The translations under genes were made by a program, and so were the position numbers. Below, piece after piece: positions 1 through 64,000 of a stretch of DNA of 64,000 nucleotides (within the stretch, counting starts at the first letter, position 1; each line of letters begins with the position of its first letter). The notes under the pieces were generated by a model, which saw nothing but the letters and a program-made list of their open reading frames with translations, had not been told where the DNA came from and made no database searches. Location: NCBI RefSeq assembly GCF_023380225.1, contig NZ_CP093362.1, positions 1,116,001 through 1,180,000 on the forward strand. Direction: 5' to 3'. The stretch is from Apilactobacillus apisilvae. GTDB lineage: Bacteria > Bacillota > Bacilli > Lactobacillales > Lactobacillaceae.

Positions 1-157
1 GTATTATCTCACATATGTGTAATTAAATGCAAAATTAGTATTTTAATATCTAAACAAATTAAATTTGAAAAAAATTTTAGATACTCTAAATTACTAACAT
101 TAAAGCTTTTTAAATGAATTACTTATCCAATCATTAATTTAATTTTCTGAAATATGT
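1..157. other. AT-rich stretch without a recognised gene
   Basis: No frame with a ribosome binding site or conserved motif is visible before the T-box promoter. The stretch is simple AT-rich intergenic DNA; the upstream gene lies outside the window. Confidence 0.5.
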
Positions 158-185
158 TTGACAAAAATGATAAAAGGATTAGAAT
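158..185 (+). promoter_or_regulatory. Promoter of the T-box/oppA transcript
   Basis: TTGACA at 158-163 is followed after 16 bases by TAGAAT at 180-185, a good sigma-A promoter. The start would fall near 192, just ahead of T-box stem I. Confidence 0.5.
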
Positions 186-189
186 TCTA

Positions 190-500
190 ATTGTTGGCAA
201 ATAAATATATATAAAAGCGTTGAAATAGAAAGAGTAATTTTTACATGAATTTCTAGAGAGATTCCGTTTGGTGCAAGGAATTAAGGAGTGTAAGGATGAA
301 AATCATCTATTAGCTGCCAGGCAAATTAAGTAGTCTGGGCTGGGAATTCCCATTATTGAATCTGCAAATCAACAGGTTTGTTTGAGTGATATCGTTTTGC
401 CATATTATAAATGAATTTAAAAACGGTATAACAAAAGGTGGTACCGCGCGCAAGCGCCCTTTATTTCGTGTATGCGAAATATGGGGCGCTTTTTTTATAC
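190..500 (+). promoter_or_regulatory. T-box riboswitch with terminator, upstream of oppA
   Basis: The canonical T-box sequence AAAGGTGGTACCGCG lies at 434-448. It is followed by a GC-rich terminator hairpin (arms beginning GCGCCC and ending GGGCGC) and a T run ending near 497. Upstream, AGAGAG and the GGTGCAA element of stem I are present near 257-280. T-boxes sense uncharged tRNA and antiterminate. The T-box TGGT would pair with an ACCA tRNA end, so the discriminator base is A. The specifier cannot be fixed by eye: the bases GAAAATCATC near 300 allow ATC (Ile) or AAT (Asn). The leader places peptide uptake under amino-acid starvation control. Confidence 0.9.
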
Positions 501-523
501 ATAAATTTTAGGGAGATGATTTT

Positions 524-568
524 ATGAAACACAATATTATGATTTTTAAAAATGCGAATCGTAAATAG
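524..568 (+). CDS. Putative 14-residue leader peptide before oppA copy 1
   Basis: A GGGAGATG ribosome binding site at 511-518 precedes ATG 524. The frame encodes MKHNIMIFKNANRK and stops with TAG. A near-identical frame with the same ribosome binding site (2319-2363) precedes the second oppA. Differences between the two are synonymous or conservative (N/D, I/V, F/L, K/N), which suggests the peptide itself is kept. It sits between the T-box terminator and a hairpin just upstream of oppA. Role unknown: a translated leader controlling the hairpin, or translational coupling, are possibilities. Confidence 0.5.
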   Translation: MKHNIMIFKNANRK

Positions 569-585
569 TTATGAAATTTATAAAA

Positions 586-644
586 TTAGGCTTCCGGTGA
601 AGATTGAACTAAGATAAAAAGCTTCTTCATCGGAAAAGTCCTAA
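586..644 (+). promoter_or_regulatory. Leader hairpin immediately upstream of oppA copy 1
   Basis: TTCCGGTGAAGA (592-603) pairs with TCTTCATCGGAA (624-635), and TTAGG (586-590) pairs with CCTAA (640-644). No T run follows, so it is not a terminator. The oppA ribosome binding site (GGGGG, 650-654) begins just after it. The second oppA has a different sequence at 2383-2435 that folds the same way. Confidence 0.55.
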
Positions 645-661
645 TACTTGGGGGATTTAAA

Positions 662-2284
662 ATGAAGAAAGCAAAATTATCAGTATTAGCATTAACTGCA
701 ATGTCAGCATTAGGTTTAGCTGCTTGTGGTAATCAAAATAATAGTTCGGCACCAAAAAATGAAGTTAATATGTCAGAACCAACGAATTTATTAACTTTGG
801 ATCAATCAAAATTAGTTGATCAAGTTAGTGATGTTACTTTAAACAATTCTAATCAAGGACTACTAGTAATGACGAAAGATAGTAAGGTAGTTCCTGGGGT
901 TGCCAAGAGTTATCACGTTTCTAAAGATGGAAAAACATATACTTTTAACTTAAGACATTCAAAATGGAGTAATGGAACTGCAGTTACGGCTAAAGACTTT
1001 GTCTATGGATTCCAAAGAAGTGTTAATCCAAAGACAGCAGCTGCTTACCAATACTTATTTGATAATGTACATAATGCTGGGGCAGTCTCAAAAGGAAAAA
1101 TGCCAGTTTCCAGTTTAGGAGTTAAGGCTGAAGGCGATTATAAATTTGTTGTGAATTTAGACAAACCACAAACTTACTTCAAATATGTAGCTACCATGCC
1201 ACCAACCTATCCACAAAGTCAGGCTGAAGTTAACAAATATGGCCAAGGATATGCAACTAATAGTGATAAGCAATTGTACAATGGAGCATTTCAAGTTAAA
1301 GGCTGGAATGGTACTAACGATAATTGGCAATTAGTTAAAAACCCATATTACTGGGATAAAAATAATACTAAATTGTCAAAGATGAACTTTAGTGTTGCCA
1401 AAGATTCACAAACTGCTTTAGATCAATATCAAAGTGGTAAATTAGATGAAATGCAATTAAGTGGAAAAAGCCAAGTATCCAGTTTCAAAGGTAATTCTGA
1501 ATATCATGCTAGAAAAGAAGCCGGAACATTTTATTTAGAAATGAATCAAAAGAAAGTTCCAGCACTAAAAAATGTGAATGTTAGAAAAGCACTATCATTG
1601 GCAATTAATCGTAACGAATTAACTAATAATGTTTTAGGAAATGGTTCGGTTCCTGCAAAAGGATTTGTCGCATCTGATATGGCCAAATATCAAGGTAAAG
1701 ACTTTACCGACGATGGATATGTTTCATCAGCAGTTCAAAATAATTTGAAAGAAGCTAAACAATTATTTGCTAAAGGAATGAAACAAGTTGGCCAAGATAA
1801 ATTAACACTTTCAATTTTATCTGATGATACTTCTGATTCTAAGACCATGACTGAATTTCTACAAAGTGAATTACAAAAATTACCAGGCTTAACAATTAAC
1901 GATGTCAATGTTCCCGCCAAAGTTGCTACTTCAAGAACTGAAAAGGGTGATTTTGACGTAACTGTGGGTGCATGGATTGCTGATTTTCCAGATCCAGTTA
2001 GTTTTATGAGCTTAATGACGACTAACAATGGCTACAATCATGGTGGTTGGAGCAACTCACAATATGACAGTCTAATGCAAAAGGCTACTACAGCTGATGC
2101 TAATAATTATGGTAAACGTTGGAATGATATGGTGAAAGCACAAAAGGTTATGTTAAATGATCAAGCAGTTGTTCCACTATACCAATTGGTAAGTCCACAA
2201 GTTTTGAAGAACCGGGTTCAAGGAGTTAACTACTACCCAAGTGGTGGAAACTATGACTTTAGATATGTTCATACTAATAACTAG
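662..2284 (+). CDS. oppA: Oligopeptide ABC transporter substrate-binding lipoprotein (OppA family), copy 1
   Basis: This 540-residue protein is a membrane-anchored peptide receptor of the SBP_bac_5 family. Residues 1-22 are a lipoprotein signal with lipobox LAAC, lipidated on Cys22. The sequence then has the family pattern VAKSYHVSKDGKTYTFNLR followed by WSNG.. VTAKDFVYGFQR around residues 80-120. The ribosome binding site is GGGGG, 7 bases before ATG. It is about as long as typical OppA (roughly 540-590). No opp permease or ATPase gene is nearby, so it must work with a transporter encoded elsewhere. Expression should respond to tRNA charging through the T-box, and perhaps to the leader peptide and hairpin just upstream. 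Peptide specificity cannot be told. Confidence 0.93.
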   Translation: MKKAKLSVLALTAMSALGLAACGNQNNSSAPKNEVNMSEPTNLLTLDQSKLVDQVSDVTLNNSNQGLLVMTKDSKVVPGVAKSYHVSKDGKTYTFNLRHSKWSNGTAVTAKDFVYGFQRSVNPKTAAAYQYLFDNVHNAGAVSKGKMPVSSLGVKAEGDYKFVVNLDKPQTYFKYVATMPPTYPQSQAEVNKYGQGYATNSDKQLYNGAFQVKGWNGTNDNWQLVKNPYYWDKNNTKLSKMNFSVAKDSQTALDQYQSGKLDEMQLSGKSQVSSFKGNSEYHARKEAGTFYLEMNQKKVPALKNVNVRKALSLAINRNELTNNVLGNGSVPAKGFVASDMAKYQGKDFTDDGYVSSAVQNNLKEAKQLFAKGMKQVGQDKLTLSILSDDTSDSKTMTEFLQSELQKLPGLTINDVNVPAKVATSRTEKGDFDVTVGAWIADFPDPVSFMSLMTTNNGYNHGGWSNSQYDSLMQKATTADANNYGKRWNDMVKAQKVMLNDQAVVPLYQLVSPQVLKNRVQGVNYYPSGGNYDFRYVHTNN

Positions 2285-2318
2285 ACATTAAAATATTTTA
2301 TTTAAAGGAGATGATTTT

Positions 2319-2363
2319 ATGAAACATGACATTATGGTTTTAAAAAATGCGAATCGTAACTAG
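2319..2363 (+). CDS. Putative 14-residue leader peptide before oppA copy 2
   Basis: AAAGGAGATG at 2304-2313 precedes ATG 2319. The frame encodes MKHDIMVLKNANRN, then TAG. It matches the leader peptide at 524-568 at 10 of 14 positions, with conservative changes elsewhere. It lies between the stop of oppA copy 1 and a hairpin upstream of oppA copy 2, which suggests that the leader, hairpin and oppA were duplicated as one unit, without the T-box. Confidence 0.5.
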   Translation: MKHDIMVLKNANRN

Positions 2364-2382
2364 TCAGAAAATTTATAAAAGT

Positions 2383-2435
2383 CGATCTCCAATGAAAAAG
2401 TTAGCATGATAACTGGTTTCTTCATTGGATGATCG
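2383..2435 (+). promoter_or_regulatory. Leader hairpin immediately upstream of oppA copy 2
   Basis: CGATC (2383-2387) and CCAATGAA (2389-2396) pair with TTCATTGG (2421-2428) and GATCG (2431-2435). An inner GTTA/TAAC stem can form in between. The arm sequences differ from the hairpin at 586-644 but pairing is preserved, which supports a conserved RNA structure. The ribosome binding site TTGGGGG follows at about 2446. Confidence 0.55.
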
Positions 2436-2460
2436 CTACATATTATTGGGGGATTATAAG

Positions 2461-4101
2461 ATGAATAAATCAGTATTATCAGTAATGGCTTTAACAGCAT
2501 TATCAAGTTTAGGATTAGCTGCTTGTGGAAACCAAGCTAATGGAAGTAATCTATCAAGTGGTGCCAAAACTAAAACATTGAAATGGATGGAGAAGGGTAA
2601 TATTAGAACTTTAGATCCATCGACTATTGTTGAATCAACCAGTGCTGAAACTTTAGCTAATGCTGATCAAGGGCTATTAGTTAATCCAAAGAGTAATGAA
2701 CTCGATGGTGGAGTTGCCAAAAATTATCATGTTTCTAAAGATGGGAAAACATATACCTTTAATTTAAGACATGAAAAATGGAGTAACGGTGATCCAGTCA
2801 CTGCCAAAGACTTTGTTTATGGATTCCAAAGAAGTGCTGATCCTAAAACTGCTTCTCAAGATTCATATATCTTAGATCACATTGCTAATTATGATGCAGT
2901 AAGTAAGGGTAAAGCGCCTTCGACTTCACTAGGAGTATCTGCACCTAATGATTACACTTTTGTTGTTAACTTAAGTAAGCCACAAACTTATTTCAAATAT
3001 CTAACAACCGGTTCAATTATGTATCCACAAAATCAAAAAGTCGTTGAAAAGTATGGTAAATCTTACGGAACTAAATCTGCTAATCAAGTCTATAATGGAC
3101 CATACACTGTTGAAAATTGGAACGGTACTAACGATAATTGGAGCTTAAAGAAGAATAATAATTATTGGGATTCTAAAAGCGTAAAACTAAATAAGGTTGA
3201 TTTTCATGTTGTAAAAGATGGAGAAACTGGAATGAATGAATATCAAACCGGCATGTTAGACCAATTAAGCTTGAATAGTAAGCAACAAGTTAATAATTAC
3301 AATAATTCTCCTGAGTTACATAAGTTAAACACTGCTAACTCAGATTATGTCGAATTAAATCAACAAAGAGTACCAGCTTTTAAGAATCTAAAATTAAGAC
3401 AAGCACTTTCTTATGCACTAGATCGTAATCAATTAGTCAATGATGTTTTAGGTGATGGTTCCAAACCACTAAAGAGTTTCGTTGCTAGCGGTTTAGCTTC
3501 ATATAAAGGCCAAGATTTTGCTAAAGTTGCTCAAGTTAAAAGTGCTAGTGCTTATGATATGAATAAAGCCAAAGAATTATGGCAACAAGGATTAAAAGAA
3601 GTCGGTAAAAGTAGTCTAGATTTGAAATTAACAGCTGATGATAGTGATACTGCCAAATCAGTTAGTGAATATATGCAAAGTCAATGGATTAAATTACCAG
3701 GACTAAAAGTGACCAATGTTGCATTACCTAGCCAACAAAGAGTTTCTAGATTACTATCACAAAACTTTGATATGTGTCTAACTGGTTGGAATCCTGGAAT
3801 CCCAGATCCATCAGCTACTTTAGATACTAGAGAATCTACTAATTCAATGAACTTTAGTAAATGGAAAAACAATAAATTTGATGCTTTAATGAACGATGCT
3901 GAAAATACTAATTCTAATAATGAAAGTAAACGTTGGGATGATATGGTACAAGCTGGTAAGTTAGCTGATAAAGATGTTTCAGCCGTTAACTTATACCAGA
4001 ATGCAACACCAACATTAGTTAAGACCAATGTCCACGGACTTAGATATAATTCAACTGGTGATAGTTGGGACTTTGCTAAAGCATATGTTAGTGATAAATA
4101 A
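2461..4101 (+). CDS. oppA: Oligopeptide ABC transporter substrate-binding lipoprotein (OppA family), copy 2
   Basis: A 546-residue paralogue of the preceding gene. I start it at ATG 2461, 9 bases after TTGGGGG, because this places the lipoprotein signal MNKSVLSVMALTALSSLGLA and lipobox LAAC at the N-terminus; an upstream in-frame ATG at 2425 would bury it. The family blocks VAKNYHVSKDGKTYTFNLR and VTAKDFVYGFQRSADPKTA are present. The two copies diverge most in the middle and C-terminal regions, so they may bind different peptides. It is probably co-transcribed from the T-box promoter, as no terminator separates the copies. It has its own leader peptide and hairpin. Confidence 0.93.
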   Translation: MNKSVLSVMALTALSSLGLAACGNQANGSNLSSGAKTKTLKWMEKGNIRTLDPSTIVESTSAETLANADQGLLVNPKSNELDGGVAKNYHVSKDGKTYTFNLRHEKWSNGDPVTAKDFVYGFQRSADPKTASQDSYILDHIANYDAVSKGKAPSTSLGVSAPNDYTFVVNLSKPQTYFKYLTTGSIMYPQNQKVVEKYGKSYGTKSANQVYNGPYTVENWNGTNDNWSLKKNNNYWDSKSVKLNKVDFHVVKDGETGMNEYQTGMLDQLSLNSKQQVNNYNNSPELHKLNTANSDYVELNQQRVPAFKNLKLRQALSYALDRNQLVNDVLGDGSKPLKSFVASGLASYKGQDFAKVAQVKSASAYDMNKAKELWQQGLKEVGKSSLDLKLTADDSDTAKSVSEYMQSQWIKLPGLKVTNVALPSQQRVSRLLSQNFDMCLTGWNPGIPDPSATLDTRESTNSMNFSKWKNNKFDALMNDAENTNSNNESKRWDDMVQAGKLADKDVSAVNLYQNATPTLVKTNVHGLRYNSTGDSWDFAKAYVSDK

Positions 4102-4110
4102 ATTTGAGCT

Positions 4111-4125
4111 TTGCAAACGCTTTTT
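4111..4125 (+). promoter_or_regulatory. Candidate CcpA operator (cre) before the M24 peptidase
   Basis: TTGCAAACGCTTTTT matches 13 of 15 positions of the cre consensus WTGNAARCGNWWWCA. It lies just downstream of oppA copy 2 and upstream of the peptidase promoter region. It may link peptide use to carbon catabolite control. Confidence 0.35.
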
Positions 4126-4176
4126 ATTCAATAATAATTTATAATTATATTAATTTATTTGTTAGAGGTGTTTCAT

Positions 4177-5241
4177 ATGAATAAGCGCATTGAAAAATTT
4201 AAACAGTTAATGCATCGAAATAATATTCACAATTTTATTATTACTAATCCATTTAACTTAAATTACTTTGCTAATTTTCATGGATTAGATGGTGATGGTT
4301 GCATGGTTATTACTGATAATGAACAAGTTTTAATCACTGATTCTAGATACGAATTAGAGATGCAAGACAAATTGCCAAATGACGTTAAATTAAAAATTAC
4401 GCGTGATTATTATGGAACAGCTGCCACATATTTAAAAAATACTGCTTATGAAATTGGCTTTGAAGATTCACTTAGCTTTCAAATTTATCAAACCTTAAAT
4501 AAATTGCTTCCTAATCGATTAGTTTCTAAAACTAATTTAGTGGAAATATTAAGAGATACTAAGGATGAAAACGAAATTAGTATTTTAGAACATTCCGCTA
4601 AATTAGCTAGCCAGGCCTATGAAGCAATGTTGCAATATGTGCATGCCGGGCTTACTGAACGAGAGGTTTCATTATTCTTGTATGATTTCATGCTAAGACA
4701 TGGAGCGCAAAAGCCTAGCTTTGATACGATTGTAGCAAGTGGTTATCGTTCAGCATTACCACATGGGGATGCAACTGATAAAAAAATTGAAAATGGAGAA
4801 CTTGTAACTGTAGATTTTGGTTTCTATTATCAAGATTATACTTCTGATATGACCAGAACTTTTGCAGTTGGTGATCCAGGACAAGAACTAAAAGATGCTT
4901 ATCAAGTAGTTTTAGATGCCCAAAATAAAATGATTGATGCAATGACAGATTCAGCTGATGGAAAAGAAGTTGATGCAGCAGCTCGTGATTACATCACTGA
5001 TAAGGGTTATGGAGAATATTTTGGTCATGGGAGTGGTCATAGTATTGGATTAGATATTCACGAAACGCCAATCTTAGGTTCTAATACTAAAGATAAAATA
5101 TATGAAAATTACGTAATGACTGCTGAACCTGGAATTTATTTACCGGGTAAAGGCGGGATTCGAATTGAAGATGATGTGTTAGTTCAAAAGAATGGACATA
5201 AGGTTTTGACGACTGCCCCTAAAGAAATCATCATTCTATAA
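4177..5241 (+). CDS. pepP: M24B-family Xaa-Pro peptidase (PepP/PepQ type)
   Basis: A 354-residue cytoplasmic metallopeptidase of the pita-bread fold that cleaves X-Pro bonds. The start is ATG 4177, after AGAGGTG; a TTG at 4159 is in frame but has no ribosome binding site. The five metal ligands can be placed: D213 and D224 (VDFGFYYQDYTSD), H288 (GHGSGHSIG), E317 (TAEPGIY) and E331 (RIEDDV). The length fits the short aminopeptidase P group (about 350) slightly better than PepQ (about 368), so the symbol is tentative. Its position behind two peptide-binding proteins suggests it helps use imported proline-containing peptides. Confidence 0.85.
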   Translation: MNKRIEKFKQLMHRNNIHNFIITNPFNLNYFANFHGLDGDGCMVITDNEQVLITDSRYELEMQDKLPNDVKLKITRDYYGTAATYLKNTAYEIGFEDSLSFQIYQTLNKLLPNRLVSKTNLVEILRDTKDENEISILEHSAKLASQAYEAMLQYVHAGLTEREVSLFLYDFMLRHGAQKPSFDTIVASGYRSALPHGDATDKKIENGELVTVDFGFYYQDYTSDMTRTFAVGDPGQELKDAYQVVLDAQNKMIDAMTDSADGKEVDAAARDYITDKGYGEYFGHGSGHSIGLDIHETPILGSNTKDKIYENYVMTAEPGIYLPGKGGIRIEDDVLVQKNGHKVLTTAPKEIIIL

Positions 5242-5246
5242 AAATA

Positions 5247-5286
5247 TAGCCTGCTAATGCTTAAATGCACTAGCGGGTATTTTTAT
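5247..5286 (+). terminator. Rho-independent terminator after the M24 peptidase
   Basis: CCTGCTA and TAGCGGG form a stem around the loop, followed by TATTTTTATTTT. Confidence 0.75.
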
Positions 5287-5332
5287 TTTCTAATATACTT
5301 GGTAATGAAATATGTTTTTGGAGTGAGTTATC

Positions 5333-5539
5333 ATAAAATTTATATCATGGATTTTAATGGGTCTTGTAGGGTCATTTAGGAGTCTAATTTACGTAGGATC
5401 ATTTTTAGTAATACTATATATGTTTCTAGATATGACCAGCGACTTCGTTAACTTAGTACATTTATTCATTGGAATTGTAATCGTTATAGCGATTCTTATT
5501 TGGATGTTGATTCATCATTTAAATAAGTATTATAAATAA
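5333..5539 (+). CDS. Small membrane protein, possible ATA start
   Basis: A small protein of about 68 residues with two predicted membrane segments and a basic C-terminal tail (HHLNKYYK). The first ATG is at 5357, but it has no ribosome binding site. The strong TTTTGGAGTG at 5316-5325 is correctly spaced for ATA at 5333, giving the natural-looking N-terminus (M)KFISWILMGLVGSF. Either AUA is used as the start, or an original ATG has mutated and the gene is weakly expressed. The stop lies one base from the stop of the convergent repA gene. Function unknown. Confidence 0.5.
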   Translation: MKFISWILMGLVGSFRSLIYVGSFLVILYMFLDMTSDFVNLVHLFIGIVIVIAILIWMLIHHLNKYYK

Positions 5540-5540
5540 A

Positions 5541-6365
5541 CTAATCTAGTTTGATGATTGGAATACTAAAATCTTTTACTTTATGCATATTCAATCTATC
5601 GTGATAAATTTCCACGGTATCATCAAAAAACTTATATAGTGATTTGGCAATATAAGCTGATTTATTATGAATTTTAGGATTAGTCCTAGTTTGAACAATT
5701 AAATTACGCATCGTTTTAACTAAATCATTTTGCATATAGCAGTTAGTTTCAAAACTTAATGCATTTTTAGCCTTACTATAGCCATGCTTAATAGCACGCT
5801 TTAGTGAGGCTTTTTTAGTCTTAAAAATTAATTGAGCATAATGATATAAACAGCTAGCATTCTCTGAGTACTTCACCAAAGTATTAATTAATTCCTGGTC
5901 AAAATAAGCCTTATTTTTAAGACCATCCACAATATTTTGCATTAAATCGAACTGACTAATTTTAACTGCTTGTGTAACATCTGTTTTAGATGTTGTTTGT
6001 TTAAAGTTATTTTGATTAGGAGTTACTTTTTCAACTCTATGTGGTTTACTATTTAAATTATCATGCTGAGAATTGGGTAAAAAGAAACGGGTCGCGCCAT
6101 TAAAAACTTTCTTCTTAATTACGTAACCGAATTCAGCTAACTTTTTATATACATTAATTACCGTATTGCGACCAACACCTAAATCTTTAATCATTTCATC
6201 CACGGTATAAATTACATAATAATCATTTACTTTTTTATCAAAAAATTCACGACGCTTAATTGACGAACACATGCGATCATAAATATAAGCATAAGCAAGG
6301 CGTGCATCATTGTTTAAACGATCATCATTACGGAGTTCTACATCAAATTTTATAAATTGTTTCAT
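5541..6365 (-). CDS. repA: RepA_N-family plasmid-type replication initiator, copy 1
   Basis: 274 residues. The N-terminal half has the RepA_N pattern: L.ND.RLAYAYIYDRM followed by SIKRREFF, then IYTVDEMIKDLGVGRNTVI, a winged-helix DNA-binding segment at about residues 50-90. The middle (about 115-150) is a variable Asn/Thr/Lys-rich linker. RepA_N proteins start theta replication of Firmicutes plasmids; this one is somewhat shorter than most. The start ATG follows AAAAAGGATAG. The leader carries an attenuator hairpin and is overlapped by a convergent countertranscript RNA, as in plasmid copy control. The genes around it are chromosomal, so this is probably an integrated plasmid module. A close paralogue with the same leader is at 52002-52844. 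Confidence 0.85.
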   Translation of the reverse strand: MKQFIKFDVELRNDDRLNNDARLAYAYIYDRMCSSIKRREFFDKKVNDYYVIYTVDEMIKDLGVGRNTVINVYKKLAEFGYVIKKKVFNGATRFFLPNSQHDNLNSKPHRVEKVTPNQNNFKQTTSKTDVTQAVKISQFDLMQNIVDGLKNKAYFDQELINTLVKYSENASCLYHYAQLIFKTKKASLKRAIKHGYSKAKNALSFETNCYMQNDLVKTMRNLIVQTRTNPKIHNKSAYIAKSLYKFFDDTVEIYHDRLNMHKVKDFSIPIIKLD

Positions 6366-6386
6366 TTTTATCTATCCTTTTTTAGA

Positions 6387-6423
6387 TAGAAAAAGAGGGC
6401 ACAAGTAATAAACTTGTCCCCTC
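6387..6423 (-). terminator. Attenuator hairpin in the repA copy 1 leader
   Basis: Read on the minus strand, GAGGGGACAAGT and ACTTGTGCCCTC pair with one mismatch and are followed by TTTTTCTATCT, then the repA ribosome binding site. This is an intrinsic terminator placed between promoter and gene. It fits transcriptional attenuation controlled by the countertranscript RNA. It is conserved at the second repA. Confidence 0.75.
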
Positions 6424-6441
6424 ATATATGTATTGAATATA

Positions 6442-6470
6442 TTGAAACGAATCCCTAGCTCTTATATAAT
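6442..6470 (+). promoter_or_regulatory. Promoter of countertranscript RNA 1
   Basis: TTGAAA (6442-6447), a 17-base spacer and TATAAT (6465-6470) form a near-perfect promoter directed against the repA leader. The same promoter is present in copy 2 at 52918-52946. Confidence 0.75.
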
Positions 6471-6476
6471 AACTAA

Positions 6477-6563
6477 GGAGCGTTAAAAGGTTAACAAGTA
6501 GTCTGCTTACTTTGTTAGCTGGTCGATAATTACTACCAATAATTGTCGATCAACGCTCTTTTT
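6477..6563 (+). ncRNA. Countertranscript (antisense) RNA of repA copy 1
   Basis: About 87 nt from the promoter at 6442 to the T run at 6559-6563. The fold is a closed junction. An outer stem GAGCGTT/AACGCTC encloses one hairpin (TTAACAAGTAG with CTTACTTTGTTAG) and a second (GGTCGATAATT with AATTGTCGATC, loop ACTACCAAT at 6532-6540). The outer stem and T run make a terminator. It is wholly antisense to the repA leader, so it should act as a copy-control RNA of the kind known for RepA_N and Inc18 plasmids. Confidence 0.75.
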
Positions 6564-6588
6564 CTATGGCTTTATTTGTATGTTTTTA

Positions 6589-6617
6589 AGTATAGCGGTT
6601 TTGAATTTATTTGTAAA
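6589..6617 (-). promoter_or_regulatory. Promoter of repA copy 1
   Basis: On the minus strand TTTACA, a 17-base spacer and TATACT. The same -35, spacing and -10 occur at 53065-53093 for repA copy 2. Sequence similarity between the two loci ends just beyond the -35. Confidence 0.65.
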
Positions 6618-6679
6618 TTATAATTATATCTATATACTTATATATGTGTATTGTTATTTTAAATATTTAGGAGTTTAAA

Positions 6680-7053
6680 TTGCAGAATTTTAGGAGAATT
6701 ATCATATTAGTAGTTTTTATTATATTAATTATCTTATCTATATACTTTACCAGACAAGCCCAATATTATTATGTAGGTAAATATCAGCCTTATGTTGCAT
6801 CTAAAACCACAATGTTGCGTTGGCAAAATGAAATTGAACATAATAATCATATTATCAAAGACAAAAAATATCAGATAATGAATTAAAAAATATTCATCAT
6901 AGGATTAAAATAGATCAATTACAGATTAAAAATAATTATAATAATAAAAGATCTGCCAAAAAATTTATTTTTGTAAGATTAGTTTTTTTAGTTGTTGCAG
7001 CATGTTTATCAATAATTATATGTTTTATATTTATACCATTAATTTTTAAATAA
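6680..7053 (+). pseudogene. Two-segment membrane protein broken by a homopolymer frameshift
   Basis: TTG 6680 after GGAG opens a frame with one N-terminal membrane segment (IIILVVFIILIILSIYF) that stops at 6884-6886. One extra A in the run A6 at 6863-6868 would join it to the second frame, which reads SDNELKNIHHRIKIDQLQIK and a second hydrophobic segment before TAA at 7051-7053. The intact protein would be about 124 residues with a helical domain between two membrane segments. It is either a decayed gene, a slippage-controlled gene or a base-call error. No known family recognised. Confidence 0.6.
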
Positions 7054-7068
7054 AGTAATTTTAAAGTA

Positions 7069-7105
7069 TAAAAGCACTCTCGATAATTTTATCGAAAGTG
7101 CTTTT
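7069..7105. terminator. Bidirectional terminator
   Basis: AGCACT.TCGATA and TATCGA.AGTGCT pair, with A/T runs on both sides. It serves the frameshifted gene to the left and the small gene on the minus strand to the right. Confidence 0.8.
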
Positions 7106-7107
7106 AA

Positions 7108-7293
7108 TTATTTACCATAGATTTCTTTATCAGTTTTTTCTTGATATTCTTGTTCTGAATGGCAAACATTATAATAAATATTTGTGTATGCTTCATTAAA
7201 AGCTTCCAAATATGTTTTGCCATCTTGTGGATCTAAACTAGCATGATTGAAAAATTCTTTAGTAAGTTCTAGAGCAATTTCTTTATTGTTCAT
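7108..7293 (-). CDS. Small acidic protein of unknown function
   Basis: 61 residues, soluble, acidic, starting after a very strong AGGGGG ribosome binding site. The N-terminal part (ALELTKEFFNH) looks helical. The sequence EAYTNIYYNV is typical of small conserved lactobacillus proteins, but I do not recognise the family. It is monocistronic, between a terminator and the YdcZ-type transporter. Confidence 0.6.
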   Translation of the reverse strand: MNNKEIALELTKEFFNHASLDPQDGKTYLEAFNEAYTNIYYNVCHSEQEYQEKTDKEIYGK

Positions 7294-7413
7294 AAATTAT
7301 TCCCCCTAATTAATATTAGATAAATTATAACAAAAGATGCTTTCAAATATTAAGGAAAAGCTTTTATATAATTTTTGTGGGGGCATTTAATTATAATCTC
7401 CTACATTATATTT

Positions 7414-8331
7414 CTAGAATAATTTAATCACTGCGACACCAATTATCATAATAACTAGTCCAGTATATTGTCTTATTCCAACTGCTTTTTTGGGTGAACC
7501 TAATAGACCAAATTTATCAACTTGCACACTACCAACGAGATTACCAAGTAGGGTTAATACAACGGTAGTTCCTGCGCCAATAACTGGACTTAATGCAGCA
7601 TTAGTTAGTACGTAAATTGTACCTAATGCGCCACCTAGCCATATCCACCAAGGATTACCTTTACCAAAACCTTTAGTAATTCCAGGATATCCTTTTCCAG
7701 TTATTCCGGCGATAATTATTAAAATAATTACACCAATTAGAAATGATATAAATGATGCATGAATTGATGAATGTAAAACAACACCTAAGTGACCATTAAT
7801 TGGCGCTTGTGATGCTTGAAACATCCCAGCAATAATCCCTAAAATTTGCCATGGTAATTTACTACGTTCAGAATTACCTGAACTATCATTTTTTTGTAGA
7901 ACGACCATCAAGATTCCAGCTATTAAGACCACAATTCCTATTAATCTTAAAAGAGTGAATGCATGGAATGGGGCACTAAATAAACCAAAGCTATCAATTA
8001 ACATCCCCATTAAGATTTGCCCAGTAATAGGCATAATCACTGTTTGCACAGCTCCCAAATATGGAAAAATAATGATGTTAGTTGTTAAACCAATTACCCC
8101 TAATAATCCACCAAACCAGATCCAAATGGGTTGGTTCAAAAATAATTGCGGTGAAAAGAATAATGATTGCCCACTTAAAATTGTGGCGATTAATAAGACA
8201 ATTGTTCCAACTGAGAATGATAGCATGGATGCTAAATAGGGTGATCCACCCACGTGATTTTTAAGATTGGTATTGACTGACGTTTGAATAGGTAAGACTA
8301 ATCCGGCAATGATACCTAATATATATAACAA
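7414..8331 (-). CDS. DMT-superfamily transporter, YdcZ/DUF606 type
   Basis: A membrane protein of about 305 residues with ten hydrophobic segments. It is made of two homologous halves, each opening with a small-residue-rich helix (LLYILGIIAGLVLPIQTSVN; LPWQILGIIAGMFQASQAPI). This is the fused two-half YdcZ arrangement. I choose TTG at 8331 because GAAGGGAG stands 7 bases upstream and the protein then begins at the first membrane helix; an upstream ATG at 8400 has no ribosome binding site. The substrate is unknown. The divergent XRE regulator is a candidate controller. Confidence 0.8.
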   Translation of the reverse strand: MLYILGIIAGLVLPIQTSVNTNLKNHVGGSPYLASMLSFSVGTIVLLIATILSGQSLFFSPQLFLNQPIWIWFGGLLGVIGLTTNIIIFPYLGAVQTVIMPITGQILMGMLIDSFGLFSAPFHAFTLLRLIGIVVLIAGILMVVLQKNDSSGNSERSKLPWQILGIIAGMFQASQAPINGHLGVVLHSSIHASFISFLIGVIILIIIAGITGKGYPGITKGFGKGNPWWIWLGGALGTIYVLTNAALSPVIGAGTTVVLTLLGNLVGSVQVDKFGLLGSPKKAVGIRQYTGLVIMIIGVAVIKLF

Positions 8332-8441
8332 ATTTGTAACTCCCTTCATAAATTTTTTGAATATATTAACAATATCATTTTTTATTTGTTCTATGTTCAT
8401 TATTGCTTAAAAACCACTATTATCAGACTTGCAACCATAAG

Positions 8442-8470
8442 TTGCGTGACATTTTATTGTCTAATATAGT
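8442..8470 (+). promoter_or_regulatory. Promoter of the XRE regulator
   Basis: TTGCGT, 17-base spacer, TATAGT. The inverted repeat GCAAC.....GTTGC (8431-8445) overlaps the -35 and is a plausible operator. Confidence 0.5.
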
Positions 8471-8497
8471 AACTTATTGATGTAAAGGAGGGCTTAA

Positions 8498-9223
8498 ATG
8501 AATCTAAATCAGAAAATAAAACAAGGTCGCCAGAAAATGAACTTAACTCAACAAGAATTGGCCGATCGACTTCATGTTACTAGACAAGCATTATCTAAAT
8601 GGGAAAATGACCAAAGTTATCCAAATTTAGATATTTTAGTTGAGATGAGTAAAGTTCTACATATTTCTTTAAATGAATTATTAGGTGAACAAGATAAAGT
8701 TGTTGCACAGATTAGTAATGACGTTAGGAAGAAACGCAGATATTTTAAATTATTGGTTAGTATCTTCGTATTGATAACATTATTGATACTATCTTCAGGA
8801 ATTTTTATTTATGGTAGGATTCATCAAATTGATCGAATTGATGAATTTAATCCATTTTTACCAACTAGATATGGATATGCGGTTTTACCTGATAAAGTAC
8901 CAACTAAAAAAATAAAAGAATTTATTAATTATGGAAATGGTAAAAAAGGTTATGAAATGAGGGATGATCCTCAACCAGTAGACGCGTTTGTGACTTCTGA
9001 TCCTTTTGGAGAAGGTCAATGGTTAAAATTTTCAGTTGGTGACTACAATAAAAATCAAAGATGGGCACTTTTAAGATATAAAGGTTCTTATGTATCTGCA
9101 GCTAGACCGATATCTAAAAATAATATTCCCAATAATATTAAAGATATCATTGGAAATCGTTACTTTAAATATGATAAAAAGAATGGTGGTAACAGATATA
9201 ATGTTCACATTATGAACTTTTAA
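8498..9223 (+). CDS. XRE-family membrane-anchored transcriptional regulator
   Basis: 241 residues. Residues 4-60 are an HTH_3 domain (TQQELADRLHVTRQALSKWEND). A single membrane segment lies at about 85-106 (LLVSIFVLITLLILSSGIFIYG), and a 130-residue domain follows that would be extracytoplasmic. The ribosome binding site is AAAGGAGGG. This layout suggests a one-component sensor that binds DNA from the membrane. The signal is unknown. It is divergent from the YdcZ-type transporter across a short intergenic region, so it may regulate that gene and itself. Confidence 0.8.
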   Translation: MNLNQKIKQGRQKMNLTQQELADRLHVTRQALSKWENDQSYPNLDILVEMSKVLHISLNELLGEQDKVVAQISNDVRKKRRYFKLLVSIFVLITLLILSSGIFIYGRIHQIDRIDEFNPFLPTRYGYAVLPDKVPTKKIKEFINYGNGKKGYEMRDDPQPVDAFVTSDPFGEGQWLKFSVGDYNKNQRWALLRYKGSYVSAARPISKNNIPNNIKDIIGNRYFKYDKKNGGNRYNVHIMNF

Positions 9224-9318
9224 AATTTAAAAATCTGTATTTGTGTTAATATTTATTTAACAAATTAAAAATGTTCATTAATTTAGATAAATCTACATTT
9301 GTATCTTATGTTAATTTA

Positions 9319-9347
9319 CTGACAAGATGAACTATATATTATATACT
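9319..9347 (+). promoter_or_regulatory. Promoter of the type I antitoxin RNA
   Basis: CTGACA (9319-9324), 17 bases, TATACT (9342-9347). The decayed copy at 53 kb keeps the same promoter (CTGACA, 17, TATAGT). Confidence 0.65.
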
Positions 9348-9353
9348 ATAGCT

Positions 9354-9490
9354 GTAAATAAAAAGAAGCCCTGCTCAAACAGGACTTCCAAATAAAGCCG
9401 TTTAAAAGACGGTGACATAAGTTACGAACAACTACTTAAAGCTATCCCATAACCGGTCAAAGTTATATAATGGGACGGCTTTTTATTTAT
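9354..9490 (+). ncRNA. Antisense antitoxin RNA of a type I toxin-antitoxin module
   Basis: Starts about 7 bases after the -10 at 9342-9347. It ends at the hairpin AGCTATCCCAT...ATGGGACGGCT and T run near 9486. It is convergent with the toxin mRNA and overlaps that message's 3' end and its terminator (GAAGTCCTG...CAGGGCTTC on the minus strand, 9365-9388). Opposed overlapping transcripts with facing terminators are the hallmark of par/Fst-like and holin-like type I modules. Confidence 0.65.
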
Positions 9491-9569
9491 GCTTATTGAT
9501 GTATGTTAGCAATGCTAAAATAAACATGCCAAACATCAACATTAAGCTAAGAGCTTGAAAAACGCTCAT
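9483..9569 (-). CDS. Putative holin-like type I toxin, 28 residues
   Basis: The protein begins MSVFQALSLMLMFGMFILAL and ends in INKHK: a single membrane helix with a short basic tail. This is the pattern of the putative holin-like toxin family (Hol_Tox) of lactobacilli. Its own ribosome binding site is weak (AGAAAGG). The start lies inside an upstream frame (9547-9609) that has a strong site, so translation may be coupled. The toxin probably depolarises the membrane if the antisense RNA is lost. It could act as a plasmid-derived addiction module. Confidence 0.75.
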   Translation of the reverse strand: MSVFQALSLMLMFGMFILALLTYINKHK

Positions 9570-9609
9570 TGACTGTGAAACCTTTCTGTAGATTATTCCA
9601 TGCTTCCAT
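9547..9609 (-). CDS. 20-residue leader frame overlapping the toxin start
   Basis: ATG 9609 follows the strong AAAGAGGTG ribosome binding site. The frame encodes MEAWNNLQKGFTVNERFSSS and ends 20 bases inside the toxin gene in another frame. Ribosomes ending here could re-initiate at the toxin ATG. It may have no function other than coupling. Confidence 0.4.
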   Translation of the reverse strand: MEAWNNLQKGFTVNERFSSS

Positions 9610-9668
9610 AGAAATCACCTCTTTAGGAAAAAAGACAGTCACCATCCATTAACTTCTCTACTAAAAGA

Positions 9669-9674
9669 ATTATA
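9669..9674 (-). promoter_or_regulatory. -10 element of the toxin mRNA
   Basis: TATAAT on the minus strand, about 60 bases before the leader frame; the -35 is poor (TATATA at 17 bases). The mRNA would run from about 9662 to about 9360. Confidence 0.35.
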
Positions 9675-9706
9675 CATTAAATTTAATATTATATATATCG
9701 TTGATA

Positions 9707-9750
9707 CAAAAAAAGAATGACATCGATTGAACATCGAAATCATTCCATAA
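9707..9750 (-). terminator. Terminator after the baeRF-type gene
   Basis: On the minus strand GGAATGA...TCGATG and CATCGA..TCATTC pair, followed by T7. Confidence 0.75.
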
Positions 9751-9780
9751 AAAATCATTTAACTTTGAGTAGTCTTTTTA

Positions 9781-10746
9781 CTATACATATTTACGATTAA
9801 TCACTGCACAATCAGCATTTACTGGCATATGTTCTTTTGATAAAACAATTACTTCACCAGCAAAACCAATCGTGGTAATTGCTAAATCATTATAGGTATG
9901 ATTGTACTTTTCTTCATTAATAAATAAAGTGTCAATCTTACCAGCAATTGCATCAGAAATAATTTCATTTAAATCATTTGAAACCGTATTATTAGCAGCT
10001 GCTTTTTTATAGTTGAAGTGATTATTATGAATTCCTTCAGCATAAAATTGTGTATTTATATCTTTTACAACTTTATCCAAATGATCTTCACTAATTTTTT
10101 CACCAACAGTCTTATAATTGATATTTTTCAAGACCTTATTTTGCTTAGCAATTTCAAAGTATAAGTTACTATTTTCTTCATTTGCAACTAAAACAGTAGG
10201 AACATAATCATCATCGCTAAATTGCTTTGTTAAATATTCATCAACTAGTTGATAAAATTTCTTTTGGTCATCATTAATTAAAATTGAAATAGGCTTATTC
10301 ACCAATTTAATTTCAGTGATTTTATTATTGTCGATTCGATAAATTTTAAAATTATTTTTTTCTAAAATTAATATCCGATAGTGTAATTCAGATTGGATTT
10401 CTTTTACTAATGGTAATATTTCCATCGTGTCATCTAAAATGACTTTAGTATTAATCGGCTGGGTTAAGGTAAATGAATGAACTGCCTTAACACTAATGAA
10501 TAAAGCAAATCCACTACCATTGTTAATATGTTTATCTTTTTCAAAGTTAAATTTTTTTAATTTACGTTCATATTTTGACCATAAATTTTCATCATATTTG
10601 TTATTAAATTTAGTTTTTATATTTTTTATTAGGTTGAAATATTCTTCTTTATTAGTAATTTCATCAAAAGAAACATAAACAGAAATAAATGGACCAATTT
10701 CATAGTCTAAAGTTAACATGTTTCTTAGTTCAATTGTGGACGTCAA
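9781..10746 (-). CDS. Bacterial archaeo-eukaryotic release-factor-like (baeRF) protein
   Basis: 321 residues from TTG 10746, chosen because AAGGGGTG lies 8 bases upstream; longer in-frame starts lack a ribosome binding site. The pattern fits the baeRF families: N-terminal SVYVSFDEITNKEEY, a central ELHYRILILEKNNFKIYRID strand pair, and C-terminal FINEEKYNHTYNDLAITT. The family resembles eRF1 and is suspected to act on ribosomes, with no proven biochemistry that I know of. It is divergent from cls. Confidence 0.65.
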   Translation of the reverse strand: MTSTIELRNMLTLDYEIGPFISVYVSFDEITNKEEYFNLIKNIKTKFNNKYDENLWSKYERKLKKFNFEKDKHINNGSGFALFISVKAVHSFTLTQPINTKVILDDTMEILPLVKEIQSELHYRILILEKNNFKIYRIDNNKITEIKLVNKPISILINDDQKKFYQLVDEYLTKQFSDDDYVPTVLVANEENSNLYFEIAKQNKVLKNINYKTVGEKISEDHLDKVVKDINTQFYAEGIHNNHFNYKKAAANNTVSNDLNEIISDAIAGKIDTLFINEEKYNHTYNDLAITTIGFAGEVIVLSKEHMPVNADCAVINRKYV

Positions 10747-10854
10747 TTTTACACACCCCTTAATTTTGTATATTAATAGTATATCACGATAGATAATTAT
10801 AAAAATATAATATGCTATAATATCCTTATAATTATATGAGAAAGAAGACTTCAA

Positions 10855-12309
10855 ATGGACGTAATGACGTTTATTGATTTTGTCATTTTAGCCAACGAAA
10901 TATTAGCATTAATTACTGTTTTCAGAGAAGAAAGAGAAATTTCTGCCACATGGGCATGGTTGTTAGTTTTATCATTTCTACCGGTGATTGGATTTATTAT
11001 CTATGCCTTTGTTGGTAGAAAGTTGCCCAAAAAACGTTTATTTCGTTTTCAAGATCGCGATATTAAGAAGATTTATCGAGTATTAGAAAATCGAATTAGA
11101 TTACATAGCAATCCTAAAAAAATTAAGGCCGATGAGGTATCCTATTCGGCCAAGAATTTAGTTAAACTGTTTAAAAATAGCGGTATCTCTGATTTATCAA
11201 GACGTAATCATGTGAAAATATTTATTGATGGCAATAGCTTATTTAATAAAATGATAAGTGATATTGAAAAAGCAAAATCATCTATTAATATCGAATTTTA
11301 TACTTTTTATAATGATGAAATTGGAAAACAAGTTTTGAATACATTGATAAAAAAAGCCAAGCAGGGCATTCACATTCATGTTATTTATGATAGTTGGGGA
11401 TCCATGGGGACAACCCGTCGATTTTTCCAACCATTAGTGGATGTTGGTGGCATAGCAGAACCATTTTTACATACTCATTCTGCAATTACCGACTTTAGAA
11501 TTAACTTTCGTGATCACCGTAAAATTGTGGTGATTGATGGACAAATTGGTTATGTTGGTGGTTTTAATATTGGTGATCAATACTTAAACCGCAAAAAGAA
11601 ATTTGGTAATTGGCGTGATACTCATCTGAGAATTATTGGTAATTCTGTTTATAATCTACAAGCTCAGTTTATTTTAGATTGGAATGTTACAGATATTCAT
11701 CGGCCGATAGATGAAGAAAAAGATAAAGAATTTTATTTCCCAGCGACTTATCAAGAGGGCAGTACTAATATTCAAATTGTATCTAGTGGTCCAGACACTA
11801 ATCTACAACAAATTAAGCTTGGCTATATTAAGCTAATTCAGACTGCTAAAAATTATTGTTGGATTCAAACACCATATCTAATTCCTGACGATAGCACTAC
11901 CGATGCTTTAAAAAGTGCCGCAATGTCAGGTGTTGATGTTCGGATAATGCTTCCTTGTAAGCCAGATCATCCCTTTGTTTACCGTGCAACTCAATATTAT
12001 GCTAAGCAATTAGCTAAGTACGGGGTCAAAATTTATTTTTATCAAAAGGGTTTCTTACATGCCAAAACCATTGTTGTTGATGGAAAAGTTTCATCGGTTG
12101 GCTCAGCTAATTTTGATTTTCGTAGTTTCAAATTAAACTTTGAAATTAATGCTTTTTTGTATGATGAAGCCATTAGTCAACAATTAAGATCACTTTATAT
12201 TAAAGATATTCGGGATAGTACTTTAGAAACAGTTGAAACGATGGATAAGCAATCTTCATGGATGAAATTTAAACAGGTCTTTAGTCGGTTGTTTTCACCA
12301 ATTTTATAG
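10855..12309 (+). CDS. cls: Cardiolipin synthase (phospholipase D family)
   Basis: 484 residues. Two N-terminal membrane helices (residues about 5-60) are followed by two PLD domains with HKD motifs at H221/K223 (HRKIVVID) and H402/K404 (HAKTIVVD). The enzyme condenses two phosphatidylglycerols into cardiolipin at the membrane. The length is as expected for Cls. The ribosome binding site GAAAGAAGA is modest. It is a single gene, ended by a bidirectional terminator shared with pyrE. Confidence 0.95.
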   Translation: MDVMTFIDFVILANEILALITVFREEREISATWAWLLVLSFLPVIGFIIYAFVGRKLPKKRLFRFQDRDIKKIYRVLENRIRLHSNPKKIKADEVSYSAKNLVKLFKNSGISDLSRRNHVKIFIDGNSLFNKMISDIEKAKSSINIEFYTFYNDEIGKQVLNTLIKKAKQGIHIHVIYDSWGSMGTTRRFFQPLVDVGGIAEPFLHTHSAITDFRINFRDHRKIVVIDGQIGYVGGFNIGDQYLNRKKKFGNWRDTHLRIIGNSVYNLQAQFILDWNVTDIHRPIDEEKDKEFYFPATYQEGSTNIQIVSSGPDTNLQQIKLGYIKLIQTAKNYCWIQTPYLIPDDSTTDALKSAAMSGVDVRIMLPCKPDHPFVYRATQYYAKQLAKYGVKIYFYQKGFLHAKTIVVDGKVSSVGSANFDFRSFKLNFEINAFLYDEAISQQLRSLYIKDIRDSTLETVETMDKQSSWMKFKQVFSRLFSPIL

Positions 12310-12345
12310 TGAAAAAGGAATCTTTTTTAAGATTCCTTTTTGTGT
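12310..12345. terminator. Bidirectional terminator between cls and pyrE
   Basis: AAAAAGGAATCTT and AAGATTCCTTTTT form a perfect stem. Confidence 0.85.
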
Positions 12346-12360
12346 TTATAAGAATATTAA

Positions 12361-12996
12361 TTAGTTTTTCCAATTCCATGGATCTTGATGCCATTTTTTC
12401 AAGGAATTTAATTCTTCTGCTGAGATTAGATTATCTTCTTTAGCTTGTTCAATAATAGCAGGGTAGCTAGTTAAAGTATCAAAGTCTAAATGAGCTTCTT
12501 CAAAGTTTTCAAAGCTATCTGGCAAACCGTAAGTAAAGATAGCAGCGACACCAACTACATTGATTTTATTATCAGTTAAGTATTTTGCAGCATTTAACAC
12601 ACTTTTACCAGTCGATAATAAGTCATCAATTAAAACTACTTTGGAATGTTCATCGACAACACCTTCCATTTGTTTGCCTTGACCATGATCTTTGGGTTTT
12701 GAACGAACATAAATCATTGGTAGGTCTAATTTTTCTGCTACTAAAGCGGCGTGTGGAATTCCTGCGGTAGCAACTCCGCCGATTACATTTGCTTCTGGAA
12801 ATTTATTTTGAATTAATTTAGCGAGGCCTTCAGCAATATGATCACGTACATTTGGATAGCTAATTGTAATACGATTATCAGTATAGATGGGGGCTTTAAT
12901 ACCAGAAGCCCAAGTGTATGGTTCATTTGGTGATAGTGAAACCGCCTTAATTTTTAGTAAGTCGGTTGCGATTTGTTTGCTGATTTCTGTAGTCAT
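12361..12996 (-). CDS. pyrE: Orotate phosphoribosyltransferase
   Basis: 211 residues. The enzyme joins orotate to PRPP in UMP synthesis. The PRPP-binding motif [13 protein letters not shown] is at about residues 120-132, and [10 protein letters not shown] matches the OPRT catalytic loop. It follows pyrF by one base and shares its PyrR-controlled transcript. The other pyr genes are not in this window. Confidence 0.96.
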
Positions 12997-12997
12997 A

Positions 12998-13714
12998 TTA
13001 TTTACCTCCGTTAATTTGTGAATAAATCATTTTGTAAGTTTCAACTGGATTATCTGATTGTGTAATGCTTCTTCCAACCACAATACCGTTACTGCCTAAA
13101 TCATGAGCTTTTGCTGGTGTGACCACTCTTTTCTGATCATCTTTAGAATTGTTTTTTAATCTAATGCCAGGATTAATGCATAGCAATTTATCACTTACTT
13201 TTTCATGGATGAATTTATCTTCTAAGGCTGAAGATATCACACCATCAGCACCACTTTGATAGGCAATATTAGCTAAATGAGCGACTGACTCCTGCATACT
13301 ATGATTTATTTGTTCTTCAATTTGAAGTTGGCTTTCAGAAGTAGAAGTTAATTGGGTGACTGCCAATAATTTTGGAGCTTCGTGATTACTTTCTTCAGCA
13401 CCTTTTTTTAAACCATCTTTAGCGGCTTGAATCATTTTACCGCCACCCAGAGCGTGAATAGTAGTATATTGGATATCTAATTGTGCTAATTGGAATGCTG
13501 CTTGTTCAGCAGTATGTGGAATGTCATGTAATTTTAAATCCAAAAAGATATTAATATTTTGATTTCTTAATTTTTTAATAATTGCAGGACCTTCACGATA
13601 AAATAGTTCCATTCCGATCTTAACTGATAGATTTTTAATCCCGTTAAAAGGTTTTAAAAATTCAAATGTTTTTTCTGCATTTGGAAAATCTAGCGCTATA
13701 AAAACTGGTTTCAT
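12998..13714 (-). CDS. pyrF: Orotidine 5'-phosphate decarboxylase
   Basis: 238 residues, TIM-barrel enzyme making UMP from OMP. The N-terminal strand VFIALDFPN and the catalytic motif [10 protein letters not shown] (about residues 59-68) are intact, as is the C-terminal phosphate-binding NGIVVGRSI. The start ATG follows TTTGGAGGG. It is the first gene of a pyrF-pyrE operon behind a PyrR attenuator. Confidence 0.96.
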
Positions 13715-13734
13715 TCATTACCCTCCAAATAAAA

Positions 13735-13820
13735 AAGTCGTCTAATCAAAGAGACTAGACGACGATAGGGTACATTTATTCCGTTCATCGATTTGCTAGC
13801 CTCTCGGGACTAATTTAAAA
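13735..13820 (-). promoter_or_regulatory. PyrR-binding RNA attenuator of pyrFE
   Basis: On the minus strand TAGTCCCGAGAGGCTAGC (about 13797-13814) carries the PyrR-type loop GAGAGGCTAGC. It is followed by a terminator with GTCGTCTAGTC pairing with GATTAGACGAC (13738-13764) and T6. TATAGT at about 13840 with TTGCAT upstream makes the promoter. High UMP/UTP would favour PyrR binding and termination. Confidence 0.85.
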
Positions 13821-13992
13821 TCATTTATTGCTACCTACTATACTCTAAAATTACGATAATGCAAAATCAAAAAATAAATTTGCATTAAAATAAAATTTAG
13901 TGCATAATTTTTTAAGAATATAAATATCTTAGTCATAGGTATTTCAAAAAAATAATGAATGTCTGCGAGCATTCGTTTTGGAGGAATTGAAT

Positions 13993-15213
13993 ATGGAAAA
14001 TACGCAGAAGAACCACGCTTTAACGTCAAATAATCAAAAATGGGTAATTGCATCAACCTCGATTGGGCAAATGCTAGAAAGTATGGATATATCATTTATC
14101 TCTTTCACATTAACCTCAATTATGGCTAGTTTACATATTTCTTCAGCTGCTGCTGGAATGTTGTCGACGGTTACCACTTTTGGAACGTTATTGGGTGGTA
14201 TTTTATTTGGACTTTTAGCTGACCGCTTTGGTCGTGTTAAGATTCTTACCTACACAATTTTCATTTTCGCTTTCGCCACTGCTGGAGTTGTTCTTGCAAA
14301 AGATTTTACAACTTTACTAATTCTTAGATTCTTAGTTGGATTAGGTGCTGGTGGTGAGTACGGAGCTGGAGTTGCGATGATCTGTGAAAGCTTCGGTAAA
14401 AAGCAATTAGGTCAAAAAGTTTCAATCTCAACGATTGGTGGTCAATTAGGTTCAATTGTTGCGGCATTACTAGCAGCCTTTATGGTACCAATGTTTGGAT
14501 GGCGTGCATTATTCTTAGTCGGAATTATCCCAATTTTCTTCGCTTTCGTCATTAGAAGACACTTAAAAGAAAGCCCCGAATTTATTTCCGCAATGGAAAA
14601 CAATAAGAAACGCCCTAAAGTTTCAATGAAAAAATTATTTGCTACTCCTAAGATTGCTTATCAAACAATGGCTTTAGGTGTGATGGTAATTGTGCAAATT
14701 GCCGGATACTACGGATTAATTAACTGGTTACCATCAATTATGCAAAAACAATTAGGTTTAAGTGTTTCAGGTTCATCATTATGGATGATCGTTACAATTA
14801 CTGGAATGAGTGCAGGAATGTTAACCTTTGGAACCATTCTAGATAAATTAGGACCTCGTAAGGCCTTTGGAATTTTCTTACTATTTGCAGCAGTTGCAGT
14901 TTATGGACTCACCATTGCGGTTAATGGCTTTACTTTACTACTAGCTTCAACCGTTGTTGGATTCTTTTCTAACGGAATGTACGGCGGTTATGGTGCAATT
15001 ATTAGTCGACTATATCCAACTGAAGTTCGTTCAACTGCTAACAACGTTATTATGGGATTTGGTAGAGCAGTTGGTGGTTTCTCACCATTCGTAATTGGAT
15101 TATTGATGGAAAGTCATTCACTATTTATGATTATGGGAATTCTATCATGCCTGTACATCTTCAGTTTCATTACAATGATGTCAATTCCAGCTTTAAAGAA
15201 ATTAGCTAAATAA
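13993..15213 (+). CDS. MFS metabolite:proton symporter
   Basis: 406 residues, 12 membrane helices. The start is ATG 13993, 9 bases after GGAGG; the upstream TTG would place GGAGG inside the gene. LADRFGRVK is the MFS loop 2-3 motif and RFLVGLGAGGEYG the helix 4 motif typical of the aromatic acid/nicotinate/sugar-acid symporters. The substrate cannot be named. It is a single gene with a shared terminator downstream. Confidence 0.85.
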   Translation: MENTQKNHALTSNNQKWVIASTSIGQMLESMDISFISFTLTSIMASLHISSAAAGMLSTVTTFGTLLGGILFGLLADRFGRVKILTYTIFIFAFATAGVVLAKDFTTLLILRFLVGLGAGGEYGAGVAMICESFGKKQLGQKVSISTIGGQLGSIVAALLAAFMVPMFGWRALFLVGIIPIFFAFVIRRHLKESPEFISAMENNKKRPKVSMKKLFATPKIAYQTMALGVMVIVQIAGYYGLINWLPSIMQKQLGLSVSGSSLWMIVTITGMSAGMLTFGTILDKLGPRKAFGIFLLFAAVAVYGLTIAVNGFTLLLASTVVGFFSNGMYGGYGAIISRLYPTEVRSTANNVIMGFGRAVGGFSPFVIGLLMESHSLFMIMGILSCLYIFSFITMMSIPALKKLAK

Positions 15214-15215
15214 AA

Positions 15216-15252
15216 TAAGAATCCACTTTGAAATTTCAAAGTGGATTCTTTT
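15216..15252. terminator. Bidirectional terminator
   Basis: AGAATCCACTTTGAAA and TTTCAAAGTGGATTCT form a perfect stem, with A/T runs outside; shared by the convergent MFS and APC genes. Confidence 0.9.
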
Positions 15253-16651
15253 ATTTTTCGTTTTGTAGTTTAGAATGATGGATACCATAAACAAAGTATA
15301 CGATAAATCCAATTACAATCCATATACCAACCGAAATCTTAGTGATATCAGGAAGCATGATAATAAAGAAAATACTAAATGCTCCTGCTAGAATAGGTAA
15401 AACTGGATAGAATGGCATTTTGAACCCATTATTTTGAATATCTTTACGATGACGCAGTTTAATAACACCAAATGATATAAATGTGAATGCGATTAGTGTA
15501 CCAGCATTAATTAATGATGCTAGTTGGGTTAATGGAACTAGGCCAGCAAAGATAGCTTGCACGATTGCTGCAATTATAATTGCGTTACTTGGAACTGCAT
15601 GCTTTTTGGATACTTTGCCTATTCTTTTAGGAAGCAATCCGTCACGACCCAAAGCATAAACTAATCTAGAACCACCAATAAACATTGTAACCATTGCGGT
15701 AAAAATTCCAATTAATGCACCCACAGTTATCAATTTATTCCATGCGGTCAAATTAATTATTTGTAGGGCAAATGCAGCTGGATCATCAACATTTAACTGT
15801 TTGTAGTTAACAATTCCGGTTAATACTAATGAAAAAGACACGTATAGGACTACCGCAATAATAACGGTACCAATAATTCCACGAACAACGTTTTTTCCTG
15901 GATTGATAGTTTCGGCTGAATTAGCAGCTAAAGCATCAAAACCAATAAAAGCAAAGAAAACAGTTGCAGCAGCGGTACAAATTCCACCCATGCCAAATGG
16001 CACACTATGAAATTCTTTTGGATAAAATGGAACGTAGTTATTAGCCTTAACATAGAATATACCTACAAGGATAAACATAATGATAATAGCAACTTTAATT
16101 ACTACCGCCCAATTTTCAATTCTTTTCGATAATTCGGTTCCTTGTAAAATAATTGCAGTAATTATTAACACAATTGCGACGGCAGTAATATTAATTACGC
16201 CACCTTCCATTGGGCTACTTTGTAATGCTTTTGGTAAATTAAGCCCCATAGCACTTAAAATATTATTATTGAAGTAAGCAGCAAAACCAGTTGCTTCAGC
16301 AGAAACTGCCAAGAAATATTCTAGAATTAGCGCCCAACCTAAAATCCAACCAGTCATTTCTCCATATATAATGGAACCAAATGAATAGGCTGATCCAGCA
16401 ATAGGCATTGCAGAAGAAAATTCAGCATAGGCCATTCCCACCATTCCAGAAACAATTGCTGCTAATAAAAATGCAATTGCAACTGCCGGCCCAGCATGAC
16501 TAGCCGCTTCGTGACCAGGTAAAATAAAAATTCCGGTCCCAATAACCGCTCCAATGCCTAATCCGATGAGATCCCTAGCGTTAAGGTTTTTGGATAATCG
16601 TTGATCAGCCTTTATATAAGTATGGACTGATTCTTTTTTAAAAACGTTCAT
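15251..16651 (-). CDS. APC-family cationic-type amino acid permease
   Basis: 466 residues, about 12 helices. The helix 1 motif IGLGIGAVIGTGIFILPG is the substrate/ion-binding unwound helix of the APC fold. The helix 3 motif GWALILEYFLAVSA and GFDALAANSAETINPGKN match the CAT-type subfamily (YfnA-like). The substrate is unknown. A LysR regulator is transcribed divergently 100 bp away and probably controls it. Confidence 0.88.
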   Translation of the reverse strand: MNVFKKESVHTYIKADQRLSKNLNARDLIGLGIGAVIGTGIFILPGHEAASHAGPAVAIAFLLAAIVSGMVGMAYAEFSSAMPIAGSAYSFGSIIYGEMTGWILGWALILEYFLAVSAEATGFAAYFNNNILSAMGLNLPKALQSSPMEGGVINITAVAIVLIITAIILQGTELSKRIENWAVVIKVAIIIMFILVGIFYVKANNYVPFYPKEFHSVPFGMGGICTAAATVFFAFIGFDALAANSAETINPGKNVVRGIIGTVIIAVVLYVSFSLVLTGIVNYKQLNVDDPAAFALQIINLTAWNKLITVGALIGIFTAMVTMFIGGSRLVYALGRDGLLPKRIGKVSKKHAVPSNAIIIAAIVQAIFAGLVPLTQLASLINAGTLIAFTFISFGVIKLRHRKDIQNNGFKMPFYPVLPILAGAFSIFFIIMLPDITKISVGIWIVIGFIVYFVYGIHHSKLQNEK

Positions 16652-16675
16652 ATATTTTCACTTCCTAATTTTTTC

Positions 16676-16690
16676 TATATTATTAATATA
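16676..16690. promoter_or_regulatory. Candidate LysR operator
   Basis: TATATTATTAATATA is a perfect 15-bp palindrome of the T-N11-A kind in the region between the divergent permease and LysR genes. AT-richness raises the chance of coincidence. Confidence 0.3.
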
Positions 16691-16754
16691 AAATATTATT
16701 ATTAATAAGTGAAATTAATATTTTTTGTGTTAACATTAGTAAAGGTGATGTGTC

Positions 16755-17627
16755 ATTAATAAATTATTAGTATTAAAAGCAATTTTAGATAACAATAGTT
16801 TTACAAAAGCAGCTAATCAACTGGGATATACTCAATCTTCAGTGAGTCAGATGATTAGATCTTTAGAATCTGAATATGATATGCAGATTTTAAAGCGTTC
16901 GCGTACAGGCATTGAACTAACAGTGCAGGGGAAAACTTTATATCCATATATTCATGAAACTATTCGTCAATATCAGTCGTTGCAAGAAACGGCTCATGCA
17001 ATCCATGGGCTTAAAACCGGAACGGTCAAGTTAGGCGCGATTACTAGTGTTAGTTGCTATTGGCTTCCGGACTTATTTAAACGGTTCAAAGAAGAATATC
17101 CTGGAATTGATTTTGTCTTAAAACAAGGTGATTATGGCACCTTACTAAGGTGGGTAAAAACTGGCGAAGTAGATTTTGCGATTATGACTGCTGATTACGG
17201 TGAAGGATTGGACAAAATCTTGATTCGTAATACTGAGATGAAAGCATTTGTGCCAAAAAATCATTCACTAGCTAAACTAAGTACTATTCCATTAGCCAAA
17301 TTATCTGATGATCCATTTATTTTGGTTCAAGGTGGTGGGTATAGTGAGCCACTCAAAGCTTTTAAACAAATTGGAATCAACGAACCCAATGTAAAATATC
17401 AAATTCAAGATGATTATACGATTATGGCAATGGTAGAAGCCGGTTTGGGAGTTAGCATTTTATCTGAATTAGTTGCTAAAAGGACCGATTTCGATATTGT
17501 TTGTCGACCAGTAAATCCTAAGGTAACGCGTCCGGTTTCAGTAGTTTGTCAGGATAAAAAGACAATGCCAATTGCTAGTAAATATTTTGTAGAATTTTTG
17601 ATCGAAAATAAAAATAAATTACAATAA
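16755..17627 (+). CDS. LysR-family transcriptional regulator with ATT start codon
   Basis: 290 residues if begun at ATT 16755. The winged HTH (NSFTKAANQLGYTQSSVSQ) lies at residues 14-32 and would be cut in half by the first conventional start (GTG 16842). A stop at 16746-16748 bounds the frame. The only spot that fits AAAGGTGATG (16741-16750) is the ATT. The effector domain (about 90-290) is complete. The gene is divergent from the amino acid permease, its likely target. ATT starts are rare (infC is the known case). Confidence 0.8.
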   Translation: MNKLLVLKAILDNNSFTKAANQLGYTQSSVSQMIRSLESEYDMQILKRSRTGIELTVQGKTLYPYIHETIRQYQSLQETAHAIHGLKTGTVKLGAITSVSCYWLPDLFKRFKEEYPGIDFVLKQGDYGTLLRWVKTGEVDFAIMTADYGEGLDKILIRNTEMKAFVPKNHSLAKLSTIPLAKLSDDPFILVQGGGYSEPLKAFKQIGINEPNVKYQIQDDYTIMAMVEAGLGVSILSELVAKRTDFDIVCRPVNPKVTRPVSVVCQDKKTMPIASKYFVEFLIENKNKLQ

Positions 17628-17629
17628 AG

Positions 17630-17666
17630 AAAGGCATCTAGAATGAAAAAATTCTAGATGCCTTTG
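17630..17666. terminator. Bidirectional terminator
   Basis: AGGCATCTAGAAT and ATTCTAGATGCCT pair; shared by lysR and the convergent amidase gene. Confidence 0.85.
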
Positions 17667-17668
17667 TT

Positions 17669-18535
17669 TTATTTATTAAAATATTGATTAATTGCTGAGC
17701 TAACTTGATCTGCAACTTTTTGTTGATAACCATTGTTACGAATATATTGAACATCATTAGTACTATCCATGAAGCCCATTTCTAGTAAAATTGCAGGCTG
17801 CGTATTCTCACGAAGAACATAATAATTACCAATTGAAACGCCACGGCTGTGTAATGGCAAATTAAAATTATCATTAACTTTATTGGCAATTTGATTAGCA
17901 TTATCATGATATTTATAAATACCAAAACCAGAAGCATTTCCATCGCCATTGGCAGAATCAAAATGGAAACTAACAAATAAATCGGCTTTTAGATTGTTTG
18001 ATAGTCTAGTTCTCTGCCCCAAACTAACATATTTGTCGCTATTCCTAGTCATTACAACATTAGCATTTAATTTTTGTAATTGATTTGCGACTTTATCAGC
18101 CATTTTTAAAGTATAAGTTTTTTCCATATATTGTTGATTTTGTGATAATGTTCCAGAATCAGAACCTCCATGACCGGGATCAATTACAATGGTTGCTTCA
18201 GCCATTTTATTACTCTTACTAGGATCATAACTGCTTTTATCTAATAGCCATGATGCAACCCAACCTTTTTGACCGTTGTATTTTACATACCACCAGTTAT
18301 TATTACTAGTTTTCATAACATTTAAATGTTGTCCATGTGGGACTTGGCTAATTATTTTAGATTGATCATTATGATCTTGTCTTAAATTTATTTTAACAGC
18401 GTTCACTTTGGGTAACGATATCAATCTTGCCAGCTCAATTATTAATATAATTAACAATAAAGCTGCTATAATTCCTCTAATTAACCAAATTCTGAACGGA
18501 GCGTTTTTAAAATCTATCCAGATTTTTTGAATCAT
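17669..18535 (-). CDS. N-acetylmuramoyl-L-alanine amidase (Amidase_3) with SH3 domain
   Basis: 288 residues. A membrane anchor lies at about 19-37 and an SH3b wall-binding domain at about 48-98. An Amidase_3 zinc domain runs from 115 to the end. Zinc ligands can be placed at H122 (VIDPGHGGSDSG), E138 and H191 (VSFHFDSA); the catalytic Glu is in LLEMGFMDS. It cleaves the bond between muramic acid and the stem peptide, probably during cell separation. Single gene. Confidence 0.9.
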   Translation of the reverse strand: MIQKIWIDFKNAPFRIWLIRGIIAALLLIILIIELARLISLPKVNAVKINLRQDHNDQSKIISQVPHGQHLNVMKTSNNNWWYVKYNGQKGWVASWLLDKSSYDPSKSNKMAEATIVIDPGHGGSDSGTLSQNQQYMEKTYTLKMADKVANQLQKLNANVVMTRNSDKYVSLGQRTRLSNNLKADLFVSFHFDSANGDGNASGFGIYKYHDNANQIANKVNDNFNLPLHSRGVSIGNYYVLRENTQPAILLEMGFMDSTNDVQYIRNNGYQQKVADQVSSAINQYFNK

Positions 18536-18616
18536 TTAATTTACCTCGATTGCAATTTTTATCTAACGTTAAGTTAGGAACTTTTTAATCTTTATATGTT
18601 AAAATTATGTAGCAAT

Positions 18617-18631
18617 TACTAATAATTATCA
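18617..18631. promoter_or_regulatory. Fur-family-like operator before the metal ABC genes
   Basis: TACTAATAATTATCA matches 12 of the 14 specified positions of the 7-1-7 Fur/Zur-type box TGATAATNATTATCA. It lies about 115 bp upstream of the ATPase start. Confidence 0.35.
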
Positions 18632-18746
18632 ATGAATAATATTTGAAATTATAAGGAGTAATTAATATTTAACATGTTTTAATTGAATTTTATTACTTAT
18701 CAAAAGTGGATGCTTTCACAATAATAAAAAGCGGAGATGATATAAC

Positions 18747-19412
18747 ATGCAAGTAGATAAGCAACCGCTGCTTTCGATTAACAATTTAAATGTAGCTGTT
18801 AAAGAACGGAATTTAATTCATAATTTATCATTTGAAATTTATCCACAAACACTCACTTGTATTACAGGCGAAAATGGTGTGGGAAAAACGACGATGGTTA
18901 AAGCAATTTTAAAAAACTTTAACAAGAATGATTCAGTAAGAGCCACGATTAAACGTAGTCAATTGCAGTATGTTCCACAGTTTAGAAATATCGATAATGA
19001 TTATCCATTAACTGTTCGTGATTTTATTGGATTGGGCTTGCAAAAGTCAATAAGACCATGGTTAAGCAAAAAAGAAAAACAAGTTATTCAAAAAATTATA
19101 AAGATGACTAATTTACAAGAATTAGCAAAAACACCATTGGGAAAGTGTTCTGGTGGTGAACAGCAACGAGTATTTTTAGCGCAAGCATTGGTATCAGATC
19201 CGAAGCTTTTAATTTTGGATGAGAGTACTGCCAGTTTAGATAAAGAAGCTAAATTTTTATTGTTGGACGTAGTTAAGGAAGTTATTAAACAGACTGGAAC
19301 TGCAGTGATTTTCATTACCCATGATCCCATCTTAGTTAAAACATATGGTGATTTTGATTTAAATATATCTAATCATCATGGAATGCTTTCTGCTCTAAAG
19401 GGGGTAAAATGA
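18747..19412 (+). CDS. Metal ABC transporter ATP-binding protein (ZnuC/MntB type)
   Basis: 221 residues. Walker A GENGVGKTT (about 43-51), signature CSGGEQQRV (about 133-141) and Walker B LLILDEST (about 155-162) are all intact. It overlaps the permease gene by 4 bases (ATGA). The gene pair lacks a substrate-binding protein gene; the neighbouring lipoprotein is not of the ZnuA type. Zinc, manganese and iron importers of this class cannot be told apart by eye. Confidence 0.88.
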   Translation: MQVDKQPLLSINNLNVAVKERNLIHNLSFEIYPQTLTCITGENGVGKTTMVKAILKNFNKNDSVRATIKRSQLQYVPQFRNIDNDYPLTVRDFIGLGLQKSIRPWLSKKEKQVIQKIIKMTNLQELAKTPLGKCSGGEQQRVFLAQALVSDPKLLILDESTASLDKEAKFLLLDVVKEVIKQTGTAVIFITHDPILVKTYGDFDLNISNHHGMLSALKGVK

Positions 19413-20215
19413 TGTTAGATATGTTTAGTTATCCATTTATGCAATATGCATTTATCGCTAGTTTTTTCATATCTGTTATATGTGGAATGATGGGAGTATT
19501 TGTTGTTGCTAGAAGGACTGCTTTCTTTACTCATACACTTTCAGAGATAAGTTTCTCAGGAGCTTCATTTGGAGTTTTTCTAGGGACTAATCCAATTATT
19601 GGAATGCTAATTTTTACAGTTTTAAGTTCATTAATGATTGGAACGGTTGGCTCCAAAGTGAGTCGGCGTGAATCATCGATTAGTGTTTTTTCGGTATTAT
19701 TTATCGGACTTGGAATATTATTTCTTTCATTAGCTAATAGTCAGTCTAGCTATGCTACTAATATTTTATTTGGTAGTATTGTGGGAATAAGTTTAAGTAA
19801 TGTAACAACTTTAGTTGCATTAAGTGTACTAATTATTGTATTAATTACTTTAATTTATCGAAAGCTAAAATATAATTCTTTTGACGATATTGGTGCTAAT
19901 TTTAATTCTAGATCTAATACTTTTGTTTCAATTGTATTTTTGATATTGTTAGCATGTACAGTTAGTGTAACAGCTCAAATTGTGGGTTCATTGCTAATCT
20001 TTGCATTACTAACAATTCCAGCTGCATCTGCTAAATACTTTGCTCATAGTATCTGGGGAATGACAGCTTTATCATTCTTATTTTCTTTGATTGGGACATG
20101 GGTCGGATTATATTTAAGCTTTATCACTAATCTATCCGTTAGTTTCTTTATTGCATTAATCGAAACCATTATTTACGTTATTGCAGTTTTTTACGATAAA
20201 GTAACAAGAATTTAA
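19409..20215 (+). CDS. Metal ABC transporter permease (ZnuB/MntC type)
   Basis: 268 residues with eight or nine hydrophobic segments and the ABC-3 family pattern: MMGVFVVARRTAFFTHTLSEISFSG near residues 27-50 and GSLLIFALLTIPAASA near 193-208. It pairs with the ATPase through a 4-base overlap and translational coupling. Confidence 0.88.
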   Translation: MMLDMFSYPFMQYAFIASFFISVICGMMGVFVVARRTAFFTHTLSEISFSGASFGVFLGTNPIIGMLIFTVLSSLMIGTVGSKVSRRESSISVFSVLFIGLGILFLSLANSQSSYATNILFGSIVGISLSNVTTLVALSVLIIVLITLIYRKLKYNSFDDIGANFNSRSNTFVSIVFLILLACTVSVTAQIVGSLLIFALLTIPAASAKYFAHSIWGMTALSFLFSLIGTWVGLYLSFITNLSVSFFIALIETIIYVIAVFYDKVTRI

Positions 20216-20296
20216 CTTAAACTTTAAACAAATTGTTAAGTTCATTTGTTATACTGTTTCTAATAAATAGTTTTACAAGGAGATGCTAATTTTTAT

Positions 20297-21061
20297 ATGA
20301 AAGCATGGAAAAAAATCGTGCCAGCAGTTGCTGTTTTAGGATTAGTTTTGACAGCTTGTGGCCAAGGTAATAGTAATAAGTCATCAGATAGTAGTTCAAA
20401 AGAACAATCTACAAAAATGAGTGATTCTTCAAGTAGCTCATCTAATGACAGTTCTAGCAATTCGAGTTCTGATAAATCATCAAGTAATGAATCATCGAGT
20501 AATTCAAGCTCATCAAATGGTTCTATGAGCTCTAGTAAGGCTAATTCAGACAATAGTGGATTAGGTAATGAAAAACTACCTAGATCTAGCTCAGAAAAAT
20601 CACAAATGAATGGTAACAATAGCAATTACAATGTTAAATATTCTTCTGATGGTGCAACATTTAACAAAAAGACTTACAATAATTCAAGTGAAGCTAGTCA
20701 AAATGTTGACTATCAAAGTAGTGATAGTACTAAAGGACTACCTTCAGTGGACTTAGGTTACAATGTTAAAGGTCATGAAGATCGTGGTGCTGGTCAAGCA
20801 TATGTAAGTACCAATTTTGGTAATTGGTCATTAGTATCACATGGTAATACTCAAAATGGTGGCGATTCAGCATTATCAAATGCTAAAGCCGCTACTCAAT
20901 TTATTCAAAGTAATGCTTTACCAATTCCTCAAGGAAAAGGTTCAATTAAACTAGAAAATGATTCTCAAAGCTCAGTTACTTGGCAAGAAGGCAATGTTGT
21001 TTATACAGTTAAAGCTCCAAATGTAAATTCAGCTTTAAAGATGGCAACATCAATTAAATAA
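20297..21061 (+). CDS. Serine-rich surface lipoprotein
   Basis: 254 residues. The lipoprotein signal ends in LTAC (Cys at about 22). Residues about 26-105 are a low-complexity Ser/Asn/Asp/Lys spacer, probably a wall-spanning stalk. The C-terminal 120 residues form a folded domain (YNVKGHEDRGAGQAYVSTNF, then SVTWQEGNVVYTVKAP). Not a metal-binding protein of the ZnuA class, despite following the permease. Function unknown; similar stalked lipoproteins are common in lactobacilli. Confidence 0.7.
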   Translation: MKAWKKIVPAVAVLGLVLTACGQGNSNKSSDSSSKEQSTKMSDSSSSSSNDSSSNSSSDKSSSNESSSNSSSSNGSMSSSKANSDNSGLGNEKLPRSSSEKSQMNGNNSNYNVKYSSDGATFNKKTYNNSSEASQNVDYQSSDSTKGLPSVDLGYNVKGHEDRGAGQAYVSTNFGNWSLVSHGNTQNGGDSALSNAKAATQFIQSNALPIPQGKGSIKLENDSQSSVTWQEGNVVYTVKAPNVNSALKMATSIK

Positions 21062-21063
21062 TA

Positions 21064-21110
21064 AAACCTAATGGCTTAGAAACTTGTTTGGTTTCTAGGT
21101 CATTTTTTGA
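21064..21110 (+). terminator. Terminator after the serine-rich lipoprotein
   Basis: AATGGCTTAGAAAC and GTTTCTAGGTCATT pair with G-U pairs, then TTTTTT. Confidence 0.8.
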
Positions 21111-21145
21111 TAAAATTTTAGCTAGTCTATAAAAGGAAAGTTATT

Positions 21146-22075
21146 ATGATTATAAATAAAAAAGCAATAAAATTTATGCTTGTCATTGTATTATTATTTT
21201 GTGTATTCTTTTTTTGTAGTAAAACAGTAAATGCTGATAATAAAAGTGATTCACCAGTTGCTTATGATATTTCGCAGTATCAGGGCTATTTAACCGATAA
21301 TCAGGCTAAACAACTAAAAAAAGAAATAAAGTTTGTTATTTTAAGAGTTCAAGATGGTAGTTATATGGATGTTAAATTTCAAAATAATGTTAAGCTAATG
21401 AATCGTTATAATATAAAATATGGGGTTTATAGTTATAGTGAATATACAAACTCTTATCAAGCTAGAATTGAAGCACGCAGATTACATCATAATGCTTTGG
21501 GAGCGCTTTTTTATGTAAACGACTATGAACTTCAAATGAACAAAAATTCTGATGAAGCAACCTCTTCATGGGCACATGAAATGCGTAAAATAAGTGGTGG
21601 CAAACCGGTTGTTCTATATGGTTCTAGAAGTAAAATCGATGGTTTCGATAATAAGACTTTAAAAGACTATAATAATATCTGGCTAGCTTCTTACTCTAAG
21701 TATATGCCTAATCCTTCGTATCACTATGATTTGTGGCAATTTACCGATAAATATCCAAGTGTTTCTTTAAATCAGCGCTTAGATGCTAATATGGTTCCTT
21801 ATAATGGTAATATTAATAATCTTTTGTATCAAAAACATAAACAGGGGTCTAAAGTTCACTTAGAAAATTATTATCATCAAAAGAACATGAGTTATTTTAA
21901 GGTCATTAATAAAAAGGGGATTCCACTTTACGTTAACGGAAAGTATCTGAGAACTGCTAAGTATGGTGAAGTATTAGCTATTAAGTCATTCGATATTAAA
22001 AATAATCGTGTTATGGCAAAAGGAAATTTAGCGACTTATACTTCTCGAAAAACTTCAGTTGCTATTTATCAATAA
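21146..22075 (+). CDS. Secreted GH25 muramidase (lysozyme)
   Basis: 309 residues. A signal peptide (1-30) is followed by a GH25 domain (about 38-225): AYDISQYQG carries the first catalytic Asp (D41), and FYVNDYE the DxE-type pair. LYGSRSKIDGF, NIWLASYS and YDLWQFTD are further family blocks. The C-terminal 75 residues (KKGIPLYVNGKYLRTAKYGE) resemble an SH3-like or S-layer-type wall-binding module. It cuts peptidoglycan glycan strands. It is followed closely by another secreted gene and may be co-transcribed with it. Confidence 0.88.
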   Translation: MIINKKAIKFMLVIVLLFCVFFFCSKTVNADNKSDSPVAYDISQYQGYLTDNQAKQLKKEIKFVILRVQDGSYMDVKFQNNVKLMNRYNIKYGVYSYSEYTNSYQARIEARRLHHNALGALFYVNDYELQMNKNSDEATSSWAHEMRKISGGKPVVLYGSRSKIDGFDNKTLKDYNNIWLASYSKYMPNPSYHYDLWQFTDKYPSVSLNQRLDANMVPYNGNINNLLYQKHKQGSKVHLENYYHQKNMSYFKVINKKGIPLYVNGKYLRTAKYGEVLAIKSFDIKNNRVMAKGNLATYTSRKTSVAIYQ

Positions 22076-22092
22076 TAAAAGGGAGTTTTTAT

Positions 22093-22539
22093 ATGAAGCA
22101 AAATTTAATTAAGAAAGCTTTAGTTAGTATCGTTTTAATTGGTGGTTTATTATTAACCGGTAATTCCATAGCATCGGCGAATGTAAATCATAATTCTCAT
22201 TCTAGTGATATCAAAACTTATCATAGATCAATTAAATTAAATAACGAAAAAGTATCGATAAATAATAAAGGAACACTTTATACTAATAAGCATCATATCA
22301 ATTTAAATAAACTGATTGATTCGAATAACTATGCAGCAACTGTTTCTAAAAAATCAATGACTACGAAATTCTATAAAGTTACTAAAAATCAAAAACGTCA
22401 TTTTAGCCAATCGGTAAAATATTATGTAAATATTTATGGTAAAGGTTTTAATGAAAAGGGTTGGTTAAGTAGTAAATATGTTCATTTTAATAAATCTGAT
22501 GAAATGAAAAATACACCCCTATATGCCACTCATCCTTAA
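22093..22539 (+). CDS. Small secreted protein of unknown function
   Basis: 148 residues with a signal peptide cleaved after ASA (about 30). The mature part is basic and rich in His, Asn, Lys and Tyr, with a VKYYVNIYGKGFNEKGWLSS segment like the wall-binding repeats of other lactobacillus exoproteins. It is 17 bp behind the GH25 gene with its own GGGAG site, so it is probably in the same operon. Confidence 0.7.
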   Translation: MKQNLIKKALVSIVLIGGLLLTGNSIASANVNHNSHSSDIKTYHRSIKLNNEKVSINNKGTLYTNKHHINLNKLIDSNNYAATVSKKSMTTKFYKVTKNQKRHFSQSVKYYVNIYGKGFNEKGWLSSKYVHFNKSDEMKNTPLYATHP

Positions 22540-22549
22540 AAAGATATAA

Positions 22550-22583
22550 AAAAATAGAACCCCCTTATGGGAGTTCTATTTTT
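22550..22583. terminator. Bidirectional terminator
   Basis: AAAATAGAAC.CCC and GGG.GTTCTATTTT pair around TTAT. Confidence 0.85.
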
Positions 22584-22599
22584 TATATTCTTTCAAATG

Positions 22600-22992
22600 T
22601 TATTTAACGATTTGGCAGAATTCAATTTTTTCGTGGTTAGGACCTTGAATATTGAAGAAACGAATACCATTATCCCAGAATGAAGGGATTGATTGGATTT
22701 CGTCATCTAAAACATTGAAGCCTTGTTCTTTAGCGGCAGCAAATGCTTTATCAACATCAGTACAGTTCATAGAAATATGGTTAATAGCACCATTTTCCAT
22801 GGCAACTGGATCGCCTTCCCATGTTTCAACAGTTAAGTTACCGTATCTCATGAAGGCACAACGATTTTCACCATTGTGGAATGCTCCAGCTTGGTCAAAT
22901 CCTAATGATTTGTAGAATTCAATTGTCTTGTCTAAATCTTTTGAAGGGATTCCAACGTGTTGTAATCCGTCAAAGTAATCGTTTAAAGCCAT
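22600..22992 (-). CDS. VOC-family (glyoxalase-like) protein
   Basis: 130 residues from ATG 22992, after TTTGGAGG; an in-frame TTG farther upstream is inside the ribosome binding site. Two beta-alpha-beta-beta-beta VOC halves are visible: HVGIPSKDLDKTIEFYKSLGF, then INHISMNCTDVDKAFAAAK and IEFCQ. Metal-ligand candidates are His (HVGIP), His (HISM) and Glu (IEFC). It is 20 bp behind the mannitol dehydrogenase in one transcript, which suggests a role in sugar or methylglyoxal handling. The substrate is unknown. Confidence 0.85.
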   Translation of the reverse strand: MALNDYFDGLQHVGIPSKDLDKTIEFYKSLGFDQAGAFHNGENRCAFMRYGNLTVETWEGDPVAMENGAINHISMNCTDVDKAFAAAKEQGFNVLDDEIQSIPSFWDNGIRFFNIQGPNHEKIEFCQIVK

Positions 22993-23012
22993 AATGTCAT
23001 CCTCCAAATAAA

Positions 23013-24014
23013 TTAGTCAGAAACTTTAACTACACATTTACCTTTAAGGTCTGAAGTACCATCTAGAACGCCTTCAACATCTTCTAAGCTGATAACGTTA
23101 TCGATGATGTCAGCAACATTAACACCTTTGCTTTGTAGTAATGCAATAGCATCTTCAAATGAGTTAGGGTTAATGAATGCACCCTTAATAGTTAATTGTT
23201 TTTGGAATACTTCGTAAGTGTTCATTTGGAATTTTTGGTCAGGAGCACCAACACCAAACATTAATACTTGAGCACCCTTAACAGTTGCTTCAACAGCTTG
23301 TTCTTGAGTAGCAGGTTGACCAACAGCTTCGATAACAACATCGTATTCTGCAGGAATCTTTTCCTTAGTAGTGTTGATAACTTTGTCAGCACCAGTCTTT
23401 TCTTTTTCAGCAGCTAATTTGTCATCGTGACGACCAGTTAAAGTAACTGATTTAACACCGTATGATTTTAGCATTTGAGCAAAGATTAGACCCATGAAAC
23501 CATCACCAATAACTAAAGCGTTTTGGTAAGGCTTAATGTCTAATAAATCCATACCATGAACGGCACATGAAATAGGTTCACATGTAGCAGCTGATTTTAA
23601 ATCAACATTTTCAGGTAATTTGTATACAACTTGTGTAGGAGCAGTGAAGTATTCTTCTAGTCCACCGTTTCTAGTAACACCAACGGCTGATAGGTTTTCA
23701 CATAATTCTGGACGAGCTGTACGACAGTACTTACATTTACCACAGTAGATGTTAGGGTCAACAGTTACACGGTCACCAACTTTGTAGTCAGTAACGTCTG
23801 ATCCAACAGCTGAGATAACACCTGAGTTTTCGTGACCTAAAACGATTGGGGGAACAGCTGGAGCTGAACCTGGAAGTCCATTGTATAATGCGTAGTCAGT
23901 ACCACAAATACCAGCATACTTAGCGTTTACAACAACTTCGTTAGCCTTTGGTTCAGGTTTTTCAGTATTTTGAATTTCTAATTGTTTCTTACCAGTTAAA
24001 ACTAATGCTTTCAT
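23013..24014 (-). CDS. mdh: Mannitol 2-dehydrogenase, zinc-dependent MDR family
   Basis: 333 residues. The catalytic zinc site GICGTDYALYNGLPG and GHENSG, the four-cysteine structural zinc loop CGKCKYCRTARPELC (about 93-107), and the Rossmann motif VIGDGFMG are intact. As I recall them, the Leuconostoc and heterofermentative lactobacillus mannitol dehydrogenases read almost the same through NLSAVGVTRNGG and MFGVGAPDQKFQMNTYEVFQ. It reduces fructose to mannitol with NADH. In fructophilic bacteria this replaces ethanol formation as an electron sink. A long palindrome lies in its promoter region. Confidence 0.88.
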   Translation of the reverse strand: MKALVLTGKKQLEIQNTEKPEPKANEVVVNAKYAGICGTDYALYNGLPGSAPAVPPIVLGHENSGVISAVGSDVTDYKVGDRVTVDPNIYCGKCKYCRTARPELCENLSAVGVTRNGGLEEYFTAPTQVVYKLPENVDLKSAATCEPISCAVHGMDLLDIKPYQNALVIGDGFMGLIFAQMLKSYGVKSVTLTGRHDDKLAAEKEKTGADKVINTTKEKIPAEYDVVIEAVGQPATQEQAVEATVKGAQVLMFGVGAPDQKFQMNTYEVFQKQLTIKGAFINPNSFEDAIALLQSKGVNVADIIDNVISLEDVEGVLDGTSDLKGKCVVKVSD

Positions 24015-24057
24015 AATTCAAGATCCTTTCATATTGAATTTCAAGTTTATTAATTTC

Positions 24058-24089
24058 TTGTGCAAAATGATTAATTAATCATTTCACAA
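24058..24089. promoter_or_regulatory. Long palindromic operator candidate upstream of mdh
   Basis: AAATGATTAATTAATCATTT (24065-24084) is a perfect 20-bp palindrome flanked by TTGTG and CACAA, which extend the symmetry. The outer words look like Rex half-sites, but their spacing is far too wide for a standard Rex box. Confidence 0.4.
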
Positions 24090-24257
24090 TCTTACAACTA
24101 TTATGATAACTCATTTTTCAAAAAAAGAAAGCATTTTGTGGCAAATTTATTGAAAAAATCTTATAAAAAAAGGAATGATTGTTATGAAAACTTACTATGA
24201 AAGGGTTTACAAGAATCATTCCTGGCTAAAAAATATTTTATTTTATTTTGTGCGCAA

Positions 24258-25136
24258 TTACACTTTCTTTAGTAATTCGTCTGCTAAAGCGAAATTACCA
24301 TAAGTTGCTGAACCGTTATCTACAATCGATGGTATTGCAATATAATCATCAATATTATCGATGTTTATATATCCATTTAGTAAATTTTCAAATTCAGCGC
24401 GAACTTTATTGAGAAATGTTTCACTAACTACGCCACCACCAAATATTAATTTGGAAGGACGAAATGCGAGAGTCGCTTGTAACGCCGCTTGAGCAACATA
24501 ATAAGCCATAATATCCCATACATGATTGTCTAATGGAACATCTTTTCCTTTTTTATTTAAACGGGCTTCAAAAGTAGGGCCAGCGACTAATCCTTCCAAG
24601 CAATCTCCATGATAGGGGCAAATGCCGGCAAAATTTTGATCGTCAGGATGACGTTTTAACTTGATATGCCCTAATTCTGGATGTCCCATGTCACCAACAA
24701 ATTGACCATTAATGATAATTCCTGCACCAACACCAGTTCCAATCGTGTAATAAACCATTGAATTAAGATTAACATCATGTTTTGCTAGATTGATATATTC
24801 TCCATACACAGATCCGTTTACGTCAGTGGTCCAATAAATGGGTACATCTAATGATTTTTTAATAGTTCCCAAAAAGTTAACATTAGACCAACCTTCTTTT
24901 GGTGTATCTGTAATATAACCAAATTTTGAAGATTGTTTTCTGACCTCAATAGGACCAAATGATGCAATACTTAATGCTGCTAAATCTTTAAACTTTTTAA
25001 AAAAATTAATTGTTTTAGTTAATGTTTCATCGGGCGTGGTAGTTTTTATAATTTCGCTATCTACAATTTGGTAGTCATTATTTCCAACTGCACATACAAA
25101 TTTTGTGCCACCGGCCTCGATACTTCCAAGTAACAT
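24258..25136 (-). CDS. scrK: ROK-family fructokinase
   Basis: 292 residues. The ATP-binding motif SIEAGGTKFVCAVG is at the N-terminus and the ROK zinc motif GHIKLKRHPDDQNFAGICPYHGDCLEG at about 155-180. IYWTTDVNGSVYGEY carries the catalytic Asp. It phosphorylates fructose to fructose 6-phosphate. The ribosome binding site is AAGGAG. With the mannitol dehydrogenase next to it, it forms a fructose-use locus. The symbol is by analogy; glucose or mannose could also be substrates. Confidence 0.85.
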   Translation of the reverse strand: MLLGSIEAGGTKFVCAVGNNDYQIVDSEIIKTTTPDETLTKTINFFKKFKDLAALSIASFGPIEVRKQSSKFGYITDTPKEGWSNVNFLGTIKKSLDVPIYWTTDVNGSVYGEYINLAKHDVNLNSMVYYTIGTGVGAGIIINGQFVGDMGHPELGHIKLKRHPDDQNFAGICPYHGDCLEGLVAGPTFEARLNKKGKDVPLDNHVWDIMAYYVAQAALQATLAFRPSKLIFGGGVVSETFLNKVRAEFENLLNGYINIDNIDDYIAIPSIVDNGSATYGNFALADELLKKV

Positions 25137-25299
25137 AAAATTACTCCTTATGGGTATCTAATTATTTATACTTACATTAATAATAAATTTTAAATGATTA
25201 AATGTCAAAATAAAAAATAAATTGGTATAGTAGCAAAAGGCATTCTCATTATTGTATGATAATATTAAAATAAATTTATTTAAAAGAAGGCTTAAAATT

Positions 25300-25686
25300 A
25301 TGCTTATTAGAAAATTGATCTATATTGCTTTCTTTAGCTTTATCGGTGGATCTATTAGGGGATATCTTACTTTTGTTGCTGGTAATAATCATTTTATAGC
25401 AACCATTTTTATCAATATTATTGGATCATTCTTATTAGCACTATTAACCTCAGTTGTGGTTAAATTATTAGATGCATCGGAAGATTTAGTTGATGGATTA
25501 AGTGTAGGCTTAATTGGTGGCTTTACAACATTTTCAACCTTTTCTTTTGAAAGTATTACCTTATTAATGAATCACCAAATTGGTCTAGGTATTTTATATA
25601 TAATTATTAGTTTAATTGGCGGTTTGTTATTTGGTATGCTTGGAGCAAATCTAGGGAAACAATATATGGAAAAGAGGCATCAATAA
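25300..25686 (+). CDS. crcB: Fluoride channel CrcB/Fluc, first of a pair
   Basis: 128 residues with four membrane helices. I start at ATG 25300, 9 bases after AGAAGG; the in-frame ATG at 25252 has no site. GGSIRGYL and GGFTTFSTFS are the signature motifs. Fluc channels are antiparallel dimers that export fluoride. Many lactobacilli carry two genes for a heterodimer, as here. The stop overlaps the next gene's ATG by one base. I found no fluoride riboswitch. Confidence 0.92.
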   Translation: MLIRKLIYIAFFSFIGGSIRGYLTFVAGNNHFIATIFINIIGSFLLALLTSVVVKLLDASEDLVDGLSVGLIGGFTTFSTFSFESITLLMNHQIGLGILYIIISLIGGLLFGMLGANLGKQYMEKRHQ

Positions 25687-26036
25687 TGTTATATAACGTT
25701 TTAATTGTTGGTCTAGGTGCCTCAATCGGTTCACTTTTAAGATTTTTAGTTACCAAAATACTGAATGAACTTTTTCATAAAATTTCTTTACCAATTTCAA
25801 CTTTGTTTATTAATGTTTCAGGGTCTTTTTTATTAGGATTAGTTAATCATCAACTACCTAAAAATATGTTTACAACGATTTTATTTATTGCAATCTTAGG
25901 TGGCTATACAACTTTTTCTACCTATATTGATGAAACTATTCAGTTGCGTAATAAAAGACAAGTTCTATCATTGATTTATTATTTATTAACGGCTATTTTA
26001 GGTGTCTTAGCTGCTTTATTGGGATATGTAATCTAA
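25686..26036 (+). CDS. crcB: Fluoride channel CrcB/Fluc, second of a pair
   Basis: 116 residues, four helices, with IGSLLRFLVT and GGYTTFSTYIDE motifs. It is coupled to the preceding gene by overlapping stop and start. Its terminator hairpin is interrupted by an IS3-family element 13 bp downstream. Confidence 0.92.
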   Translation: MLYNVLIVGLGASIGSLLRFLVTKILNELFHKISLPISTLFINVSGSFLLGLVNHQLPKNMFTTILFIAILGGYTTFSTYIDETIQLRNKRQVLSLIYYLLTAILGVLAALLGYVI

Positions 26037-26049
26037 AAGAGGATTGATA
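26035..26049 (+). terminator. Left arm of the crcB terminator, separated by the IS element
   Basis: AAAAGAGGATTGATA here is the exact reverse complement of TATCAATCCTCTTTT at about 27353-27367 on the far side of the IS. Removing the IS and one ATA copy restores a 15-bp stem with a 7-base loop and a T run. Confidence 0.75.
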
Positions 26050-26148
26050 GGAACTGAAGTTATAATATTGAACAGATAAATAAAAGCACTTTCGATAAAA
26101 GTATTATTTTAATTTGGTAAAATAATATAATTCGGAGGTGTTTTTTGT

Positions 26149-26454
26149 ATGACTAATAATAAATATTCATATGAAACTAAACTAGAAGCCGTTCGGCTTC
26201 TTAATGAAGGTATTCCTGGTAGAAAGATTTGTAAAATACTTGGTTTAAAGAGTGACGGCTTAATTTATACATGGCGGAAATATGTAAGAAATGGTGATTA
26301 TTATCGTTTGAATCAAAAGCCTGGCAAACAATATAAATATAATAAAGGCAATTTAGAACTACCTAGTGATGTCAGAAAAGATATGGAAATTAAACAAATG
26401 AAGGAAGAACTTGAAGTTATAAAAAAATATTTAATCATGGAAGGGCTGTGGTAA
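26149..26454 (+). CDS. IS3-family transposase OrfA
   Basis: 101 residues. An HTH domain (YETKLEAVRLLNEGIPGRKICKILGL, written here only in part: YETKLEAVRLLNEG) begins the protein. A short coiled-coil region (KDMEIKQMKEELEVIKKYL) ends it. The ribosome binding site is CGGAGGTG. A slippery A AAA AAA at 26421-26427, in the right phase, allows -1 frameshifting into orfB to make the full transposase. Confidence 0.9.
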   Translation: MTNNKYSYETKLEAVRLLNEGIPGRKICKILGLKSDGLIYTWRKYVRNGDYYRLNQKPGKQYKYNKGNLELPSDVRKDMEIKQMKEELEVIKKYLIMEGLW

Positions 26455-27299
26455 ATCAAGCTACTATTAAATTAATCGATACTTTCACATCCAAAATACC
26501 TTTAGTTAGGATTTGTCAGTATCTCAATATATCTAGAAGTACCTATTACTATCATAAAACACATGCAGCTCATTTTAATTTAAGTCAGATTGAACAGGAG
26601 ATTCAACAACTATGTATAAAAACAAAGTTTTTATATGGTTATCGTAAAATTCATGCACTAATTAATAAGCACTTAAAATGCAGTGTTAGTAAAGTTCAAA
26701 GAATTATGGCTAAATACAATTGGGGGTGTCGTATTAAACGTAAAAGATCTCATCGACCTGGTAATCCGTTCAAACAATTTGATAATATAATCAATCGTGA
26801 TTGGAACATTAGTTTACCAAATCGTAAATTAACCACTGATATCACTTATATTCCTTGCGGAAATAAAATGTTGTACCTCTCTACAATTATGGATAGTTTT
26901 AATTCGGAAATTATTGCTCATAAAATTTCTAATCATCCAAATACCCAATTGGCATTAGATACACTAAATCAATTAGGCTATTTAAGTGGTGCTATCATTC
27001 ATAGTGATCAGGGTTCTACTTATACTTCGCGTGAATTTTTTGAATTAGCACGCAAAAAAGGCGCCATCAGAAGTATGTCCCGTAAAGGGACGCCAGCTGA
27101 TAACGCCATCATTGAATCATTTCACTCAAGCCTAAAGACTGAAATGATATACACACAAGCTAAACCAAAAGGTTTAGCAGATACCATTAGGTGTGTGAAT
27201 AATTATATCAAATTTTGGAATAATACACGAATATTAACAAAATTAGGCAACCAATCACCTGTAGAGTACAGGAAATCAGTTGCCCAATTAAATAATTAG
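26448..27299 (+). CDS. IS3-family transposase OrfB (catalytic, rve)
   Basis: 283 residues numbered from GTG 26448. HTH_21 domain at about 50-100, then the integrase core with D131 (TTDITYIP), D187 (HSDQGSTY) and E223 (DNAIIESFH): the complete DDE triad with the usual D-D(55)-D(35)-E style spacing. It is expressed mainly as the OrfAB fusion by -1 frameshifting; independent initiation is possible. Confidence 0.93.
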   Translation: MVNQATIKLIDTFTSKIPLVRICQYLNISRSTYYYHKTHAAHFNLSQIEQEIQQLCIKTKFLYGYRKIHALINKHLKCSVSKVQRIMAKYNWGCRIKRKRSHRPGNPFKQFDNIINRDWNISLPNRKLTTDITYIPCGNKMLYLSTIMDSFNSEIIAHKISNHPNTQLALDTLNQLGYLSGAIIHSDQGSTYTSREFFELARKKGAIRSMSRKGTPADNAIIESFHSSLKTEMIYTQAKPKGLADTIRCVNNYIKFWNNTRILTKLGNQSPVEYRKSVAQLNN

Positions 27300-27385
27300 A
27301 AAGCTGCTTTTATTTATTTGTTCAAAATAATAGTTGCAGTTCCATAATGAAAATATCAATCCTCTTTTATTAAATATAGAGAACT

Positions 27386-27940
27386 TTATTTTACTACTTT
27401 CGCCCCTAAAGTATTTTTAAAATGATTTAACGCAAAATGTTGTCCTTCATCAGTCAATCCGGCAACACCACTTTCATGAACTACAATCTTATAATTAAGA
27501 TTATAAGCATCAATGGCAGTGTGCAATACACAGATATCAGTACATACGCCGACTAAATGTAGAGTATCAATATGGCGTTCGCGTAATCTTAAATCTAGAT
27601 CAGTTCCCGCAAAAGCACTGTATCTAGTTTTGTCATACATATAAATTTTGGCATTATCTTTGTGCTCATCATACCAATCTTGTAACTTACCATAAAACTG
27701 ACGTCCCCAAGTGTTAGCTAAGTTATGGGAAGGGAAGAGTTTAGTTTCGGGATGATATGGATCATTTTTGTGATGTAAATCAGTTGGTAAAATCACCCAA
27801 TCATCATTTTTAACGAAATCATCGGCTAAATTTACAATGTTTTTTTCTAAATGTTGCCCAGGTTTACCAACTGTCAGGGCACCCTTATCAGCGACAAAAT
27901 CATTTGTATAATCGATTATTAATAATGCTTGTTTACTCAT
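27386..27940 (-). CDS. pncA: Nicotinamidase (PncA, isochorismatase fold)
   Basis: 184 residues. The catalytic Asp is in LLIIDYTNDF (D9 region) and the nucleophilic Cys in GVCTDICVLHTA. A metal-binding region lies near PTDLHH. It hydrolyses nicotinamide to nicotinate for NAD salvage, a useful function in an NAD-recycling fermenter. Single gene. Its terminator lies near the crcB/IS region. Confidence 0.9.
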   Translation of the reverse strand: MSKQALLIIDYTNDFVADKGALTVGKPGQHLEKNIVNLADDFVKNDDWVILPTDLHHKNDPYHPETKLFPSHNLANTWGRQFYGKLQDWYDEHKDNAKIYMYDKTRYSAFAGTDLDLRLRERHIDTLHLVGVCTDICVLHTAIDAYNLNYKIVVHESGVAGLTDEGQHFALNHFKNTLGAKVVK

Positions 27941-27957
27941 ATAAAAACCTCACTTTA

Positions 27958-28003
27958 ATAAAAAAGACTTTCCATAATTTTACTACTTATAGAAAGTCTT
28001 TTT
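27958..28003. terminator. Terminator after the purine permease
   Basis: AAAAAGACTTTC and GAAAGTCTTTTT pair across a 19-base loop. Confidence 0.75.
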
Positions 28004-28010
28004 AACTTAA

Positions 28011-29321
28011 TTATTCATTTAATAACCAGAAGAAAATGATAAATATAATACATAATGCATACATAAATGCGTTAACTTCTTTGCCACGTTTAGCAGCAAT
28101 CATTGCTAGTGGGTAAGTAATAAATCCTAAAGCAATTCCATCTGAAATACTGTATGAAAGAGGCATCCCCAAAACAATCAAGAATGATGGTGCAGCCAAT
28201 TCAAATCTTTCCCAATGAATATCTTTAAGCGATCTTGCCATTAAAATACCAATTGTAATCAATGCTGGAGCTGTAACTTGGTCAGTGATTACACCTAACA
28301 TAGGTGAGAAGAATGTACCTAGAATGAATAAAATTCCAGTAATAATTACTGTGAATCCAGAACGACCACCAACAGCAATTCCAGCGGATGATTCAACGAA
28401 AGCTCCCATAGGAGAAGTTCCTAATAATGAACCACCTAACATCGTAGTTGAATCAGCAGCTAAAGCACGACCAATTCTTGGAATCTTGTTGTCTTTGATA
28501 AAACCAGCTTGTTGAGCTAAACCAACTAAAGTTCCAGCAGTATCGAAAAATGATACTAACAAGAAAGTAAATACTACAATCCATAGTTGCAGTGTATTAA
28601 TTTGTGTTACATGTGAAACACCTGCTAAGAAAACTGGTTTAATACTAGGAATACTTGAAACAATGTGACTAGGAACTGGGATTAAGCCAGTTATCATTCC
28701 AAGAATTGCAGTTGCAACCATACTAATAAAGATGGCACCAGGAACGTTGGCGCTCATCAAAACAATTACGACGATTAAACCGAAAATAGTAATCCAAGTT
28801 GTACCAGTATGGAATGAACCTAGAGTAACTAATGTACTTTTATCAGCAACAATTAATCCACCTTGATTCAAACCTAAGAAGGCAATAAATAAACCAATTC
28901 CACCAGCAATTGCACTTTTTAGATCAGTAGGAATTGCATCGATAATTTTTTCTCTTAATTTAAAAGCAGTTAAAATAATAAAAATAATAGCAGCGATAAA
29001 AGTTCCAGCTAAAGCAGTTTCCCACGGAACTTTCATTCCGATACAAACGGAATAGGCGAAGAAAGCGTTCATTCCTAAACTAGTTGATAAAGCAATCGGA
29101 TAATTTGCGATAATTCCCATTAAGAAACAACCAAGGGCAGTGGCTAAAGCAGTAGAAGTAAATACCGCTCCTTTATCCATTCCGGCAGCTCCCAAAACGT
29201 TCGGATTTAAAAAGATAATATAAACCATCGAAACGAAAGTGGTAATTCCAGCTAAAGTTTCACGTTTATAATTGGTTCCTAATTCGTCAAATTTAAAAAA
29301 TTTAGCGATTTGATTAACCAT
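28011..29321 (-). CDS. pbuG: NCS2/AzgA-family purine (guanine/hypoxanthine) permease
   Basis: 436 residues, about 12-14 helices. The N-terminal block FKFDELGTNYKRETLAGITT and the SLGMNAFFAY motif are characteristic of the PbuG/PbuO (AzgA) group. SFFDTAGTLVGL and FVESSAGIAVGGRSG carry the substrate-binding regions. It imports purine bases with protons. Two PurR-type boxes flank its promoter. The exact base is not known. Confidence 0.9.
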   Translation of the reverse strand: MVNQIAKFFKFDELGTNYKRETLAGITTFVSMVYIIFLNPNVLGAAGMDKGAVFTSTALATALGCFLMGIIANYPIALSTSLGMNAFFAYSVCIGMKVPWETALAGTFIAAIIFIILTAFKLREKIIDAIPTDLKSAIAGGIGLFIAFLGLNQGGLIVADKSTLVTLGSFHTGTTWITIFGLIVVIVLMSANVPGAIFISMVATAILGMITGLIPVPSHIVSSIPSIKPVFLAGVSHVTQINTLQLWIVVFTFLLVSFFDTAGTLVGLAQQAGFIKDNKIPRIGRALAADSTTMLGGSLLGTSPMGAFVESSAGIAVGGRSGFTVIITGILFILGTFFSPMLGVITDQVTAPALITIGILMARSLKDIHWERFELAAPSFLIVLGMPLSYSISDGIALGFITYPLAMIAAKRGKEVNAFMYALCIIFIIFFWLLNE

Positions 29322-29339
29322 TATGTAATCTCTCCCTTT

Positions 29340-29352
29340 ATAGTTCGTGTTT
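29340..29352 (-). promoter_or_regulatory. PurBox-like site, promoter-proximal
   Basis: On the minus strand AAACACGAACTAT, 11 of 13 to the PurBox AWWWCCGAACWWT. It lies between the promoter and the permease ribosome binding site. Confidence 0.4.
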
Positions 29353-29400
29353 TTGTTTTAACGTTTATTAATTTTAGCACATTTTCATAATTTGTCCACC

Positions 29401-29413
29401 ATTTCCGAACTAT
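29401..29413 (+). promoter_or_regulatory. PurBox upstream of the purine permease
   Basis: ATTTCCGAACTAT is a full match to the PurR box consensus AWWWCCGAACWWT, upstream of a TGGACA/TAAAAT promoter on the minus strand. With the site at 29340 it makes the usual inverted pair. Confidence 0.6.
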
Positions 29414-29425
29414 CAATTTAATTAA

Positions 29426-29462
29426 ATAAAAAATGACATACAAATTGTATGTCATTTTTAGT
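29426..29462. terminator. Bidirectional terminator
   Basis: AAAAATGACATACAA and TTGTATGTCATTTTT pair with no mismatch. Confidence 0.85.
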
Positions 29463-29470
29463 GATTAATA

Positions 29471-29809
29471 TTATAATGGTAATCGTTTTACATTGAAGTT
29501 GATTGAAATGATTTTTGTTTCATCATTATCATCAAGAATATTAAATACATCAAATTTAGCACCTAAATTACCTAGATAACCGATAAACTGTTCAATATCA
29601 GAAGGTCTGCCTCCACTACCGTTTAGTATAAAATCATTATGGTCGTTAAATGAAAATGAAATATATTCATCATTGCTTTCATCAATTGATAAAGAATTCT
29701 TTTTTCTATTAAAATAAAAATATGCAGCTTTAACTTGTTCAGCCAGATCATTAATTTTTATTTTGGTAACTGATTCCAAGATTGCGATATCTGGAATGAT
29801 ATTATTCAT
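29471..29809 (-). CDS. Conserved small protein of unknown function
   Basis: 112 residues, soluble, acidic, with no membrane segment. The second half alternates strands (YISFSFNDHNDFILNG, IISINFNVKRLPL). It follows the FMN reductase by 21 bp with its own AGGAG site, so it is the last gene of the efflux operon. Family not recognised. Confidence 0.6.
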   Translation of the reverse strand: MNNIIPDIAILESVTKIKINDLAEQVKAAYFYFNRKKNSLSIDESNDEYISFSFNDHNDFILNGSGGRPSDIEQFIGYLGNLGAKFDVFNILDDNDETKIISINFNVKRLPL

Positions 29810-29830
29810 ATTTGATCTCCTACAAAATAC

Positions 29831-30430
29831 TTATCCCTTAAAAGGATTTTCTTTAAATAAATTACTGTAAAAAATAATCTTTTTAATACTTTGCTTCAAT
29901 TTGTTTTCATAGAATTCTTTTGATGGAGCATCTTCTAAGAAGTTACCATTTTCATCAAAATTCTTTTGGACATTACCAATAGCGACATTTTGTGGAACGA
30001 CAAATGCATTTAGTCTAGTTAAAACTTCATTTAATTCAAGTCCACCAAATTGACCACCACGAGCATTGTTAGAATAAGTCATGGTTAAGACAGCTTTGCC
30101 TGACATTTGAAATGATAAATAATCAATAGCATTTTTAATTACAGCAGGAAAAGAATGGTTGTATTCTGGAGTCAAAAAGATATAACCATCGGCATCTGCC
30201 ATATCATCTAACCATTTTTGCTCATTATCTGGCAATGAGCGGTTTTTATTATTCATTGGTGGTAATGCTTCATAGAAAAATGGTAATTCATATTGGCCGA
30301 TTTCAATGAAATTTAGTTGAGCATTAATTTCCTTTTCATACTCAGATTGATTGTTTTTTAAATAATTAAATAAATGTCTACCAATTGAAGATTTTCTTGA
30401 GCTTCCTAAAATAATGTTAATTTTTGTCAT
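29831..30430 (-). CDS. NADPH-dependent FMN reductase (flavodoxin-like)
   Basis: 199 residues. The phosphate-binding loop IILGSSRKSSIGR is at the N-terminus, and FLTPEYNHSFPAVIKNAIDYLS is the family block near 95-117. It would reduce FMN, quinones or azo compounds. Its ribosome binding site lies inside the 3' end of the efflux gene, so the two are coupled, and it belongs to the MarR-controlled operon. Confidence 0.85.
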   Translation of the reverse strand: MTKINIILGSSRKSSIGRHLFNYLKNNQSEYEKEINAQLNFIEIGQYELPFFYEALPPMNNKNRSLPDNEQKWLDDMADADGYIFLTPEYNHSFPAVIKNAIDYLSFQMSGKAVLTMTYSNNARGGQFGGLELNEVLTRLNAFVVPQNVAIGNVQKNFDENGNFLEDAPSKEFYENKLKQSIKKIIFYSNLFKENPFKG

Positions 30431-30432
30431 AA

Positions 30433-31854
30433 TTATACCTCCGAAATTTTTTTATTTTTGTAAAAATTGACGATAGAAATAACTAATGCAAACAGTATTA
30501 AAATAGTTCCAATAATGTATACATATTGTTGTCCTACCATATAGGTTAACTTCTTATTTCCATCAAAGTTAGTTATATGTTTATTTGCTAAATTACTCAT
30601 AAATATAAATAGTAACGATGTTGCCAATGCATTACCGGTTACCATCCCAATATTTCTTGATAATGAATTCATACTGCCAGCAATTCCCAATTCTTTTTGC
30701 GAAATAGAACTCATGATCATTGAATTGTTAGGAGATTGGAAAATAGAATTTCCTAATCCTAGTAGTCCAATCGCAAATAAATAAATTTTAATATTTGTAC
30801 TTAGATTACTAAAAATCAAAAAGAATTGTGTGATGAAGATAACTGCTAAACCAATAATTGTTAAATTTAGTTCAACAATCTTATCTGACAGTTTTCCTGA
30901 GATTGGTGAAGTAATAATTTGAGTTAATGGTAAAAGCATCATCATTAGTCCCGCAGATCCGGCACTAAAGTTTCGGGCATTTTCTAAATAGAAAGGGGTT
31001 AGTACCATATAAAAATTATTGGTAATGAAAATAATCGTGGCAGTTAATAATCCAATCGAAAAATTTCTATTTTTAAATAATGCCAAATTAATTAACGGAT
31101 TTTCTTTTTTGCGTTCTACTAATATTAAACCAACAAATAAAATAATTGATAAAAATAGAATTAAATATAAATAAATATTAGTGTAACCAATTTGTTGTCC
31201 AGCATAGATGTAAATGAATATTCCAAGAATTGATGCCATTGATAAAAAGATGCCAAAATTGTCCGACTTTGTTTTATGTTTGATTAAACTATTTGGTAAC
31301 AACTTAATGGACATTATTATCATAATTACACCAATTGGAACATTAATCCAAAATATATATTGCCATGATAGATATTGTAGAATAATACCGCCAACTCCAG
31401 GGCCTGCAATCATGCCTAAAGCAACAAATGAACCAATCCAACCTAATGCTTGTCCACGTTCTTCTTTAGGAAAGACTTCAGTTATAATTCCATTATTAGT
31501 ACTCATAGTCATAGCAGCACCCACAGCTTGAATTACTCTTGATACTAGTAAAAAGATAATTTGATTACTCATCCCACATAATAGTGAACCCACGGAAAAA
31601 ACAATTACACCAATTTTAAAAATTTTATTTTTTCCTAATTTATCACTCAATTTGCCAAATGGTAATAACAGAATACAGATAGTTATTAGATAAGAAGAAA
31701 CTATCAATTCTGAAACGCTCATATTAATTGATAATGATTTATTAATAACTGGAAGAGCAATGTTGACAACACTAGCATCCAGATCGGTCATAAACGTTAC
31801 AATTCCAATACAAAATAATATCCACCATCTTTTGGAAGACATTTTTTTAGCCAT
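30433..31854 (-). CDS. MFS drug efflux transporter, 14-helix EmrB/QacA type
   Basis: 473 residues from ATG 31854, 8 bases after AAGGGAG; an in-frame upstream start lacks a site. TDLDASVVNIALP (helix 1), LPFGKLSDKLGKNK (loop 2-3) and GPGVGGIILQYLSW (motif C, antiporter) are intact. It probably exports toxic compounds by proton antiport. It is divergent from a MarR regulator, and two matching palindromes lie between them. Confidence 0.9.
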   Translation of the reverse strand: MAKKMSSKRWWILFCIGIVTFMTDLDASVVNIALPVINKSLSINMSVSELIVSSYLITICILLLPFGKLSDKLGKNKIFKIGVIVFSVGSLLCGMSNQIIFLLVSRVIQAVGAAMTMSTNNGIITEVFPKEERGQALGWIGSFVALGMIAGPGVGGIILQYLSWQYIFWINVPIGVIMIIMSIKLLPNSLIKHKTKSDNFGIFLSMASILGIFIYIYAGQQIGYTNIYLYLILFLSIILFVGLILVERKKENPLINLALFKNRNFSIGLLTATIIFITNNFYMVLTPFYLENARNFSAGSAGLMMMLLPLTQIITSPISGKLSDKIVELNLTIIGLAVIFITQFFLIFSNLSTNIKIYLFAIGLLGLGNSIFQSPNNSMIMSSISQKELGIAGSMNSLSRNIGMVTGNALATSLLFIFMSNLANKHITNFDGNKKLTYMVGQQYVYIIGTILILFALVISIVNFYKNKKISEV

Positions 31855-31877
31855 ATAAAACACTCCCTTTAGATATT

Positions 31878-31891
31878 TATTCACGTGAATA
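31878..31891. promoter_or_regulatory. MarR operator 1
   Basis: TATTCACGTGAATA, a perfect 14-bp palindrome just upstream of the efflux ribosome binding site; the same TATTCA-N2-TGAATA word recurs at 31933-31946. Confidence 0.65.
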
Positions 31892-31932
31892 TAAAAATAT
31901 TGTAACACTTAATATGATATAATCAAGATATA

Positions 31933-31946
31933 TATTCAAATGAATA
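31933..31946. promoter_or_regulatory. MarR operator 2
   Basis: TATTCAAATGAATA, palindromic outside its central two bases, overlapping the start region of the marR message. Confidence 0.6.
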
Positions 31947-31960
31947 AAAGAAGGGTAATT

Positions 31961-32440
31961 ATGCAATTAGATGAAAATGTAAATAATATAATGTCTTCAA
32001 TTGGTAAACTATTAAATGAAGATTCAAGAAATGATAATGAAAAAGTGTGGATGGAAAATCAGCTAAGTGCTGATGGTGATGCATATCCAATTTTAAAAAA
32101 ACTAAAAACTAGTGATATTCATTTAATATCATTAATTGGCAAATATGAACCAATTTCTGTTAAAAAATTACCTAATTTATCAGGTATTTCACAACCAACG
32201 ATTTCACGAACAATCAAAAGATTTGCTGAAACTAAAATAGTAGATCGATATTACAAGGCTTCTAATAATAAAGAAACTTTTGTTAATTTAACTTCTACTG
32301 GACAAAAGTTATTTGATGTTCATGATGCTTTAGAAAAGCATATTTATACAAATCTTAAGAATATAATTGATGAATATTCTGGTGATGATATTAATAAATT
32401 TGTTGAAATTTTAAGCAAAATAACTAATTCAAATATCTAA
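31961..32440 (+). CDS. MarR-family transcriptional regulator
   Basis: 159 residues from ATG 31961, 7 bases after GAAGGG; an earlier ATG at 31940 lies in the second operator and has no site. The winged helix has SVKKLPNLSGISQPTISRTI as the recognition part, followed by the wing (YYKASNNKETFVNLTSTG). It probably represses itself and the divergent efflux-FMN reductase operon, with release by a drug-like or oxidising ligand. Confidence 0.85.
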   Translation: MQLDENVNNIMSSIGKLLNEDSRNDNEKVWMENQLSADGDAYPILKKLKTSDIHLISLIGKYEPISVKKLPNLSGISQPTISRTIKRFAETKIVDRYYKASNNKETFVNLTSTGQKLFDVHDALEKHIYTNLKNIIDEYSGDDINKFVEILSKITNSNI

Positions 32441-32472
32441 AAAAGCAAAGGCTACAAAATAACCTTTGCTTT
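32437..32472. terminator. Bidirectional terminator
   Basis: AAAGCAAAGG and CCTTTGCTTT pair around a 13-base loop. Confidence 0.8.
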
Positions 32473-33220
32473 AGAAAAATGCTTTGATAAATAGATAAAT
32501 TGATAGCAGAATCGCAAAAATTCCGACACCATTTTTCATAATTTTAGTAGGGATATATCTGACAATTTTAGGGCCAATAAAGCCACCAATGAACAAGCCA
32601 ATTGCTAAAATAATTATTTCATGCCAATAAATATTAGCCACCAAAATAAAAATAATTGATGCAACAAGATTAGAAGATAGCGTTGCAACGTTTCTTGTCG
32701 CATTATAAACATTATATGAACTATCGGTAATTCTGGATAAGACGGCAATCATGATAACTCCAGCGCCGGCACCAAAATAACCCACATAAATGCCCACTAG
32801 CCCTAAAATCAAGTATTCCCAAAATGTACTGTTACCTTTTTTCTTACCTTGAGCTGGTTGTCTTTTTGGTATCAAAATTGAACAAGCAGCAAAGAAAATT
32901 AAAAACGGAATAATTTTTGAAAATGCAGCATTAGAACTATGCAATAATAAAATGGAACCAACTAATCCACCAAGTGCATTTAATAAGATCACTGGGTAAA
33001 TTTCATGCCAATGTCCTTTTAATTCTTTCAACGAGGATAAAGTTGAGCTAATACCGCTTGATATTAGGGCAACGGTATTGGATGCATTAGCTAATACTGG
33101 TGGAATGCCCACTGAAATTAAAGCTGGATATGATATTAATGATGCCATGCCGATAATACTGTTAATAATGCCGGAAATTATACCAATTAAAATTAAAAAT
33201 ATAATCGTACCCAAAGTCAT
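32471..33220 (-). CDS. TSUP-family (TauE/SafE) sulfite/anion exporter-like protein
   Basis: 249 residues, about eight helices, from ATG 33220 after AGGAAGTGG. The small-residue-rich repeats GIISGIINSIIGMASLISYP and GLVGIYVGYFGAGAGVIM are the paired TSUP motifs. The family moves sulfur oxyanions or organic anions across the membrane; the substrate here is unknown. Confidence 0.85.
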   Translation of the reverse strand: MTLGTIIFLILIGIISGIINSIIGMASLISYPALISVGIPPVLANASNTVALISSGISSTLSSLKELKGHWHEIYPVILLNALGGLVGSILLLHSSNAAFSKIIPFLIFFAACSILIPKRQPAQGKKKGNSTFWEYLILGLVGIYVGYFGAGAGVIMIAVLSRITDSSYNVYNATRNVATLSSNLVASIIFILVANIYWHEIIILAIGLFIGGFIGPKIVRYIPTKIMKNGVGIFAILLSIYLFIKAFF

Positions 33221-33255
33221 AAAGACCACTTCCTAAATATTTATCTTAATATAAA

Positions 33256-33293
33256 AGACCAAATTCATAAGAATCTGGTCTTTTTTAGTGGTT
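33256..33293. terminator. Terminator after the aldo/keto reductase
   Basis: AAAAGACCAAATTC and GAATCTGGTCTTTT pair, followed by T/A runs. Confidence 0.75.
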
Positions 33294-33302
33294 TATAAAA
33301 AA

Positions 33303-34235
33303 TTATAAGTTTTGAAATGCTTCATCAATTTGCTTGTAATCATCGTCACTAATAGTAGTGTTTAGTGCCTTAGCATTACTTGATACTTGTTCTGGCTTTT
33401 TAGCACCAGGAATTACAACAGTAATATCTGGGTTCTTCATGTACCATGCAAGAATTAATTCTGCCATTGTAACGTCATGTTTTTCAGCTAATGGTTTTAG
33501 GCCGTTAACAGCATCTACAATTGATTCAAAACGTGAACCTTCAAAGTCGGGATTACCATGTCTAATATCATCGTCTGGGAATGTAACTGCCTTTGAATAT
33601 TTTCCAGTTAACAAACCAGATGCTAGAGGGAAGAATGGTACGAATGAAATGTTATTTTCTCTTAAGTAAGGGAACATGTCTTTTTCAGCATCACGATGCA
33701 ACAAACTGTATTGATCTTCTACAACATCAACTAAGCCATCTTTGTTAGCTTCTTTAATTTGATCTAATGAGAAGTTAGAAACTCCGATAGCTTTGATCTT
33801 TCCTTCTTTTTTCATTTCATTTAATGCAGCCACTGCTTCATCTTTAGGAGTGCTGTCATCTGGGAAATGAATATAGAAAATATCAATGTAGTCAGTTTGT
33901 AGACGTTTTAGAGCATCATTAACAGCTTTTTTCAAAAATTCAGGGCTGTTATTGATGGTTACTTCATCACCGCTAGTATCTTGTGCAGCTTTATCAGCAA
34001 TTACGAATTTACTACGATCATAACCTTGAATAGCTTGACCAATTAATTCTTCAGAATGCCCCATCCCATATGCAAATGCAGTATCTAATAGGGTAATTCC
34101 AGAATCCAAAGCAGTTTTAACGATTTTAATACCTGTTTCATCTTTTAAGTTTGGGAATAAGTTAATACCACCAACCGCGTTGGTACCTAAACCAAGTGCA
34201 GTTGATTCAACTGATGATTTACCAATTTTAACCAT
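33303..34235 (-). CDS. Aldo/keto reductase
   Basis: 310 residues, TIM barrel. The catalytic tetrad can be placed: Asp and Tyr in LLDTAFAYGMGHSEELIG, Lys in FVIADKAA, His in IFYIHFPD. The C-terminal VVIPGAKKPEQVSSN binds NADPH. It reduces carbonyls or sugars to alcohols. The ribosome binding site is GAGGAGG. Single gene. Confidence 0.9.
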   Translation of the reverse strand: MVKIGKSSVESTALGLGTNAVGGINLFPNLKDETGIKIVKTALDSGITLLDTAFAYGMGHSEELIGQAIQGYDRSKFVIADKAAQDTSGDEVTINNSPEFLKKAVNDALKRLQTDYIDIFYIHFPDDSTPKDEAVAALNEMKKEGKIKAIGVSNFSLDQIKEANKDGLVDVVEDQYSLLHRDAEKDMFPYLRENNISFVPFFPLASGLLTGKYSKAVTFPDDDIRHGNPDFEGSRFESIVDAVNGLKPLAEKHDVTMAELILAWYMKNPDITVVIPGAKKPEQVSSNAKALNTTISDDDYKQIDEAFQNL

Positions 34236-34369
34236 GTGAAAATTCCTCCTCTAAATTAATTAACATTATAATTATGAACTAAAAGTAAGTTATTTTAAAG
34301 TATTTAGTAATTCCTTCCAATATTAATTTTTGTTACACTTGAATTGATATAAAGTAGGGGTGATTAGAT

Positions 34370-34930
34370 ATGAAGAAAATTTTAATTTTAGGTGGTCAAA
34401 AACCAGTCGCTAAAAAAGTTATGTCATTATTTAAGAATAATCATGATTACGAACTTACACATTTAGATGATGTTCAATTTGATAATGAAGGTTCTTATGT
34501 TGATGTGGTTAAAGATGTTAATATTATTTATTCATTTTTAGGACCTACAGATGTTGATTTAGCTTTTGAAGCACTCTTTTCAGCCCTTGATGAAGCTAAG
34601 CCACCATTAAAACAGTTCGTGATGTTATCAACTGCTGGGATTGATAATGAACTAGTTGACGATGTTACATATGAAAATGTTGATAGTAAAAAAGAATATT
34701 TAAATGAACAACGCTACGCCGTGAAATTAGTTGATGAATATGAAATTCCATATACGATTTTGCGTCCGGTTAAAATGACTGATGAACAACATGGTAAATT
34801 GTCAGTTATTGATGAAGGACAAAAAATGAATTATGGTAAAGTTTCTTTTGATAACGTCGCTGATGTGGCTTACAATGTGGTTGAGAAGCAAGAATTTATC
34901 AATCAATCCATTGGATTGATTGAGGAATAA
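34370..34930 (+). CDS. NAD(P)-binding (NmrA/SDR-like) protein
   Basis: 186 residues, a short Rossmann protein. KKILILGGQKPVAKKVMSLF is the N-terminal nucleotide motif, with GGQKPV replacing the more usual GxTGxxG. FVMLSTAGID and YTILRPVKMTD are typical atypical-SDR blocks. It is 16 bp upstream of a small conserved gene and probably co-transcribed with it. The reaction is unknown. Confidence 0.75.
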   Translation: MKKILILGGQKPVAKKVMSLFKNNHDYELTHLDDVQFDNEGSYVDVVKDVNIIYSFLGPTDVDLAFEALFSALDEAKPPLKQFVMLSTAGIDNELVDDVTYENVDSKKEYLNEQRYAVKLVDEYEIPYTILRPVKMTDEQHGKLSVIDEGQKMNYGKVSFDNVADVAYNVVEKQEFINQSIGLIEE

Positions 34931-34946
34931 TTGAGGTGGATATATT

Positions 34947-35315
34947 ATGGCATTAGAATTAAGTAAAGAACAATTGTCACAAATTAAGCAACAATTATCA
35001 GCAACTAGGGAACAATCACATTTAGTAATTTTTAAAACTACTGATCCTCAGGGTGGCTTTATGCATATGATTACCGATTACAACACTTTTGAAAACTTGA
35101 AACAAGCTCGTTCAAATATGCAAATGGAAGTGGTTCGAGATATCATCCCAATTACTGATAGCTTAGCATATTGGGCAGTGGCTCAAGATACTGCTGGTCA
35201 TATGGATCCAAAAGATCCTAATATGCAAAAAGTGGCATTAGATATTGAAGAATATACTAATGAAGTTTTAAAGGAAAATAAGTTACCTGAAAATAAATTA
35301 TCAGAAGATGAATAA
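34947..35315 (+). CDS. Conserved hypothetical protein
   Basis: 122 residues, soluble, with a helical N-terminus (ELSKEQLSQIKQQLSATREQ), a central beta segment (LVIFKTTDPQGGFMHMITDY) and a charged tail. The start follows GAGGTGG. It looks like a small enzyme accessory or stress protein, but I do not recognise the family. It is in an operon with the NmrA-like gene. Confidence 0.6.
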   Translation: MALELSKEQLSQIKQQLSATREQSHLVIFKTTDPQGGFMHMITDYNTFENLKQARSNMQMEVVRDIIPITDSLAYWAVAQDTAGHMDPKDPNMQKVALDIEEYTNEVLKENKLPENKLSEDE

Positions 35316-35342
35316 TCTTTAATTATGGTCATGTTTTTGGAA

Positions 35343-35358
35343 TGTTTCATGTGAAACA
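35343..35358. promoter_or_regulatory. parS-like centromere site (ParB/Spo0J binding)
   Basis: TGTTTCATGTGAAACA differs from the bacterial parS consensus TGTTTCACGTGAAACA at one central base. It is extended by AA and TT to 9-bp perfect arms. It lies intergenic between a hypothetical gene and addB. Confidence 0.6.
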
Positions 35359-35458
35359 TTTTTAAAATATGGCTTTTTTATTTTACTCAATTTTTTAAAA
35401 TGGTCTGCGTATTATATAATAAGGAATATTATATCTAAAAATAAAAAGGGGTAATTTG

Positions 35459-38400
35459 ATGACGCTGCAATTTATTTTAGGAACTGCTAGTTATGATCAC
35501 GAAGCTGTTATCATTGATCAATTAAAACAATCAATTGATGACAAGCCAAATGATCAATATTTTTATTTAGTACCTAACCATATTAAGTTTGAATCTGAAG
35601 TGCAAGCTTTGAAAAAATTGAATGTTGATAATAAAAGTATTTACGCTGAAAGTAAATTTCAAACTTTTTCCATTACCCGTTTGGTTTGGTATTACATGAA
35701 GAACCATCCAGATTATCAACGGACCCGCTTAAGCGAGTCAGGGATTAACATGTTAATTTATCAAATTATTTTGGATCATCAAGATGAGTTAACTGTTTTT
35801 CGTGGTGAAAGTGGACAACCGGGTTTTATTCAAAAAATTTCACAACAAATTGCTGAAATGCAAGCTGGTCAAATTACTGCTGACGATTTAAATAATATCT
35901 ATGAAAACAATGGAAACTTAAAATCCAGTTTACACGATAAGATGCATGATTTCACGATTATTTACCGTGCTTTTGAACAACAAACAGCAGGAAAATATTT
36001 GTATAAATCAGATGTATTGAACTTATTCTGTAATTACTTAATGGAAGGCAGTCTTGATTTATCAAATGCTCATTTTTATTTCAATGGCTTTAACCAGTTT
36101 ACAGCGCAAGAAGGTCGATTAGTTGAAATATTAATTCAGCAGGCCAAAAGTGTCACCATTTCATTAAATTTAGATCGTAAGTATTCTAATCAATTACCTG
36201 AAAATCCTAATTTGTTCTATCAACCGGCTAAGTTATACCAACGATTTTATAATTTAGCACGTGAAAATGGTATTCATATTTTAATGGATAAAATGGCCAA
36301 ACAACAACGAGTTAATAATGATTTGTTAAAGTTAGACCAATATTGGCAACAATCTACTAAGTTGGGGAAAATATATGCTGCTCAATTAGATGATAATAAG
36401 TCGATTCAAGCTTTTCGAGCTGACAACGCCTTTTCTGAAGTCGAAAATATTGCGACTAAGATTCGTCAAATGGTTGCTGAACAAGGCTATCGATATTCAG
36501 ATTTCTTAGTAATGACCAGACATTTGGATCATTATCAGAATGTTTTAAAACCAATTTTTGATTTAGAAGACATCCCTTCATTTAATGATGTCAGTCGTTC
36601 GATGGAAGATCATCCGTTAGTTGAATTAATTAACTCGTTATTTAACATTGATCCCGTCAATAGTAAACGCAGCTATCAGTATGCTGATGTTATGCGATTG
36701 TTAAAGACAGAGTTGTTAATTCCTAAAGATGAAAATGGCGAATACATTTCTATTGAAGATTACCGTCGAGCAGTTGCTTTGACTGAAAATTTAGTACTTA
36801 AAAATGGTTACGAAGGTCATCGTTGGTTGCAAGAAGATGATTGGAAGTATGCTTGGCTTTCGGAAAGTGATTTTGGGGTAAAAGCAGATCGCTTTTCCGA
36901 TATTGAAAAGCAGATTAATCTAATTCGTCATTTTATTAAAGATAATTTACCACCGTTTTTTAAACGGATTAAACATGCCAAAACTGGAATCCAAGCTGCT
37001 CAAGTTCTATACCAATTTCTAGTGAAAATGGGCGTTGATGACCAATTAAAAATTTGGCGTAAAACATCAATTGATGATGGAAAATTAGTCGAAGCTGCAC
37101 AACCAGAACAAGTTTGGCAAACATTTTGTAATTTATTAGATGATTTTGTATCAATCTTAGGTGATCGTGAATTCAAATTAGATGACTTTTTATTGTTATT
37201 ACAAAGTGGTTTTGAAGGTGCTAATTATTCTCAAATTCCTTCGACCTTAGACCAAGTTGCGATTTCTGAAAGTGGAATTGTGCAAATGAATAATCGTAAA
37301 GTTGTCTTTATGATGGGATCTACTGATGATGTGATGCCTGATAAAATTACAAATGAAGCCTTATTTAGTGATGCTGATCGCGACGACCTAGCGGATAATT
37401 TTTCTGATGGGCAATATTTGCGTGAAACGTCTGAAAAACAAATGGCTAATGATCCATTCTTGAATTATTTGGCTTTCTTAACCGGTAGTGACAAATTAAT
37501 CTTTTCATATAGTTTAAAGGAAGATACTGATAGTGCCGTTAATGTTTCGCCATATGTAAATAGAATTGTGGAACATTTTAATATTCCAATGGTGCACTTA
37601 AATAGTATGCCAGCAGCTAGCGAATCTAATGTCCAATCATTTATTGGAAATAAGCGTTCAACTTTACGTCATTTAGTGCAAGCTAGTCAAAATAGTAAAG
37701 CAGTAAATGCTCAATTAGCGCCAGTATGGCACTATATTTATAATCAACTATGTAAAGATAGTGATTTAGCGGCTTTAACGAATAAATTGCTTGGTGGTTT
37801 GGAATATAATAATACACCAACCAAATTAACTGAAAATATTATTACTGGGTTATATGGTGATGAAATTCATACTTCTATTTCAAAATTGGAACAATTTTAC
37901 AGTAATCCATATGAGTACTTCTTGAAGTATGGATTGAATTTAAAAGAACGCGATGTTTTTGATCTATCACCAGCTAGTACTGGTCAGTTCTATCATGAAG
38001 CATTAGATAAATTAATGCGGATTGTGAATGAAGAGCATGTGGACTTGTCTTCATTGGATAAACAAGCAATGGATGAGTTGGTAGATACAGTTACCGGTAA
38101 AATGCTGGATGATCCGAATGATATGCAATACACAATTTTGCAAAGTTCTAGTCGAATGAATTATATTAAATCGCAATTGATTAAAACAATTAAACACACG
38201 ATTGAAACAATGCAAAAGCAAAGTCAATTTACACCAATGCGACCACGTAAAACTGAGATTTCATTTGGCCAAGTTGGGCATAAAAATGATCTAAAATCAT
38301 TAAACTTCGATATTCCAGCAAGTGATGAAATTTCAACACCTAAGTTGATTAATGTCCGTGGTCGAATTGACCGAATTGATTATATGAATGTTGATGGTCA

Positions 38401-39034
38401 TGATTATCTAGGGATTGTTGATTATAAGTCGAGTGAACGTAAACTAGATTTCGGTCGCGTTTATGATGGAACTTCAATGCAAATGATGACTTATATTGAT
38501 GTATTAGCACATAATTTAGGAATCTTTGATGAAGAGGATAAAGCTGAACTAGCCGGAGCCGTGTATATGCATATCTTTAATCCTAAATATTCTAAGAGTG
38601 ATTTACGAAAAACTTTTGCTGATGCAATGTTAAGTAAACAAAAATATCAAGGAATTTTAGTTGATAATGGAGACTTATTGAACAAGATTGATAAAAATAT
38701 TGCTGATGACAAATATGGAACTTCCAAAGTATTTCCAATTCAAAAGAAAAAAGATGGTAGTTATTACAAGAGTAGTCCCATCGTCCAACCAGAAGATTTA
38801 GACTTACTATTGAAACACAATGAAGACCTAATTACTAATGCTGGTAAGAAAATCTTTTCTGGAAATATTGATATGAAACCAGCTCGTTTTGATCAAAATC
38901 AAGATGCGATGCAGTACACACCATATCGCTCAATTATGCAATTTGATCCACTGTTAAAGGAAAATAATTATCGTGATGTTGAGAATTATAATTTGAATAG
39001 CATTTTGAAAAAATTAAGGGGTGACAATCAATAA
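35459..39034 (+). CDS. addB: ATP-dependent helicase/nuclease subunit B (AddB/RexB)
   Basis: 1191 residues from ATG 35459 behind AAAGGGG. AddB has a helicase-like N-terminal half and a C-terminal PD-(D/E)xK nuclease, here seen as RGRIDRID and GIVDYKSSERKLDF. Unlike Bacillus AddB, RexB-type proteins often lack a Walker A, and none is obvious near the N-terminus (LGTASYDHEAV). With AddA it resects double-strand breaks and loads RecA. Its stop overlaps the addA ATG. Confidence 0.95.
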   Translation: MTLQFILGTASYDHEAVIIDQLKQSIDDKPNDQYFYLVPNHIKFESEVQALKKLNVDNKSIYAESKFQTFSITRLVWYYMKNHPDYQRTRLSESGINMLIYQIILDHQDELTVFRGESGQPGFIQKISQQIAEMQAGQITADDLNNIYENNGNLKSSLHDKMHDFTIIYRAFEQQTAGKYLYKSDVLNLFCNYLMEGSLDLSNAHFYFNGFNQFTAQEGRLVEILIQQAKSVTISLNLDRKYSNQLPENPNLFYQPAKLYQRFYNLARENGIHILMDKMAKQQRVNNDLLKLDQYWQQSTKLGKIYAAQLDDNKSIQAFRADNAFSEVENIATKIRQMVAEQGYRYSDFLVMTRHLDHYQNVLKPIFDLEDIPSFNDVSRSMEDHPLVELINSLFNIDPVNSKRSYQYADVMRLLKTELLIPKDENGEYISIEDYRRAVALTENLVLKNGYEGHRWLQEDDWKYAWLSESDFGVKADRFSDIEKQINLIRHFIKDNLPPFFKRIKHAKTGIQAAQVLYQFLVKMGVDDQLKIWRKTSIDDGKLVEAAQPEQVWQTFCNLLDDFVSILGDREFKLDDFLLLLQSGFEGANYSQIPSTLDQVAISESGIVQMNNRKVVFMMGSTDDVMPDKITNEALFSDADRDDLADNFSDGQYLRETSEKQMANDPFLNYLAFLTGSDKLIFSYSLKEDTDSAVNVSPYVNRIVEHFNIPMVHLNSMPAASESNVQSFIGNKRSTLRHLVQASQNSKAVNAQLAPVWHYIYNQLCKDSDLAALTNKLLGGLEYNNTPTKLTENIITGLYGDEIHTSISKLEQFYSNPYEYFLKYGLNLKERDVFDLSPASTGQFYHEALDKLMRIVNEEHVDLSSLDKQAMDELVDTVTGKMLDDPNDMQYTILQSSSRMNYIKSQLIKTIKHTIETMQKQSQFTPMRPRKTEISFGQVGHKNDLKSLNFDIPASDEISTPKLINVRGRIDRIDYMNVDGHDYLGIVDYKSSERKLDFGRVYDGTSMQMMTYIDVLAHNLGIFDEEDKAELAGAVYMHIFNPKYSKSDLRKTFADAMLSKQKYQGILVDNGDLLNKIDKNIADDKYGTSKVFPIQKKKDGSYYKSSPIVQPEDLDLLLKHNEDLITNAGKKIFSGNIDMKPARFDQNQDAMQYTPYRSIMQFDPLLKENNYRDVENYNLNSILKKLRGDNQ

Positions 39035-42000
39035 TGGAATATACAAAGCCACAACATGAAGCTGTTTACGGTCATTTTGATCAAGATGTTTTAGTTTCTG
39101 CTTCAGCTGGTTCCGGGAAGACACGCGTTTTAGTCGATCGCGTAATTAATAAGTTATTAAATGATCACATTAATATTGATGAAATGTTGATTTTAACATT
39201 TACTAATGCTGCTGCTAAAGAGATGCGTGACCGGATTCAAACAGCTTTACGTGATCAGTTAAATAATGCTGATGATAATGATGTTAAAGCTTTTTTGATT
39301 AAACAATTACGTCGTTTACCAGTTTCAGATATTTCAACATTGGATGCTTTTTGTCAGAAAATTGTGCAAAATTATTACTATATTATTAACTTAGACCCTA
39401 ACTTTCGTTTATTAGCTGATCAAACTGAGAGTCAAATGTTAAAAGAACAAGTTTGGGAAAATGTCCGTGAAGATTTATATGCTAATGATAAAGATGGTAG
39501 TTTTGCACAATTAACTGAAAATTTTTCTGATGATCGTTCTGATGATGGGTTAACTAATCTAGTATTTAAAACTTATGATTATGCCAATGTTAATCAAGAT
39601 CCTGTTGATTGGTTAAAAAAGACGCCTGCTATTTATGATATTGACAGTGGTTCAATTACAGCTAGTGATTTTTACCAAAAGCACTTATTATCCATTATTA
39701 AAAATGAAGTTCAGCAACAAAAATTATCTTTTGCAGCTGCCAAAAACATTGCTGAGGATAATAGCTTAGGTAAGATTGTTGCAGTGGTTCAAAATGATAT
39801 CGATAATATGGATAATTTAATCGAATTACTATCTAGTGCTAGCTGGGATAAACTACAAACTGCTTTCAATGATGTTAAATTTAAAACTTTTCCTAGAAAA
39901 TCAAAGGATGAGGATAAAGCAACTCACGATCGAGTAAAAAATATTCGTGATGGTGCTAAAAAAGCATTTCAAAAATTACCCAATAAATATTTTGCTTTAA
40001 ATGAAGCTGATAATTTAAAAATCATGACTGCTTCCAAACAATTAGTCGATAAATTAGTTCGAGTAGTATTAACTTTTAGCGATAGTTACCAACAAGCCAA
40101 GTTAAAACGCCATGCTTTAGAATTTATTGATGTTGAACATTATGCTTACGATATTTTAAGTGGACAAGATGATAAATCAAAAGGAATTCGTGAAATCCTG
40201 CAGAATCAATATAATGAGATTATGATTGATGAATACCAAGATAATAATCAACTGCAAGATGCAATTGTTAAACAAATTGCCAAAACAGATTCCAGTAACA
40301 TGTTTATGGTGGGGGATGTTAAGCAATCCATTTATCGTTTCCGTCTAGCAGATCCTTCATTATTTATTCATCGAATGGAAGACCCAGCTGAAGGAACAAT
40401 CGTTTTACCAGATAATTTTCGTTCGGCTAAGAATATTGATGATTTTATTAATTTAATTTTCACACAAATTATGGATAAACAAGTTGGTGAAATTGACTAT
40501 ACAGGTGATGCAAAGTTAAAAGCAGGTGCCAAGTATCCTGATGATTTAAAGTCTAACGTTGAAGTATTGATGTATGAGAGTACCGATGATGATCAAGAAG
40601 CGGTAGATGAACAATTCCAGATTCAAGATAGTGCACATGGACAAATTGAAATTGTTGCTCAAAAGATTGATGAAATGATTAGCAAACAAATGCCAATTTA
40701 TGATCGTCGCAAACAAGTAATGCGCTCAGTGGAGTATTCAGATATTGCAATCATCTCTTCAACCAGAAATAATAATTTAGTTCTGTCTGATATTTTTGGT
40801 GGTCATAATATTCCATTAATTGTTAATGGAGCACAGAGTTACTTTAAGACAACTGAAATTCAAATTATGATGGCGTTATTAAGTATTATTGATAATCCCT
40901 ATCAAGATATCCCATTGGTTGCAGTCTTACGCTCACCAATTGTTGGTTTAAATGAAAATCAATTGGCATACTTAAGAATAAATGCTAAAACTGGTGACTA
41001 TTTTAATGCTGTTTTGAAATTTATGTATGACTATTCAAACATGCAACAAACAGAATTTGGTGATCAAGTTTTTGCTAAAGTGAAAACTTTTTTGGATCAA
41101 TTAACTGAATTTCGTGATATTGCACAACAACATGAAATTGTGGATTTAATTTGGCACATTTATCAGAGCACTGGGTTCTTAGATTATGTTGGTGGAATGC
41201 CAGCAGGTAAGCAACGCCAAGCCAACTTGCATGCTTTATATGAACGAGCTTTCGATTATGAAAGAACGAGTTTTAAAGGTTTATTCCAATTTGTTCGTTT
41301 TGTTCGTCGGATGCAAGAGCGAAATGAAGATTTAGACGAAGCTAATGCTGATGAAAATACAAATGCAGTTTCGGTCATGACAATTCATGGAAGTAAGGGA
41401 CTAGAATTCCCGGTGGTTTTCTTATTAGATGCTTCACATGGTTTCAACCAACAAGATAGTAAAAAGCCATACGTTTTAAATGATAAGTTAGGTTTAGGCA
41501 TCACCTATCTTGATTCTAAATATCGAGTTAAGGAAGATACTTTACAACGCCAAGTAGTTAATCAAATGGAAAACCAAGGTTTGTTGGCTGAAGAAATGCG
41601 AAAGTTGTATGTAGCTTTAACAAGAGCGGAACAACAATTATTCATCGTGGGTGCTACTAAAAGTGGTAATGATCAGACTAAAATTATTGATAATTGGAAT
41701 AAATCTGCACATGATGAGAATGTTTTATTAGATAATTCGTTGCGAAGTGGAGCTAAAAGTTATCTAGATTGGATTGGACCAGCATTAGTTCGTCATCCAC
41801 GTTTCCGTAATAAATTTGGCGACGACACAATGTATCGGGGCCTTGATAATGACGAAACTAACTTTGATGTTAGTTTTTATAATCAAAATGATTTATCCAA
41901 AAATATTATCAGTGGTGATCAATCAATTAACCGTGATTGGTTAGAACATTTTGCCAAGATTGCGAAAGATAAACCAGTTCCAAAAGATATTAATGTTGAT

Positions 42001-42750
42001 GATATTGATCAAATTATGAACTTTGTTTATCCTAATACAGTTGCAACACAAACAACTGCATATCAATCAGTTTCAGAAATTAAACGATTATTTGAAGATC
42101 CGGATAATATTACTTTAGGTAACTATGATAAAGATTGGCAAGAAAATAAACAAAGTAGTCGGTATGTAAATAGTGATTTTAATAAGCCTAAATTTATGCA
42201 ATCAGTCAGCCAGCCTAGTCCAGCTGATGTTGGAACAGCCACTCATTTAATTTTACAAGAATTAGATTTGAGTCATCTTCCCCAAAATAATGAAGTTCAA
42301 ACTTTGATTGAACGATTAGTGACTGATCAAGTATTAACTAAAGAAGTGGCTTCTAAAATAGATGTAGATGAAGTTATTAAATTGTTTGATACTGATTTAG
42401 GTGAAACTATTTTGGAAAACTATGATCATTTATCTCGCGAAGCATCTTTTTCAATGTTGATGGATGCTAATTTAGTTTTTAAAGGCTTTGATGAAAAAAA
42501 TGACGAAAAGATTTTAATTCATGGAATTATTGATGGTTACTTAGAATTCGAAGATCATATTTTACTTTTTGATTATAAAACTGATTATATTGGTCAAAGA
42601 AATACTGAACAACAAGTAAATAAAATAATTGAAAAATATCGGGGCCAAATTAATCTATATGCGACAGCTTTAGAAAAAATTACTAATAAACCAGTTACTG
42701 ATAAATATCTATATTTATTATCGATTAATAGCGCCGAAAAAATTGATTAG
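39034..42750 (+). CDS. addA: ATP-dependent helicase/nuclease subunit A (AddA/RexA)
   Basis: 1238 residues, UvrD-family helicase plus nuclease. Walker A ASAGSGKT at 23-30, motif Ia LTFTNAAAKEMRDRI, Walker B-like IMIDEYQDNNQLQD, motif V/VI VMTIHGSKGLEFPVVF and LYVALTRAEQQL are intact. The C-terminal nuclease has LLFDYKTDYIGQ. It overlaps addB by one base. It provides the motor and 3'-strand nuclease of the complex. In a bacterium with Cas9 it is also the probable source of spacer substrates, by analogy. Confidence 0.96.
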   Translation: MEYTKPQHEAVYGHFDQDVLVSASAGSGKTRVLVDRVINKLLNDHINIDEMLILTFTNAAAKEMRDRIQTALRDQLNNADDNDVKAFLIKQLRRLPVSDISTLDAFCQKIVQNYYYIINLDPNFRLLADQTESQMLKEQVWENVREDLYANDKDGSFAQLTENFSDDRSDDGLTNLVFKTYDYANVNQDPVDWLKKTPAIYDIDSGSITASDFYQKHLLSIIKNEVQQQKLSFAAAKNIAEDNSLGKIVAVVQNDIDNMDNLIELLSSASWDKLQTAFNDVKFKTFPRKSKDEDKATHDRVKNIRDGAKKAFQKLPNKYFALNEADNLKIMTASKQLVDKLVRVVLTFSDSYQQAKLKRHALEFIDVEHYAYDILSGQDDKSKGIREILQNQYNEIMIDEYQDNNQLQDAIVKQIAKTDSSNMFMVGDVKQSIYRFRLADPSLFIHRMEDPAEGTIVLPDNFRSAKNIDDFINLIFTQIMDKQVGEIDYTGDAKLKAGAKYPDDLKSNVEVLMYESTDDDQEAVDEQFQIQDSAHGQIEIVAQKIDEMISKQMPIYDRRKQVMRSVEYSDIAIISSTRNNNLVLSDIFGGHNIPLIVNGAQSYFKTTEIQIMMALLSIIDNPYQDIPLVAVLRSPIVGLNENQLAYLRINAKTGDYFNAVLKFMYDYSNMQQTEFGDQVFAKVKTFLDQLTEFRDIAQQHEIVDLIWHIYQSTGFLDYVGGMPAGKQRQANLHALYERAFDYERTSFKGLFQFVRFVRRMQERNEDLDEANADENTNAVSVMTIHGSKGLEFPVVFLLDASHGFNQQDSKKPYVLNDKLGLGITYLDSKYRVKEDTLQRQVVNQMENQGLLAEEMRKLYVALTRAEQQLFIVGATKSGNDQTKIIDNWNKSAHDENVLLDNSLRSGAKSYLDWIGPALVRHPRFRNKFGDDTMYRGLDNDETNFDVSFYNQNDLSKNIISGDQSINRDWLEHFAKIAKDKPVPKDINVDDIDQIMNFVYPNTVATQTTAYQSVSEIKRLFEDPDNITLGNYDKDWQENKQSSRYVNSDFNKPKFMQSVSQPSPADVGTATHLILQELDLSHLPQNNEVQTLIERLVTDQVLTKEVASKIDVDEVIKLFDTDLGETILENYDHLSREASFSMLMDANLVFKGFDEKNDEKILIHGIIDGYLEFEDHILLFDYKTDYIGQRNTEQQVNKIIEKYRGQINLYATALEKITNKPVTDKYLYLLSINSAEKID

Positions 42751-42766
42751 ATTAATCTCAGAAAGA

Positions 42767-42796
42767 TTGAATATACTTTGTGAAATTTGGTACAAT
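42767..42796 (+). promoter_or_regulatory. Promoter and Rex-like site of the acetaldehyde dehydrogenase gene
   Basis: TTGAAT (42767) and TACAAT (42791-42796) are 18 bases apart. TTGTGAAATTTGGTACAA (42778-42795) overlaps the spacer and -10 and keeps one full Rex half-site (TTGTGAA) and part of the other. Confidence 0.4.
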
Positions 42797-42843
42797 GTAC
42801 TTGTTTAAAGGATGTTAAGATTTTCTTAAGGAGGATGTTCTTA

Positions 42844-44223
42844 ATGGTTCAAGTAGATGAAATGATTAATAAATTGGTAACAAAAGCAGATGCTGCTTTA
42901 AAAACAATGATGGATTTTGATCAAGCTAAAGTAAATAAAATTGTCGATGCAATGGTTCAAGCGGGATTGGAACACAGCCAAGAATTAGCTGACATGGCAT
43001 ATGAAGAAACTGGTCGTGGGGTTGCTCACGATAAGGCAATTAAAAATATCTTTGCGTCTGGTCAAGTTGGTCATCGCATTGAAAACCATAAAACAGTTGG
43101 CATTGTTAATAAAGATAATGAAAGAAAGACAGTTACGGTTGCTGAACCCTTAGGGATTTTAGCTGGAATTACTCCAGTTACAAATCCAACTTCAACAACT
43201 TTATTCAAAGCAATTATTGCGATGAAGACTAGAAATCCAATTATCTTTAGTTTCCACCCTCAAGCAATGAAATGTTCGTCTAAAGCTGCTCAAGTGGTTT
43301 TAGATGCTGCAATTGCTGCTGGTGCTCCTGAAGGCAGTATTCAATGGATTACTGAACCAAGTATTGAAGCTACTAATCAACTAATCAATAATGATGGGGT
43401 TGCTACGACTTTAGCCACTGGTGGTCCTGCCATGGTTAAAGCTGCATATTCTACTGGAAAGCCAGCTTTAGGTGTTGGCCCCGGTAATGGTCCATTATAT
43501 ATTGAAAAATCAGCTGATTTGGATTCTGCTGCTGATGATATTTTGGCATCCAAGACTTTCGATAATGGGATGATTTGTGCAACTGAAAACAGTCTAGTTA
43601 TCGACAATGCTATTTATGATGACTTAAAAGGGAAGTTAACTGACAAAGGGGTTTACTTTGTTAAAGCATCTGACCAAGCTAAATTAGCCAAAACCATGTT
43701 CAACGAAAAAACTGGTGGCGTAAATGGCCCCATTGCAGGTCGTCCAGCTACTAAAATTGCTGAAATGGCTGGAATTGAAGTTCCATCTGATACTAAAGTT
43801 TTAGCTGCTGAATTAACTGGCATTGGAAAAGATCACTTATTATCAGGCGAAAAATTATCACCAGTTGTTTCAGTTTATAAAGCTACAGACCATAAAGATG
43901 CGTTCAGCATTGTTGAACAATTATTGAACTATGGTGGTCTAGGTCACACCGCTGCCATCCGTACTACTGATGATGATTTAGTAACTGAATTTGGTTTAAC
44001 CATGAAAGCATGTCGGATTCTAGTTAATACACCATGTGGAATTGGTGGTGTTGGTGATATTGTTAATGGAATGGATCCATCACTTACTTTAGGAACTGGT
44101 TCATGGGGTTATAATTCAATTTCCCATAATGTAACTGATTCTGATTTATTAAATTACAAAACAATTGCTTACCCACTAGAAAATAAAAACTTTGAACAAC
44201 TAGTTGCTAAGTATATGAAATAA
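42844..44223 (+). CDS. adhE: Stand-alone CoA-acylating acetaldehyde dehydrogenase (AdhE N-terminal half only)
   Basis: 459 residues from ATG 42844, after AAGGAGG. It corresponds to the aldehyde dehydrogenase half of AdhE: PVTNPTSTTLFKAI, the active-site Cys245 (NGMICATENS) and the GIGGVGDIVNGMDPSLTLG end block. The protein stops where AdhE would continue into the iron alcohol dehydrogenase half, and a strong terminator follows at once. Intact AdhE is about 870 residues. Partial or missing adhE is a known trait of fructophilic lactic acid bacteria. It would convert acetyl-CoA to acetaldehyde with NADH. Confidence 0.88.
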   Translation: MVQVDEMINKLVTKADAALKTMMDFDQAKVNKIVDAMVQAGLEHSQELADMAYEETGRGVAHDKAIKNIFASGQVGHRIENHKTVGIVNKDNERKTVTVAEPLGILAGITPVTNPTSTTLFKAIIAMKTRNPIIFSFHPQAMKCSSKAAQVVLDAAIAAGAPEGSIQWITEPSIEATNQLINNDGVATTLATGGPAMVKAAYSTGKPALGVGPGNGPLYIEKSADLDSAADDILASKTFDNGMICATENSLVIDNAIYDDLKGKLTDKGVYFVKASDQAKLAKTMFNEKTGGVNGPIAGRPATKIAEMAGIEVPSDTKVLAAELTGIGKDHLLSGEKLSPVVSVYKATDHKDAFSIVEQLLNYGGLGHTAAIRTTDDDLVTEFGLTMKACRILVNTPCGIGGVGDIVNGMDPSLTLGTGSWGYNSISHNVTDSDLLNYKTIAYPLENKNFEQLVAKYMK

Positions 44224-44228
44224 GCTAA

Positions 44229-44271
44229 TTAAAAAGCTCGTTAGGAAATTTATTCCTAGCGAGCTTTTTTA
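44229..44271. terminator. Bidirectional terminator
   Basis: AAAAGCTCGTTAGGAA and TTCCTAGCGAGCTTTT pair; strong. Confidence 0.9.
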
Positions 44272-44685
44272 TTATTGATTAATTTTAAACCAATTATTAC
44301 TTTCGTTATTTACACTGTAAATATATGAAACTTCTGTTTTATTATTATTTGAAGGTTTGTATTTTGCATTTTTAATAATCCATGGATATGATACATCAGC
44401 CATTTTGCGCATCTTATTTGATAAATAAACGGTACTACCTTTTTTAAGGACACCATCTTTTTTATCTGATGACTTATAGTGAGGGACAACTATTTTATTT
44501 TGGTAGACAGTTGTATTTTTAGTAACGGTTACTTTACGATACTTTGCCCAGTATTTGGAACTAGCATTTGGCATCACTTTTGCTTTGGATGAGTTAATAT
44601 TAGCGCTAGCAATGTTTGGACTGAATAGACCAATTCCGCTTAATAAAATTGCTGATACTAACACTGTCTTTTTAATTGATTTCAT
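44272..44685 (-). CDS. Small secreted protein of unknown function
   Basis: 137 residues with a signal peptide (MKSIKKTVLVSAILLSGIG, cleavage near IASA). The mature part is basic; the segment YRKVTVTKNTTVYQNKIVVP is like the SLAP/SH3-type wall-binding motifs of lactobacilli. Probably cell-surface associated. Confidence 0.7.
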   Translation of the reverse strand: MKSIKKTVLVSAILLSGIGLFSPNIASANINSSKAKVMPNASSKYWAKYRKVTVTKNTTVYQNKIVVPHYKSSDKKDGVLKKGSTVYLSNKMRKMADVSYPWIIKNAKYKPSNNNKTEVSYIYSVNNESNNWFKINQ

Positions 44686-44788
44686 AAAATTATCTCCAGC
44701 TATTATTTTTAACTTTAACTATAGCAAGATTTAAAATTTTTACAACAAATTAAATTACTTTTTCTTTAGCTGGTGTGATAGCTTCTAA

Positions 44789-45157
44789 TCAAATACTCAA
44801 GAGGGCCTCTTCACCTTTTCTAAAGACATCGACATATTTTCCAATATTATCTTTTCTATCGTTTAAATAATTTTTATTCTCATGACCTGATTTTTTAATT
44901 ATTTCGGATAAATTTTGAGTTAGTTGATTAAGTTCGTCTTTATTTAAAATTTTGTCCAATGCAATTGAGTTTTCTTCTTCTTCAATATATTTAAATATTT
45001 TGTGTTGAATTTTTTCATCTGTGATCCAATAATCACATCTAATAATGTTATTGATGAAAATTTCTTTTTTATAATTATCTTCAGTTTTAACTTCTTTTTT
45101 TACTTTATTTTCATATTGATGCATTTTAATAATGCTATTTTTGGCATTTAATAGCAC
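44789..45157 (-). CDS. Helical protein of unknown function, doubtful start
   Basis: 122 residues from GTG 45157. Highly charged and mostly helical (MHQYENKVKKEVKTEDNYKK). No convincing ribosome binding site precedes the GTG. The frame is open a further seven codons to an ATT and reads naturally (INSLIKE), so the 5' end may be decayed or start at ATT. No family recognised. Confidence 0.4.
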   Translation of the reverse strand: MLLNAKNSIIKMHQYENKVKKEVKTEDNYKKEIFINNIIRCDYWITDEKIQHKIFKYIEEEENSIALDKILNKDELNQLTQNLSEIIKKSGHENKNYLNDRKDNIGKYVDVFRKGEEALLSI

Positions 45158-45275
45158 TTCTTTGATTAAACTATTAATTCAATTTATCAATGAGCTTTTT
45201 AACATTATTTTTTTATTAATCCTGCTATACTGTTCAACGTTAAAATAAAATTAACTACTGAAGGGAAGCATAATT

Positions 45276-46625
45276 ATGACCCAAAAATATGATGTAATGT
45301 TCTTAGGTAGTGGCCATGCAACTTGGCATGGTGCTTTAAAACTAGCCAAAAAAGGTAAAAAAGTTGCCTTAATCGAAGGTGACAAGATTTTTGGAACTTG
45401 TACTAACTATGGATGTAACGCTAAATTCCTATTAGACCGTCCGGCTCACGTTCTTAACCAAGTGGAAAATAGTGTTGCTTTAAAAGGTGACGTTAAAATT
45501 GATTGGAAAGAATTAATGGATCATAAACATAAAATGTTAGATTCAGATCCTGAACACAAAGCTGTTCGTGAATCATTCCCTAAATTAGGGGTTGATATCA
45601 TTGATGGTTGGGGATCAATTGAAGATGCTCATCATATTAAAGTTGGCGATGATAGTTATGAAACTGACTATATTGTGATTGGAACTGGTTTACATCCATC
45701 AAAATTAGACATTAAAGGTAAAGAATACTTAAAAGAAAGTCGTGATTTCTTAAGTATGCCTGAAATGCCAAAACACATTACATTTATTGGAACTGGAATT
45801 ATTACTTATGAATTTGCTGATTTAGCACATGCTGCTGGTGCAGAAGTTGAAGTAATTGGTCATTCTGATAAACCATTACGTAACTTTGACCCAGAATATG
45901 TAGCAAAACTTACTAAGCAAATGCAAAATAAAGGCATCAAATTTGATTTTAACCAAAATGTTGAATCTGTCGATAAGACTGCTGATGGTTTTGTTCTAAA
46001 AACTAAAGAAGGCTTAGAAGTTAATACTGATTATGTGCTAGATGCAACTGGTCGTGTTGCTAATTATGAAGGCTTAGGTTTAGATAAATTAGGGATTGAA
46101 GCTAGTCCTAAAGGAATTAAGGTTAATGATCATTTGAGAACTAGTGTTGATAATATCTTTGTTAGTGGTGATGCAATTGCTAAGGCACAACCTAAGTTAA
46201 CACCTACTGCTACTTATGAATCTAATTATATTGCTAAAGATATTTTAAATGATGATAATCCAGCAATTAAGTATCCACCAATTGCTGAAGCTTTATTCTC
46301 ATTACCACGTTTAGCTCAAGTTGGTGTAAAACCTAAAGATGTTAAAGATAACGATGATTACGAAATTAAAAATCTTAAGTATGGAATGTTAGTCTTTGAA
46401 CCATTAGATGATAATACTTCTGAAGCTAAGGTTGTTTTGAATAAGGAAAATCAAATTGTTGGAGCAACAATTTTTGGTGCTCAATCCGTTCAAATCGCGA
46501 ATGCGTTATCAATTATTATTAATAACAAGATGACCCCAGAAGAAGTTGATGATTCAGCAATCATGGCTTTCCCAGATGAAGTTTATGGTTTAATTCAATT
46601 ACTTACAGGTGGAATTCCAGGTTAA
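45276..46625 (+). CDS. FAD-dependent disulfide oxidoreductase (glutathione reductase-like)
   Basis: 449 residues. An N-terminal FAD-binding motif (MFLGSGHATWHGALKLA) precedes the redox disulfide C42-C47 (GTCTNYGCNAKFL). A central NAD(P) motif (ITFIGTGIITYEFADLA) and the second FAD block (TSVDNIFVSGDA) follow, with a dimerisation domain at the end. The catalytic His pair usual in glutathione reductase is not seen at the C-terminus (AFPDEVYGLIQ), so the substrate may differ. A role in redox balance is likely. Confidence 0.85.
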   Translation: MTQKYDVMFLGSGHATWHGALKLAKKGKKVALIEGDKIFGTCTNYGCNAKFLLDRPAHVLNQVENSVALKGDVKIDWKELMDHKHKMLDSDPEHKAVRESFPKLGVDIIDGWGSIEDAHHIKVGDDSYETDYIVIGTGLHPSKLDIKGKEYLKESRDFLSMPEMPKHITFIGTGIITYEFADLAHAAGAEVEVIGHSDKPLRNFDPEYVAKLTKQMQNKGIKFDFNQNVESVDKTADGFVLKTKEGLEVNTDYVLDATGRVANYEGLGLDKLGIEASPKGIKVNDHLRTSVDNIFVSGDAIAKAQPKLTPTATYESNYIAKDILNDDNPAIKYPPIAEALFSLPRLAQVGVKPKDVKDNDDYEIKNLKYGMLVFEPLDDNTSEAKVVLNKENQIVGATIFGAQSVQIANALSIIINNKMTPEEVDDSAIMAFPDEVYGLIQLLTGGIPG

Positions 46626-46631
46626 TATAAA

Positions 46632-46671
46632 ACAAAAAATAGTGATGATAAATTCATCACTATTTTTTTAC
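46632..46671. terminator. Bidirectional terminator
   Basis: AAAAAATAGTGATGA and TCATCACTATTTTTT pair. Confidence 0.85.
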
Positions 46672-46675
46672 ATAA

Positions 46676-47584
46676 TTATTTAATTTGTGTTTTTCTAAGC
46701 CCATCAAGTAATTCACTATAGGTAACGCTATTTGGTAATTTAACAAAATCATTGTAATTAAATTGGACTTTATCACCCACTAGATGTTCATAATCTTTTA
46801 AGTCCAAGATTAAATCTGCTTTTTCCATTTCTTCTAATTTTTTATCTTGTTCAGGATGCTTTTTAGCAAATGCAATATATTCTTTCTTGCCACTATTTAA
46901 TAAGTTGAAATCTCGAGCTGCCATCATGTGTGCATCTAAAAGAATACTGCATAGTAATAGTCCATCTTGAGTAGGATTATTTCTGTGACCTTCTTTGATT
47001 AATTTGATAATGCTACTTCTTGAAGCTTTTTTATCAGGGACTTGGATCGCAATTTCTGAAATTATACTGATTAATCCATCCAATTTATTGTTGGCTTTAT
47101 CGATGTACTTATCGACATTAGGTTGGTCACTAGTTACAACATAATCTAAGAAATCTTGGACACGATAATTAAGCTCTTTATAAGTTACCGGATTAGGAAG
47201 ACCATTTTTAATTAAACTATCAATAGTAAATTGCACACTAATTCCGCCATCTTTGTTAGGACTTTTGGTCATGTTACCGAATTTGTCTAAATCAATTAGT
47301 TCTTTGCTATCTTTTAAATTATCTAAATCATTTGTAAAATCTTTTGGTAATTTTAAAGATTTATTATTTTGAAGTGATAATAATTTATTTGCCATTTCAC
47401 CGACAGAAATTAGATGAAATTGGTCTTTAATTTTAGAATATTCACTTGATAATAGATTATCTTTAGGAATGTTAATTCTTAAATCGTTAATAATATATTC
47501 CTTGATACTTTGCATGCTAACAGCTTTGTCTGGATATGTCTTTGCTATTTTTGATACTAAAGCCAAAATATTATAATTAAACAA
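46676..47584 (-). CDS. Protein of unknown function with an internally repeated motif
   Basis: 302 residues from TTG 47584, 8 bases after AAGGAGTGG. Soluble and helical. The phrase GLPNPVTYKELNYRV (about 127-141) recurs as KLPNSVTYSELLDGL (about 282-296), and the N- and C-terminal halves share helical phrases (LVSKIAKTYPDKAVSMQSI; IISEIAIQVPDKKASRSSI), suggesting a duplicated domain. It is divergent from an efflux gene. Family not recognised. Confidence 0.6.
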   Translation of the reverse strand: MFNYNILALVSKIAKTYPDKAVSMQSIKEYIINDLRINIPKDNLLSSEYSKIKDQFHLISVGEMANKLLSLQNNKSLKLPKDFTNDLDNLKDSKELIDLDKFGNMTKSPNKDGGISVQFTIDSLIKNGLPNPVTYKELNYRVQDFLDYVVTSDQPNVDKYIDKANNKLDGLISIISEIAIQVPDKKASRSSIIKLIKEGHRNNPTQDGLLLCSILLDAHMMAARDFNLLNSGKKEYIAFAKKHPEQDKKLEEMEKADLILDLKDYEHLVGDKVQFNYNDFVKLPNSVTYSELLDGLRKTQIK

Positions 47585-47665
47585 ATCAATCCACTCCTTT
47601 TAAATATATTAATTATTCACTTACATTGTAGTTCAAGTTATTTTTAATCGATAATTATTTGTTCC

Positions 47666-47724
47666 TTGCAAAAAAATTTTTTATTCTTTATAATTACTTC
47701 TTGCTAATGCACTTACTGTAAGTG
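47666..47724 (+). promoter_or_regulatory. Promoter and repressor operator of the MFS efflux gene
   Basis: TTGCAA (47666-47671), 17 bases, TATAAT (47689-47694). CACTTACTGTAAGTG (47710-47724), a perfect inverted repeat around one base, covers the likely start region. A partial copy, TCACTTACATTGTAG, lies near 47617. A TetR-type repressor would fit; no regulator gene is adjacent. Confidence 0.55.
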
Positions 47725-47761
47725 TAAATTTTATTAGGAGACGAAATATAATGTTTATTTA

Positions 47762-49135
47762 ATGAAAGAGAGAATATCAAGAAGCGTATTATTAGCAATT
47801 GTTGCCGTAGGAGTTATGACTTTTAGTGGGGTGACCGTTGAAACCTCGATGAACATAACTTTTCCTACTTTAATTTCCGAGTTCCATATTGGTCTGAATG
47901 TTGTTCAATGGATCACGACCATTTATTTATTGGTGTTATCGAGTGTAATACCACTATCTAAATTTTTGAAGAGTCGTTTTAAGACCAGTCATTTATTTAT
48001 TTTTTCCAATGTATTATTCATAATTGGATTACTTGTCGATGCCTTTGCACCAAGCTTTGTTTTTATCCTGTTAGGTCGGGTGATTCAAGGTGTTGGAACG
48101 GGAATTGCATTACCACTGATGTTTAATATTATTTTGGAAAATGTCCCTAAAAGTCGTTTAGGATTCATGATGGGATTTGGTTCCCTGATTACTGCTGCTG
48201 CTTCGGCAGTAGGTCCGACCTTTGGAGGAATTATTGTTAATACGCTTGGTTGGCGTTATATTTTTATAATTTTAATTCCAGTTTTAGTTATGTCTTTAAT
48301 ATTGGGGATTATTGCAGTACCTAAGTTAGTTCAGAATGAGTTAAGTAATGATAAATTTGATATTGTCAGTTTTATCTTAATTGTTTTAACCTTTGCCGGA
48401 CTAATTGTTGGTATCAGTAATATTAGTAGTAGGCCATTATTAGATTTTTATGTACTACTACCAATATTGATTGGAATTATTGCTTTAACTGTATTTGTTA
48501 AAATGCAGAATCGTAAACAAAATCCAATTCTTCGAATGAATATTTTGAAGAATGGATCTTATTCTAAATATGTAGTTGCGTTTTTCATTAACCAACTAAT
48601 TATTTTGGGACTATCATTTGTAGTTCCTAACTATGTTCAAATTATTAATCATAGTAGTTCCAGTATTGCTGGACTGATTTTATTACCAGGTGCTGTGATG
48701 GGGGCGATTATTTCTCCATTCTCAGGAAGCCTTTTAGATCGTTTTGGTGCCAAGAAACCAATTCTATCAGGAGTTGCTGCGATTATTGTTTCTTTAGTTT
48801 ACCTAACTATCAATTCATATAGTTTAACTGATATTATATTAACAGTTTTTTATACCGTTATTATGATTGGGATTGGTTTATCATATGGTAATATCATGAC
48901 TAAAGGACTTGATTATCTATCACCTGAGATTAAAGCCGATGGAAATGCCATTTTAACGACAGTTCAACAATTTGCTGGAGCAATTGGAACAGTGATTGTA
49001 TCCACAATTGTTACTAAAGTTACTGCTGTAAATCCAGCTAATCCAATTATGGGTTACACTTTTGCGCTAGTCTTTCTAGCCGTAATTAGTGTGATTGAAT
49101 TTGTTGTGGTATTTTCCACAAAAGAATCTAAATAG
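47762..49135 (+). CDS. MFS multidrug efflux transporter
   Basis: 457 residues, 12-14 helices of the DHA2 type. TVETSMNITFPTLISEF (helix 1) and AVGPTFGGIIVNTLGWR (motif C) are present. The ribosome binding site AGGAGACG lies 10 bases before a three-codon frame ATG TTT ATT TAA whose stop overlaps the ATG of this gene (TAATG), so initiation is probably coupled. A palindrome at the promoter suggests repression. Confidence 0.87.
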   Translation: MKERISRSVLLAIVAVGVMTFSGVTVETSMNITFPTLISEFHIGLNVVQWITTIYLLVLSSVIPLSKFLKSRFKTSHLFIFSNVLFIIGLLVDAFAPSFVFILLGRVIQGVGTGIALPLMFNIILENVPKSRLGFMMGFGSLITAAASAVGPTFGGIIVNTLGWRYIFIILIPVLVMSLILGIIAVPKLVQNELSNDKFDIVSFILIVLTFAGLIVGISNISSRPLLDFYVLLPILIGIIALTVFVKMQNRKQNPILRMNILKNGSYSKYVVAFFINQLIILGLSFVVPNYVQIINHSSSSIAGLILLPGAVMGAIISPFSGSLLDRFGAKKPILSGVAAIIVSLVYLTINSYSLTDIILTVFYTVIMIGIGLSYGNIMTKGLDYLSPEIKADGNAILTTVQQFAGAIGTVIVSTIVTKVTAVNPANPIMGYTFALVFLAVISVIEFVVVFSTKESK

Positions 49136-49136
49136 T

Positions 49137-49176
49137 AAAAAAAGGAGAACACTTTTTAGTGTTCTCCTTTTTTAGT
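49137..49176 (+). terminator. Terminator after the MFS efflux gene
   Basis: AAAAAGGAGAACACT and AGTGTTCTCCTTTTT pair. Confidence 0.9.
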
Positions 49177-49269
49177 AACTACTTGTGATGGACCATTCTT
49201 TTGTATAGATTACGCTAAAATAGCTGATCTTTATATTTAGTTCTTTTAATTTGTAATTCATAAAAACAT

Positions 49270-49305
49270 TTGTTATATTATGTTTATAGATTATAATGAT
49301 TATAA
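49270..49305 (+). promoter_or_regulatory. nox promoter with perfect Per box
   Basis: TTATAATGATTATAA (49291-49305) matches the 15-base PerR consensus TTATAATNATTATAA at every position and contains the -10 TATAAT. TTGTTA at 49270 is a fair -35 (16-base spacer). Binding of a Fur-family repressor would block the promoter. Confidence 0.65.
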
Positions 49306-49350
49306 AATAAAAACAATTATAAAAAGACTTGAAGGGTAGGTTATAAGTTT

Positions 49351-50709
49351 ATGAAAGTTATTGTTTTAGGTTCCTCACATGGTGGTTATGAAGCGGTACG
49401 TCAAATTTTATTGGATAAACCAGATACTGAAATTCAATGGTATGAAAAAGGTGATTTCATTTCTTTTCTATCTTGTGGGATGCAATTATATCTTGAAGGA
49501 GTAGTTAAACACGTTAATGATGTTAGCTATGCGAAGCCAGATCAAATGCATAAAGAAGGCGTTGATGTTTTTGTACAACAAGAAATTAATTCAATTGATC
49601 CTGCAAATCACTCTGTTCATGTCTTAAATCACAATGATGGTTCTGAACGTGATGAACATTATGACAAGTTAATTATTAGTCCCGGTGCTAATCCAGCAAC
49701 TCTTGGTGTTAAGGGTGAAGACTTACAAAACATTTATAAAATGCGTGGTCGTGACTGGGCAATTAAATTAAAAGAAAAAACTGTTGATCATAATGTAAAA
49801 AATGTCGCAGTTATTGGTTCAGGTTATATTGGGATTGAAGCTGCAGAAGTATTTGCTAAAGCAGGAATGCACGTTTCAATTGTTGAACATAACGAACGCT
49901 TATTGGGTGCATATTTAGATAAAGAATTTACTGATACTTTAACCAATGTCATGAAAGACCATAATGTCGACTTTTATGGAAACCAAGGTGTTACAGAATA
50001 TCGTGGTGAAGATGGTAAAGTTAATACAGTTGTCACTGCGAAAGGCAATGAAATTCCAGCTGATTTAGTGATTGAAGCTGCTGGGATTCGTCCTAATACA
50101 GAATGGCTAAATGACGTAATTGATTTAGATGACCATGGTTTCATCAAAAATAATGAATATATGCAAACCAGCGAACCTGATATTTATGCAATTGGAGATG
50201 CAACTCTAGTTCCATTTGCCCCAACTGGTGAAAAAGCAGTTATTGCGTTAGCAACTAACGCTCGTCGTGAAGGTCGTACAGCTGCAATGAATGCACTAGG
50301 TCAAGAACATAAGATGGTTCCAGTTTCTGGATCCAGCGCATTATCTGTCTTTGATTACAAGTTTGCTTCTACTGGAATTAAAGAAGGCACTGCATCACGT
50401 TTTGATGTTAAAACACAATCAACAACAGTAACTGATACTTTTAGACCTGCATTTGTCCCAGACGATGCTGGTAATGCGAAAGTATTATTCAAATTAACTT
50501 ATAACCCTGATACTCATGAAATCTTGGGTGGTCAAGTCATGTCTAAACAAGATGCTACTCAAAACATGAATACTATTTCATTGGCAATTCAAGCTCACAT
50601 GAAAGTTGAAGACCTAGCTTATGCTGATTTCTTCTTCCAACCAGGCTTTGATCGTCCATGGAATATTATGAATGTGGCTGCCCAACAAGCATTAAAAGAT
50701 TTAAAATAA
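49351..50709 (+). CDS. nox: NADH oxidase (water-forming type, Nox)
   Basis: 452 residues. FAD motif VLGSSHGGYEAV, redox-active Cys42 (FISFLSCGMQLYLEG), NADH motif VIGSGYIGIEAAEVFA and second FAD block DIYAIGDATLVPF are all present. Cys42-sulfenic acid enzymes reduce O2 to water with two NADH. In fructophilic bacteria, O2 is used as external electron acceptor through this enzyme. The promoter carries a Per box. Confidence 0.92.
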   Translation: MKVIVLGSSHGGYEAVRQILLDKPDTEIQWYEKGDFISFLSCGMQLYLEGVVKHVNDVSYAKPDQMHKEGVDVFVQQEINSIDPANHSVHVLNHNDGSERDEHYDKLIISPGANPATLGVKGEDLQNIYKMRGRDWAIKLKEKTVDHNVKNVAVIGSGYIGIEAAEVFAKAGMHVSIVEHNERLLGAYLDKEFTDTLTNVMKDHNVDFYGNQGVTEYRGEDGKVNTVVTAKGNEIPADLVIEAAGIRPNTEWLNDVIDLDDHGFIKNNEYMQTSEPDIYAIGDATLVPFAPTGEKAVIALATNARREGRTAAMNALGQEHKMVPVSGSSALSVFDYKFASTGIKEGTASRFDVKTQSTTVTDTFRPAFVPDDAGNAKVLFKLTYNPDTHEILGGQVMSKQDATQNMNTISLAIQAHMKVEDLAYADFFFQPGFDRPWNIMNVAAQQALKDLK

Positions 50710-50756
50710 TATGTTATTATACTTTTATAGAGAATTTGGTAATTAATTTAAATTTT

Positions 50757-50795
50757 TAAAGACGCTCATTTTCTGAGCGTCTTTTTTACATAATA
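50757..50795 (+). terminator. Terminator after nox
   Basis: AAAGACGCTCA and TGAGCGTCTTT pair, then T run. Confidence 0.9.
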
Positions 50796-50821
50796 ATTTT
50801 TCTATAAGGGAGTTTTAAAAA

Positions 50822-51436
50822 TTGTGCGATAAAATAGATCTAATTAATTGGCAACCCGATAGCAATCATCAAGCTAAAATTATCGATCAGGTTGTCGAAT
50901 CTACTTTAATTGATAATGTTAATTCATTTAATAAGTTTTCTCAAAATGAAAATATAAACTTAATTAAGTTATTGCTATTTGCGTATTATAAAGATATATT
51001 TAGCAGTCGCCAAATTAATGAATTAGTGAAGGAAGATTTACCATCTCTTTGGCTAACGCATGGATGGATTCCTTCGTATAAAACAATTTGTTATTTTCGA
51101 ACTTTGGATGAGACCGATGATTTAATCAACCAGTGTATGAAGTCTTTGGATATAAATTTATATAGTAATCATTTTTTGAAAGTTACAGTGGTTAATGATA
51201 ATAAATGTATAATTACTAAGCACAAGTATTCATTTGTTTGGCGTGGAAAAATGATTTATTTTGATAAGTTAAATTTTCAAGAGATAATTAGTTTACTTCA
51301 CGATTTAAATGATGCTAAATATAATAATTTGATTCCTAAAAATTCAGAAGTATTTTCAGATAATCTAGATGAAATTATTATTCATTTAGAAAATTGTTTA
51401 GATGACATAAAAAAATCTTCCGAAAAATTTAGATGA
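50822..51436 (+). CDS. Transposase N-terminal-domain protein (IS1182/DUF772-like), lacking the catalytic domain
   Basis: 204 residues from TTG 50822, after AAGGGAG. LIKLLLFAYYKDIFSSRQIN followed by WIPSYKTICYFRTL (about 47-94) is the DUF772 domain of IS1182/IS5-type transposases. TKHKYSFVWRGK (about 132-143) resembles the segment where those proteins reach the first catalytic region. The rest, including the DDE core, is missing, yet the frame is open and well initiated. It could be a remnant or a DNA-binding protein kept after domestication. Confidence 0.55.
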   Translation: MCDKIDLINWQPDSNHQAKIIDQVVESTLIDNVNSFNKFSQNENINLIKLLLFAYYKDIFSSRQINELVKEDLPSLWLTHGWIPSYKTICYFRTLDETDDLINQCMKSLDINLYSNHFLKVTVVNDNKCIITKHKYSFVWRGKMIYFDKLNFQEIISLLHDLNDAKYNNLIPKNSEVFSDNLDEIIIHLENCLDDIKKSSEKFR

Positions 51437-51515
51437 TGTAAATTGTAAAATTAAAATAATAATTTAATAAAAAATAAAATTCTATCAATTATAAAAAAGA
51501 AAGCAGGATTCATTT

Positions 51516-52001
51516 ATGTTGAAAAATAAAAAATCAATCATTTTCTTATTAATTGCAATGTTGTTTATTCCAATGACACTAACTGTAATGAATAGCCAAG
51601 ATGCAAGTGCTAATACCACATATAATCGTTATCAATTAAACGATAAAAAGTTAGGTATTATGATGACTTTTAAATATTTGTATTCACCTAAAATGGTTAA
51701 AGAATATTCCAAAATGGGTGTAATGGCATATGATAATAGTAAGCATACCACTATGCTTAAAGGTTACTCATATGTGACTGGTCAAGGTGATCCTACTAGC
51801 TTTATCTACTATAAACATAATGGGAATACCGCTTATTATAAATATTGGTACGTCGGACCTAAGCAAGATGTTGCGCATGGCCATTTCATCAAGCAACGTC
51901 ATGTTTCAATTAAATATTTAGTAAATAAGTATTATCATACTAAATCACAAAGAAATACTGTTAACTACTATGCAAGTAAACTAAAAAATGATAATTATTA
52001 A
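51516..52001 (+). CDS. Small secreted protein of unknown function
   Basis: 161 residues with a signal peptide (about 1-33, ending in DASA). The mature part is rich in Tyr, Lys and His (YYKHNGNTAYYKYWYVGPKQ), like other small lactobacillus exoproteins, including that at 63200-63712. Its stop codon directly abuts the stop of the convergent repA copy 2. Confidence 0.7.
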   Translation: MLKNKKSIIFLLIAMLFIPMTLTVMNSQDASANTTYNRYQLNDKKLGIMMTFKYLYSPKMVKEYSKMGVMAYDNSKHTTMLKGYSYVTGQGDPTSFIYYKHNGNTAYYKYWYVGPKQDVAHGHFIKQRHVSIKYLVNKYYHTKSQRNTVNYYASKLKNDNY

Positions 52002-52844
52002 TTATATGATTGGGATGTTAAAATCCTTAACTTCATGCATATCAAGACGATCATGATAATCTAAAACGACATCATCAAAAAACTTATATAACGCTTGGGC
52101 AATATAAGCAGATTTATTATGAATTTTATGATTAGTGCGAGTTTGGATAATTAAATTTCGCATCGTTTTAACTAAATTACTTTGCATATAACAGTTTGTT
52201 TCAAAATGTAAGGCTTTACGGGCTTCACTGTAGCCGTGTTTAATGGCACGCTTAAGTGAAGCTTTTTTAGTTTTAAAAATAAGTTGTGCATATTGATACA
52301 AACAATGCGCATTTTCAGAATATTTCACTAACGTATTAATTAAGTCCGGCTCAAAGGCTGCTTTAGCTTTTAAACCATCCACCACATTCTGCATTAAATC
52401 AAATTCACTAATGTTAACCGGTTTATTTTGGTGATGAATATTAGCTTCTGCTGTAACAGCTGTCTTAGATGTTATTTGTTTAGAGTTAGTTTGATTAGAG
52501 TTGCTAGAATCAACTTGGGTAGGTTTAGAATCTGCACTATCATCATGAAAATGGGGTAAAAAGAATCTGGTGGCGCCATTGAATACTTTTTTCTTAATCA
52601 CATATCCTAACTTAGCTAGTTTTTTGTAGACGTTAATTACTGTATTGCGACCAACACCTAAGTCTTTAATCATTTCTTCAACGGTATAAATTACATAGTA
52701 TGCATTTACTTTTTTATCAAAAAATTCACGGCGCTTGATTGAAGATTGCATGCGGTCGTATAAGTATGCATATGCCAAGCGAGTATCATTGTTTAAACGG
52801 TCATCATTACGTAAATCAATATCAAATTTAATAAATTGTTTCAT
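52002..52844 (-). CDS. repA: RepA_N-family plasmid-type replication initiator, copy 2
   Basis: 280 residues from ATG 52844 (after AAAAAGGATGG). It is nearly identical to repA copy 1 in the N-terminal winged-helix half (IYTVEEMIKDLGVGRNTVI) and the C-terminal domain (NTLVKYSENAHCLYQYAQLI). The linker (about 120-160) differs in sequence and length. The leader carries the same attenuator, promoter and countertranscript RNA. Both genes appear intact. Two intact plasmid initiators in one chromosome are unusual; they may be silenced by their antisense RNAs, or belong to separate integrated elements. Confidence 0.85.
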   Translation of the reverse strand: MKQFIKFDIDLRNDDRLNNDTRLAYAYLYDRMQSSIKRREFFDKKVNAYYVIYTVEEMIKDLGVGRNTVINVYKKLAKLGYVIKKKVFNGATRFFLPHFHDDSADSKPTQVDSSNSNQTNSKQITSKTAVTAEANIHHQNKPVNISEFDLMQNVVDGLKAKAAFEPDLINTLVKYSENAHCLYQYAQLIFKTKKASLKRAIKHGYSEARKALHFETNCYMQSNLVKTMRNLIIQTRTNHKIHNKSAYIAQALYKFFDDVVLDYHDRLDMHEVKDFNIPII

Positions 52845-52866
52845 CAGTATCCATCCTTTTTGGACA

Positions 52867-52899
52867 GAAAAAGAGGGCACAAGTAATAAACTTGTCCCC
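52867..52899 (-). terminator. Attenuator hairpin in the repA copy 2 leader
   Basis: The same hairpin as in copy 1, followed by TTTTTCTGTCC on the minus strand before the repA site. Confidence 0.75.
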
Positions 52900-52917
52900 T
52901 CATATATGTAAGATATA

Positions 52918-52946
52918 TTGAAACGAATCCCTAGCTCTTATATAAT
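52918..52946 (+). promoter_or_regulatory. Promoter of countertranscript RNA 2
   Basis: TTGAAA (52918-52923), 17 bases, TATAAT (52941-52946), identical to copy 1. Confidence 0.75.
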
Positions 52947-52952
52947 AACTAA

Positions 52953-53038
52953 GGAGCGTTAAAGGTTAACAAGTAGTCCGATTACTTTGTTAGCTGGTCG
53001 ATAATTATTGGTAGTAATTGTCGATCAACGCTCTTTTT
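52953..53038 (+). ncRNA. Countertranscript (antisense) RNA of repA copy 2
   Basis: About 86 nt, ending at the T run 53034-53038. The fold is the same as RNA 1: an outer stem GAGCGTT/AACGCTC, and two inner hairpins. The second hairpin keeps the arms GGTCGATAATT and AATTGTCGATC but its loop is ATTGGTAGT (53007-53015), exactly the reverse complement of the RNA 1 loop ACTACCAAT. Other differences are one A deletion and two substitutions near the first loop. Confidence 0.75.
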
Positions 53039-53064
53039 CTATGTTTTATTTTTGTATGTTTATA

Positions 53065-53093
53065 AGTATAGCGGTTTTTTGGTGGGGTGTAAA
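53065..53093 (-). promoter_or_regulatory. Promoter of repA copy 2
   Basis: TTTACA, 17-base spacer and TATACT on the minus strand, as in copy 1. Confidence 0.65.
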
Positions 53094-53117
53094 TAAGAAA
53101 AATGTTTATTACCCTAA

Positions 53118-53177
53118 TCATCATTTAGCTTAATACTTATTTTAGCATTGTTAAATTATATCAATATGCATAAATAA
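53118..53177 (+). pseudogene. Remnant of the holin-like toxin, copy 2
   Basis: The frame SSFSLILILALLNYINMHK ending in TAA matches the C-terminal part of the toxin at 9483-9569. The start and about one third of the helix are missing, and TAA stands just upstream in frame. The downstream terminator and antisense RNA gene are conserved, so only the toxin has decayed. Confidence 0.65.
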
Positions 53178-53305
53178 AAAGCCATCCCATTATATAACTT
53201 TGACAGGTTATGGGATAGCTTTAAGTAGTTAACTATAATTATGCCACCGTCTTTTAAACGGCTTTACTAAGAAGTTCTGTTAAAGCAGGGCTTCTTGTTA
53301 TTTAC
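53170..53305 (-). ncRNA. Orphan type I antitoxin RNA, copy 2
   Basis: On the minus strand CTGACA (53335-53340), 17 bases, TATAGT (53312-53317), then the same RNA as 9354-9490. It ends in AGCTATCCCAT...ATGGGATGGCT and T-rich sequence. With the adjacent toxin dead, this RNA could still neutralise the intact toxin at 9.5 kb in trans. Confidence 0.55.
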
Positions 53306-53345
53306 AGGTGTACTATATATAACATGTTGATTGGTGTCAGTTAGA

Positions 53346-53390
53346 GTGTATGAAAAATCCTGTAAATTTTAGATAAAATCTACAGGATTC
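53346..53390 (-). terminator. Terminator after the matrixin-like gene
   Basis: AATCCTGTAGA and TTTACAGGATT pair on the minus strand, then TTTTTCAT. Confidence 0.7.
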
Positions 53391-53405
53391 AAATTACTAA
53401 ATATA

Positions 53406-54329
53406 TTATTTTACGTTCTTATATGCTTTAGCTAAACCAGCTTTGTCACCCTGAGATAAATTGGATGGTAAATTTGGACGATTCTTATACAACATACTAT
53501 CCCAATATTTGTTTTGCTTTAAACCAACTGTTAATAAAATTCCTTGGATAGGAGTAAACTCTGTATCTCCCATTAATAACCGATTTTTATTAAATGTTAA
53601 CGAACCTTTTGTAATAACATGCTTTTTATTTAAATTTGTTGTCCAAGAATAGCTGTATTTTATATTGCTATTTTTAAGAATTAGATTAGCTTTTTGTTTA
53701 TTAGTTTCTATGAATTTTAATGTACCATTATTTCTAATCTTTTTAATTGCTGACTTCCAAATATTTCTATCTTTTTTAGAATTAGATTGGATATAATATT
53801 TAATTGTTCTAGTATTAAAATGTCCATAGTTAGGAGATACATAGGTATCTGGTAATGTACCTTTTGCAAAATCATCAGAGATAATATTTTTTTCATTAGT
53901 AGTTTTAACTTTTGCATTAGGAATGTTTGAGCCTAAATTTGATGTAACTTTAGATACACCATTCTTAATATGAGAATCTTTTGTATATGGATTAATTCCA
54001 CCGCCACTACTTAAAATATCTTCAACAAATTTACCATGCCATAGTACGAAAGTTACTTTTTTAACCGGAGTACTATATCCTTTAAACGTTGGTGCCTTAA
54101 CAGTTATTTTTTGTCCTTCTTTGGCTTTTAGTAATACTGTTTGTGCTTGATCTTTATCTTTATTTGTATTTTCATTTTCTAATGTGTAATAATATGTAGC
54201 TGGCTTTGTTTTTAGAGATGATGCATTTGCATTATTTGTAAAAATCATAGTACCTAAAATACTAAATAATAATATTACTAATATTTCTAAAACAATTGAT
54301 TTATAATTTTTTGAGACAAAATCTTTCAT
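53406..54329 (-). CDS. Secreted matrixin-like protein without zinc-binding motif
   Basis: 307 residues, signal peptide or anchor at about 13-37 (ending NANA). Residues about 172-305 fit the lactobacillus matrixin layout: RTIKYYIQS, WKSAIKKIRN, then KANLILKNSNI. However, the place of the HExxHxxGxxH motif reads TPIQGILLTVGLKQN (259-273), so no His or Glu ligands remain. The downstream WDSMLY resembles the Met-turn. It is probably a non-catalytic relative acting as a binding protein. The ribosome binding site is AAAGGAG. Confidence 0.6.
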   Translation of the reverse strand: MKDFVSKNYKSIVLEILVILLFSILGTMIFTNNANASSLKTKPATYYYTLENENTNKDKDQAQTVLLKAKEGQKITVKAPTFKGYSTPVKKVTFVLWHGKFVEDILSSGGGINPYTKDSHIKNGVSKVTSNLGSNIPNAKVKTTNEKNIISDDFAKGTLPDTYVSPNYGHFNTRTIKYYIQSNSKKDRNIWKSAIKKIRNNGTLKFIETNKQKANLILKNSNIKYSYSWTTNLNKKHVITKGSLTFNKNRLLMGDTEFTPIQGILLTVGLKQNKYWDSMLYKNRPNLPSNLSQGDKAGLAKAYKNVK

Positions 54330-54341
54330 GTAAAAACTCCT

Positions 54342-54968
54342 TTAGTTATATTTTTTTATAGTTCTATGAACATTTTCAGTATTCCAATCATTAGCACCTG
54401 ATCCATTATTACTGCCAGAATAATGTGGAATATAAATTACTTTGTGTCCTTCAACTTCTATTGGATCGTAATTATCATTGTGCATTATGATTCCATATTT
54501 TTCTTTATTATATTTTTTAAATGCATGAAATGATTTGCCTCCAATAGATAATATTTTTGCATCTTTATTAATCTTTAGTTTATCCATTTTATCAAGTAAA
54601 TCTTCAACATCTGAAACATCTGCATCTACTTGATCACTATGACTATTAAATTCTGAATTTAAATCAGTCATAAATGCACCCCAGAAACTAGTTCCATATA
54701 ATGCGGCAGCTAATCTATAATCATTGCTGTTTTTATTCCAATGAAAAGCTAACAAAGAATTATCGTCAATTTTATTTCCCTCTTTACCAGGATTTTGACC
54801 AACTATAACTCTATCTAGATTAATATCATTCATCCAAGATTCTTCAAAATACTTTTCTTTATATGATTCTTTAAATAGTTTTTCTCTATTTGAATCTAAA
54901 TTATCAGTGCTTTTTGGAGTGCTCCAAATTGCAATGCTATCGTATCTTGTGAAATCCACTTTTTTCAT
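54342..54968 (-). CDS. Uracil-DNA glycosylase superfamily-like protein
   Basis: 208 residues from ATG 54968, after GGAAGGAG. VIVGQNPG (54-61) and the late IPHYSGSNNG (180-189) sit where UDG-superfamily proteins have the GxxPG water-activating loop and the HPSxxN minor-groove loop. GAFMTDLN (97-104) fits the region between. It is not the housekeeping ung. It precedes the matrixin-like gene by 12 bp on the same transcript. A role in DNA repair or phage defence is possible; the substrate is unknown. Confidence 0.55.
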   Translation of the reverse strand: MKKVDFTRYDSIAIWSTPKSTDNLDSNREKLFKESYKEKYFEESWMNDINLDRVIVGQNPGKEGNKIDDNSLLAFHWNKNSNDYRLAAALYGTSFWGAFMTDLNSEFNSHSDQVDADVSDVEDLLDKMDKLKINKDAKILSIGGKSFHAFKKYNKEKYGIIMHNDNYDPIEVEGHKVIYIPHYSGSNNGSGANDWNTENVHRTIKKYN

Positions 54969-55066
54969 TTGATTACTCCTTCCATAATTAATATGATACT
55001 TAATTTATAATAACATTAATTTAAGTTTATGCTATCATTGAATTCTATTGATTAAGAAGAATACAT

Positions 55067-55349
55067 ATGAAATTTATCGATAAAATTTCTGTAAATGGAT
55101 TATCAATGATGACTTTATCATTGTTTCAACAATTTACTAGTGTAAATTATAATTATGTAATAATTGCTAAGTCTAAGCATAATAAATATCATCTTATAAT
55201 AAAGAATATGAAACAGAAGAACAGCAAAAAATGAATTATTTAGAGAAGAAGAGAATAGTGGCTTTAGTTATAATATTAAAAGCCTTTCGGATGGGACATA
55301 TACTGTATATGATAATAATAATCCTAATGGTAAAACCTTTGCTTTGTAA
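55067..55349 (+). pseudogene. Degraded coding remnant
   Basis: A 55-codon frame begins at ATG 55067 (MKFIDKISVNGLSMMTLSLF). After a shift, a second frame reads ELFREEENSGFSYNIKSLSD and continues with GTYTVYDNNNPNGKTFAL to TAA at 55347-55349. The second part has normal codon use and looks like the end of a secreted or surface protein. There is no ribosome binding site. It is probably a decayed gene. Confidence 0.4.
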
Positions 55350-55365
55350 TTTAGAATACTAAATA

Positions 55366-55412
55366 AAAATACTCGTTGGAAGTTAATCTTCACCAACGAG
55401 TATTTTTGTTTA
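55366..55412. terminator. Bidirectional terminator
   Basis: AAAAATACTCGTTGG and CCAACGAGTATTTTT pair; strong. Confidence 0.9.
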
Positions 55413-55444
55413 ACATACTTCTAAAATATTTACTTAGCTTTTAA

Positions 55445-55613
55445 TCTAATAAATAATGGCTAAAGTTATTTAAAACTTTAGCCAAAGATATGTAATGGCA
55501 TATAAATGCCCAATTATAAAAAAGATATAAACTCAGAATCAATAAGATTCTTTGTTTGATTTTAACTTAGTATGTTAAATCAATAATGTTTAAAAGTTGG
55601 TAGCTAACCAACA
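55445..55613 (-). ncRNA. tracrRNA of the type II-A CRISPR system
   Basis: The stretch 55569-55594 equals 26 bases of the CRISPR repeat, so a minus-strand transcript is an anti-repeat. Pairing with the crRNA gives a lower stem (GUUUUA with UAAAAU), an internal bulge and an upper stem of over 12 bp. Downstream hairpins follow (AGAATC/GATTCT, GGGCAT/ATGCC) and an end hairpin GGCTAAAGTT/AACTTTAGCC at 55458-55483. The promoter is TTGACA-16-TATAAT at 55620-55647. The RNA is about 170 nt, with a small hairpin (GTTGG/CCAAC) at its 5' end. Confidence 0.85.
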
Positions 55614-55619
55614 GCCTTT

Positions 55620-55647
55620 ATTATATTACTTATTTCAATTTTGTCAA
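55620..55647 (-). promoter_or_regulatory. tracrRNA promoter
   Basis: TTGACA, 16 bases and TATAAT on the minus strand; near-consensus, back to back with the weaker cas9 promoter. Confidence 0.75.
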
Positions 55648-55661
55648 CACTTCTAATAAAT

Positions 55662-55690
55662 TTGACTTTATACAACTATAAAATTAAAAT
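55662..55690 (+). promoter_or_regulatory. cas9 promoter
   Basis: TTGACT (55662-55667), 17 bases, TAAAAT (55685-55690), 60 bp before the cas9 ATG. Confidence 0.55.
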
Positions 55691-55749
55691 TATATTTGTT
55701 TCTTTAATAGATTAAAAGTAAGTAAATAGAAAAATAAAAGGAGAATGTA

Positions 55750-58700
55750 ATGAAAAATTATCATATTGGATTAGATATAGGAACATCATCAGTGGGCTTT
55801 GCTGCTAAGTATGATGATGGCAGCTTCGTTCATAAAAAAGGTAAAAATATTATCGGTGCTCGTTTGTTTAATGAAGGACAAACCGCAGAAGAACGTCGAA
55901 CACACAGAACTGCTAGAAGAAGATACAATCGTAGAAGATGGCGCTTGAACTTATTAAATCAAATCTTCAAGGAACCCTTAGATGAAGTTGATGCCGACTT
56001 CTTAAAAAGACTTAAACAATCTAGTTTGTCCAATCAGGATGAAAATAAAAAATATTTTGGTAAGTTATTATTCCCAAAAGATGAGAATAAACGTTTTCAT
56101 ACAAACAATATTCAAGAAGATAAACGTGGGAACGATACTATTTTTCACTTACGAAATCGATTAATGAAATCGGATGAAAAAGCTGATATTAGAGAAATTT
56201 ATTTAGCTTTTCATTCAATGGTAAAAAATCGCGGGAATTTTTTGGATACTACGCCAGCTTCTTCTTTTGAAGCATCAGATATGCATTTAGTTGATGTATT
56301 ACATAATATTAATAATCTTTACGAGCAAATAAACCTTACTTTTAGCCTTAATGATTTAAATGCTGAAAAGATTGAATCAATTTTACTAGATAATAATATT
56401 CGTAATTTTGATAAGAAAAAAACACTAATTAATTTATTACAAAACAAAGTTAGTAATAAAGAAGATAAAGCTATCATTACTGAAATTGTGAAATTAATTT
56501 TAGGATACAATAGTAAAAAAATTAATTTAATTTTAGGTGCTGAAGAACTAGAAAGTAATGAATTATGCTTATCTAAAGCTAATAGTGATGATCAAATTAC
56601 TGCTATTTTTTCCGAAGTTAATGAAGTCCAACAAAATATTATTAATGAAATTAAGACCTTGTATTCAAGGGCAAAGTTAAATCAAATTATCCCTAATGGG
56701 AAGACTTATTCTGAATCGATGGTTGATAAGTATAATTTGCATCATGATCAACTAAGAAGTCTCAAGTTGAATATTTTAGATAATTTAGACTTTGATAAAA
56801 ATAGGAAAATTAATCTTAAAATAGCCTATGCTGCATACATTGGCAATTTAGACGAGGAAAACTTTTCATCTAATGCTTTAGATAATTTTCTTGATACTAT
56901 TTCGAACAAAGATGGCAAAGATGCGATAAAAAAGGTATTAAAAAATCATAAAAAGAAAATCACTCAAAGTTCCTTATTTTCAATTTTTCATGATTTACTT
57001 GGTAATCCTGAGTTAACTGAGACTTTAAGTGAGATGTTATCCAATACTCCAATATCTTTGAAAGATTTTGAAAATAAAACTAAAGAATTAATTAAAAATG
57101 ATAGTTATTCTGAAGTTCAAACAGCGATTAAGGCATTAAAAAAAGGTAAAAAGAAAGATGACCTTATTTCCGAAAATGATATTCAAAATATTTTAGACAA
57201 TAATCCACTAAAAGAATTGTTTAGCAATAAAACTATTAAAGAAGAAATTGTTAGTATTAGTAAAGCCATTCAAGCGGGAAATTATTTACCTAAACTTAGA
57301 ACTTCTGATAATGCTAGTATTCCACATCAAATTAATCAAAATGAAATGGACCAAATTATTGATAAACAAAAGAAATTTTATCCTTGGTTAGCTGAATTAA
57401 ATCCTAATTCAAATCGTAAAAATGTTGCAAAATATAAGTTGGATGAACTAATTGCATTTAGAATTCCATATTATGTTGGACCAATGATTACTGCTGATGA
57501 TCAGAAAAAAAGTTCTGATGCTAATTTTGCATGGATGAAAAGAAAAAGCAGTGGCGTGATTACGCCATGGAACTTTGAAGATAAGGTAGATGTAAAATCT
57601 ACTGCTACTGAATTCATTAAGCGAATGACGGTTAAAGATACTTATTTAATCAATGAAGATGTATTGCCAGATAATAGTTTGTTATATCAAGAATTTAAAG
57701 TATTAAATGAACTAAATATTGTAAAAGCTGACGGTAAACGCTTAACCGTAAAACAAAAGCAATCAGTCTTTAATGATTTATTCAAAAAACAAAAAAGTGT
57801 TACCGCGAAGAAACTAAGTAATTATTTAGCAGATGACTATATTAAGGCACCTGAAATAACTGGATTATCAGATAAAGACAAGTTTAATAACAATTATGGT
57901 TCATACATTGATATGAAAAAAATATTTGGCGATAAAATTGATGATTTAAGTTTGCGTGATGATTTTGAAAAAATTATTGAGTGGTCCACCATTTTTGAAG
58001 ATCGCGATATTTTAAGGTTACAACTTAAAGATATTAGTTGGTTAAATGACAATCAAGTTAATCAATTAGTTAGCAAACGTTATAGTGGTTGGGGTCGATT
58101 ATCAAAGAAGTTGTTAACTGGTTTATTAAATAAAAATGGTGAAAGAGTTATGGATATTTTATGGAATAATTCTGTAAACTTTATGCAAGCAATAAATGAC
58201 CCAGATATTAAAAATCAAATTGCAGAAATTAATTCTAAACAGGTTAATAATTTAGGAATGGAAACAATTCTAGATAATGCCTATACTTCACCACAAAATA
58301 AAAAATCCATTAGACAAACAATGAAAGTTGTCGATGATATTCAACGAGCAATGAAAGGCCAAGCACCATCATCTATCTCCATTGAATTTACAAGGAAACC
58401 GGATTCTAATTCAGATATTAAAAAGAGTCGTGGCAATCAAATGGATAAAATATACAAAAAACTATCCAAAGATATTTCAAAACAATTAAAGAATGAATTA
58501 AAAAGTAATAAAAAGAATTTATCTGATAAGTTGTATCTTTATTTCATGCAAAAGGGAATTGATATCTACACTGGGAACCCCATTGATATTGATAGTGTAA
58601 TCAATTGTGATATTGATCATATTATTCCTCAAAGCTTTATTAAAGATGATTCACTAGACAATAAGGTGCTTACTAATCATCAAACCAATGATATGAAGGG

Positions 58701-60120
58701 TGATAAAACACCATTAGATGGTTTATCATCAATTAACATTATTAATCGAGTTGAATATTGGCGAGAACTATTGGAACAAGATCTTATTGGTATTCGTAAG
58801 TTCCGTAATTTAACTACTCGATTAGACTCAATTAGTAAATATACTAAAAAGGGTTTTGTAAACCGTCAATTGGTCGAAACTAGTCAAGTCATCAAGTTAG
58901 TAGCTAATATTCTAAATGATAAATATAAAAACGATGATACCAATATTATTGAAGTTAAGGCCTATATGAATACCCAATTAAGAGATACATTTGAACTATT
59001 TAAATCAAGAGAATTAAATGACTATCATCACGGTGTGGATGCTTATTTAACCACATTTGTGGGAACTTATTTGTATAATCGCTATCCTAAACTAAGACAT
59101 TATTTTGTCTATGGTGATTTTAAAAAGTTCGATGATTCTGAAATTATCAATCATCTAAAAACATTTAGTTTCTTGCATGATATTACTAACCCAAGCAAAG
59201 AACATGAAAATAAAATTTTTGATAAAAATAGCGGCGAAATTATATTAAATCGTAAAGAAGCAATTAAAATAATCAAAAATATTTATGAGTATAAGTTTAT
59301 GTTGGTTACTCAAGAAGTTTCTACCAGAAAAAATGCTTTATATAATCAGAGTGTTTATCCTGCTAAATTAGCAAATAATAAATTTACTTCAATTAAAAAA
59401 GATAAACCAACTAACTTATATGGTGGTCATACTGGGAATAATAATGCTTATATGGCAATGGTGAAAATTACTAGCAACAATGAAAACGAATATAAGCTAG
59501 TCGGAGTTCCAATTAGATGTTTGTCTGATTTGAATAGAGCTAAAAAAGATAGCTTATCTTCTTATCAAAATACATTACATGAAATGATTAGTGAACAATT
59601 GCCTAATAAAAAATTTACAGTTGTTTTAGATAAAGTTATGTATCGTCAATTAATTGTGGATGGTGATGAAAAATATACAGTTGGAAGTGCTACCTACAAG
59701 TATAATGCTAAGCAATTAGTTATATCGTCTGAATCAGTTAAGATTCTTAAAGACGAAAAATTGCGGAATGATTTATCATCTGAAGAATTTAGCAAAAAGC
59801 TTGATTATGTATACAATGATATCTTAAAACAAGTTAATAAATATTTACCATTGTATGATATTAACTCATTTAGAAAGAAACTCAATGAGGGCTTTGACAA
59901 GTTTAAAAATATTAGTGATAATTTTGCAAAAATTAATATTTTAAATGATATTTTAGAGGGACTTCATGATAACCCTACTAGAAAAAATCTTAAGATAATA
60001 GGTATGAATACTGATCTCGGTATGATAAATAATGGTGTTAAATTATCTGAGAACGCTATGATTATTTATCAATCACCAACCGGATTATTTGAACGAAAAG
60101 TTAGAATTAAAGACTTATAA
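55750..60120 (+). CDS. cas9: CRISPR-associated endonuclease Cas9 (type II-A)
   Basis: 1456 residues, longer than S. pyogenes Cas9 (1368). RuvC-I D9 (IGLDIGTSSVGFA), Arg-rich bridge helix about 49-70 (RTARRRYNRRRWRLNLL), RuvC-II E879 (SISIEFTRK), HNH H957 (CDIDHIIPQSF), RuvC-III H1094/D1097 (DYHHGVDAYL): all catalytic residues are intact. The start follows AAAAGGAGAATG. It cuts both strands of DNA matched by the crRNA-tracrRNA guide. A strong terminator separates it from cas1, so effector and adaptation genes are transcribed apart or with attenuation. The PAM is unknown. Confidence 0.98.
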   Translation: MKNYHIGLDIGTSSVGFAAKYDDGSFVHKKGKNIIGARLFNEGQTAEERRTHRTARRRYNRRRWRLNLLNQIFKEPLDEVDADFLKRLKQSSLSNQDENKKYFGKLLFPKDENKRFHTNNIQEDKRGNDTIFHLRNRLMKSDEKADIREIYLAFHSMVKNRGNFLDTTPASSFEASDMHLVDVLHNINNLYEQINLTFSLNDLNAEKIESILLDNNIRNFDKKKTLINLLQNKVSNKEDKAIITEIVKLILGYNSKKINLILGAEELESNELCLSKANSDDQITAIFSEVNEVQQNIINEIKTLYSRAKLNQIIPNGKTYSESMVDKYNLHHDQLRSLKLNILDNLDFDKNRKINLKIAYAAYIGNLDEENFSSNALDNFLDTISNKDGKDAIKKVLKNHKKKITQSSLFSIFHDLLGNPELTETLSEMLSNTPISLKDFENKTKELIKNDSYSEVQTAIKALKKGKKKDDLISENDIQNILDNNPLKELFSNKTIKEEIVSISKAIQAGNYLPKLRTSDNASIPHQINQNEMDQIIDKQKKFYPWLAELNPNSNRKNVAKYKLDELIAFRIPYYVGPMITADDQKKSSDANFAWMKRKSSGVITPWNFEDKVDVKSTATEFIKRMTVKDTYLINEDVLPDNSLLYQEFKVLNELNIVKADGKRLTVKQKQSVFNDLFKKQKSVTAKKLSNYLADDYIKAPEITGLSDKDKFNNNYGSYIDMKKIFGDKIDDLSLRDDFEKIIEWSTIFEDRDILRLQLKDISWLNDNQVNQLVSKRYSGWGRLSKKLLTGLLNKNGERVMDILWNNSVNFMQAINDPDIKNQIAEINSKQVNNLGMETILDNAYTSPQNKKSIRQTMKVVDDIQRAMKGQAPSSISIEFTRKPDSNSDIKKSRGNQMDKIYKKLSKDISKQLKNELKSNKKNLSDKLYLYFMQKGIDIYTGNPIDIDSVINCDIDHIIPQSFIKDDSLDNKVLTNHQTNDMKGDKTPLDGLSSINIINRVEYWRELLEQDLIGIRKFRNLTTRLDSISKYTKKGFVNRQLVETSQVIKLVANILNDKYKNDDTNIIEVKAYMNTQLRDTFELFKSRELNDYHHGVDAYLTTFVGTYLYNRYPKLRHYFVYGDFKKFDDSEIINHLKTFSFLHDITNPSKEHENKIFDKNSGEIILNRKEAIKIIKNIYEYKFMLVTQEVSTRKNALYNQSVYPAKLANNKFTSIKKDKPTNLYGGHTGNNNAYMAMVKITSNNENEYKLVGVPIRCLSDLNRAKKDSLSSYQNTLHEMISEQLPNKKFTVVLDKVMYRQLIVDGDEKYTVGSATYKYNAKQLVISSESVKILKDEKLRNDLSSEEFSKKLDYVYNDILKQVNKYLPLYDINSFRKKLNEGFDKFKNISDNFAKINILNDILEGLHDNPTRKNLKIIGMNTDLGMINNGVKLSENAMIIYQSPTGLFERKVRIKDL

Positions 60121-60123
60121 GAT

Positions 60124-60166
60124 TATAAAAATGGCCGATTCTAATTTGAATCGGCCATTTTTTAGA
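60124..60166 (+). terminator. Terminator between cas9 and cas1
   Basis: AAATGGCCGATTC and GAATCGGCCATTT pair perfectly, followed by a T run. It lies inside what is normally a continuous operon. Confidence 0.9.
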
Positions 60167-60182
60167 AAGAAAGTGTAAATTT

Positions 60183-61085
60183 ATGGGATGGCGGAACGTA
60201 ATTATTTCTCAACATGCTAAATTATCTTATTCAGCTAACAATATGATTGTCCAAACATTTGAAGGAATGCATCAGATACCCATAGCTGATATTTATATAT
60301 TAATTGTTGAAAGTAACCAAGCAGTGATAACAACTGAATTAATAAGTCAATTGAATAATACTGATGTAAAGATTGTCTTTTCAGATAATAACCACGAACC
60401 ATGCTGTGAAACAGTAAATTATTATCCTAATAATCGTTCTCTTGATAAATTAGAAAAACAATATAATTGGCCAAGTAGTCGTGTAAATGTTCTATGGACA
60501 AAGATTATTAATAATAAAATTATTAATCAAATTAATGTTTTAAGAATTTATAATCATGATACTAAATCTTTAGAAAATGAATTAGGTAAGTTAGAACTTG
60601 GTGATACTAGTAATCGAGAAGCAGTGGTTGCTAGGAAATACTTTATGTTGCTATTTGATAAGAAGTTTACTCGTCGTGATTTTTCACCAATGAATGCGGC
60701 TTTAAATTATGGATATTCCATTTTATTGTCTACCTTTAATCGTTCGATTGTATTGAATGGTTATTTAACTGAAATTGGAATCCACCATCATAGTGATGAA
60801 AATAATTTTAATTTAGGTTCAGATTTAATGGAACCTTTTAGACCCATTGTTGATTATTGGTTAGCTAATAAAAACTTTTATAAATTAACTCCAGATATCA
60901 AGTTCAGTTTAGTAGAGCTATTAAATGTTGAAATTATTTATAATGGAAAAACGATGCTTTTAAATAACGCAATAGATAAATACACAAGTGATTGTCTTAA
61001 ATATTTAACTACAGGTAAATCCATTAAGATGGAGGTTGAATTGATTAATGAGGTACCGAATAATGCGCTTAATAGTAATGTTTGA
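60183..61085 (+). CDS. cas1: CRISPR-associated integrase Cas1 (type II)
   Basis: 300 residues, usual type II length (about 290-305). The N-terminus MGWRNVIISQHAKLSYS is typical of II-A. Catalytic Glu in NREAVVARKYF, His in TEIGIHHHS and Glu in SDLMEPFRPIVD are present. With Cas2 it inserts spacers at the leader end. It overlaps cas2 by 38 bp. Confidence 0.97.
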   Translation: MGWRNVIISQHAKLSYSANNMIVQTFEGMHQIPIADIYILIVESNQAVITTELISQLNNTDVKIVFSDNNHEPCCETVNYYPNNRSLDKLEKQYNWPSSRVNVLWTKIINNKIINQINVLRIYNHDTKSLENELGKLELGDTSNREAVVARKYFMLLFDKKFTRRDFSPMNAALNYGYSILLSTFNRSIVLNGYLTEIGIHHHSDENNFNLGSDLMEPFRPIVDYWLANKNFYKLTPDIKFSLVELLNVEIIYNGKTMLLNNAIDKYTSDCLKYLTTGKSIKMEVELINEVPNNALNSNV

Positions 61086-61368
61086 TTTACCAACTGAAAC
61101 TAGTAAAGATAGAAGAAATTATCGTAACTTTAGAAAAAAGTTAATTAACGAGGGATTTATGATGCTGCAATATTCTGTTTATGAGCGGGTGTGTGTTAAC
61201 CGAAAGTCAGCTAAGTTTTTAGAAAAAAGAGTCGCAGCGATGGCACCTATTAAGGGATTGATTCAAAGCTTTATGATTACTGAAAAGCAGTATGATGATA
61301 TTCATTTTATTACTGGTAAACCAATTGATGACATCCGTAACTCATCAGAAAGGACAATCATTTTATGA
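61048..61368 (+). CDS. cas2: CRISPR-associated Cas2
   Basis: 106 residues. The ferredoxin-like fold begins RLIVMFDLPTETSKDRRNY with the conserved Asp. It forms the centre of the Cas1-Cas2 integrase. It overlaps cas1 at the start and csn2 at the end (ATGA). Confidence 0.97.
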   Translation: MRYRIMRLIVMFDLPTETSKDRRNYRNFRKKLINEGFMMLQYSVYERVCVNRKSAKFLEKRVAAMAPIKGLIQSFMITEKQYDDIHFITGKPIDDIRNSSERTIIL

Positions 61369-62033
61369 TATTTAGTTACAGGACACATAAAAAAATAACT
61401 ATCCAAAAAGGTAATGCTGTTGTCATTGGGACTAATAATCAATCTGTTTATCTTGATCTTATTAACGGATTGAATGGTGATATGGATTTAGTTAATTTTT
61501 TCGATAAAGATTATAATATGCTAGATAATAGTAAAAATATTGATTGGGTAGGTGATTTACTTGAGTCAATTGATGTTAACCAAAAGTATAAAAATAAATT
61601 GATTAATAACATTTCCAATCATTTAAACGAGAAAGAAATTAATTCAGTTCATGAAGCTAACAGAAAATTATTTAATACTATTCAAAGTCATTTATTTATG
61701 TATGATTTACCAATAGAAGTGGAATACGATAATGACTTAAAAAGAATTTTTAAATACTCCAAAATTCATTTTGATAATTTTTCTATTAATAATCCTTATG
61801 ATAAAATAAAGATATTAATAAAATTACATCTAGAACTAAAAGATTCGTCAGTTTTGGCGGTTACTAATGTAGCTCATTATTTAACCCCGGAACAAATTGG
61901 TGGAATTGCAGATTTATGTAAGAGTGCTTCAATTCCATTAATAATGATCGAATTTACTGACTTGCAATCCAAAGATACTTATAAACATTGTAATTTTGCA
62001 TATATAGACCAAGATTTCGTTGACTGGTATTAA
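61365..62033 (+). CDS. csn2: CRISPR-associated Csn2 (type II-A)
   Basis: 222 residues. Csn2 is a ring-forming protein that binds DNA ends during spacer uptake and defines subtype II-A. The C-terminal VLAVTNVAHYLTPEQIGGIA and IMIEFTDLQSK match the family's degenerate ATPase-like core. It overlaps cas2 by 4 bp. The array begins 40 bp downstream. Confidence 0.92.
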   Translation: MIFSYRTHKKITIQKGNAVVIGTNNQSVYLDLINGLNGDMDLVNFFDKDYNMLDNSKNIDWVGDLLESIDVNQKYKNKLINNISNHLNEKEINSVHEANRKLFNTIQSHLFMYDLPIEVEYDNDLKRIFKYSKIHFDNFSINNPYDKIKILIKLHLELKDSSVLAVTNVAHYLTPEQIGGIADLCKSASIPLIMIEFTDLQSKDTYKHCNFAYIDQDFVDWY

Positions 62034-62073
62034 TAAGTCATAAGTAATATGAAATAATTATGAGAAATTAACG

Positions 62074-63165
62074 GTTTTAGAAGTATGTTAAATCAATAAT
62101 GTTTAAATCAAGTTACGCCGTCTTATAGTCGTATGGTCTGTTTTAGAAGTATGTTAAATCAATAATGTTTAAATCCGATCAGCTTGTACTTGCTCAAAGT
62201 AATCTGTTTTAGAAGTATGTTAAATCAATAATGTTTAAATCTAGTAACAGCTGAGTCATATTCAGCAACTAGTTTTAGAAGTATGTTAAATCAATAATGT
62301 TTAAATCACAGTTTTATAAAAATCCCAGAACCTTCCTGTTTTAGAAGTATGTTAAATCAATAATGTTTAAATCATATTTAGAACAAGGCGTGGCTACACC
62401 AGAGTTTTAGAAGTATGTTAAATCAATAATGTTTAAATCTTACACTTTTTTGTTTTTTATCGTGATAAGGTTTTAGAAGTATGTTAAATCAATAATGTTT
62501 AAATCCATTATCCAGCTAACAAATTGCCGGTAGGTGTTTTAGAAGTATGTTAAATCAATAATGTTTAAATCGCATAGGTTAGGTAAGGTTAGGTTAGGTA
62601 AGTTTTAGAAGTATGTTAAATCAATAATGTTTAAATCCTATAACCAGTTTTATTTAGCAAACCGTTAGTTTTAGAAGTATGTTAAATCAATAATGTTTAA
62701 ATCCTACCAAAGTAACTGCTAAACAATTGTTAGGTTTTAGAAGTATGTTAAATCAATAATGTTTAAATCCTACCAAAGTAACTGCTAAACAATTGTTAGG
62801 TTTTAGAAGTATGTTAAATCAATAATGTTTAAATCTCCAGTAGGCATTCCATTATATTCTTGTGCGTTTTAGAAGTATGTTAAATCAATAATGTTTAAAT
62901 CAGTACTAGACCCAGCAATGACTGTTAGCAAGTTTTAGAAGTATGTTAAATCAATAATGTTTAAATCTTTATTTAAGAAGCCATCATGGTATTTAACGTT
63001 TTAGAAGTATGTTAAATCAATAATGTTTAAATCTTATGAAGTTTTATAAAGATGTTGATAGCAGTTTTAGAAGTATGTTAAATCAATAATGTTTAAGTTG
63101 AGACTACTATAATCACTCCCGCGACTGCGGTTTTAGAAGCGTGTTAAATCAATAATGTTCCACAA
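62074..63165 (+). CRISPR. CRISPR array, 17 repeats of 36 bp and 16 spacers of 30 bp
   Basis: The repeat starts GTTTTAGAAGTATG and ends GTTTAAATC, with a fixed 66-bp period from 62074. The first 15 repeats look identical. Repeat 16 (63064-63099) has a changed end, and repeat 17 (63130-63165) is more degenerate, which marks the distal, oldest end. The leader is only 40 bp, after csn2. Spacers 10 and 11 (62704-62733 and 62770-62799) are identical. Spacer 8 (62572-62601) is built of TTAGG-like words. Transcription is towards higher coordinates, giving crRNAs that pair with the tracrRNA at 55.5 kb. Confidence 0.98.
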
Positions 63166-63195
63166 AAAAGGAGCTGAACATTCAGCTCCTTTTCC
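63166..63195. terminator. Terminator at the end of the array
   Basis: AAGGAGCTGAA and TTCAGCTCCTT pair, flanked by A and T runs; works for the array and the convergent secreted-protein gene. Confidence 0.85.
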
Positions 63196-63199
63196 TGTC

Positions 63200-63712
63200 T
63201 TATCGACCAATTTTACTCATGTAATTATACTCAGTGTAATTGTATGAATAGTCATGTTTAATCTTTGTTCGATTATAGATATTGAATCCTAACGAATCTT
63301 TATATGTTTTTAAGACGCGTCTACCATGAATCTTACGATGTGATAGCCAGTATGCTTTAGCATCCCCCATCGTGAAACTTCTATAAAATGTATAATTGGT
63401 TCCACCAAATCCATGTTGCTTACCATATTTACTACTACCTTTTTTATGCTTAATAACGTACATATAACTCTTATTATTCTTAGCATAAAGTCTTTTTTGG
63501 TTGAAATAGACTGAGTATTTATAGATATGCATATGATCAAATTTCTTTGTATGTTTATTCCATGCATACCAATTTCCTCTTAATTCAGTTGGGGTTTGAT
63601 GATGACCTTTGTATTTAGCCTGAGCTGAATTTACATTAATGCCAAAAAATAATAATAGAGCAAACAAGATTGATATATTTAATTTTAAAATTGATTTTTT
63701 ATGCGAAATCAT
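63200..63712 (-). CDS. Small secreted protein of unknown function
   Basis: 170 residues, signal peptide ending NSAQA (about 32). The mature part contains LRGNWYAWNKHTKKFDHMHI and many Tyr, His and Lys residues. The phrase TPTELRGNWYAW is common at the start of a lactobacillus exoprotein domain that is lipocalin-like in layout. The ribosome binding site is TAGGAGG. Function unknown. Confidence 0.7.
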   Translation of the reverse strand: MISHKKSILKLNISILFALLLFFGINVNSAQAKYKGHHQTPTELRGNWYAWNKHTKKFDHMHIYKYSVYFNQKRLYAKNNKSYMYVIKHKKGSSKYGKQHGFGGTNYTFYRSFTMGDAKAYWLSHRKIHGRRVLKTYKDSLGFNIYNRTKIKHDYSYNYTEYNYMSKIGR

Positions 63713-63860
63713 AAGTTTCCTCCTAGCAATGTATTCATATTTAATAATAGTCCCAGCTTGTCATAAAGGCAATTAATCCTATTAGCACATCCTTTTCATT
63801 ATAAAAAACAATGTTAAAATAACTATGTTAGATATTTTTTAAAAGATAGGGGTAATTAAT

Positions 63861-64000
63861 ATGATGGATAGCATGTTTAACAAGTTTAAAAATATGATTA
63901 AAAAAGAAGAAAACAAAGAAGATACCAAAATTAATAAAGATTCAGTTAGAGATATTAAAGCCACTAAGATGGCTAACCAATATCGTCACATTCAAGAAAA
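63861..64000 (+). CDS. Gene cut by the window edge, N-terminal fragment
   Basis: ATG 63861 follows AGGGGTAATT. The 46 residues present begin MMDSMFNKFKNMIKKEENKE and are charged and helical. The frame is open to the end of the window. The family cannot be told from this piece. Confidence 0.6.
   Translation, partial: MMDSMFNKFKNMIKKEENKEDTKINKDSVRDIKATKMANQYRHIQE

Follow-up and report, generated by a model that had tools for sequence, protein, structure and literature searches.

Oppositely oriented hairpin-2 loops in the predicted countertranscript RNAs of chromosomal RepA_N modules of Apilactobacillus apisilvae, and loop inversion as their possible origin

The splitting of an incompatibility group is usually pictured as a change of the loop by one base at a time. 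The staphylococcal RepA_N plasmids are under antisense control, as described for pSK41, pSK1 (RNAI) and pSA564 (RNA1) in the available parts of the reports (PMC5703833, PMC8129170). According to the same texts, the countertranscript RNA (ctRNA) of pSK41 is ~83 nt long and has two stem-loops, the leader takes ON and OFF structures and three bases of the kissing loop affect copy number; the outcome in pSK41 is RBS sequestration, and in pSA564 the second ctRNA stem-loop doubles as terminator and one stem is both terminator and RBS lock (PMC5703833, PMC8129170). A 2017 review, in its accessible portion, regards similar RNA control as apparently absent from RepA_N plasmids of other genera (PMC5703833). 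In pT181 and pIP501, as far as the available text goes, the bound antisense RNA favours termination within the rep leader (PMC5703833, PMC4981023), and the U-turn loop motif YUNR is known in pIP501 (PMC6562991). In the RNAI of IncK1/IncK2 and IncB/O, single loop bases decide compatibility and the changes described in the accessible text are point changes (PMC10724649). Inversion by template switching is described, in the parts of these sources at hand, for spacers in yeast genes (PMC8604942) and for loops of rRNA hairpins, bacteria included (PMC8794818), and also for the loop or spacer of microRNA MIR633, sometimes with homogenisation of the arms (PMC8794818, PMC8604942); in rRNA such loop inversions are rare, 6 with a compensatory stem change and 69 loop-only (PMC8794818). 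Antisense control of RepA_N in staphylococci and template-switch loop inversion in rRNA and yeast genes are already known; among the open-licence papers listed by our searches, we saw none that reports the RNA described below or that derives incompatibility or antisense specificity from loop flips.

The stretch of DNA analysed here (the window) comprises 64,000 nucleotides, C1:1116001-1180000, of a 1.55 Mb genome of which contig C1 makes up 1.47 Mb. It carries ordinary chromosomal genes, among them addA, an M24 peptidase and family-5 solute-binding proteins (Pfam/NCBIfam scans), and an ordinary T-box leader (211-464, plus strand) and PyrR binding site (13729-13825, minus strand). A reading of the sequence alone had described two chromosomal repA modules; both are present, and the count on the chromosome rises to three with a further module 47 kb away, outside the window.

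5541..6365, minus strand: repA copy 1, RepA_N + Bac_RepA_C initiator, 274 aa (Pfam, dN/dS)
52002..52844, minus strand: repA copy 2, RepA_N + Bac_RepA_C, 280 aa from the conserved MKQF start (Pfam)
C1:1074225-1075046, outside the window: third module (copy 3)

The RepA proteins of copies 1 and 2 are 77% identical and score 31.7 and 33.7 bits for PF06970 (cut-off 30) and 47.4 and 49.7 bits for PF18008 (cut-off 25), the mechanical ORF of copy 2 extending to 52880. The homology in common with the third copy spans ~1.07 kb and consists of repA, leader and promoter.

Opposite the repA leader at both loci lies a predicted ctRNA of ~86 nt ending in a U tract. The elements of this region and of the leader are as follows.

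6478..6563, plus strand: ctRNA 1, predicted, two hairpins within an outer stem and its own U-tract terminator (folding, model R1)
52954..53038, plus strand: ctRNA 2, predicted (folding, model R1)
6442..6470, plus strand: ctRNA 1 promoter TTGAAA-17-TATAAT, 11/12 consensus, pattern match only
52918..52946, plus strand: ctRNA 2 promoter TTGAAA-17-TATAAT, 11/12 consensus, pattern match only
6589..6617, minus strand: repA 1 promoter TTTACA-17-TATACT, 10/12 consensus, pattern match only
53065..53093, minus strand: repA 2 promoter TTTACA-17-TATACT, 10/12 consensus, pattern match only
6390..6423, minus strand: leader attenuator of copy 1, terminator stem-loop 6395-6423 and U tract 6390-6394 (sequence, folding)
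6386..6397, minus strand: terminator-tail half of the 12-nt anti-terminator pairing of copy 1, partner 6556-6567 (inverted repeat, free-leader fold)
6556..6567, minus strand: 5' leader segment AUAGAAAAAGAG of copy 1, partner of the terminator tail without ctRNA (repeat, folding)
52868..52901, minus strand: leader attenuator of copy 2, stem-loop 52873-52901 and U tract 52868-52872 (sequence, folding)
53031..53042, minus strand: 5' leader segment of copy 2, pairing with the terminator tail with one G-U (sequence, folding)

The promoter-like sites and the fold z-scores (-5.94 for ctRNA 1, -6.02 for ctRNA 2) support the earlier prediction of a countertranscript with structured loops opposite the leader; model R1 gives 96.3 and 96.6 bits, both RNAs being among the sequences from which it was built. 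The leaders have no Rfam match at the gathering score, and relaxing the E value to 5 adds just L20_leader, at 21.6 and 21.1 bits where the gathering score is 58.7, and mir-3173. In the folded free leader of copy 1 the AUAGAAAAAGAG segment pairs with the last bases of the terminator stem and with the U tract, through a 12-nt repeat that is exact in copy 1 and contains one G-U in copy 2, and in 7 of 7 Apilactobacillus leaders a terminator with a free U tract forms once the stretch covered by the ctRNA is blocked. As this attenuator/anti-terminator switch is predicted by folding, the ctRNA should cause early termination, and the predicted mode of repA control is antisense-induced transcription attenuation. 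The ~86-nt ctRNA would pair with the repA leader via two kissing loops; without it, AUAGAAAAAGAG would pair with the terminator tail and block the terminator, whereas with it the segment would be covered, the terminator would form and repA transcription would stop.

The two ctRNAs are set apart by their loops.

6532..6540, plus strand: hairpin-2 loop of copy 1, ACTACCAAT, with the 7-nt loop CTACCAA at 6533-6539, C..A frame, YUNR on the leader mRNA
53007..53015, plus strand: hairpin-2 loop of copy 2, ATTGGTAGT, with the 7-nt loop TTGGTAG at 53008-53014, T..G frame, YUNR on the ctRNA
6501..6507, plus strand: hairpin-1 loop of copy 1, GTCTGCT
52976..52982, plus strand: hairpin-1 loop of copy 2, GTCCGAT

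Positions 6521-6551 read GGTCGATAATT-ACTACCAAT-AATTGTCGATC and positions 52996-53026 read GGTCGATAATT-ATTGGTAGT-AATTGTCGATC. The exactly inverted loop within identical arms that the sequence-only reading had reported is confirmed base for base at both loci: the 9-nt loops are exact reverse complements that differ at 5 of 9 positions, and 22 of 22 arm bases are identical. Re-examined in the whole-genome copies of both loci (L005 and L007), the orientations are again opposite and the same as in the window; given this agreement, and since other species' assemblies also contain both orientations, it is unlikely that the inversion is an artefact of assembly. The earlier account had passed over hairpin 1, which differs between the copies as well. 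Odds of 4^-9 for the coincidence of the loops were considered and rejected; as the loop has a fixed palindrome-symmetric frame, and the repertoire is small, the coincidence is far less extreme.

A covariance model built from 18 ctRNAs matched in 6 of 16 genomes of the genus and in 15 of 397 of the family, with 5 of 24, 1 of 10 and 3 of 21 in the genera of genomes G305, G196 and G331; one of the last three (L209) is weak and by eye not ctRNA-like. A second, sequence-only model matched in 10 of 396 family genomes. Two ctRNA queries of plasmid sequences matched 134 and 86 records, all Lactiplantibacillus, a third matched 2 Lentilactobacillus records, and the window leader as query gave no match; 30 plasmid leaders, hand-picked to span the range of identities shown, were read. 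In the Lactiplantibacillus plasmid leaders (L178-L199, L210-L215) many combinations of hairpin 1 and hairpin 2 occur, as if exchanged between plasmids. The 38.6-kb contig C3 (L008) has a RepA whose leader is different, with many TTGTATACATG-like repeats ahead of repA; a ParA-like gene lies close by. The covariance model finds no copy of the two-hairpin ctRNA on it.

Twenty of 56 loci were dropped before the loop statistics, trees and pair identities: seven with 8-nt loops (L049, L190, L193-L196, L210), four with 10-nt loops (L052-L055), L056, which has other arms although CTGCGAA, its loop, is compatible with the C..A frame, and eight loci whose hairpin 2 duplicates that of a retained locus (L050, L051, L183-L185, L198, L199, L215). 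L216 and L217 were found later and are likewise outside the loop statistics, and the hairpin-1 loop pattern gave no loop for L012. In the remaining 36 loci (31 distinct hairpins) hairpin 2 has the form ..TTA-YTNNN[A/C]R-TA.., its arms being conserved and its loops variable, and all 31 distinct hairpins fit YT-NNN-[A/C]R in the 7-nt loop. The flank pair is C..A in 19 of 31 and T..G in 12 of 31; T..A and C..G, which would be common if positions 1 and 7 varied independently, occur in 0 of 31, and coupling this complete was reached in 0 of 100,000 shuffles of position 7, a significance inflated by relatedness. A loop flanked by C..A reads T..G on the opposite strand, so that inverting either frame gives the other. 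The frame also decides which of the two paired RNAs, and only one of them, bears the YUNR motif: among 18 distinct loops it is the ctRNA in 9 and the leader in 9. The 10-nt loops of genus g14, probably Lentilactobacillus, are framed CC..AA (L055) or TT..GG (L052, L053/L054 and the named plasmids L216 and L217), so that four bases switch together between two frames. The 36 loci hold 35 distinct combinations of hairpin-1 and hairpin-2 loops (one locus without a hairpin-1 call), and in eight cases one hairpin-1 loop is paired with several hairpin-2 loops, which suggests a reshuffling of hairpin modules among loci.

We lean towards recurrent inversion of the loop by template switching as the origin of the two frames, in combination with antisense attenuation, as the explanation that accounts best for the data; the coupled flanks, the exact inverses in close relatives and the 10-nt loops make inversion the best origin of the frames. 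The frame of hairpin 2 is palindrome-symmetric, with arms ..TTA/TAA.. around Y-U-NNN-A-R, and for this reason an inverted loop would still be a well-formed 7-nt loop on both RNAs, its three-base core becoming its own reverse complement and the YUNR U-turn motif changing sides between ctRNA and leader. Most simply, such inversions would be template switching of DNA polymerase between the arms, repeated within the RNA family, and together with point changes in both loops they would leave almost all modules with a distinct two-loop specificity. Hairpin inversions are reported from chloroplasts. We suggest only tentatively, with confidence that falls a little short of even, that the symmetric frame lets single template-switch inversions produce ready-made specificities with the U-turn swapped, that new compatibility types could thereby arise in a single inherent step, and that this has recurred in RepA_N plasmids and chromosomal modules of Lactobacillaceae.

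A different account, to which we give a real but distinctly smaller chance, is that frames and cores arose by ordinary point substitution, with selection keeping a 7-nt loop, one U.G-closable RNA per pair and a G/C-rich core; the repertoire being small and strand-symmetric, exact inverse loops would then arise by convergence. The 18 distinct 7-nt loops include four exact reverse-complement pairs, whereas a uniform-core null expects 0.9 (four reached in 0.3%) and dealing the cores anew among the frames gives 2.2, with four reached in 4.1% of 20,000 such shuffles; that the latter null already expects 2.2, and that five cores (ACC, GGA, GGT, TCC and TGC) occur in both frames, is what substitution would produce. 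Exact-inverse loops are found in L017/L018, with 91% identity outside the loop, in L180/L189, with 89%, and in L192/L197, with 76%. Point substitution has difficulty with L180 and L189, whose hairpin-1 loops are identical and whose hairpin-2 loops, different at 5 of 7 bases, are exact inverses, with the four coupled bases of the 10-nt loops, and with the absence of T..A/C..G intermediates and other mismatches from the 31 distinct hairpins. It accords with the hairpin-1 loops, which diversify strongly and yield no inverse pair. The comparison of the two hairpins, with 0 exact reverse-complement pairs of 253 for hairpin 1 and 4 of 153 for hairpin 2, speaks for inversion, as a partial control since hairpin 1 has no symmetric frame.

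Comparisons across frames point in both directions. Of the pairs that differ in frame, 17 are at least 85% identical outside the loop; their cores lie closer to the inverse in 11 cases, closer to the unchanged core in 4 and equally close to both in 2, L189 being common to 6 of the 11; the window's own cluster, which supplies 10 of the 17, splits into 4 inverse, 4 unchanged and 2 tied, as substitution would allow. On two flank trees, parsimony requires at least 11 and 8 frame changes, and counting an inversion at cost 1 lowers the steps from 57 to 43 and from 49 to 35 (14 saved each), a saving equalled in 34.5% and 8.5% of 200 trials in which the T..G loops were dealt anew among T..G tips and thus, in favour of substitution, not clearly above the null. 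Inverting the T..G loops reduces core steps from 33 to 31 and from 31 to 28 on the two trees, as compared to a mean of 41 when 12 random tips are flipped (observed values reached in 0.5% and 0.15% of 2,000), a control that says little because the uninverted loops also lie far below 41 steps. The tree tests are thus only suggestive for inversion. Arm mismatches number 0 in L018 and 1 in L017, 1 in L192 and 2 in L197, 1 each in L180 and L189 and 2 in each window copy. Weighing the sequences as a whole, we consider that most frame changes probably, although by no means securely, go back to inversion and that the core is altered by point changes.

How recurrent inversion would apply to the window copies themselves is seen from their relatives. 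Outside the loop, copy 2 is 90.9% identical to A. micheneri A, 90.1% to copy 3, 90.0% to A. timberlakei, 88.2% to A. quenuiae, 87.3% to A. micheneri B and 85.5% to copy 1. As copy 1 is the most distant of these six nearest loci, a flip of copy 1 into copy 2 is only one possible history, and with five loci nearer to copy 2 a direct one-step flip between the window copies was rejected as a necessary history. Of the proposal that inversion through the arms was the simplest origin, the route stands as one used in this RNA family (L017/L018, L180/L189, the frame rule and the 10-nt loops), whereas the one-step derivation of the window pair from each other finds no support; their opposite frames could come from the same process with no such step needed. 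Copy 2 is syntenic with A. micheneri A, with neighbour genes in common, and the loop of the latter, TTACCAG, agrees with that of copy 2 in frame and is opposite to it in core. Compared with A. timberlakei (90% identity), copy 2 has the inverse loop plus one further change, and between copies 2 and 3, as between copy 1 and A. micheneri A, the frame is changed and the core unchanged. The loop of copy 2 would most simply be a flip of a CTGCCAA- or CTACCAA-like ancestor.

It is improbable that the chromosomal modules are decaying plasmid remnants whose loops drift without function. A relic would be expected to look as the surroundings do in part: among 14 ORFs neighbouring the window modules and 2 at the third (those of at least 100 aa), Pfam finds no partition gene or site-specific recombinase, and the chromosomal repA of A. 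timberlakei (L003 4786-5646, L010) has an internal stop, its leader and ctRNA looking intact. Origin repeats inside rep are typical of the RepA_N family, and clear ones are missing here: repA 1 has no repeat array within the gene and one weak array upstream (6619-6644), and repA 2 has only a 15-nt array of 2.6 copies with 87% matches at 52465-52502, in the linker part, which is not found in repA 1 and could be an origin remnant. Against decay, 15 of 15 pairwise comparisons among six repA genes give a dN/dS of 0.08-0.19 (0.13-0.19 for copy 1 against 5 homologues; the A. timberlakei gene was excluded for its stop), so that RepA, judged from these sequences, is under purifying selection; terminator and anti-terminator pairing are kept in 7 of 7 leaders, and the arms are conserved while the loops vary.

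Several other elements lie near the modules. Beside module 2 are a partial IS1182-like transposase (50822-51436, plus strand), two adjoining ORFs without a Pfam/NCBIfam match (53406-54329 and 54342-54968, minus strand) and, starting 2.7 kb away, a type II CRISPR-Cas system (Cas9 and Cas1 by Pfam; 55750-61085 and 62070-63100) whose array has repeats offset by ~66 nt. The DNA beside the rep module of genome G014 (L018 3479-3699) matches this array, making it a second rep module near CRISPR repeats. RatA-type antitoxin RNA matches (Rfam RF01776) lie at 9347-9434 (plus strand), ~2.7 kb away from the promoter of repA 1, and at L200 9600-9694 (minus strand), less than 0.5 kb from the third ctRNA; window positions 53137-53319, beside module 2, are similar in part to the RatA-bearing stretch near the third ctRNA. 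From this arrangement, a type I toxin-antitoxin element may be travelling near these rep modules.

The flipped loop had been expected to be a poor match to the target of the other copy, and the predicted loop-loop energies of hairpin 2 agree, being -12.7 for cognate pairs as compared to +2.0 for ctRNA 1 with leader 2 and -4.2 kcal/mol for ctRNA 2 with leader 1. Copy 3 may cross-talk at hairpin 2, given predicted energies of -10.4 for ctRNA 2 with leader 3 and of -6.5 and -5.8 kcal/mol for ctRNA 3 with leaders 1 and 2. Predicted hairpin-1 loop energies are -11.7 to -12.3 for cognate and +0.4 to -6.1 kcal/mol for crossed pairs, and as hairpin 1 differs too, the idea that hairpin 2 alone splits an incompatibility group is unsupported. 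Incompatibility itself is likewise unsupported for modules that lie in a chromosome. Since complete non-cognate duplexes are still predicted to be stable (-68.4 to -75.8 as compared to -98.5 to -103.5 kcal/mol for cognate ones), specificity would have to be kinetic. An avoidance of identical hairpin-2 loops within genomes also finds no support, 2 of 22 pairs being identical with 1.5 expected.

The two antisense RNAs had further been read as complementary to each other and perhaps as a sponge. The hairpin-2 loops of ctRNAs 1 and 2 are indeed fully complementary, with a predicted loop duplex of -12.7 kcal/mol equal to the cognate one, and yet it is very unlikely that the flip was kept so that two ctRNAs of one cell pair and titrate each other. 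Their hairpin-1 loops are mismatched (-1.3 kcal/mol), the whole-molecule co-fold reaches -20.9 as compared to -98.5 to -103.5 kcal/mol for cognate ctRNA and leader, and complementary hairpin-2 loops are not enriched within genomes (1 of 22 pairs, as compared to 6 of 168 between genomes; the within-genome count is reached by 59% of shuffles over 20 loci and 7 genomes), so that in these pairs there is no sign of selection for ctRNA complementarity. A programmed reversible switch, in which a recombinase flips the loop within the population as in phase variation, is scarcely credible in spite of the short inverted arms that flank the loop, as searches for three L. plantarum-type stems gave no allele flipped in place (30, 36 and 55 matching records, none at 95% or above; best identities 91.3%, 89.1% and 91.1%), the neighbour ORFs scanned hold no recombinase and only the IS1182-like transposase piece, and known invertase sites are far longer than the hairpin-2 arms.

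As antisense RNA and target share the same DNA, an in-place inversion of the loop changes both RNAs and keeps their match. If flips are frequent and cleanly orthogonal, they would explain a fast radiation of compatibility types and would be a simple source of orthogonal regulator pairs. The modules also point to antisense control of RepA_N in lactobacilli and on the chromosome, beyond staphylococci, with a predicted attenuator as output.

Like the staphylococcal RepA_N systems, as these are presented in the available texts, the modules combine a RepA_N initiator with a small ctRNA of two stem-loops, here predicted, and a switchable leader; unlike them, they are predicted to act through a terminator in the leader that is countered by a 5' anti-terminator pairing, the hosts are Lactobacillaceae, three modules are chromosomal and the hairpin-2 loop occurs in both orientations. 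With pT181 and pIP501, on the accessible descriptions, they have in common antisense-promoted termination, predicted in our case, and the U-turn motif; those plasmids belong to other Rep families, whereas here the anti-terminator is predicted to pair with the 3' end of the terminator and the U tract, and YUNR lies on the antisense RNA in 9/18 and on the leader in 9/18 distinct loops. For IncK1/IncK2 and IncB/O, inversion is unmentioned in the main text of PMC10724649 as available. As in the template-switch inversions, the loop is the exact reverse complement of that of a relative inside conserved arms (L017/L018, L180/L189, L192/L197), and in contrast to those of rRNA, the loop concerned is a specificity loop whose frame tolerates inversion.
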